Program-made: the position numbers and the translations under genes
Part shown: piece after piece, positions 1-33,529 of the stretch
Layout of the letters: each line of letters starts with the position of its first letter
How positions within the stretch are numbered: position 1 is the stretch's first letter
The notes under the pieces: generated by a model
What the model was told of the DNA's origin: nothing
The model's database searches: none
Seen by the model: the letters and a program-made list of their open reading frames with translations, nothing else
From: Actinomycetota bacterium
GTDB lineage: Bacteria > Actinomycetota > UBA4738 > HRBIN12
Assembly (NCBI GenBank): GCA_021325015.1
Contig: JAJPHY010000072.1
Span: 1-33,529, forward strand
Direction of reading: 5' to 3'
DNA: 33,529 nucleotides

Positions 1-1052
1 AGGGCATGCAGTTCGACAAGGGCTACATCTCGCCGTACTTCGTCACCGACCAGGAGCGCATGGAGGCGGTCCTCGAGGACCCCTACATCGCGTTCGTGAA
101 CAAGAAGGTCTCGAGCGTTCAGGAGCTCCTCCCGCTGCTCGAGAAGGTGCTGCAGGCCGGCAAGCCGCTCCTCCTGGTGGCCGAGGACGTCGAGGGCGAG
201 GCGCTCGCGACGCTGGTCGTCAACAAGATCCGCGGCACGTTCAACGCCGTGGCCGTCAAGGCCCCCGGGTTCGGCGAGCGGCGCAAGGCCATGCTGCAGG
301 ACATGGCGATCCTGACCGGCGGCCAGGTGATCAGCGAGGAGCTCGGCCTCAAGCTCGAGAACGTCGGCCTCGACGTGCTCGGTCGCGCCCGCAAGGTGGT
401 CGTCACCAAGGACGACACGACGATCGTCGAGGGCGCGGGGGACGAGGCCGAGGTCAAGGGTCGCGTCAACCAGATCAAGGCCGAGATCGAGAAGACCGAC
501 TCCGACTGGGATCGCGAGAAGCTCCAGGAGCGCCTGGCCAAGCTGGCCGGGGGCGTGGCCGTCGTCAAGGTCGGCGCGGCCACCGAGGTGGAGCTGAAGG
601 AGAAGAAGCACCGGATCGAGGACGCGCTCTCGGCCACGCGCGCGGCCATCGAGGAGGGCATCGTGCCCGGCGGCGGGGTGGCCCTGATCCGCGCCGAGGA
701 GGCCGTCGACAAGCTCGACCTCACCGGCGACGAGGCGACCGGGGCCAAGATCGTTCGCGACGCCCTCTCGGAGCCCGCGCGCCTGATCGCCCACAACGCC
801 GGCGCGGAGGGGGCGGTGATCGTCCAGCAGATCCGCGCGGAGGGCGACGGTCGCGGCTACGACGCGGCGACCGGCCGCTGGGTCGACATGGTGCAGGCGG
901 GGATCATCGACCCGGCCAAGGTCACCCGCTCCGCGCTGCAGAACGCCGCGTCGATCGCGGCGCTCGTGCTGACGACCGAGAGCACGGTGGTCGAGAAGCC
1001 CGAGGAGGAGGAGCCGGCGGCGGCCGGCGGCGGCCACGGTCACGTGCACTAG
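1..1052 (+). CDS. groL: 60 kDa chaperonin GroEL, 5'-truncated by window edge; His-containing C-terminal tail
   Basis: Frame open from the window edge (the ATG at 6 is internal). Contains [77 protein letters not shown]. Ends GGGHGHVH. Confidence 0.97.
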
Positions 1053-1079
1053 TCCGTTACAGACTAGTACCGCGGCGAC

Positions 1080-1115
1080 CGCGAACGGGGCCGGGGCGAT
1101 CCGGCCCCGTTCGCG
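1080..1115. terminator. Hairpin between convergent groEL and membrane gene; likely bidirectional terminator
   Basis: Perfect 15-bp inverted repeat cgcgaacggggccgg / ccggccccgttcgcg with 6-nt loop, between convergent stops. No clear U-tract. Confidence 0.6.
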
Positions 1116-1523
1116 CTACTCCGGCTGGCGCTGGAGCCCGATCCGGCCGAGCGCGAGCAGGAGCAGGGCGGCGAAGACGGCGCTCACGCCCCCTCCCGTC
1201 CACCAGGGCCAGGCCGCCGCGTGCTTCGGCAGGCCGACGAGGGCGTTCAGCGCCAACACCGCGGTCGTGCCGAGCTCGAGGAGCACGAACGCCCAGCTCC
1301 ACCACCAGAGCTCCTCCAGCCGCTGCGCGACCAGCACCATGAGCATCGCGAGCACGACCGCCATGACCGCGGCGGCACGCAGCCAGGCGTACTCGCCGAG
1401 CGGCGGCTGCGAGAGCACCGTGCGCACCAGCCACCTGGGGACGATCCCGGCCGCGAAACCCCAGAGAGTCCACAGCGCCGCCCGGACGAACAGGGTCGTT
1501 CGCAGGAGCCTCACGCATGCCAT
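1116..1523 (-). CDS. Small integral membrane protein (about 4 TM), unknown function
   Basis: 135-aa ORF with several hydrophobic stretches (e.g. AAAVMAVVLAMLMVLV, AVFAALLLLALG). Confidence 0.6.
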   Translation of the reverse strand: MACVRLLRTTLFVRAALWTLWGFAAGIVPRWLVRTVLSQPPLGEYAWLRAAAVMAVVLAMLMVLVAQRLEELWWWSWAFVLLELGTTAVLALNALVGLPKHAAAWPWWTGGGVSAVFAALLLLALGRIGLQRQPE

Positions 1524-1557
1524 TCTCGCAGCTTGGTCGGCCCGTCGAGCCGGTTGG

Positions 1558-1597
1558 TAGGATGAGCCGCCGAGCCGTGGCGGGCCGCCCGGCTCGG
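1558..1597 (+). promoter_or_regulatory. Candidate promoter -10 (TAGGAT, 1558-1563) followed by a 5'-proximal hairpin in the AlkP-cysC leader
   Basis: TAGGAT, then ccgagccg(1570-1577)...cggctcgg(1590-1597), a perfect 8-bp stem starting about where transcription would begin. Confidence 0.35.
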
Positions 1598-1626
1598 TTT
1601 CCGTGACGACTCACGAAGGACGGACC

Positions 1627-3018
1627 ATGATCCAGGGACCCCGGGTCGCCGTGATCGGGCTCGACTGCGCCGCGGCCCCGCTCGTCTTCGGCGACCTCGC
1701 CTCGGAGATGCCGAACCTCCACAAGCTGATGAGCGGCGGCCTGCACGGCGAGCTCGACAGCATCACCCCGCCGATCACGGTGCCCGCGTGGGCGTGCTCG
1801 ATGAGCGGCACCACGCCGGGCCAGCTCGGCATCTACGGGTTCCGCAACCGCAAGGATCACTCCTACGACGGCCTGTCGATCGCGACCTCCGAGTCGGTGA
1901 CCGAGCCCGCGGTGTGGGACCTCCTCGGGCGGCGCGGCGGGAGGTCCGTGCTGCTCGGAGTGCCGCCCGGGTACCCGCCCAAGCCCGTCGAGGGCTGGCG
2001 GGTCTCGTGCTTCCTCACGCCGCCCTCGGCCAAGAGCTACACCCACCCGGTGGAGCTCGCGGCCGAGATCGAGGAGGAGCTCGGGGGCGAGCCCTACCTC
2101 TTCGACATCCCCAACTTCCGAGAGAAGGGGATGGAGTTCGTGATGCAGCAGCTGTTCGCGATGACCAAGCGCCGGTTCCAGGTCGCCCGGCGCCTGATCG
2201 TCGACAAGCCGTGGGACTTCTTCATGATGGTCGAGATGGGCCTGGACCGGCTCCAGCACGTGTTCTGGCAGTGCTGGGACCCGGGGCACCCCAAGTACGA
2301 GCCGGGCAACCCGTTCGAGTCGGCCTTCCCCGAGTACTTCCGCTACCTCGACTCCGAGATCGGCTCGCTCCTCGAGCTCATCCCCGACGACGCCGTCACG
2401 ATCGTGATGTCCGACCACGGCGCGCGGCGGATGGAGGGCGGGGTCTGCATCAACGACTGGCTGATGCGCGAGGGGTACCTGAGGATGTCCGAGCCGCTCT
2501 CCGGCGTCACGCCGATCGCGAAGGCCCCGATCGACTGGAGCCGCACCGTGGCGTGGGGGGACGGAGGCTACTACGGCCGCCTGTTCCTGAACGTGAGGGG
2601 CCGCGAGCCGCAGGGCGTGATCGAGCCCGGGCGGTACGAGGAGGTCCGGGACGAGCTGATCGCCAAGCTCGAGGCGGGGACGGGTCCCGACGGCCAGCCG
2701 CTCGGGACGCGAGTGTTCAAGCCGCAGGAGGTCTACCCGGACGTTCGGGGCGTCGCGCCCGATCTCATCGTGTACTTCGGGGACCTGCGGTGGCGCTCGG
2801 TCGGCACCGTCGGCAACCCCGACATCTTCACGCACGAGAACGACACCGGGCCGGACGGAGCCAACCACGATCGAGCGGGGATCTTCGTCATGTCGGGGCT
2901 TCCGGGCCAGCCGACCGGGCGGGTGGAGGGCCTTCGCCTGATCGACGTCGGTCCGACGATCATGGATCTGTTCGGCATCGAGACGCCCGAGGGGGCGGTC
3001 GGAAGGAGCTTTCGGTGA
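1627..3018 (+). CDS. AlkP-superfamily phosphohydrolase/phosphodiesterase (COG3379-like)
   Basis: VAVIGLDCAAAPLVFGDL...TPPITVPAWACSMSGTTPGQLGIYGF, VMSDHGARRM, NHDRAGIFVMSG; no signal peptide. ATG 1627 preceded by gaagga; alternative GTG at 1603. Confidence 0.8.
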   Translation: MIQGPRVAVIGLDCAAAPLVFGDLASEMPNLHKLMSGGLHGELDSITPPITVPAWACSMSGTTPGQLGIYGFRNRKDHSYDGLSIATSESVTEPAVWDLLGRRGGRSVLLGVPPGYPPKPVEGWRVSCFLTPPSAKSYTHPVELAAEIEEELGGEPYLFDIPNFREKGMEFVMQQLFAMTKRRFQVARRLIVDKPWDFFMMVEMGLDRLQHVFWQCWDPGHPKYEPGNPFESAFPEYFRYLDSEIGSLLELIPDDAVTIVMSDHGARRMEGGVCINDWLMREGYLRMSEPLSGVTPIAKAPIDWSRTVAWGDGGYYGRLFLNVRGREPQGVIEPGRYEEVRDELIAKLEAGTGPDGQPLGTRVFKPQEVYPDVRGVAPDLIVYFGDLRWRSVGTVGNPDIFTHENDTGPDGANHDRAGIFVMSGLPGQPTGRVEGLRLIDVGPTIMDLFGIETPEGAVGRSFR

Positions 3019-3650
3019 CGCACCATCCGGAGCAGCGGGGGTTCACCGTCTGGTTCACGGGGCTGTCGGGGGCCGGGAAGTCCACGATCGCCGAGATGCT
3101 CTACCACGAGCTGAAGGCCCGGGGGATGAAGACCGAGATCCTGGACGGCGATGAGGTGCGCAAGAACCTCTCCAAGGGGCTCGGCTTCTCCAAGGAGGAC
3201 CGGGACACGAACATCCTGCGGATCGGGTACGTGGCCCAGCTCCTCACCCGCAACGGCGTGGCCACGATCTGCTGCCCGATCTCGCCGTACCGCGAGACGC
3301 GCGACCGGGTGCGCACGATGATCGGCGAGTTCGTCGAGGTCTACGTGTACGCGACGGTGGAGGAGATCGCCGCCCACCGGGACCCCAAGGGCCTGTACAA
3401 GAAGGCGCTCGCCGGCGAGCTCACGGGGTTCACCGGCGTCGACGACCCCTACGAACCGCCGCTCGCGCCGGAGCTCGTGATCGACACGATGAACGAGACG
3501 CCTCGGGAGTCCCTCCAGCACGTGCTCGATACGCTCGCGAACCTCGGCTACATCCAGGACCCGACGATCCTGGTCGAGGGACCGAAGCTGCACTCGGGGC
3601 TCACCGACCTTCGCGTGACCGAGACCGGCCACGTCGCCGAAGGGCGGTAG
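3015..3650 (+). CDS. cysC: Adenylyl-sulfate kinase
   Basis: GFTVWFTGLSGAGKSTIA (P-loop), LDGDEVRKNLSKGLGFSKEDRDTNILRIGYVA, CCPISPYRETRDRVR, DPKGLYKKALAGELTGFTGVDDPYEPP. GTG start overlaps upstream stop (GTGA); SD ggaaggag. Confidence 0.9.
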   Translation: MTHHPEQRGFTVWFTGLSGAGKSTIAEMLYHELKARGMKTEILDGDEVRKNLSKGLGFSKEDRDTNILRIGYVAQLLTRNGVATICCPISPYRETRDRVRTMIGEFVEVYVYATVEEIAAHRDPKGLYKKALAGELTGFTGVDDPYEPPLAPELVIDTMNETPRESLQHVLDTLANLGYIQDPTILVEGPKLHSGLTDLRVTETGHVAEGR

Positions 3651-3695
3651 GCGGCCGCCGGGCCCGGCCGGCCCGCAGACGCGCTCGGCGGGAGC

Positions 3696-4151
3696 TCAGC
3701 GGTGGGCGATCTCGTCCCGCGCGCGGGCTCCGTTTCCCGAGGCCGCCTCGAGGTCGGGCAGCACGATGAACGGCCCGGTCTCGGGCGCCGCCGCCCGTGC
3801 GAGCGCCGCCTCGGCCCGCGCGTGCTCCCGGAGGAAGTCCCTGCGGGCCGCCGCGAGCTCGGCGCGGAGGAGGTCGTTCACCCCCTCGCGACGGTCGTTG
3901 GCGTCCTCGGCCTCGAGCCGGCGGGCGGTCTGCGCCTCCAGCCCCTCGAGCAGGGCGCCCGCCTCGGCCCGGAGCTCGAGGGCGAGGGCCTCGGCGCCGG
4001 CGAGCCGGGACTCGAGCTCCCGGACGCGGGCTCGGGCCTCGCGCTCGCGCTCGGTCGCTGCGAGGACCCGAGCGTCCCGCTCGGCGAGCGCGATCCGAAC
4101 GCTCCGCCGCGAGTAGCCGAACAGTCCTCGCCGCAGCCGCGGTCCGTCCAT
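3696..4151 (-). CDS. Coiled-coil protein, DivIVA-like N-terminal hint; unknown function
   Basis: Arg/Glu/Ala heptad-rich ORF; N-term MDGPRLRRGLFGYSRRSVRIALAERDARV; ATG 4151 preceded by gaggtg on the minus strand. Confidence 0.5.
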   Translation of the reverse strand: MDGPRLRRGLFGYSRRSVRIALAERDARVLAATEREREARARVRELESRLAGAEALALELRAEAGALLEGLEAQTARRLEAEDANDRREGVNDLLRAELAAARRDFLREHARAEAALARAAAPETGPFIVLPDLEAASGNGARARDEIAHR

Positions 4152-4254
4152 CGAGCACCACCTCGGAGGTCGGGGGCTTGCGAGCCCGATGATGAGGCCC
4201 GCGCGGGCCGGGTTCAATCACCGTCCGACCAGCCCCCCGGGACGGATCGCGTGG

Positions 4255-4332
4255 TACCTTCCAGACATGTCGGCAGGCTGACGCCCATCCGGTGGTTCCG
4301 GGTGGGCGTCTCGCGCACCTTGGGGGAGACGC
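4255..4332 (+). promoter_or_regulatory. Candidate regulatory leader of guaB3: -10 TACCTT, leaderless uORF MSAG*, two mutually exclusive hairpins
   Basis: TACCTT 4255-4260; ATGTCGGCAGGCTGA 4267-4281; hairpin A 4280-4292/4298-4310 (13 bp incl. one G-U); hairpin B GCGTCTC 4306-4312 / GAGACGC 4326-4332, ending directly before ATG 4333 and covering part of SD GGGGGAG (4322-4328). Confidence 0.45.
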
Positions 4333-5493
4333 ATGGAGATCGAGGTCGGCATCGGTAAGACGGCGCGCCGCGCCTACGGGTTCGACGAGGTGGCGATCGT
4401 GCCGTCCCGGCGCACGCGCGACCCCGACGACGTGGACATCTCCTGGGAGATCGACGCGTACCGCTTCGAGCTCCCGATGATGGCCGCGGCCATGGACGCG
4501 GCCGTCTCGCCGGCCACCGCGATCGAGGTCGGCCGGCTCGGCGGCCTGGCCTGCCTGAACCTCGAGGGCCTCCAGACCCGCTACGAGGATCCCGAGCCGC
4601 TGTTCGAGGAGATCGCCTCGCTTCCCGACGAGAAGGCCACGCGCCGGATGCAGGAGATCTACCGGGAGCCGGTGAAGGAGGAGCTGATCGTCCGCCGGAT
4701 CCGCGAGATCAAGGAAGGGGGCGTGGTCGCCTGCGCCTCGCTCACCCCGCAGCGGGTCCGGCAGTACGCGAACCTGGTGCTCGAGGCCGAGCTCGACCTC
4801 CTGGTGATCCAGGGGACGGTGGTCTCCGCCGAGCACGTGTCGACCCGCACCGAGCCGCTGAACCTCAAGGAGTTCATCGCGACGTTCGACCTGCCGGTCA
4901 TCGTCGGGGGGTGCGCCTCGTTCCAGACCGCGCTCCACCTCATGCGGACCGGCGCGGTCGGCGTGCTGGTCGGCGTCGGTCCGGGAAACGCCTGCACGAC
5001 GCGCGGCGTGATCGGCGTCGGGGTGCCGCAGGCCACCGCGATCGCGGACGCGGCGGCCGCTCGCTCGGAGCACCTGCGGGAGACCGGCCGCTACTGCCAC
5101 GTGATCGCCGACGGCGGCATGCGGACCGGCGGCGACATCGCCAAGGCGATCGCCTGCGGCGCCGACGCCGTGATGATCGGCTCGCCGCTCACCCGCGCGT
5201 ACGAGGCGCCCGGGCGCGGGTTCCACTGGGGCATGGCCACGTTCCATCCGACGCTTCCGCGCGGGGCGAGGGTGAGGACGCAGCAGGTGGCCTCGCTCCG
5301 GGAGATCCTGGTCGGACCGGCGCACGAGAACGACGGCGCGTTCAACCTGTTCGGCGCGCTCGCGACCTCGATGGCGACGACGGGCTACGCCACGATCAAG
5401 GAGTTCCAGAAGGCCGAGCTCGTCATCGCGCCGGGGATCAAGACCGAGGGCAAGACCTACCAGACGCAGCAGCGCGTCGGGATGGGGCATTGA
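4333..5493 (+). CDS. guaB3: GuaB3-family IMP dehydrogenase (no CBS domains)
   Basis: [35 protein letters not shown]..., [53 protein letters not shown]; 386 aa, followed by guaA. Confidence 0.93.
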
Positions 5494-5497
5494 GCGC

Positions 5498-7069
5498 GTG
5501 AGCCCGGACACGACCTCCGAGCGGCCGTCGAAGCGCTCGGAGACGCGCCCGGTCCTCGTCGTGGACCTCGGGGCCCAGTACGCGCAGCTCATCGCGAGAC
5601 GCGTCCGCGAGTGCCGCGTCTACTCCGAGATCGTGCCGCACGACCTGTCGCCGGCCGAGCTGAAGGCCCGGCGGCCCGCGGGGCTGATCCTGTCGGGCGG
5701 CCCGGCGTCCGTGTACGAGCCCGGCGCCCCCTCGGTCGACCCCGGCGTGTTCCGGCTCGGGGTCCCGGTCCTCGGGATCTGCTACGGCCACCAGCTCATG
5801 GCACGCGAGCTCGGGGGCGAGGTCCGCGCGACGGGCCTTCGCGAGTACGGGCGCACGACCCTGGCCGTGGACGAGCCGGGTGTGCTCCTGCCCGATCTGC
5901 CGCCCGAGGACACGGTCTGGATGAGCCACGGCGACGCCGTCACCCGGCCGCCGGAGGGCTTTCGGGTGACGGCCCACACCGAGGCCTCGGGCGTCGCCGC
6001 CATGGAGGACCGGCAGCGGGGGCTATTCGGGGTGCAGTTCCACCCGGAAGTGGCGCACACGCCCCGCGGGCTCGACGTGATGAAGCGGTTCCTCTACGAG
6101 GGATGTGGGCTGCTCCCGGACTGGACGCCGGCCAACGTGATCGAGCGCTCGGTCGCGCGGATCCGCGAGCAGGTCGGGGCGGACGCGGTGGTCTGCGCGC
6201 TCTCCGGGGGGGTGGACTCGGCGGTGGCCGCGCTCCTGGTCCACCGGGCGGTCGGGGACCAGCTGACGTGCGTGTTCGTCGATACCGGGCTGCTCCGCGA
6301 TGGCGAGCCCGAACAGGTCGAGGACGCGTTCTCGCGGCACTTCCGCGTCCCGCTCGTCCACGTGAAGGCCGCCGACCGGTTCGTGGGGCGCCTGGCGGGC
6401 CTCACGGATCCGGAGGCGAAGCGCCGGGCGGTGGGCGAGGAGTTCATCCGCGTGTTCGAGGAGGCCGCGCGACCGCTCGCCGCGCGGTTCCTGGTCCAGG
6501 GGACGCTGTACCCCGACGTGATCGAGTCCGGCTCACGGACCGCGGCCCTTATCAAGAGCCACCACAACGTCGGCGGCCTCCCGGAGGTGATGGAGCTCGA
6601 GCTCGTCGAGCCGCTTCGGGATCTGTTCAAGGATGAGGTCCGGCGCGTCGGGGAGGAGCTGGGCCTGCCGGAGGAGATCGTGGGGCGCCAGCCCTTTCCC
6701 GGTCCCGGTCTTGCCGTGCGCATCGTGGGCGAGGTCACGCGCGAGCGCCTGGAGATCCTGCGAGCGGCCGACCGGATCGTGCAGGAGGAGGTCCGCCGGG
6801 CCGGCCTCCAAGGCGACCTGTGGCAGGCGTTCGCCGTGCTGCTCGCCGACGTCCGGAGCGTCGGCGTGATGGGGGATGGGCGCACGTACCAGCACCCCAT
6901 CGTCCTTCGCGCGGTGACGAGCGAGGACGCGATGACCGCCGACTGGGCCCGGCTGCCCTACGAGGTCCTCGAGCAAATCTCCTCCCGAGTGATCGCCGAG
7001 GTCCGCGGCGTCAACCGGGTCACCTACGACGTCACCAGCAAGCCGCCCGGCACGATCGAGTGGGAGTGA
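5498..7069 (+). CDS. guaA: GMP synthase (glutamine-hydrolysing)
   Basis: [28 protein letters not shown] (amidotransferase), [18 protein letters not shown] (PP-loop), [20 protein letters not shown]-term [18 protein letters not shown]. Confidence 0.98.
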
Positions 7070-7073
7070 CCCG

Positions 7074-7736
7074 CTAGGGCCCCGGGACGCGGTCGGCCGT
7101 GACGATCAGCCGGTTCGCGGCCGAGTACGGCGGGTCGCAGGTCGTGAGCACGAGGGTCGGCCTGACCGTCTGGTCCAGGACGACGCCCGATCCGGCCGAG
7201 GGGATGCTGAACACCCGGGTCACCCGGTAGCGGAACGTCCCGTACTTGGTCTCGAGCACGATCGGGTCGCCCACGCGCATCTGGTCCAGGTGGAAGAACG
7301 GGTGCAGGTACGTGGTGCGGTGGCCGGCGATCCCCACCCGCCCGTGGTCCTGCCACGGGTAGGCGGTGTCGGTGTAGTGGCCGGGGCCTTTCTCGAGGTC
7401 CGCCGTGTCGGTCCCCTCCACGACGACCATGTCGAGCGAGATCCGCGGGATCCGGATGATCGCGACGGCGCTGCCTGGGACGTGGACGGTGTCGACCCCA
7501 GGAGGGGGAGGCGTCTTCGTGTCCACCCGCCGCTCGAACGCCGCGCGGTGCGCCGACTGCCACCGCTGGGTGGTGAGGCCCGTTCCCCAGAGCAGCCAGC
7601 CGAGGTAGCCCGCGATCCCGAACGCGAGCGCGACGCAGAGCGTCCCGAGGATCCGGAGCGCCCGCCGGACGTCGAGCCCGCGCGCCCGGCCGGCGGCGAC
7701 CGGGGGCGCCTCGGGGGTCGAGGTCGTGTCCTGCAC
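7074..7736 (-). CDS. Class E sortase
   Basis: N-terminal TM, IPRISLDMVVVEGTDTADLEKGPGHY, GIAGHRTTY (catalytic His), LVLTTCDPPYSAANRLIV (catalytic Cys in TLTTC-like motif, downstream Arg). Confidence 0.88.
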   Translation of the reverse strand: MQDTTSTPEAPPVAAGRARGLDVRRALRILGTLCVALAFGIAGYLGWLLWGTGLTTQRWQSAHRAAFERRVDTKTPPPPGVDTVHVPGSAVAIIRIPRISLDMVVVEGTDTADLEKGPGHYTDTAYPWQDHGRVGIAGHRTTYLHPFFHLDQMRVGDPIVLETKYGTFRYRVTRVFSIPSAGSGVVLDQTVRPTLVLTTCDPPYSAANRLIVTADRVPGP

Positions 7737-7824
7737 GGCACGAGTGTGCCAGAACTCGGGCGGATCTCGGGCCCGAGGGATCGTTGCGGAGACCGCCGCC
7801 CATCGTCCGGTCCGGCCGCCCCCC

Positions 7825-7840
7825 TACAATGCTCCCCGTG
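7825..7840 (+). promoter_or_regulatory. Leaderless promoter: TACAAT-N7-GTG
   Basis: TACAAT 7825-7830, 7 nt before GTG 7838; no SD. Confidence 0.5.
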
Positions 7841-10030
7841 GCCGACACGTCCCCCCTGCCCGAGACGCTGAACCCCGTCCAGCGCGAGGCGGTGCTCCAC
7901 ACCGAGGGGCCGGTCCTCATCGTCGCGGGAGCGGGATCGGGCAAGACCCGGGCCCTCACCCACCGCATCGCGTACCTGATCCGCGAGCGAGGCGTCTCTC
8001 CCTACGCGATCCTCGCGATCACGTTCACGAACAAGGCCGCTCGTGAGATGGCCGACCGCGTCGAGGCGCTGCTCGGCGAGCGGATCGCGCGCGGCATGTG
8101 GATCCTCACGTTCCACTCGGCGTGCGCGCGGATCCTCCGCCGGGAGCACGAGCGTCTCGGCCTCCCGGCGAGCTTCACGATCTACGACGAGGGCGACACC
8201 GAGCGACTGATCGCCCAGGTCCTGCGCGACCTGAACGTCGATGCCAAGCGCTACCCGCCCCGGGCGATGGCCGCCGCGATCGGCAAGGCGAAGGACCACG
8301 TCCTGTCCGCCGAGGAGTTCGCGGCCCTCGCCGGCAACTTCTACGGGCAGACGATCGCGAAGGTCTACGAGGGCTACGAGCGGCGCAAGCTCGCCGCCGG
8401 GGCGCTCGACTTCGACGACCTGATCGCGGAGACCGTCCGCCTGTTCCGGCGATCCCCCGACGTGCTCGAGCACTACCAGGAGTGGTTCCGCTACATCCTG
8501 ATCGACGAGTACCAGGACACGAACCGCGCCCAGTACGAGCTCGTCAACCTGCTCGCGGCCAAGTACCGCAACGTGTGCGTGGTCGGCGACGCCGACCAGG
8601 GCGTGTACTCCTGGCGGGGCGCGACGATCCAGAACCTCCTCGACTTCGAGCGCGACTACCCCGACGCCGCCGTGTTCCTGATGGAGCAGAACTACCGCTC
8701 GACCTCGAACATCCTCGCGGTGGCCAACGCGCTCATCGAGCACAACGTCCAGCGCAAGCCCAAGTCGCTGTGGACCGACGCCGATGGGGGCGAGCTCGCG
8801 GTCCGCTTCCGCGCCGAGAACGACCACGAGGAGGCGCTGTTCGTGGCCGAGGAGACCTACCGGCTGGTCGAGGAGGAGGGGTTCCGCTACTCCGACGTCG
8901 CCGTGTTCTACCGGACCAACGCGCAGAGCCGGGTGCTCGAGGACGTGCTCACGCGGGCCGGGCTCCCGTACCGGGTCGTGGGTGGGGTGCGGTTCTACCA
9001 GCGCAAGGAGATCCGGGACGTGCTGGCCTACCTCCGGCTGCTGGTGAACCCGCAGGACGTGGTCTCGGCGCGGCGCGTGATCAACACGCCGAAGCGGGGG
9101 ATCGGCGAGCAGACGGTGGCCGCGCTCGAGCGGTTCGCGCGCTTCGAGGAGATCCCGTTCCTCGAGGCGTGCCGCAGGGTCGAGGAGGTCGACGGGCTCG
9201 GTCCGCGCGCGCGGGGGGCCGTGGCGGGGTTCGTCCAGGTGATCGACCGGCTCGCCGAGGCGCTCGCGTCGGGGGCCGGGCCCGGCCGGATGGTGGAGGC
9301 CGCCGCGACCGAGTCGGGCTACCTCATGGAGCTCGAGGCCGAGCGCACCGTCGAGGCCGAGAGCCGGATCGAGAACATCCGCGAGCTCGCCAGCGCCGCC
9401 GCCGAGTACGAGGAGCGCTCCCCCGACGAGGGCGTCGCCGGGTTCCTCGAGCAGACCGCGCTCGTCTCGGAGCAGGACGAGTACGACGAGGAGGCGGGGA
9501 CGGTCACGCTCATGACCCTCCACAACGCCAAGGGCCTCGAGTTCCCGGTCGCGTTCATCATCGGGATGGAGGACGGCGTGTTCCCGCACTACCGGTCGAT
9601 GGGCGACTCGGCCGAGCTCGAGGAGGAGCGGAGGCTCGCCTACGTCGGCATCACGCGCGCCAAGCAGCGCCTGTACCTGTGCTACGCATGGAGCCGGTCG
9701 CTGTTCGGCACGACGTCGTACAACCCGCCCTCGCGGTTCCTGTCGGAGATCCCCGAGGACCTCGTCCGCACGATCGAGGGCGAGGAGGAGGCCGAGGGAG
9801 CGGTGATCGGCCGCGGAGGCGGGCCCTCGATCCGGGAGGTCGTGACGACCGGCCGGCGCGAGCCGCTCCTGGTCGCGGCCGGCGACACCGTGCGGCACGA
9901 CCGGTGGGGTGAGGGGGTCGTGCTCTCCGTGTCGGGCTCGGGCTCGGACGCTCAGGCGACCGTCATGTTCGAGGAGGCGGGCGAGAAGCGACTGCTCCTC
10001 GCGTATGCCCCGCTGCGGAAGGTGGGCTGA
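7838..10030 (+). CDS. pcrA: ATP-dependent DNA helicase PcrA/UvrD
   Basis: LNPVQREAVLHTEGPVLIVAGAGSGKTRALTHRIAYLI, ITFTNKAAREM, DEYQDTN, VGDADQGVYSWRGA, EQNYRS, TLHNAKGLEFPVAFIIGMEDGVFPH; C-term DTVRHDRWGEGVV...PLRKV as in PcrA. GTG 7838 favoured (leaderless); ATG 7829 possible. Confidence 0.96.
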   Translation: MADTSPLPETLNPVQREAVLHTEGPVLIVAGAGSGKTRALTHRIAYLIRERGVSPYAILAITFTNKAAREMADRVEALLGERIARGMWILTFHSACARILRREHERLGLPASFTIYDEGDTERLIAQVLRDLNVDAKRYPPRAMAAAIGKAKDHVLSAEEFAALAGNFYGQTIAKVYEGYERRKLAAGALDFDDLIAETVRLFRRSPDVLEHYQEWFRYILIDEYQDTNRAQYELVNLLAAKYRNVCVVGDADQGVYSWRGATIQNLLDFERDYPDAAVFLMEQNYRSTSNILAVANALIEHNVQRKPKSLWTDADGGELAVRFRAENDHEEALFVAEETYRLVEEEGFRYSDVAVFYRTNAQSRVLEDVLTRAGLPYRVVGGVRFYQRKEIRDVLAYLRLLVNPQDVVSARRVINTPKRGIGEQTVAALERFARFEEIPFLEACRRVEEVDGLGPRARGAVAGFVQVIDRLAEALASGAGPGRMVEAAATESGYLMELEAERTVEAESRIENIRELASAAAEYEERSPDEGVAGFLEQTALVSEQDEYDEEAGTVTLMTLHNAKGLEFPVAFIIGMEDGVFPHYRSMGDSAELEEERRLAYVGITRAKQRLYLCYAWSRSLFGTTSYNPPSRFLSEIPEDLVRTIEGEEEAEGAVIGRGGGPSIREVVTTGRREPLLVAAGDTVRHDRWGEGVVLSVSGSGSDAQATVMFEEAGEKRLLLAYAPLRKVG

Positions 10031-10104
10031 GCCAGCCCGAGCCCTGTCCCGGTGCGCGCGCGTGAAGGAGTCGCAGGTCCGTCCGCAGTTCGTTCAAGAA
10101 CCGG

Positions 10105-10269
10105 TCAGCGGACCAGGGCGAAGTAGCCGGCCACGAGGATGATCAGTCCCGCCACGATCGGGGCGATCACCCAGGCCAGGCCGAGCCGGCCGCGGTACGG
10201 CCCGAGGGTGCCGACCTTGGTCGTCGGCTTCAGGCCGGGCGGGCGGAAGTGGAACCGCTTCTTCGCCAC
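10105..10269 (-). CDS. 54-aa single-TM protein, absent from supplied ORF track (GTG start, short)
   Basis: VAKKRFHFRPPGLKPTTKVGTLGPYRGRLGLAWVIAPIVAGLIILVAGYFALVR*; minus-strand TATACT (10282-10277) lies 7 nt before the GTG at 10269. Confidence 0.75.
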   Translation of the reverse strand: MAKKRFHFRPPGLKPTTKVGTLGPYRGRLGLAWVIAPIVAGLIILVAGYFALVR

Positions 10270-10321
10270 GCGATCGAGTATATGAGGCCGCCCGTCGAGC
10301 GGCCGAGCTCGGCCCGTTCGC

Positions 10322-10339
10322 TACACTGTCCCGCGCATG
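10322..10339 (+). promoter_or_regulatory. Leaderless/near-leaderless promoter: TACACT-N9-ATG
   Basis: TACACT 10322-10327 followed by gtcccgcgc ATG; no SD. Confidence 0.45.
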
Positions 10340-10747
10340 CCGGAGAAGCATCGTATCGTCCTCGCCAAGCCCGGGCTCGACGGGCACGACCGCGGCGTCA
10401 ATGTCGTCGCCCGCGTCCTGCGCGACGCCGGGTTCGAGGTCGTGTACACGGGGCTTCGCCAGACCCCGGAGCAGATCGCCGAGGCCGCGATCCAGGAGGA
10501 CGCCGACGCCGTCGGCCTGTCGTGTCACTCCGGCGCCCACATGACGCTGTTCCCGAAGGTCGTGAAGCTGTTGCGCGAGAAGGGGGCCGGGGACGTCGTC
10601 GTGTTCGGCGGCGGGATCATCCCCCGAGAGGACATCCCGAAGCTCGAGGCCGCCGGGATCGAGCGCATCTTCACGCCCGGCGCGCCGACCGCCGACATCG
10701 TGGCCTGGCTGCGCGACCGCCTCTCCGCGAAGCGGGCGTCCGCGTAG
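10337..10747 (+). CDS. Stand-alone cobalamin-binding domain protein, small subunit of an acyl-CoA mutase
   Basis: [76 protein letters not shown]...[19 protein letters not shown] lower-ligand motif. Confidence 0.93.
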
Positions 10748-11893
10748 ATGGACCTGTTCGAGCACCAGGGCAAGGACCTGTTCGCCCGGCACGGCATCCC
10801 GATCCCGCGCGGGATCGTCTGCGAGAGCCCCGAGGCGGCGCGAGCGGCGACCGAGATCCTCGGCGGGACGTCCGTGGTCAAGGTCCAGGTGCAGGTCGGC
10901 GGCCGCGGCAAGGGAGGCGGGGTGGTGCTCGCCGGCTCGCCGGAGGAGGCGGAGGAGGCCGCGGCGAGGATGCTCGCGGAGGGGTTCAAGGGGTTGCGCG
11001 TCACGCGCGTGCTCGTCGAGGAGCACCTGTCGATCGCGCGGGAGTTCTACGCGGCGATGCTCCTCGACCGGAGCACGGGGACCGACCTCGCGATGGTCGC
11101 GGTCGAGGGGGGCGTCGACATCGAGGAGCTGGCGAGGACCCGACCCGAGACGATCCGGCGCTTGCACATCGACCCCGAGATCGGACTGCACCCGTACCAC
11201 CTCCGACGACTCACCGGCTCGTTTCCGCCCGAGGTCCGCGACCTGGTGGAGAACGTGCTCGCCGGTCTGTACGAGGTGCTGACCGGCGAGGACGCGACGC
11301 TCGTCGAGGTGAACCCGCTCGTGCTGCTCTCCGACGGGCGCGTGCTCGCGCTCGACGCGAAGGTCACGATCGACGACAACGCGCTCTGGCGCCGGCGCGA
11401 GATCGAGATGCTGAAGTCGAGCTTTCCGATCGACCCCGTGGAGTTCCGCGCCCGCGAGGCGGGTCTGCAGTACGTGAAGCTCGACGGCGAGGTCGGGATC
11501 ATCGGCAACGGGGCGGGGCTCGTCATGTCCACGCTCGACCTCGTCCAGCAGGCGGGGGCGGCGGCGGCGAACTTTCTGGACATCGGCGGCGGCGCTAGCG
11601 CGGAGTCGATGGCGACCTCGCTCGAGGTCATCCTGTCCGACCCGAGCGTGAAGGTCGTGCTCGTCAACATCTTCGGCGGGATCACGCGGTGCGACGTCGT
11701 CGCCGAGGGCATGCTCGCGGCGCTCGAGCGGGTCACGCCTCAGGTCCCGATCGTGGTCCGGCTCGACGGCACGAACGCCGAGGAGGGTCGCCGGATCCTC
11801 GAGCGCGCGAATCATCCGCGGATCGTCTCGGTGCCCACCATGCTCGAGGCCGCGCAGCGGGCGGCCGAGCTCGCGAGGGGGAGGGCGGCCTAG
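10748..11893 (+). CDS. sucC: Succinate--CoA ligase beta subunit
   Basis: [79 protein letters not shown]. Confidence 0.97.
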
Positions 11894-12762
11894 TGGCGAT
11901 CCTGGTCGACGAGGCAACGCGGGTCGTCGTCTCGGGCATCACCGGCCGGGAGGGGACCTTCCACGCGCTCCGGAACCGCGCGTACGGCACGCAGGTGGTC
12001 GCCGGCGTCACGCCGGGGAAGGCGGGGCAGGACGTCGAGGGCATCCCGGTGTTCGACACGATCGCCGACGCGGTGGCCGAGACCGGCGCGAACACCTCGC
12101 TGATCTTCGTCCCGGCCCGGTTCGCGACCGAGGCGATCTACGAGGCGGCCGACTCGGAGCTTCCCCTCGTCGTCTGCATCACCGAGGGGATCCCGGTCCG
12201 CGACATGGCCCGCGTCGCGAGCTACCTGCGCGGCAAGCCCTCCACGCTCGTCGGTCCGAACTGCCCCGGCGTGATCTCGCCGGGGCGCTCCAACGTCGGG
12301 ATCATCCCCGGCGAGATCTGCGCGCCGGGCAGGGTCGGCCTGGTCTCGCGCTCGGGCACGCTCACCTACCAGATCGTGCACGAGCTCACCCAGCGCGGGA
12401 TCGGCCAGTCGACCTGCGTCGGGATGGGCGGCGACCCCGTCCACGGGATCGGGTTCGTCCAGGCGCTCGAGCGGTTCGAGCACGATCCCGAGACCGAGCT
12501 CGTCGTGATGATCGGCGAGATCGGCGGGGACGACGAGGAGCGCGCGGCGGCCTTCATCCGCGAGCACGTGAGCAAGCCGGTCGTCGGCTACATCGCCGGG
12601 TTCACGGCCCCGCCCGGCAAGCGAATGGGGCACGCCGGGGCGATCATCACGGGCTCGAGCGGGACCGCGCAGGCCAAGGCCGAGGCGCTCGAGACCGCGG
12701 GCGTGAAGGTCGGCCGGACCCCCACGGAGGTCGCCGAGCTCGTGGAGGCGGCCCTGCCGTGA
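11893..12762 (+). CDS. sucD: Succinate--CoA ligase alpha subunit
   Basis: [77 protein letters not shown] overlaps sucC stop (TAGTG). Confidence 0.97.
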
Positions 12763-12810
12763 GCGGAGGCGTCTGGCTCCAATGACCGCACGCCCGGAGG
12801 CCCGGCACCC

Positions 12811-14235
12811 GTGACCGAGCGCCCGCCGCCCCCCGCGCCCGCGCCCGGTCGGGCTGGGTCGGCCGGGGGAGCGCTCGCCGCGGGGTGGGGGCGGGCGGCG
12901 GTGGGCGGCGGACTCGCCTTCGTCGTCATGGCGCTGATCGGGCAGGCGGCGGCGCTCGCCGTGCAGGTCGCCACCCGCGCCGGCCTGAGCGCGGCGAACC
13001 TGGGCCGGCTCGGCTGGCTCTACTTCCAGTGGTTCCACCACGTCACGGTGGAGGTAACCGTCCCCAGGCTGGACCTCGGGGGCGCGTTCGGCTCGTCCGG
13101 TCTCGGGATCTCCAACCGGTCGTTCGGCGTTGGCGTGGGGGTGGGGCTCGCGCTCCTCGCGCTCACGCTCCTTGCGGGAGGGCTGTTGTACGCGGCGGGA
13201 CGATCGGTCGCCGAGCGCTCCGAGGGCGGAGCGCTGGCGCGCGCGCTCCACGGGGCGAAGGTCGCTCCGTTCTACGCCGTTCCCGCGTTCGTGATCTCGC
13301 TGCTCGCGGTCATCCGGTTCCCGCTGCCCCAGAACGCGTTCGCGAACGGCTCGGTGGAGGTCCGCGCCTCGCCGGCGCAGGCGCTCCTGCTTCCGCTCCT
13401 GATCGCGGCGGTGGCCGGGGCCGCCGGCGGGCTCGCGTCGGCCCGGTCGAGCCTGCGGGAGGCCGGCACTCGAAGCCGCTCGGTCCTCGGAGCCCTCGCG
13501 GGCGGCGTTCGCATGCTCGCGCTCGGGCTCGCGCTCTCGTTCGCCGGGCTGCTCGTGCTCGCGGTGGCCGAACCCGACGCCACGCGCGCGTACTTCGACG
13601 GCGTGACGGCCGGGGACGCGGCCGAGACCACCGTCCTGATCTCCCACCACGTCCTCGTGCTGCCGAACCAGTCGATGTGGGTGCTCGTCCCGGCGATGGG
13701 CGGGTGCGACGTCGCCCGAGGCTCGGGCGTCTCGGTGAGCTTCCTCTGCTACTGGCGGTTCCCGAGGAGCGTGAGCGGGTCGAGCGCCTCGTTGACGGCG
13801 CTCCGGCCGCCGTCGGTTCGGTTCGGCCGGGCGCCGGCCGGCTACCTCCTGTTCCTGCTCGTGCCGCTCCTCTCGGTCCTGCTCGGCGGGGCGTGGGCGG
13901 CGGCCCGGGGCGCCCCGGCGAGCCGGAGGGAGGCGGCGGCGATCGGGGCGGGCGCCGGCGTGGCGTTCGCCGTGCTCGTCGCTGCGGCGGCGTGGTTCGC
14001 CGGGGTCGGCGCCTCCTACTCGGTGGGGCTCGCCGGGATCGGCGGAGGAACCTCGGTGCAGGTGGGCCCCGACCCGGTCGGCGGATCGCTCCTCGCGCTC
14101 GCCTGGGGGGTCGTGGGGGGCGCCGCCGGCGCCTGGTGGTGGAGCCGGAAGCCCTCACGGCTGGCCGCCCGGCCCGCGCCCGCCGTCGCGAGCTCGGGCT
14201 GGGACCGGGGAGGCTCGGCGAGCTCGTCGGCGTGA
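12811..14235 (+). CDS. Polytopic membrane protein at the PerM/DUF6350 position between sucD and purN
   Basis: 474 aa with many hydrophobic segments; position downstream of sucCD and upstream of purNH matches the known actinobacterial neighbourhood. Sequence-level family membership not verified. Confidence 0.6.
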   Translation: MTERPPPPAPAPGRAGSAGGALAAGWGRAAVGGGLAFVVMALIGQAAALAVQVATRAGLSAANLGRLGWLYFQWFHHVTVEVTVPRLDLGGAFGSSGLGISNRSFGVGVGVGLALLALTLLAGGLLYAAGRSVAERSEGGALARALHGAKVAPFYAVPAFVISLLAVIRFPLPQNAFANGSVEVRASPAQALLLPLLIAAVAGAAGGLASARSSLREAGTRSRSVLGALAGGVRMLALGLALSFAGLLVLAVAEPDATRAYFDGVTAGDAAETTVLISHHVLVLPNQSMWVLVPAMGGCDVARGSGVSVSFLCYWRFPRSVSGSSASLTALRPPSVRFGRAPAGYLLFLLVPLLSVLLGGAWAAARGAPASRREAAAIGAGAGVAFAVLVAAAAWFAGVGASYSVGLAGIGGGTSVQVGPDPVGGSLLALAWGVVGGAAGAWWWSRKPSRLAARPAPAVASSGWDRGGSASSSA

Positions 14236-14268
14236 TCGGGACCGAGCCGGGCTCCGGGAGCGCTCGGG

Positions 14269-14853
14269 CTACGGTCTGGGCAGCGCCTGGAACACCAGCA
14301 GGAAGGCGATCAGGCTGACGACGATCCCCGTGACGAGCATCGCCCGAGCCTTGTCGGGGTCGGCGTCGCGGTTCACGAGCCAGGCGATGAGCCCTCCGAG
14401 CCAGCCCATGAGGATCGGCAGGAGCCACCACGCCGCGCTCACCTGCTTCCGGGGGCCGTAGCCGGGAAGTCCCGCGGCTCCGGGCCCCGGCGGGGCCTCG
14501 GCCGCCCTCCCAGCGCCGAGCGCGACCTCCGTGCTGTAGGGCTCGAGGCCGGCGAATCGCACCCAGGCCTGCCGCCAGCCGTCGTCGGTGCGAGGGAACG
14601 TCTCGACCGGCGCTCCCGGACGCTGCCGATCCCAGATCCCGAAGAAGTCTCGCCCGTAGCCCAGCAGATAGCGGCGCCCGGAATGCGTGTACTGCAGGGC
14701 GTCCGGGGGGCTCGGGGGCGGGGGTAGCGCCGAGCCCTGGGGCCGCCCGGGTGCGGGGGGTTGCCCGGGCTCCGGGACGAGCGTGCTGCCGCACCAGCGG
14801 CACTTGATCGCCTCGTCCCGGATCTCTTCGGCGCAGTACGGGCACCTCTTCAC
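14269..14853 (-). CDS. Zinc-ribbon membrane protein (N-terminal CPYC-x11-CRWC, about 2 C-terminal TM)
   Basis: MKRCPYCAEEIRDEAIKCRWCGSTLVP...; hydrophobic WWLLPILMGWLGGLIAWLV and AMLVTGIVVSLIAFLLVFQ. Confidence 0.7.
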   Translation of the reverse strand: MKRCPYCAEEIRDEAIKCRWCGSTLVPEPGQPPAPGRPQGSALPPPPSPPDALQYTHSGRRYLLGYGRDFFGIWDRQRPGAPVETFPRTDDGWRQAWVRFAGLEPYSTEVALGAGRAAEAPPGPGAAGLPGYGPRKQVSAAWWLLPILMGWLGGLIAWLVNRDADPDKARAMLVTGIVVSLIAFLLVFQALPRP

Positions 14854-14891
14854 GATCGCCTCACGGATCGCACGAGCCTAGGGTAGCCATG

Positions 14892-14925
14892 CGAAGGGCC
14901 CGACCGCTCGCGGCCGGGCCCTTCG
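14892..14925. terminator. Hairpin downstream of the 15408-14941 gene
   Basis: Perfect 11-bp arms cgaagggcccg (14892-14902) / cgggcccttcg (14915-14925) between two minus-strand genes. Confidence 0.55.
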
Positions 14926-14940
14926 AACGACTCGCTGGGA

Positions 14941-15408
14941 TCAGCCGATTCCGCCGGCCGGTGGGGGAGGCGGGGGCGCCGAGACGCTGCCCTCCTGCCA
15001 CCGCATCCAGCCGCCATAGGCGATCACGACCGCGAGCACGATCCCGACCCACGCCGGCCACGAGATGAACTCGTTGTCCACGAGGAGGACCTTGAGCAGC
15101 GTGAACACGAGCAGGAGCGCCGCGATGCCGGCGTCGATCTGCGAGCGAACCTGCGGGGTCCCCACGCTCACGTTCACGTTGGCCAGGACGAGGACCTCCA
15201 TGATGATGATGAGCGCCACGAGGATGAAGTTCAGGATCCCCAGACCGTGGAAGCCGCTGACGCCGGCGCAGATGTTGAACGTTCCGATCCCCGCGCACGC
15301 CCTGTTCCACTGCAGGAACAGATCGATGAGGTACAGGACGCCCCCGGCGAGAAGGATCTTGCTGGCCGTGGACATCTTGGACATGTCGAACCCGGAACTC
15401 TGCGACAT
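14941..15408 (-). CDS. Four-TM membrane protein with Pro-rich C-terminus, unknown function
   Basis: MSQSSGFDMSKMSTASKILLAGGVLYLIDLFLQWNRAC...; ATG 15408 preceded by gaaaggag on the minus strand. Confidence 0.65.
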   Translation of the reverse strand: MSQSSGFDMSKMSTASKILLAGGVLYLIDLFLQWNRACAGIGTFNICAGVSGFHGLGILNFILVALIIIMEVLVLANVNVSVGTPQVRSQIDAGIAALLLVFTLLKVLLVDNEFISWPAWVGIVLAVVIAYGGWMRWQEGSVSAPPPPPPAGGIG

Positions 15409-15498
15409 CCGCGCTCCTTTCGGGCCTCTCCCCGGCACGATGCCACGGCCCGCGGCCGCAGCCCCAGGTATTGAAAGCCCCGCATCCAGGCGAGTCAA

Positions 15499-16092
15499 CT
15501 ACGCGTCGCCGCGCCGCCGACGCGCGGCGAGCGGGAACGACGCGACGACCGCGACCGCGGCGGCGGCGAGCGCGATCCACGGGGCAAGTCCCGCGCGGGC
15601 GAACGAGGGGGGGTGCAGGAGCGCGAGTGTGGCCCCGATCGCGACCAGCCAGCCGAGCGCCGCCAGCGCGGCGTCCCACCCCCACCCGCGCAGGTCGCGA
15701 CGCCGGCGCACCGCCCAGAGGATCAGGCCGAGCAGGGCCGAGACCGACGCGAGGAGCGACCACCGCGGGCTCCGCCCCCAGGCGCCGAACGGGCCCGAGC
15801 CCTCCCCGAACCGGCTCCACGGGAGCGCCGTCGAGGCCACCGCGATCGCGAAGGCCGCCCCGGCCGCGGCGTGCCGGAGGGACCTCGCGCGGGCGACCTC
15901 GGGCTCGGGCTCGGGCGCGTCCTCGCCGAGCACCTCGGCCAGGCACTCGGGGCCGAGCACCCGGCCTCGAACGGGAACCGCGCACGACAGGCAGAGCGGC
16001 CGCCCGCAGGACCCGCAGGCGGCGACCGCCGGGCTGCCCGGGTGCTGCGCGCAGCGCTCGGCGGTCCTGGCTCTCCGCTCCTCTGCCGGCAC
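15499..16092 (-). CDS. B-box-like zinc-finger membrane protein
   Basis: N-terminal CAQHPGSPAVAACGSCGRPLCLSCAVPVRGRVLGPEC followed by several hydrophobic helices. Confidence 0.65.
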   Translation of the reverse strand: MPAEERRARTAERCAQHPGSPAVAACGSCGRPLCLSCAVPVRGRVLGPECLAEVLGEDAPEPEPEVARARSLRHAAAGAAFAIAVASTALPWSRFGEGSGPFGAWGRSPRWSLLASVSALLGLILWAVRRRRDLRGWGWDAALAALGWLVAIGATLALLHPPSFARAGLAPWIALAAAAVAVVASFPLAARRRRGDA

Positions 16093-16153
16093 GGACGAAG
16101 CTTATCGGTCCGGCTGTCCGGGCCGACGTTTGACAGTTGCGCCCGCGCCTCCC

Positions 16154-16168
16154 TAGCGTGCGGCCGTG
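16154..16168 (+). promoter_or_regulatory. Leaderless promoter: TAGCGT-N6-GTG
   Basis: TAGCGT 16154-16159, GTG 16166. Confidence 0.45.
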
Positions 16169-16792
16169 GATGCTCGCGTCGCGGTGCTGGCCTCCGGCAC
16201 CGGCACCAACCTCCAGGCGCTGATGGACGACCCGGTCGTCGGCCCCTGGGTCGTCCTCGTCCTCTCGGACCGGGCCGAGGCGGGGGCGCTCGAACGGGCC
16301 AGGGCTCGGGGCGTGCCGGCGGTGTTCGTGGACCCCGCGGCGTATCCGGACCGCGCGTCGTTCGACCGGGCCGTGCTCTCCGAGCTTCGCTCGCACGACG
16401 TCCGGTTCGTCGCGATGGCCGGGTTCATGCGGATCCTCGGCCCCGAGCTCCTCCGCGCCTACGAGGGCAGAATCATCAACCTCCACCCGGCCCTCCTTCC
16501 GTCGTTCCCCGGGGCCCACGGCGTTCGCGACGCGCTGGCCTGGGGGGTGAAGGTGACGGGCGTGACCGCGCACCTCGTCGACGAGGAGCTCGACCACGGC
16601 CCGATCGTGGCCCAGGAGGCCGTGCCGGTCCTGCCCGACGACGACTGGGACTCCCTCGCGGAGCGCATCCACGAGGCCGAGCACCGGATGTATCCGAAGG
16701 CCGTCCGCGCGCTCGTCGAGGGCCGGCTGCGGGTCGAGGGCCGCGTGGTCCGCGTCCTCGAAGAGATCCCCGGGACGGGGGCGCGCACGTGA
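16166..16792 (+). CDS. purN: Phosphoribosylglycinamide formyltransferase
   Basis: VAVLASGTGTNLQALMD, MAGFMRILGPELL, INLHPALLPSFPGAHGVRDALAWGVKVTGVTAHLVDEELDHGPIVAQ. Confidence 0.96.
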   Translation: MDARVAVLASGTGTNLQALMDDPVVGPWVVLVLSDRAEAGALERARARGVPAVFVDPAAYPDRASFDRAVLSELRSHDVRFVAMAGFMRILGPELLRAYEGRIINLHPALLPSFPGAHGVRDALAWGVKVTGVTAHLVDEELDHGPIVAQEAVPVLPDDDWDSLAERIHEAEHRMYPKAVRALVEGRLRVEGRVVRVLEEIPGTGART

Positions 16793-16823
16793 CCGAATCC
16801 CACCACGCCGAAGGAGCCCGTTG

Positions 16824-18362
16824 ATGAGTGAAACCCGCCCCGTCCGTCGCGCGCTGCTGGCCGTCTACGACAAGGCCGGCGTGGTCGAGCTCGCCCGAGG
16901 CCTCGTCGAGCTCGGGGTCGAGCTCGTCTCCTCCGGCGGGACCGCGACCGCCCTTCGCGAGGCCGGCGTCCCGGTCACCCCGGTCGAGGAGGTGACGGGG
17001 TTCCCCGAGATGCTCGACGGGCGCGTCAAGACGCTCCACCCGAAGATCCACGGCGGGATCCTGGCCGACCGTCGAAGGCCCGAGCACCTCGAGCAGCTCG
17101 CCCGGCACGGCATCGCGCCGTTCGACCTCGTCGTGGTGAACCTCTACCCGTTCCGCGAGACCGTCGCGAGCGGCGCCGGGTCCGAGGACGTCATCGAGAA
17201 GATCGACATCGGCGGGCCGGCGATGGTCCGGGCGGCTGCCAAGAACTTCGAGTCGGTCGGGGTCGTGGTCGACCCGGCCCGCTACGGCGAGGTGCTGGAG
17301 GAGCTCCGTCGCGAGGGCGGGCTCTCGCGCGAGACGCGGAGGGCGCTCGCGGCCGAGGCGTTCGCGCACACGGCGGCCTACGACGCGGCCGTGGCCGGGT
17401 GGTTCGCCGCCCGCGAGGACGCCCTGCCCGGGTTCGTCGGGCTCGCGCTGCGGAAGGTGGACGACCTGCGCTACGGCGAGAACCCGCACCAGCGGGGCGC
17501 GCTGTTCGAGGAGGTCGCGGGGCCGGGGGCCTTCGGCGGCGCCGAGGTGCTGCTCGCCGGCAAGGAGATGTCGTTCAACAACTGGCTCGACCTCGACGCG
17601 GCATACGCGCTCGCGGCCGCCTTCGACGAGCCGGCGGCCGTGATCGTCAAGCACAACAACCCGTGCGGAGCCGCGATCGGCGGCTCGCTCGCCGATGCCT
17701 ACCGGCGCGCGTTCGAGTCCGACACGGTCTCGGCGTTCGGGGGGATCGTGGCGTTCAACCGCGAGGTCGACCGAGCGGCCGCGGAGGCGATGGCCGACGT
17801 GTTCACCGAGGTCGTGGTCGCGCCCGCGTACTCGGCGGAGGCGCTCGAGGCCTTCGGGCTCCGGAGGAGCCTGCGGGTGGTGCGCGCGCCGCTTCCGGCC
17901 GCCGGCGGGCTGGACGTGCGGGTGCTCCCCGGCGGAGCGCTCGTGCAGGACCGCGACCCGGTGACCGAGCCGCGGGAGGGCATGGAGGTGGTCTCCTCTC
18001 GCGAGCCGACCGAGGATGAGTGGCGCGACCTGCTCTTCGCCCGGACCGTCGCGGCCCGCGTGAAGTCCAACGCGATCGTGTTCGCGCGGGATCGGGCGAC
18101 CGTCGGGATCGGCGCCGGGCAGATGTCGCGGGTCGACTCCTCGGTCCTGGCGGTCCGCAAGGCCGGCGACCGCGCGAAGGGTGCCGTGATGGCGAGCGAC
18201 GCGTTCTTCCCGTTCCCCGACGCCGTCGAGGCCGCGGCCGAGGCCGGGGTCACCGCCGTGATCCACCCCGGCGGCTCGATCCGCGACGAGGAGGTGCTCA
18301 GGGCGGCCGAGGCGCGGGGACTCGCGGTCGTCGTGACCGGGGTCCGGCACTTCCGCCACTGA
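16824..18362 (+). CDS. purH: Bifunctional AICAR transformylase/IMP cyclohydrolase
   Basis: RRALLAVYDKAGVVELARGLVELGVELVSSGGTA, GRVKTLHPKIHGGIL, YGENPHQRGALF, KHNNPCGAAIG, SDAFFPFPD, VIHPGGSIRDEEV; SD aaggag. Confidence 0.97.
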   Translation: MSETRPVRRALLAVYDKAGVVELARGLVELGVELVSSGGTATALREAGVPVTPVEEVTGFPEMLDGRVKTLHPKIHGGILADRRRPEHLEQLARHGIAPFDLVVVNLYPFRETVASGAGSEDVIEKIDIGGPAMVRAAAKNFESVGVVVDPARYGEVLEELRREGGLSRETRRALAAEAFAHTAAYDAAVAGWFAAREDALPGFVGLALRKVDDLRYGENPHQRGALFEEVAGPGAFGGAEVLLAGKEMSFNNWLDLDAAYALAAAFDEPAAVIVKHNNPCGAAIGGSLADAYRRAFESDTVSAFGGIVAFNREVDRAAAEAMADVFTEVVVAPAYSAEALEAFGLRRSLRVVRAPLPAAGGLDVRVLPGGALVQDRDPVTEPREGMEVVSSREPTEDEWRDLLFARTVAARVKSNAIVFARDRATVGIGAGQMSRVDSSVLAVRKAGDRAKGAVMASDAFFPFPDAVEAAAEAGVTAVIHPGGSIRDEEVLRAAEARGLAVVVTGVRHFRH

Positions 18363-18452
18363 GGCCGGGCGCGGGTCGCGAGGGCGTTCGGCGCGGGGGC
18401 CGAGGACACGGGCGGTGTGACCGGGGGTCCGGCCGAGCGCGCGGCCGGCCGA

Positions 18453-18470
18453 TAGGATGCGCGAGACATG
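18453..18470 (+). promoter_or_regulatory. Leaderless/near-leaderless promoter: TAGGAT-N9-ATG
   Basis: TAGGAT 18453-18458, ATG 18468, no SD. Confidence 0.45.
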
Positions 18471-19334
18471 ACGGCAACCATCATCGACGGCAAGGCCGTC
18501 GCGTCGCAGGTGCGCGCCGAGGTGGCCGAGCGCGTGCGGGCGCTTCAGGCGCGCGGCGTCAACCCCGGGCTCGCCGCGGTGCTCGTCGGCGACGACCCCG
18601 CGTCGCACATCTACGTCGGCTCCAAGCAGAAGGCCTGCGCGGAGGCCGGCATCTACTCCGAGCGGGTCGAGCTTCCCGCCGGCACGTCGCAGGCCAAGGT
18701 CATCGAGGAGATCGAGCGCCTGAACGCCGATCCCAGGATCAGCGGGATGATCGTGCAGCTCCCCGTTCCCGAGCACATCTCGGAGCTCGCGGTCCAGATG
18801 GCGGTCGCTCCCGAGAAGGACGTCGACTGCCTCGGGCCGACGAACGTCGGGCTGATGGCTCGCGGGCGGGGGCTGCTCCTCCCCGCGACTCCCTACGGGA
18901 TCGTCGAGCTGCTGGTTCGCTCGGGGATCGATCCGCAGGGCCAGCACGTCGTGGTCGTGGGCCGGAGCGGGCTGGTCGGGATGCCGCTCGCGATCATGCT
19001 CGCCCAGAAGAGCCCGAGGGCGAACGCGACGGTCACGATCTGCCACACCCGGACCCGGGACATCTCCGCGCACACGCGGCAGGCGGACATCCTGGTGGTG
19101 GCGGCCGGCCGGCCGAGGGCGGTGACCGGCGACATGGTGCGACCGGGAGCGGTCGTGGTCGACGTGGGGATCAACCGGACGGAGGACGGGATCGTCGGCG
19201 ACGTGGCGTTCGACGAGGCCAGGGAGGTGGCGGGCGCCATCACCCCGGTCCCCGGCGGCGTCGGGCCGATGACCGTGGCCATGCTCCTGGTGAACACGGT
19301 GGCGGCGGCCGAGGCGCAGGCAGCGGCGCGGTGA
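18468..19334 (+). CDS. folD: Methylenetetrahydrofolate dehydrogenase/cyclohydrolase
   Basis: LAAVLVGDDPASHIYVGSKQKACAEAGI, VQLPVPEHI, PEKDVDCLGPTNVG, VVGRSGLVGMPLAIML, TICHTRT, PVPGGVGPMTVAMLL. Confidence 0.97.
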   Translation: MTATIIDGKAVASQVRAEVAERVRALQARGVNPGLAAVLVGDDPASHIYVGSKQKACAEAGIYSERVELPAGTSQAKVIEEIERLNADPRISGMIVQLPVPEHISELAVQMAVAPEKDVDCLGPTNVGLMARGRGLLLPATPYGIVELLVRSGIDPQGQHVVVVGRSGLVGMPLAIMLAQKSPRANATVTICHTRTRDISAHTRQADILVVAAGRPRAVTGDMVRPGAVVVDVGINRTEDGIVGDVAFDEAREVAGAITPVPGGVGPMTVAMLLVNTVAAAEAQAAAR

Positions 19335-20254
19335 CCGAGCCGGCGAGCCGGCTCGAGCGGATCGTCCGCTCGGGGCGCTTCTGCGTGACGGCGGAAGTGG
19401 TGCCCCCGCGTTCGGCCGACGGCTCGAGCGTCGAAGCCCAGGCGCGGGCGCTGGTCGGGTACGCCGACGCCGCCAACGTCACGGACAACCCGACCGCCTC
19501 GGCCCACATGTCCCCCGTCGCCGGCGCCGCGATCCTCGCGCGGGCGGGGATCGAGCCGACGCTGCAGATCACGTGCCGGGACCGGAACCGGCTCGGCCTC
19601 ACCTCCGACCTGCTCGGCGCGTGGGCGCTCGGCGCCCGGAACCTGTTCTGCCTGACCGGCGACCCGGTCTCGATCGGCGACCATCCGGAGGCGACCGTCG
19701 TGGCCGACCTCTCGGTCGTCGAGCTCGTCCGTCTCGCGGCCGGGCTCCGCGAGGAGGGCCGGCTGCTGTCGGGGGCGACGATCGATGTGCCGCCCCGCTA
19801 CTTCATCGGGGTCGCGGACCTGCCGCTCGCCGAGCCCTACGACCCGGCGCGGCTGGACGCCAAGCTCGACGCCGGCGCGCACTTCGTGATGACGCAGATC
19901 GTGTACGACGTCGAGGCGTTCGCCGCGTGGGCCGACGCGGCGCGCGCCCGGGGGCTGTTCGAGCGCGCGGCGGTGATCGCCGGGATCGCTCCGCTTCGGA
20001 GCGCCGGGCAGGCGCGATACGTGAACGACCACCTCCCGGGGGTCGCGGTCCCGGCCGAGCTCGTTCGGGCGCTCGAGGAGGCCGGCCCGGACGCCGAGGC
20101 GGAGGGCGTCCGCCAGGCCATCGAGGTGGTGACCCGCCTGCGCGAGATCGTGGGGCTGGCCGGCGTGCACGTGATGGGCATGGGCCGCGAGGAGGCCGTT
20201 CGGCACGTGATCGAGGGGGCGGGCCTCCTGCCCCGGCCCACGGGCCTCGCCTAA
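19331..20254 (+). CDS. metF: Methylenetetrahydrofolate reductase family protein
   Basis: FCVTAEVVPPRSADGS, NVTDNPTASAHMSP, TLQITCRDRNRLGL, FCLTGDPVSIGDHP, AHFVMTQIVYD; GTG overlaps folD stop. Confidence 0.9.
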   Translation: MTEPASRLERIVRSGRFCVTAEVVPPRSADGSSVEAQARALVGYADAANVTDNPTASAHMSPVAGAAILARAGIEPTLQITCRDRNRLGLTSDLLGAWALGARNLFCLTGDPVSIGDHPEATVVADLSVVELVRLAAGLREEGRLLSGATIDVPPRYFIGVADLPLAEPYDPARLDAKLDAGAHFVMTQIVYDVEAFAAWADAARARGLFERAAVIAGIAPLRSAGQARYVNDHLPGVAVPAELVRALEEAGPDAEAEGVRQAIEVVTRLREIVGLAGVHVMGMGREEAVRHVIEGAGLLPRPTGLA

Positions 20255-20288
20255 ACTTGCCCGAGACGGCTCGGAGAGGAGGGGCCAC

Positions 20289-20726
20289 ATGGCCGAGCTC
20301 GTGACGATCGGCGGTCAGACCTTCAAGAAGCGCAACCCGCTCGGCGTGCTCGGGCTGACCTTCATCACGTTCGGGATCTACTTCTTCGTCTGGTACTACA
20401 AGGTCAACGACGAGATCCGCCGCTACGAGCGCGACGAGACCGTGAGCCCGACCCGCTCGCTGATGGCCATGATCTTCGGCTGGCTGATCATCGTGCCGCC
20501 GTTCATCGCCATGTACAACACGGCCCGGCACGTGCAGTCGATGGAGCAACGGGTGGGCGTCCAGCAGACGGTGGAGCCCTCGCTCACGATCATCTTCATG
20601 CTGGTGCTCTCGATCGCGAACGGGATCTACGTGCAGGAGCACCTGAATCGCGTCTGGGAGCGCGCCCTGGGGACGCCGGCGATGCCAGTCGCACCGACGA
20701 TGCCGCCCCCGCCCCCGGACCGCTGA
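20289..20726 (+). CDS. DUF4234-like membrane protein
   Basis: RNPLGVLGLTFITFGIYFFVWYYKVNDEIRRYERDE plus two further hydrophobic segments; SD gagaggaggg. Confidence 0.7.
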   Translation: MAELVTIGGQTFKKRNPLGVLGLTFITFGIYFFVWYYKVNDEIRRYERDETVSPTRSLMAMIFGWLIIVPPFIAMYNTARHVQSMEQRVGVQQTVEPSLTIIFMLVLSIANGIYVQEHLNRVWERALGTPAMPVAPTMPPPPPDR

Positions 20727-20736
20727 CGCCCTCGCC

Positions 20737-20838
20737 CGCGCCGACCGCTACCGGGCCGCCCGCCCCCGTCCGCGCCGACCGCTACCGCGGCGCCCGCCCC
20801 CGCCCGCGCCGACCGCTACCGCGCCGCCTGCGCCGACC
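20737..20838. repeat. 34-bp tandem repeat (cgcgccgaccgctaccg...), about 3 copies
   Basis: Copies begin at 20737, 20771 and 20805; on the minus strand each unit ends ...CGGTAG, like the citrate synthase 3' end. Confidence 0.75.
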
Positions 20839-21949
20839 GCTCCTCGATCGGCACGTAGCGCTGGTTGCGCGGCCCGATGTACTCGGACTCGGGGCGGATG
20901 AGGCGGTTGTCGGCGTACTGCTCCCGCACGTGCGCGGTCCAGCCCGACATGCGGGCGAGCGCGAACACCGGCGTCATGAGGTCGTGCGGGATGCCGAGCA
21001 GGTGGTAGACGCTGGCCGCGTAGAAATCGACGTTGGGGTGCAGCCCCTTCTCCTCGCCCACGACGCGCTCGATCTCGGCCGAGATCTCGAACCAGCGCGG
21101 GTCGCCCTTGCGCTCGCCGATCTCCTGCGAGAGCCGGCGCAGGTGCGTCGCCCGCGGGTCCTCGGTCTTGTACACACGGTGGCCGAACCCCATGATCCGC
21201 TCGTGCCGCGCGAGCTTGGCCTTGACGTAGGCCTCGGCGCGCTCGGGCGCGCCCACCTCCTCGAGCATCTTCATGGCCTCCTCGTTCGCGCCGCCGTGGA
21301 GCGGGCCCTTGAGAGCCGCGATCGCGCCGGTGATCGCCGAGAACATGTCGGCGAGCGTGGAGGCGATCACGCGGGCGGTGAACGTGGAGGCGTTCATCGT
21401 GTGGTCGGCGTACAGGACCAGCGTCGTGTCGAGGGCGGCGGCGTCCTCCTGCTCGGGCTCCTGGCCCGACAGCATGTAGAGGAAGTTCGCGGCGTGGGGA
21501 AGCTTGGCGTTCGGGGGGACGACCTCCTGACCGGTCCGCATCCGGTGATACATGGCGATGAGCGTCGGCGTCTTGGCGATCAGGCGCATCGCCTTGCGCT
21601 CGTTCGCCTCCGGTGAGTCGTCCCACCCGTCGGGGTCGTACGCGGACGCCGCCGAGACGCTCGTGCGCAGCATCGACATCGGGGAGGTCTGTTGTGCGAG
21701 GGTCGGCATGAGCTCGGCGAGGAAGCGCGACACCTCGCGCTCGCCCACCAGCCGCTCGTTCAGCTCCTCGAGCTCGGCCTCGGTGGGCAGCCGAAGATTG
21801 TGCAGGAGGTACACGCCCTCCTCGAAGGTCGAACGCGCGGCGAGCTCGTGGATGTCGTATCCGACGTACCAGAGCCGCCCGGCCCGCCCGTCGACGTCGG
21901 ACAGCCGCGTGGACGCGGCGACGACCTCCTCGAGGCCCTTGTCGGTCAT
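20816..21949 (-). CDS. gltA: Citrate synthase (citrate/2-methylcitrate synthase family)
   Basis: YVGYDIHELAARSTFEEGVYLL, ADHTMNASTFTARVIAST, GPLHGGANEEAMKML, GFGHRVYKTEDPRA, NVDFYAASVYHLLGIP. Confidence 0.94.
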   Translation of the reverse strand: MTDKGLEEVVAASTRLSDVDGRAGRLWYVGYDIHELAARSTFEEGVYLLHNLRLPTEAELEELNERLVGEREVSRFLAELMPTLAQQTSPMSMLRTSVSAASAYDPDGWDDSPEANERKAMRLIAKTPTLIAMYHRMRTGQEVVPPNAKLPHAANFLYMLSGQEPEQEDAAALDTTLVLYADHTMNASTFTARVIASTLADMFSAITGAIAALKGPLHGGANEEAMKMLEEVGAPERAEAYVKAKLARHERIMGFGHRVYKTEDPRATHLRRLSQEIGERKGDPRWFEISAEIERVVGEEKGLHPNVDFYAASVYHLLGIPHDLMTPVFALARMSGWTAHVREQYADNRLIRPESEYIGPRNQRYVPIEERSAQAAR

Positions 21950-21967
21950 GGCGGCTCCGATCGGAAG

Positions 21968-21985
21968 TATCTTGACGTTAGGATA
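21968..21985. promoter_or_regulatory. 18-bp imperfect inverted repeat upstream of citrate synthase (candidate operator)
   Basis: TATCTTGAC|GTTAGGATA: 7 of 9 positions symmetric per half; 18 bp upstream of the minus-strand ATG, overlapping a candidate -10. Confidence 0.5.
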
Positions 21986-22046
21986 TCCGTTCGGTGCACG
22001 ATGCGCCTAGCGTACCGCGGGCGCCTCCCCTCGGTGGTCAGCACCG

Positions 22047-22100
22047 GGTGGTCCGGGACGAGCGCCGCCGGGCACGAGGTGGTCCGGGACGAGCGCCGCC
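22047..22100. repeat. Direct repeat, 23-bp identical core, 31-bp period, two copies
   Basis: ggtggtccgggacgagcgccgcc at 22047-22069 and 22078-22100. Confidence 0.85.
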
Positions 22101-22142
22101 CGGATTGACACAATGGGCCGGAACCTGACAGGGAGCGAAGTC

Positions 22143-23225
22143 ATGAGCCATCGAGTCACGTTGATCCCGGGAGACGGGGTCGGCCCCGAGCTCTCCGAGG
22201 CGACGCGCCGGGTGCTGGAGGCCACCGGGGTCGAGTTCGACTGGGACGTCCAGGAGGCGGGCGCCGACGTCGTCGACCGGTACGGCACGCCGCTGCCCGA
22301 GCCCGTGCTCGCGTCGATCCGCGAGACCCGGGTCGCGATCAAGGGGCCGATCACCACGCCGGTCGGCAGCGGCTTCCGGAGCGTGAACGTGGCGCTCCGA
22401 AAGGAGCTCGATCTCTACGCGTGCCTGCGACCTTGCAAGTGGTACCCGGGCGTTCGCTCGCGATACGAGGGCGTCGACATCGTGATCGTGCGCGAGAACA
22501 CCGAGGACCTGTACGCGGGGATCGAGTTCGAGCACGGGACGCCCGAGGCCAAGGACCTGATCGAGCTCGTGGCCGAGAAGACCGGCAAGCGGATCCGCGA
22601 CGACTCGGGCATCTCGATCAAGCCGATCTCGGTGTGGGGGGGCGAGCGCATCGTGCGGTTCGCCTTCGAGCACGCCCGCAGAAACGGTCGCCGGAAGGTC
22701 ACGGCGGTGCACAAGGCGAACATCATGAAGTTCTCCGACGGCCTGTTCCTCGAGACGGCCCGGCGGGTGGCGAAGGGCTACCCCGACGTCGCGTTCGAGG
22801 ACCGGATCGTCGACAACCTCACGATGCAGCTCGTCCAGCGGCCTGAGGAGTACGACGTGCTCGTGCTCCCCAACCTGTACGGCGACATCGTCTCGGACCT
22901 GTGCGCCGGGCTCGTCGGCGGTCTCGGGCTCGCGCCGGGCGCGAACATCGGCGACGAGGCGGCGGTCTTCGAGGCCACGCACGGGAGCGCCCCGAAGTAC
23001 GCGGGGATGAACAAGGTCAACCCGATGGCGATGATGCTGTCCGGCGTCCTGATGCTCCGGCACCTGGGTGAGCGGGAGGCGGCCGATCGCCTGGAGTCGG
23101 CGATCGCCGCGGTGATCGCCGAGGGTCGTTCGGTGACCTACGACATGAAGCCGACCCGCGACGATCCCACCGCCGTCGGCACGTCGCAGGTTGCGGACGC
23201 CGTGATCGAGAAGCTGGAGGGCTGA
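22143..23225 (+). CDS. icd: Isocitrate dehydrogenase, paralog 1 (NADP-type pocket residues K/Y/V)
   Basis: [96 protein letters not shown] gggagcga; in-frame alternative ATG at 22113. Confidence 0.9.
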
Positions 23226-23229
23226 GGCG

Positions 23230-24153
23230 ATGCGCGTGACGGTCGTCGGAAGCGGGTTCGTCGGTCAGATGACCGGCATGCGGCTGGTGCAGAGGGGCAT
23301 CGCCGAGGTCGTGCTGATCGACATCGTGGAGGGTCTGCCGCAGGGCCTCGCGCTCGACATCAAGCAGTCGGCCCCGATCGAGGGCTTCGAGCCGCTGGTG
23401 ACCGGCACCAACGACTACGCCGACACCGCGGGATCGGACGTCGTCGTCATCACCGCGGGCTTTCCGCGCCAGCCGGGCATGAGCCGGATGGACCTGCTCG
23501 GCAAGAACGCCGGCATCGTGCGGAGCGTGGTGGAGCAGATCGTGCCCGGGTCCCCCGACGCGATCATCATCGTCGTCACCAACCCCCTCGACGAGATGAC
23601 GTTCCTCGCGTCGGAGGTCTCCGGCTTCCCGCGGGAGCGGGTGATCGGCATGGCCGGCGTGCTGGACTCCGCCCGGCTGCGGTTCTTCATCGCGGAGGAG
23701 CTCGGGGTCTCCCCGAGCGTCGTCGAGGCCATGACGCTTGGTTCGCACGGCGAGGCGATGGTCCCCCTTCCGCGCCACGCGTCGGTCGACGGGAGGCCGC
23801 TCACCGAGCTGGTCGACGAGGCCACGCTCGAGCGCCTGTACGCGCGAACGCGCGACGCCGGCGCCGAGATCGTTGCCCTGCTGAAGAAGGGGAGCGCCTA
23901 CTACGCGCCCTCGGCGTCGGTCGCGAGGATGGTCCAGGCGATCGCGAGCGACTCCGGCGAGCTGCTCCCCGCCTGCGCGTGGTGCACGGGGCAATACGGG
24001 ATCGACGGCGTGTACGTCGGGGTCCCGGTGCGCCTGTCGCGCGGCGGCGTGAAGGAGATCGTCGAGCTCGATCTGAACGACGACGAGCTGCGGGCGCTCC
24101 GGATCGCGGCCGAGGGAATCCGCGCCAAGTGCGCCGATCTGGCGAAGCTCTAG
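23230..24153 (+). CDS. mdh: Malate dehydrogenase (LDH-like)
   Basis: VTVVGSGFVGQMTGMRLVQRGIAEVVLIDI, VITAGFPRQPGMSRMDLLGKNAGIV, VTNPLDEMTFLASEVSGFPRERVIGMAGVLDSARLR, GSHGEAMVPL. Confidence 0.95.
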   Translation: MRVTVVGSGFVGQMTGMRLVQRGIAEVVLIDIVEGLPQGLALDIKQSAPIEGFEPLVTGTNDYADTAGSDVVVITAGFPRQPGMSRMDLLGKNAGIVRSVVEQIVPGSPDAIIIVVTNPLDEMTFLASEVSGFPRERVIGMAGVLDSARLRFFIAEELGVSPSVVEAMTLGSHGEAMVPLPRHASVDGRPLTELVDEATLERLYARTRDAGAEIVALLKKGSAYYAPSASVARMVQAIASDSGELLPACAWCTGQYGIDGVYVGVPVRLSRGGVKEIVELDLNDDELRALRIAAEGIRAKCADLAKL

Positions 24154-24779
24154 ACCTCGGCCTCTCCGGGCCCTCCGGGAGCGTTCGCGGCAGGGCGGGT
24201 CTCGCCCGCCGGCCGGGACGCCGGTCGCCACCGGCCGGCCCACACGATCGACAGCCCGCCGCCGACGGCGGCGAGCGCGCCGCCGGCAAGCACGAGCAGG
24301 ATCCCGGAGCCGAGCCGCACCCGGAACTGCCGGCTGACGGCCTCCAGGCGCGCGCGAACGCGGGCGTAGGGCTCGCCAAGCTCGTCCGCCAGCGCCCGCG
24401 CGATGCGGTCGCGCTGCCCGGCGTCGGTGAAGCGGGACGAGGCCGTCGCCGCGTCCAGTCCCGCGAGGACCGCGGCGAGCAGCCCGAGCGCGAGGATCAG
24501 CGCGGCCACCGCGCGCCGGCCGGCCACGGTGAGGAGGAGCCGCATCACCACCATCGAGACCAGGACGGCCGCTCCGGCGAGCAGCGCGACCCTTCCCTCC
24601 CACAGGTCGACCCCCTTGGTGGGCGTGTCGAAGGGCTCGACGGTCGCCCAGGTCAGCGTCGCTCCGACGCCCACGAGCAGGCCGCCCAGGGTGATCGTGA
24701 GGAACCCCGCGAGGCGGAGCCTCGTGGGGCGCGCGGTCGAGAGGATCTCGGGACCCATGGCCGCCGAGCAGTGTGCCAT
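24150..24779 (-). CDS. Integral membrane protein (about 4 TM), unknown function
   Basis: LAGFLTITLGGLLVGVGATLTWATVEPFDTPTKGVDLWEGRVALLAGAAVLV...; start 24779 or 24758. Confidence 0.65.
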   Translation of the reverse strand: MAHCSAAMGPEILSTARPTRLRLAGFLTITLGGLLVGVGATLTWATVEPFDTPTKGVDLWEGRVALLAGAAVLVSMVVMRLLLTVAGRRAVAALILALGLLAAVLAGLDAATASSRFTDAGQRDRIARALADELGEPYARVRARLEAVSRQFRVRLGSGILLVLAGGALAAVGGGLSIVWAGRWRPASRPAGETRPAANAPGGPGEAEV

Positions 24780-24809
24780 CCGTCCCGGGCCGGTGAAAGC
24801 ACCCGTGCC

Positions 24810-24827
24810 TACGATGGCCGCGAGATG
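24810..24827 (+). promoter_or_regulatory. Leaderless/near-leaderless promoter: TACGAT-N9-ATG
   Basis: TACGAT 24810-24815, ATG 24825. Confidence 0.45.
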
Positions 24828-25679
24828 GCCCCCGTGCGCGAGGTCGACGCGGCCGAGATCACCGAGGCGGTGCGGGCGCTGGTGGCCGAGATCAACTACC
24901 GCGTCCCTCCCGAGATGGTGGCGGCGGTCCGGCGCGCGCGCGAGCGGGAGCGGTCGGCGCTCGGGCGTCAGGTGCTGGACCTCCTGCTCCGCAACCAGGA
25001 GCTCGCCGCCGAGGGGATCTACCCCTACTGCCAGGACACGGGGTCCACGGTGGTGTTCGTGGACCTCGGCCAGGACGTCCACGTGGTCGGCGCGGGCCTG
25101 CAGGAGGCGGTGGACGAGGGCGTGCGCCGGGGTACCCGCGAGGCCTACCTCCGGAGCTCGATCGTCGCGGATCCGCTCTTCGCGAGGAGGAACACGGGGG
25201 ACAACACGCCGGCCTTCCTCCACGTTCGGATCGTCCCGGGTGATCGGGTTCGGATCCAGGTGGATGCGAAGGGCGGCGGCTCGGAGAACAAGAGCCGGCA
25301 CGCGATGCTCCGGCCGGCCGACGGAGTGGAGGGGGTCAAGGCGTTCGTCCTGAAGGCCGTCGCCGAGGCCGGGCCCGACGCCTGCCCCCCGGGCATCGTC
25401 GGCGTCGGGGTCGGCGGCAACTTCGAGGTCGTGGCCGAGCTGGCCAAGCGCGCGCTGCTCCGGGACGTCGGAGCTCCGAACCCCGACCCGGAGGTGGCGC
25501 GCCTGGAGGCCGAGCTGCTCGAGCGGTGCAACGCCCTCGGGATCGGACCCCAGTCCCTCGGCGGCACCCAGACCGTCCTCGCCGTCCACGTGGAGACGAT
25601 GCCGACCCACATCGCCTCGCTCCCCGTCGCCGTCAACATCGAGTGCCATGCCCACCGCACCGGGACGCGGGTGATCTGA
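24825..25679 (+). CDS. Class I fumarate hydratase, alpha subunit
   Basis: YPYCQDTGSTVVFVDLGQDVH, GDNTPAFLHVRIVPGDRVRIQVDAKGGGSENKS, GVGVGGNFEVVAELAKRALLR, CHAHRTGTRVI. Confidence 0.93.
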   Translation: MAPVREVDAAEITEAVRALVAEINYRVPPEMVAAVRRARERERSALGRQVLDLLLRNQELAAEGIYPYCQDTGSTVVFVDLGQDVHVVGAGLQEAVDEGVRRGTREAYLRSSIVADPLFARRNTGDNTPAFLHVRIVPGDRVRIQVDAKGGGSENKSRHAMLRPADGVEGVKAFVLKAVAEAGPDACPPGIVGVGVGGNFEVVAELAKRALLRDVGAPNPDPEVARLEAELLERCNALGIGPQSLGGTQTVLAVHVETMPTHIASLPVAVNIECHAHRTGTRVI

Positions 25680-25680
25680 G

Positions 25681-26295
25681 ATGCCGGTCGAGGTCCTGGA
25701 GGACGGTCGAAAGCGGATCCGGGCTCCGCTGTCCGACGAGGACGTCCGACTGCTGTCGGCGGGCGACGTGGTCCTGGTGAGCGGAGCCGTGTACGCGGCG
25801 CGCGACGCCGCGCACAAGCGGCTGATCGAGCTGCTCGACGCGGGGCGGGAGCTGCCGTTCGACCCGGTCGGCCAGATCGTCTACTACGTCGGCCCGACCC
25901 CGGAGCGGCCGGGCCGCCCGATCGGCTCCGCCGGCCCGACGACCGCGAGCCGCATGGACCCGTACACCCCTCGCCTGCTCGAGGTCGGGCTCAAGGGGAT
26001 CATCGGCAAGGGCGGGCGCGGGCCATCGGTCCGGCGGGCGCTGGAGGCGCACACGGCCGTCTACATGGCGGCGCTGGGCGGCGGCGGGGCGCTCGCGGCC
26101 CTGCAGATCCGCGCGCAGCGGGTGATCGCCTTCGAGGAGCTCGGCCCCGAGGCGGTCCGCGAGCTCGAGATCGAGGACCTCCCGGTGTGGGTGGTGGACG
26201 ACTGCCGGGGCCGGGATCTCTACGCCGAGGCCATCCGTCCCTGGCGCCGGAACGAACTCCTTCCCGAGGGGCTCCGCATCGGCGAGGGCTCCTGA
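25681..26295 (+). CDS. Class I fumarate hydratase, beta subunit
   Basis: LSAGDVVLVSGAVYAARDAAHKRL, QIVYYVGPTPERPGRPIGSAGPTTASRMDPYTPRLLEVGLKGIIGKGGRG. Confidence 0.94.
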   Translation: MPVEVLEDGRKRIRAPLSDEDVRLLSAGDVVLVSGAVYAARDAAHKRLIELLDAGRELPFDPVGQIVYYVGPTPERPGRPIGSAGPTTASRMDPYTPRLLEVGLKGIIGKGGRGPSVRRALEAHTAVYMAALGGGGALAALQIRAQRVIAFEELGPEAVRELEIEDLPVWVVDDCRGRDLYAEAIRPWRRNELLPEGLRIGEGS

Positions 26296-26318
26296 GGCCG
26301 ATCGACGGAGGAACCGAG

Positions 26319-26480
26319 GTGGCCGAGCGCCGGCGGCGAAGCGCCCGCTTGCTGTTCACGAACTGGTCGAGCTACGAGGGGCCGCTCGCCAGCAAGCTCC
26401 GGCTCGCCCTTCGGAATCGGTGGCGCGCGATCGTCCTGCTGAAGGGCTGTTGCGGCCACCCGGGCGAGCCGGGCTGCTGA
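26319..26480 (+). CDS. 53-aa protein ending KGCCGHPGEPGC, unknown function
   Basis: VAERRRRSARLLFTNWSSYEGPLASKLRLALRNRWRAIVLLKGCCGHPGEPGC*; GTG preceded by cggaggaaccga (SD ggagg). Confidence 0.7.
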   Translation: MAERRRRSARLLFTNWSSYEGPLASKLRLALRNRWRAIVLLKGCCGHPGEPGC

Positions 26481-26491
26481 GAGGCGTCACG

Positions 26492-26509
26492 GGACCCCGG
26501 TCGGGGTCC
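26492..26509. terminator. Hairpin between convergent 53-aa gene and DUF1918 gene
   Basis: ggacccc-ggtc-ggggtcc, perfect 7-bp stem. Confidence 0.5.
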
Positions 26510-26537
26510 GGAGCCGAGCGGTCGGGCCTGACCGCCC

Positions 26538-26747
26538 TCAGCCGGTCTCGGCGTGCGCCTTCGTCCCTGGGACGATCTTCGCGGAGCCGCCGCTCGGCGT
26601 GAAGATGCTCTCGTGGCCGTCCGCCCAGCGAACCCGGTAGCGGAGGCCGACCTCCCCCTCGATCACCTCGAGGATCTCCCCCTCCCGGGTGGGCTGGCCG
26701 ACGGCCTCGGACTCGACGATGATCCGGTCTCCGACCATCCCGGTCAT
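26538..26747 (-). CDS. DUF1918 protein
   Basis: MTGMVGDRIIVESEAVGQPTREGEILEVIEGEVGLRYRVRWADGHESIFTPSGGSAKIVP; SD ggaggt on the minus strand. Confidence 0.82.
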   Translation of the reverse strand: MTGMVGDRIIVESEAVGQPTREGEILEVIEGEVGLRYRVRWADGHESIFTPSGGSAKIVPGTKAHAETG

Positions 26748-26884
26748 ATGCCACACCTCCGTGCTCTCAAGCGGGCTGCGCTTCGGCGCGACTTCCTATG
26801 TTGTAGCGCGCCGCCGGGCCTCCTGCCACCCCGCCGGTCCCGCTCGGCGCGGGGCGTTGGTCACCGCGCGGCCGCGGGGCCTCG

Positions 26885-27955
26885 TCACCTCCGGGCTCGC
26901 CGCAGGGCCGCCGTGACCGCTCGAGCGACGTCGTCGGTCCTCGCGGTCCCGCCGAGGTCCCGGGTCCGCACCTCGCCCCGCCGCAGCACGTCGTCGACCG
27001 CCGCCTCCACCGCGTCGGCCGCGTCGTCCTCCCCGAGGTGGCGGAGCAGCATCGCCCCGGAGCGAATCATCGCGATGGGGTTGGCGAGTCCCCTCCCGGC
27101 GATGTCCGGGGCGCTCCCGTGCACCGGCTCGAACACCGCGTACTCCCAGCCGAGGTTGGCGCCCGCCGCGAGGCCGAGCCCGCCGACGAGCCCGGCGCAC
27201 AGGTCGGACAGGATGTCGCCGTACAGGTTCGGGAGCAGGAGCACGTCGAACGTCTCCGGATCGTGCGTCAGGCGCATCGAGAGCTGGTCGATCTGCATCT
27301 CCTCGAGGACCACGTCCGGGTGGGCTGGGGCCTCCTCCAGGGCGATCTGGAGGAACAGGCCGTCGGAGAACCGCATGATGTTCGCCTTGTGGCCGAGCGT
27401 GATCCGACGGCGTCCGGTCTCGCGCGCGAACGCGAACGCGAAGCGGACGATCCGACGGGCTCCCGAGACCGAGATCGGCTTCAGCGTGATCCCGGCGTCC
27501 TCGCGGACCTCGTGACCGAGCGCCGACAGGTGCCGGCGGAGCTCGGCGGTTTCCGGCGCGCCTCGCTCGAGCTCGATCCCCGCGTACAGGTCCTCGGTGT
27601 TCTCCCGGATGACGACGAGGTCCACGTTCGGGTAGCGGGTGGGCACGCCGGGGAGCGACCGCGCCGGCCGGACGGCCGCGAACAGGTCGAGCTCATGCCG
27701 GAGGGCGACGTTCACGCTCCGAAAGCCCGTCCCGACGGGGGTCGTGATCGGGCCCTTGAGGGCCACCCGCGATCGCCGGATCCGATCGAGGACCCGGTCG
27801 GGGAGCGTCGCGCCCTCGCGCTCCAGGGCCTCCGCCCCGGCGCGCTCGACCGCCCACTCGAGCCGGACGCCGGTCGCCTCGAGCACGTGGCGCGCGGCCT
27901 CGGTGACCTCGGGGCCGATGCCGTCGCCCGGGATCAGCGTCACCAGGTGCGTCAC
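26885..27955 (-). CDS. Isocitrate dehydrogenase family, paralog 2 (NAD-type pocket residues D/I/A)
   Basis: [105 protein letters not shown]6-GTG. Confidence 0.9.
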   Translation of the reverse strand: MTHLVTLIPGDGIGPEVTEAARHVLEATGVRLEWAVERAGAEALEREGATLPDRVLDRIRRSRVALKGPITTPVGTGFRSVNVALRHELDLFAAVRPARSLPGVPTRYPNVDLVVIRENTEDLYAGIELERGAPETAELRRHLSALGHEVREDAGITLKPISVSGARRIVRFAFAFARETGRRRITLGHKANIMRFSDGLFLQIALEEAPAHPDVVLEEMQIDQLSMRLTHDPETFDVLLLPNLYGDILSDLCAGLVGGLGLAAGANLGWEYAVFEPVHGSAPDIAGRGLANPIAMIRSGAMLLRHLGEDDAADAVEAAVDDVLRRGEVRTRDLGGTARTDDVARAVTAALRRARR

Positions 27956-27989
27956 GGGCGGACCCTACCCGGCGATGTGTGGGCTTCGG

Positions 27990-28007
27990 ACCGGGGCGGG
28001 ACCCGGT
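27990..28007. terminator. Hairpin downstream of sdhB
   Basis: accggg-gcggga-cccggt, 6-bp stem between sdhB stop and the icd paralog promoter. Confidence 0.3.
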
Positions 28008-28037
28008 GCCTCGGCCGGCGGAGGCGGCGTCCGCACC

Positions 28038-28814
28038 TCAGAAGCGCTCGAACAGGATCGAGCGCTTCACCTCTTGGATCGCCTTGGTGACCTCGATCCC
28101 GCGGGGGCACGCCTCGGTGCAGTTGAACGTCGTCCGGCAACGGAACACCCCGGTCTTCTCGGACAGGATCTTCAGGCGCTCGTCGGCGCCATGGTCGCGC
28201 GAGTCGTAGATGAACCGGTGCGCGTTCACGATGGCGGCCGGGCCGACGTACTCGTCGTCGCCCCAGAAGACCGGGCAGGAGGTGGTGCAGCACGCGCAGA
28301 GGATGCACTTGGTGGTGTCGTCGAAGCGGTGGCGCTCCTCCGGGGACTGAAGTCGCTCGGCGTCGGGCTCGCCCTCGTCGTTGATCAGGTACGGCAGGAT
28401 CGACCGGTAGCCGTTGAAGAACGGCTCCATGTCGACGTAGAGATCTTTCAGCACGGGGAGCCCCCGGATCGGCTCCACCGTGACCTTCGGGGCGACGTCC
28501 TTGACCAGCACCTTGCAGGCCAGCCGGTTCTTGCCGTTCACCATCATCGCGTCGGACCCGCAGATGCCGTGCGCGCACGAGCGACGAAGCGCGAGCGTCC
28601 CGTCGTGGTACCACTTGACCTGGTGGAGGGCGTCGAGGAGCCGGTCGTTCGGGTCGGCCTGGATCGTGAACTCGTCCCACCAGGACTCCTCGCCGCGCAG
28701 CTCGGGGTTGTAGCGGCGGATCCGCAGGGTGAGCGTCACGGCGCCGGTGGCGCCCGCCCGCCGCTGGTCGGAGGTCTCCAGCACGTCGCCGGCCGACTCG
28801 GGAGCGGGAGGCAT
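28038..28814 (-). CDS. sdhB: Succinate dehydrogenase iron-sulfur subunit
   Basis: RRSCAHGICGSDAMMVNGKNRLACK, KCILCACCTTSCPVFW, CRTTFNCTEACPRGIEVTKAI; ATGA overlap with sdhA. Confidence 0.97.
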   Translation of the reverse strand: MPPAPESAGDVLETSDQRRAGATGAVTLTLRIRRYNPELRGEESWWDEFTIQADPNDRLLDALHQVKWYHDGTLALRRSCAHGICGSDAMMVNGKNRLACKVLVKDVAPKVTVEPIRGLPVLKDLYVDMEPFFNGYRSILPYLINDEGEPDAERLQSPEERHRFDDTTKCILCACCTTSCPVFWGDDEYVGPAAIVNAHRFIYDSRDHGADERLKILSEKTGVFRCRTTFNCTEACPRGIEVTKAIQEVKRSILFERF

Positions 28815-30550
28815 CAGTACTTGCGCTCCATGGGCACGTAGGGACCGAGCTTGACGTCCTTGTGCTCGAGACGGATGGAGCCGTCCTCCTCGCGGTAGGC
28901 GAGCGAGTGCTTGAGCCAGTGCTCGTCGTCGCGGAGGGGGTGGTCCTCGCGGTAGTGGGCGCCCCGGCTCTCGTCGCGGGCGAGCGCGGCGGCGACGAGG
29001 GCGTCGGCGCAGTCCAGGAGGAAGCCGAGCTCGACCGCCTCCATCAGCTCCGTGTTGTAGCGCCGGCCGGGGTCCTGCACGGCGACGCGCTCGTACCGCT
29101 CGCGCAAGCCGGCCAGGATCTCCTGCATCTTCTTCAGCCCGGTCTCGGTCCGCACCACGAACGCGAGGTCGAACATGTGCTCCTGGAGGTCGCTTCGGAT
29201 GTCGGCCGCGTTCGCGCCCTCCCGGCGACTCATCAGCCCCTCGAGCATCTCCCGGGTGAACCCCTCCGGGCGCTCGGGCAGGGCCGGGAGGTCGGCGCCC
29301 TGGGCGAACTCGGCCATGTGGCGTCCGCCGCGCCTTCCGAACACCACGATGTCGAGGAGGGAGTTCGTGCCCAGGCGGTTCGCCCCGTGCACGCTCACGC
29401 ACGCGCACTCGCCGGCGGCGTACAGGCCGGGGACCGGCGTCTCGTCGGGCCCGACGACCACCCGCCCGTCGACGTCGGTCGGGATCCCGCCCATCGCGTA
29501 GTGGGCGGTGGGCTGGATGGGCACGAGCTCGGTGGTCGGCTCGACGGACAGGTAGACGCGCGCGAACTCGGTGACGTCGGGGAGCTTCTCCTCGATCACC
29601 TCGCGGGGGAGGTGGCGCACGTCCAGCCAGACCGCGTCCTTGCGGGGGCCAGCTCCTCGCCCCTCCTTGATCTCCTGGTAGATCGCCCGGCTGACCAGGT
29701 CTCGCGGCGCGAGGTCCTTGACGGTCGGCGCGTAGCGCTCCATGAAGCGCTCGCCCTCGCCGTTCAGCAGGATGCCACCCTCGCCGCGGACCGCCTCCGA
29801 GAGCAGGATGCCCATCCGGTACACGCCGGTCGGGTGGAACTGGAAGAACTCCATGTCCTCGAGCGGGATCCCGCGACGCCAGACCACGGCGGGGCCGTCG
29901 CCCGTGAGCGTGTGGGCGTTGGAGGACACCTTGAACATGCGCCCGAACCCGCCCGTCGCGAACAGCACGGACTTCGCGCGGAAGACGTGGAGCTCGCCCG
30001 TCGCGAGCTCGTACGCGACGACGCCGGCGACGCGGCCGTCGGACAGCAGCAGGTCGAGCACGTAGAACTCGTTGAAGAAACGGACGTTGCGCTTCACGCA
30101 CTGCTGGTAGAGGGTCTGCAGGATCATGTGGCCGGTGCGGTCGGCGGCGTAGCAGGCCCGCTTGACCGGCGCCTCGCCGTGGTTGCGGGTGTGCCCGCCG
30201 AACCGCCGCTGGTCGATCCTGCCGTCCGGCGTGCGGTTGAACGGCAGCCCCCAGTGCTCGAGCTCGTAGATGGCGTCGATGGCCTCCTCGCACATGAGCT
30301 GCGCCGCCGGCTGGTCCACGAGGTAGTCCCCGCCCTTGACCGTGTCGAACGCGTGCCACTCGGGCGAGTCCTCCTCGACGTTCCCGAGGGCCGCGCACAC
30401 GCCGCCCTGCGCCGTCCCCGTGTGCGAGCGGGTGGGGTAGAGCTTGGAGATCACCGCCGTGCGAACCCGGTCCGAGGCCTCGATGGCCGCGCGGAGCCCG
30501 GCGCCGCCGGCGCCGACGATCACCGCGTCGTAGGTGTGGGTGACCGTCAC
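28814..30550 (-). CDS. sdhA: Succinate dehydrogenase flavoprotein subunit
   Basis: [99 protein letters not shown]. Confidence 0.97.
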
Positions 30551-31008
30551 CTCGCCACCCCCGGCCACCGGCTCGGGGCGAAGGTGAACACGACCACCGT
30601 GCCGAGCACGAACAGGACGAACCCGACGACGTAGAAGAGCATGTTCACGGCGAACCGCCAGGCCACCGGTCGGACGTAGTCCTGCACGACCACGCGGAGG
30701 CCGTTGATGCCGTGCAGGAGCGCGAGCGAGAGCAGCGCCCAGTCCCAGGTGCGCCAGAACGGGCTCGACCACCGGGTGGCCACGAAGGCGAAGTTCACGC
30801 GGGACACGCCCTCGCCCCCGACGTGCATGATCAGCACGTGCCCCACGGCGAGGAAGAGCAGGACGATGCCGGAGATGCGCATGAACAGCCACGTCCAGAG
30901 CTCCCACCCGCCGGCCGGGCGCTCTCGCCCGGCCCGGTAGCCGAGCACGCCGCGCGGCGACGGCGGGGGTTGCTCGGGGGCGATCCGGGTATCGGTGCGG
31001 GCGGCCAT
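30547..31008 (-). CDS. sdhD: Succinate dehydrogenase membrane anchor subunit
   Basis: Three hydrophobic helices incl. [20 protein letters not shown] and [20 protein letters not shown]; overlaps sdhC (ATGA) and sdhA (GTGA). Confidence 0.88.
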
Positions 31009-31409
31009 CACAGGTTCCAGCGGAAGGCGAGGTCCAGGATGTCCCGGCCCATGATCCAGACGATCGGAACCATCGACAGCACGAACACCGCGCTGGTGAG
31101 GATCGAGAGCACCTTGAAGTGACGGGCCGTGCTCGGCCAGAAGTCCAGGATCATGATCTTCACGCCGTTGATGGCGTGATACAGGACCGCGGCCACGAGT
31201 CCGAGCTCGAGCAGGCGGACGACCCAGTTGTGGTACACGGCGGTGACGCGGTTGTAGGCGTTCGGGCCCCAGCCGACCACGGCGGTGTCGATCACGTGGG
31301 CGAACAGGAACAGGATGACGGCGACGCCGGTGATGCGGTGGGCCATCCAGGACCACTGTCCCGGGCTTCCCTTGTACAGGGTTCCGACGTCGCTCTTCCT
31401 CTTGGCCAC
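31008..31409 (-). CDS. sdhC: Succinate dehydrogenase cytochrome b556 subunit
   Basis: [51 protein letters not shown]; first of the sdhCDAB operon. Confidence 0.92.
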
Positions 31410-31538
31410 GTGCTCTCCCGGACTCAGAGCCTATCGCGTGCGGCCGCGTTGCCCCGGGCCGTCCCGGCGCCCGGCCGCGCGGAGTCTACTCCACTCCGGC
31501 GCACCTCCCGCGGGCCCGGGCACCGCCCTTCGCCCCGC

Positions 31539-32186
31539 TCAGGACGTTCGAAGGGCCACGAGCACGCCGTCCCGGGTCGGAACGATCACCGACAGGTAGC
31601 GATCGTCCTCGGCGATCTGGCGGTTGTGGAGGTCGACCGCCCGGGCCTCGGCTGCGCCTCGCGCGGCCGAGGGGTCGGGCACCCACATCGTGCTCGAGCG
31701 GATGACGTTGTCGGCCACGTAGAGCCCACCAACCCGGATCCGGTCCCGCGCGAGCTCCCAGGCCCTCGGGTACGCGGCCTTGTCGATATCGCAGAACACG
31801 AGGTCGAGCTCGCCCGGAACCGCCCGGAGCGAATCGACGGCGTCGCCGACGTGATAGCGGATTCGGTCCCACAGGCCCGCCCGGCCCAGGTAGTCGGCGG
31901 CCTTGCGCTCGTTGCCCGGGTCGCCGTCGGTGCAGTGGACCTCGCCGCCGGGACCGACGGCCCGGGCGAACCAGTACGCCGAGTACCCGAACCCGGACCC
32001 GAGCTCGAACACGCGCCGCGCGCCGACGGCGCGCGCGAGCAGCTCGAGCATCGGCCCGACGAGCCGGCCGACCGCCGGGAATCCCGTGGAGCGCGCCTCG
32101 GCCTCCATCTCGAGGAGCACCGGCTCGTCGTGCCGGCCGAGCAAGCCGGTCATGTACGCCTCGACCTGCGGGGACACGACGTCCAC
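31539..32186 (-). CDS. O-methyltransferase (class I SAM-dependent)
   Basis: RVFELGSGFGYSAYWFARAV, HCTDGDPGN, LDLVFCDIDKAAYPRAWELARDRIRVGGLYVADNVI. TAGCCT-N6-GTG at start. Confidence 0.88.
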   Translation of the reverse strand: MDVVSPQVEAYMTGLLGRHDEPVLLEMEAEARSTGFPAVGRLVGPMLELLARAVGARRVFELGSGFGYSAYWFARAVGPGGEVHCTDGDPGNERKAADYLGRAGLWDRIRYHVGDAVDSLRAVPGELDLVFCDIDKAAYPRAWELARDRIRVGGLYVADNVIRSSTMWVPDPSAARGAAEARAVDLHNRQIAEDDRYLSVIVPTRDGVLVALRTS

Positions 32187-32227
32187 GGGTCCAGGCTACC
32201 GCGGCTCGGGCGTCGCCGGCCGAGGCG

Positions 32228-32761
32228 CTAGTCCAGCAGCTCCTTCGTGTACGGGAGCTCGGCCTTGTAGATGGTCTCCAGGTAGCGCAGCCCGGACTCG
32301 TGGTCCTCCTCGGTGACCGCCTCGACCGCGTCGCGCGGCACGACCACGCGGTAGCCTCGGAAGAACGCGTCGGCGGTCGTGTGGCGCAGGCAGATGTTCG
32401 TGTGCTGGCCGGTCAGGACCACCGTGTCGACCCCGAACTGGCGAAGCAGGGGATCCAGTCCGGTCTCGTGAAACGACGAGTAGGTCCGCTTTGGCAGGAC
32501 GAAGTCGCCCCGAGCCGCCGCGAGCTCGGGGATGATCTCGGCCCCGGGGGTCCCGGCCATCGCGTGCTCGCCCCAGACCGCGAGCTCGAAGTCCTGCGGC
32601 AGGTGCGCGTCGTTCGCGTACACGACCAGCCACTCGCCCCGGTCCGAACGCGCGCGCTCGAGGAGGTCCCGGATCGTCGGGATGATCCGCTCCGAGCGGG
32701 GGTTCGCGATCTTGCCGGTCACGAAGTCGTTCAGCATGTCGATCACGACGAGGGCCTTCAT
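32228..32761 (-). CDS. Isochorismatase-family cysteine hydrolase, probable nicotinamidase
   Basis: ALVVIDMLNDFVTG (Asp), NDAHLPQDFELAVWGEHAMAGTPGAE (metal-site-like D-x-H...H), LPKRTYSSF (Lys), VVLTGQHTNICLRHTTADAFF (Cys). SD aggga before ATG 32761. Confidence 0.82.
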   Translation of the reverse strand: MKALVVIDMLNDFVTGKIANPRSERIIPTIRDLLERARSDRGEWLVVYANDAHLPQDFELAVWGEHAMAGTPGAEIIPELAAARGDFVLPKRTYSSFHETGLDPLLRQFGVDTVVLTGQHTNICLRHTTADAFFRGYRVVVPRDAVEAVTEEDHESGLRYLETIYKAELPYTKELLD

Positions 32762-32833
32762 CGGCAGCTCCCTTCGCTTGCGCCGCCCCGCCGGGCCCGG
32801 GAAGATCGACCCGGGGCCCGCGAGGGCGGTGAT

Positions 32834-32857
32834 GACAGGTGACAAGACAGCAGTATA
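32834..32857. promoter_or_regulatory. Candidate NiaR operator/promoter: three GACA repeats next to minus-strand TATACT
   Basis: GACA at 32834-32837, 32841-32844, 32846-32849; minus-strand TATACT at 32857-32852. Confidence 0.35.
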
Positions 32858-33393
32858 GGCCCGGATCCCGGATCGGGCTCACCCCGGAGGCTCGGCGGGA
32901 GCGGATCGTCGCGCGGCTTCGGGCGGCCGGGGTGGCCGTCCCCGGCTCCGAGCTGGCCGAGACCCTGGAGGTCTCCCGGCAGGTCGTGGTGGGCGACGTC
33001 GCGGTCCTGCGGGCCGAGGGGCGTCCGATCGTGGGCACGCCCCGCGGCTACCTGCTCCTCGAGCCCGAGCCCGCCGGCGCCCGGGTCACCGCGGTCCTCG
33101 CGTGCCGCCACGACCGGCGGGGCACGCGCCCGGAGCTCCTGGCGCTCGTCGACCTCGGCCTGACCGTGGTCGACGTGATCGTCGAGCACCCGCTGTACGG
33201 GGAGCTGCGGGCGAACCTGATGCTCCGGACGCGCGAGGACGTCGACCGGTTCATGGAGCGGCTGCGGCGCGAGCGGGGCGAGCTCTTGTCGTCGCTCACC
33301 GGGGGGCTCCACCTGCACACGGTCTGGGCGCCGGACCGGGCGGCGCTCGAGGCCGCCCGGGGCAGCCTGCGCGAGCTCGGGGTGCTGGTCTGA
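32839..33393 (+). CDS. NiaR-like transcription repressor (HTH_11 + 3H domain)
   Basis: RRERIVARLRAAGVAVPGSELAETLEVSRQVVVGDVAVLRAEGRPIVGTPRGYLL (HTH) followed by CRHD...VIVEHPLYGELRANLMLRTREDV...LTGGLHLHTV (3H-type His). Confidence 0.85.
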   Translation: MTRQQYRPGSRIGLTPEARRERIVARLRAAGVAVPGSELAETLEVSRQVVVGDVAVLRAEGRPIVGTPRGYLLLEPEPAGARVTAVLACRHDRRGTRPELLALVDLGLTVVDVIVEHPLYGELRANLMLRTREDVDRFMERLRRERGELLSSLTGGLHLHTVWAPDRAALEAARGSLRELGVLV

Positions 33394-33410
33394 CCGGGCT
33401 CCCGAGCGGG

Positions 33411-33427
33411 TACGCTTGCGTTCGATG
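33411..33427 (+). promoter_or_regulatory. Leaderless promoter: TACGCT-N8-ATG
   Basis: TACGCT 33411-33416, ATG 33425. Confidence 0.45.
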
Positions 33428-33529
33428 TCCGACGAGCGCCGGTTCACCGACTCGGGGATCGAGATCCATCCGGTCTACCGGCCGCAGGACCTGGAGGGGT
33501 TCGACCCCGCGCGCGACCTCGGCCGGCCG
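33425..33529 (+). CDS. Acyl-CoA mutase large subunit (methylmalonyl-CoA mutase family), truncated by window end
   Basis: MSDERRFTDSGIEIHPVYRPQDLEGFDPARDLGRP resembles the N-terminal ESGI-x-I-x-P-VY-x-P-x-DL...LG-x-PG segment of MCM large subunits. Confidence 0.7.
   Translation, partial: MSDERRFTDSGIEIHPVYRPQDLEGFDPARDLGRP

What the first reader, a model, noticed from the sequence alone, without database searches (positions are those of the whole stretch)
4255..4335. guaB3 leader: leaderless 4-codon uORF plus two mutually exclusive hairpins, one masking the Shine-Dalgarno
TACCTT (4255-4260) lies 6 nt before ATGTCGGCAGGCTGA (4267-4281), the same geometry as leaderless genes elsewhere in this window, giving a putative uORF M-S-A-G-stop. 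Its stop codon overlaps the base of a 13-bp hairpin A (GACGCCCATCCGG 4280-4292 / CCGGGTGGGCGTC 4298-4310, one G-U). The distal part of A's 3' arm (4306-4310) can instead pair in hairpin B, GCGTCTC 4306-4312 with GAGACGC 4326-4332, which covers the GAG of SD GGGGGAG and ends at the base before ATG 4333. A and B cannot coexist. A ribosome at the uORF stop would block A and favour B (guaB3 OFF); A alone leaves the SD free (ON). The upstream gene is divergent, so A is not its terminator. This has the architecture of a translational attenuator or riboswitch on a guanine-nucleotide gene. The pairings are seen directly; the regulation is inference.
Basis: partly seen in the sequence, partly recalled or inferred. 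Interest (0 to 1): 0.72.

Follow-up and report, generated by a model that had tools for sequence, protein, structure and literature searches.

The report
Start codon plus hairpin before guaB3
In a little-known order of Actinomycetota, the gene for the only enzyme of its type making guanine nucleotides starts its mRNA, by prediction, with a bare start codon (sometimes followed at once by a stop) and, about 12 bases later, a strongly conserved hairpin, which looks like a switch that reads whether a ribosome has loaded rather than which peptide it makes.

Summary
Promoter spacing, uORF ATG and hairpin A are at the stated coordinates. A covariance model finds exactly one copy, always directly upstream of guaB3, in 21 of the 23 genomes of this order whose guaB3 upstream region could be read, and no other convincing copy in about 400 Actinomycetota genomes. 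Hairpin A covaries: 99.5% of cells paired, 6 of 11 pairs with two-sided changes, 0/500 shuffles. The 5' ATG is invariant between flanks only 45% identical. The uORF itself is not conserved: it is 1 codon (ATGTAG) in 6 leaders, 4 codons in 3 and 17 or more in the rest, with repeated switches on the tree. ATG-to-stem spacing is fixed (12.2 +/- 0.85 nt, about where an initiating ribosome's leading edge lies); stem-to-guaB3 distance varies (20-63 nt). Hairpin B, the SD mask, fails every conservation test, and shortened A and B coexist in the minimum-energy fold. Best reading: a peptide-independent ribosome-occupancy attenuator, in which a 70S on the 5'-terminal AUG competes with hairpin A. No metabolite aptamer is recognised. 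Termination by A and guanine sensing are inference. New variant of a known kind (5'-uAUG / leaderless-uORF control).

The parts
4252..4260 (+). Extended -10 promoter element TGGTACCTT
   Evidence: TGnTAnnnT conserved in the order (81% pairwise identity); spacing matches a leaderless signature enriched at gene starts in a relative
4267..4269 (+). Invariant 5'-terminal ATG (predicted TSS = 4267); leaderless upstream start codon
   Evidence: 20/20 aligned leaders carry ATG here, flanks 45% identical; TSS inferred, not measured
4267..4281 (+). Upstream ORF M-S-A-G-stop; only its ATG is conserved
   Evidence: uORF length 1, 4 or 17+ codons in relatives; length classes change repeatedly on the GuaB3 tree
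4280..4310 (+). Hairpin A (arms 4280-4292 and 4298-4310, loop 4293-4297); conserved 11-bp core 4280-4290/4300-4310
   Evidence: 99.5% of cells paired, 6/11 pairs with two-sided changes, 0/500 shuffles
4311..4320 (+). Conserved A-poor tail directly after hairpin A (consensus YGCGTNTC); possible weak termination or pause tract
   Evidence: 3.45 T per 10 nt across relatives (only 2 in this window copy) versus 1.2-1.45 after other hairpins in relatives
4306..4332 (+).
4322..4328 (+). Shine-Dalgarno GGGGGAG of guaB3
   Evidence: G-rich block kept in the aligned short-leader relatives
4333..5493 (+). guaB3 (GuaB3-family IMP dehydrogenase-related protein), only IMPDH-family gene of its type in the class, no CBS domain hit
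   Evidence: TIGR01304 555.7 bits; PF00478 without CBS; no canonical IMPDH over cut-off in 28 genomes
5498..7069 (+). guaA (GMP synthase), 4 nt downstream, probably the same operon
   Evidence: spacing
3696..4151 (-). Divergent upstream gene of unknown family, lying between APS kinase (3015-3650, +) and guaB3 in this genome

Best explanation
A guaB3-specific cis-regulatory leader that responds to ribosome loading, not to peptide sequence. Shown: a conserved extended -10, an invariant ATG at the leaderless position, a covarying 11-13 bp hairpin starting 11-15 nt after the A of that ATG, a conserved T-enriched, A-poor tail, and a freely variable distance to the guaB3 Shine-Dalgarno. Inferred: transcription starts at the A of ATG; a 70S ribosome can bind this 5'-terminal AUG as soon as it emerges from RNA polymerase; its leading edge (about +15) then covers the foot of hairpin A. 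With the AUG empty, hairpin A forms completely and lowers passage of polymerase (pause or weak termination at the tail); with the AUG occupied, or the long uORFs translated, A cannot form in time and guaB3-guaA is transcribed. A further guess: since GuaB3 shows no CBS (Bateman) domain, control may lie in expression, and initiation on the 5' AUG could report guanine-nucleotide status.
For: Covariation of A. One copy per genome, only at guaB3 (the only intergenic module of this kind in 760 kb of two relatives plus the window). ATG 100% identical against 45% flanks. Fixed AUG-stem spacing against variable stem-gene spacing. uORF length and sequence labile: close relatives L005/L006 differ by loss of the stop; no third-position excess of changes in codons 2-4. 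Same spacing (12 nt) in an unrelated-looking hairpin upstream of guaB3 in G038/G052. Tail has about 2.4 times the T content seen after other hairpins. Published: 5'-terminal AUGs on SD-led mRNAs bind 70S and can control the downstream gene without uORF translation (ptrB; PMC4965119); initiating-ribosome footprints end about 15 nt after leadered start codons in M. tuberculosis (PMC9094748).
Against: No TSS, ribosome or expression data exist for these uncultured genomes. Tails lack a true U-tract, and this class shows no T-rich tails at gene ends, so termination by A is unproven. G007 lacks the element and G018 has guaB3 itself leaderless at that place, so the element is dispensable. The long uORFs place the ribosome quite differently from the start-stop form.
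Confidence: 0.42

Rival explanations
1. Standby / structured-enhancer module: hairpin A at the ribosome's mRNA entry holds a 70S (or 30S) on the 5' AUG and raises ribosome recruitment to the mRNA, from which guaB3 is initiated. No transcription termination is involved.
For: ptrB precedent where the 5' AUG but not its translation is needed (PMC4965119); hairpins near the start region give ppGpp tolerance in E. coli tufA and rnr (PMC7010297); fixed AUG-stem spacing.
Against: Does not explain the conserved tail after A; hairpin-to-guaB3 distance varies from 20 to 63 nt.
Confidence: 0.23
2. Hairpin A mainly protects the 5' end of the mRNA or is a transcriptional barrier for read-through from the upstream APS kinase gene; the AUG is the remnant of an ancestrally leaderless guaB3.
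For: APS kinase is co-directional and 100-150 nt upstream in most relatives; G018 guaB3 is leaderless at the same promoter spacing; the best non-guaB3 model hit is a hairpin just 3' of a gene.
Against: A is kept where the nearest called upstream gene is divergent (L001, L007, L009, L015, L019); its position is fixed to the start site, not to the upstream stop; a remnant AUG would not stay invariant between 45%-identical flanks.
Confidence: 0.17
3. One reading: a ribosome at the uORF stop frees A's 3' arm to form B, which masks the Shine-Dalgarno.
For: B can be drawn in the window and partly in L005 and L006.
Against: B has no covariation and no excess folding; A10 and B5 coexist; most leaders lack a stop overlapping the stem.
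Confidence: 0.06
4. Classical metabolite riboswitch for guanine, GMP or GTP.
For: Position upstream of a guanine-nucleotide operon.
Against: No Rfam match at gathering threshold, only weak sub-threshold hits to sRNA families; the conserved RNA is a single hairpin with a variable loop, too simple for known purine aptamers.
Confidence: 0.04

Closest known systems
5'-terminal uAUG on SD-led mRNAs (E. coli ptrB and others; Beck, Fleming and Janssen 2016, PMC4965119)
   Same: AUG at the predicted 5' terminus plus a downstream Shine-Dalgarno gene; peptide irrelevant; control through ribosome binding
   Different: Here the AUG is paired with a conserved, covarying hairpin at fixed spacing and is conserved across genera; no RNA data yet
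Leaderless polycysteine sORF attenuators of mycobacteria (Canestrari 2020, paper not held; seen as cited in PMC13236596, PMC9094748 and PMC9031893)
   Same: Leaderless uORF at the head of a biosynthetic operon in Actinomycetota
   Different: No conserved regulatory codon run; uORF can be a bare start-stop
Transcription attenuator of ilvB1 in M. tuberculosis (PMC13236596)
   Same: uORF, stem-loop and biosynthetic gene
   Different: No regulatory codons, no U-tract, no detectable antiterminator
SETI hairpins of E. coli tufA and rnr mRNAs (PMC7010297)
   Same: Hairpin close to the initiation region, proposed link of initiation to guanosine nucleotides
   Different: SETI acts on 30S initiation of the gene itself, with two hairpins; here the hairpin follows a separate 5' AUG

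Membership tests
5'-uAUG (leaderless + SD-led) mRNA | AUG at the very 5' end of the transcript | tested here: inconclusive
   -10 to ATG spacing of 6 nt (7 in one) and class-wide leaderless signature; TSS not measured
5'-uAUG (leaderless + SD-led) mRNA | Separate downstream CDS with Shine-Dalgarno | tested here: met
   GGGGGAG 4 nt before ATG 4333; G-rich block in aligned relatives
5'-uAUG (leaderless + SD-led) mRNA | 70S binding to the 5' AUG | not testable with these tools
   needs toeprinting
Leader-peptide (trp/ilv-type) attenuator | uORF with conserved regulatory codons | tested here: not met
   uORFs of 1 to 30 codons, no codon run, no sign of peptide constraint
Leader-peptide (trp/ilv-type) attenuator | Intrinsic terminator with U-tract | tested here: inconclusive
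   3.45 T per 10 nt, tail score 2.18 versus about 1.8 random, but no U-run
Leader-peptide (trp/ilv-type) attenuator | Mutually exclusive alternative stem | tested here: not met
   B not conserved and coexists with shortened A; lower stem also at chance level
Polycysteine leaderless attenuator | Run of Cys codons | tested here: not met
Metabolite riboswitch in Rfam | Match to a curated aptamer family | tested here: not met

The most novel reading that the evidence does not exclude
A peptide-free start-stop attenuator in bacteria: occupancy of a 5'-terminal AUG (in some species AUGUAG, which can make no peptide) is itself the sensed quantity, so that translation-initiation capacity (IF2-GTP, (p)ppGpp, fMet-tRNA) sets synthesis of guanine nucleotides through the foot of one hairpin, replacing the allosteric CBS-domain control that GuaB3 lacks.
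Probability: 0.17. Interest if true: 0.82.

Novelty: new variant of a known kind. Interest (0 to 1): 0.56.

Why it matters
5'-terminal AUGs on leadered mRNAs are mostly known one by one, with little evidence of selection. Here comparative data from 21 genomes show strong constraint on an AUG-plus-hairpin unit at ribosome-footprint spacing while the encoded peptide is free to vanish. That makes 'ribosome occupancy as signal' directly testable, on a gene whose product makes the nucleotide on which initiation depends. The class has no canonical GuaB, so control of GuaB3 expression may be its main handle on GTP supply.

Tried and rejected
Hairpin B / SD masking: fold shuffles, pair counts, masking of the 5' arm - not conserved. 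Lower stem between the codon 2-4 region and the GCGTNTC tail: visible in single folds, not above shuffles. Conserved leader peptide: codons 2-4 change about equally at all codon positions. Rfam: weak Rhizobiales-2 hit 22.8 bits, gathering score 40, taken as chance. Copies elsewhere in own genome: one other GACGCCC/GGGCGTC match, with fewer matches than the reversed control pattern. Extension beyond the order: 59 further guaB3 upstream regions fetched, plus six already held; only G038/G052 (one genus) resemble it. Class-wide terminator signature: hairpin tails at 3' ends equal random DNA in two genomes. My automatic hairpin finder picked a wrong stem for L007; later calls use curated arms.

Full report
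1. Observation. The letters are as reported: extended -10 TGGTACCTT, 6-nt spacer, ATGTCGGCAGGCTGA at 4267-4281, hairpin A 4280-4292/4298-4310, hairpin B 4306-4312/4326-4332, guaB3 at 4333. One search confirms GuaB3 (TIGR01304, 555.7 bits) and GuaA. Single-sequence folding is only mildly unusual (z -2.0 and -2.35). In that minimum-energy fold a 10-bp A and a 5-bp B stand side by side, and A13 (-28.1) is nearly equal to A10+B5 (-27.6 kcal/mol), so the strict 'either A or B' does not hold.

2. Relatives. The window belongs to a MAG (G000). 26 relatives of the same family or order were searched and nearly all have guaB3. Upstream regions could be read for 23 genomes including the window's own; G012 and G021 are cut at contig ends, and G014 and G026 have no guaB3 in the assembly. 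21 of the 23 show extended -10, 6 nt (7 in one), ATG, about 12 nt, hairpin, tail. G007 has a short plain leader instead; in G018 the guaB3 ATG itself lies at the leaderless distance from TGGTACCGT.

3. Hairpin A. In 20 aligned leaders the 11-bp core is 99.5% paired; six pairs change on both sides; every measure exceeds all 500 shuffles, and slid controls collapse. A covariance model finds 21 copies above 56 bits, one per genome, all directly upstream of guaB3; the next hits are a reverse-strand echo (31.5 bits) and hairpin-only matches of about 30 bits. In 396 Actinomycetota genomes the only other hit below E 0.001, apart from that echo, is a hairpin just 3' of a gene in G318 (33.8 bits). A direct search for -10, ATG/GTG and hairpin in 760 kb of G008 and G007 and in the window gives guaB3 as the only case that is not simply the start of a called gene.

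4. The upstream AUG. Pairwise identity is 45% in the spacer, 100% at ATG and 45% in the next six bases. The reading frame behind it is not kept: ATGTAG in L003, L007, L008, L011, L016 and L111; four codons in L001, L004 and L005; 17 to 30 codons in the others, or no stop before guaB3 (L006). These classes interchange on the GuaB3 tree, at least three changes each for the start-stop and the 4-codon class on well-supported branches (the close relatives L005 and L006 differ by one base in the stop). Codons 2-4 show no protein-type pattern. So selection is on the AUG, not on a peptide.

5. Spacing. From the A of ATG to the stem: 12.2 +/- 0.85 nt. From the stem to guaB3: 34 +/- 13 nt. Initiating ribosomes end about 15 nt past leadered start codons in M. 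tuberculosis (PMC9094748) and toeprints sit at +15 (PMC4965119), so a 70S on this AUG would meet the foot of A. That leadered value may not carry over exactly: the same paper did not see the +15 peak at leaderless starts. In G038 and G052 (another family, same phylum) a hairpin of different sequence stands 12 nt after the start of an ATG that follows TGCTAGCGT by 5 nt, again upstream of guaB3. It is one genus, so at most one further origin.

6. Hairpin B and other pairings. B fails in pair counts, fold shuffles and masking. A lower stem joining the start region to the tail also fails. The SD-masking model is therefore not supported.

7. The tail. The ten bases after A hold 3.45 T and 0.5 A on average, against 1.2-1.45 T after other hairpins in G008 and G007; the tail score of 2.18 exceeds random (about 1.8) but there is no U-run, and this class shows no U-tract signature at gene ends. 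In the window copy itself the tail holds only 2 T. Termination or pausing by A is possible, not shown.

8. Context. Leaderless starts are common in this class. Canonical IMP dehydrogenase is absent from all 28 genomes searched (none over the TIGR01302 cut-off), and the window's GuaB3 shows no CBS domain in Pfam; a recent paper treats cyanobacterial GuaB3 as an essential IMPDH lacking CBS pairs (PMC13273366). Expression-level control of guanine-nucleotide supply is therefore plausible. In most relatives APS kinase lies just upstream on the same strand, which leaves a minor role of A for read-through open.

9. Mechanism. I favour competition between a 70S on the 5' AUG and hairpin A (confidence 0.42), because it needs exactly the parts that are conserved (AUG, spacing, stem, tail) and none of those that are not (peptide, stop, B, distance to the SD). 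The main rival is a standby or enhancer role as in ptrB or SETI mRNAs. A nucleotide-sensing input is an inference only, encouraged by reports that (p)ppGpp favours leaderless translation (PMC9031893) and that the initiating ribosome senses guanosine nucleotides (PMC7010297).

10. Known kinds. It works like 5'-uAUG mRNAs and leaderless-uORF attenuators of Actinomycetota, but it fails the defining feature of leader-peptide attenuators (regulatory codons) and of Rfam riboswitches. It is best filed as a new variant of 5'-uAUG control, with a new conserved RNA hairpin that has no Rfam entry. The literature search covered open-licence papers only; several key papers (Canestrari 2020, D'Halluin 2023, Beck and Janssen 2017) were not held.

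Noticed in passing
G000 and 27 relatives: No canonical IMP dehydrogenase (TIGR01302 over cut-off) anywhere in the class; GuaB3, lacking CBS domains, appears to be its only IMPDH.
   Followed up: partly
L061, L084, L088, L097, L099, L221, L224 (guaB3 upstream regions of Solirubrobacterales-type genomes): A different conserved arrangement: a GTG at leaderless distance followed by GTTGCCGCCGCCAC-like sequence, a terminator-like hairpin with TCTTTTCGTCC, then TAGGAT 6 nt before the guaB3 ATG, suggesting a leaderless guaB3 behind a terminated small transcript.
   Followed up: partly
L112 (G018): guaB3 itself sits at leaderless distance from the same extended -10, as if uORF and hairpin had been lost, or inserted in the others.
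   Followed up: partly
window 16153-16168: purN (16166) has TAGCGT and a 6-nt spacer before its GTG, so it is probably leaderless.
   Followed up: no
window 22113-23225 (+) and 26885-27955 (-): Two isocitrate/isopropylmalate-dehydrogenase-like genes about 4 kb apart on opposite strands.
   Followed up: no
L164:1261-1315 (G318): Hairpin with the same core (AACGCCCATCCGG) and a TTTCGCGTTCC tail just 3' of an unrelated gene, apparently a bidirectional terminator; the closest sequence parallel to hairpin A.
   Followed up: partly
L090 and L092: Records titled Bifidobacterium breve whose guaB3 and leader look like those of Solirubrobacterales; probably mislabelled MAGs.
   Followed up: no
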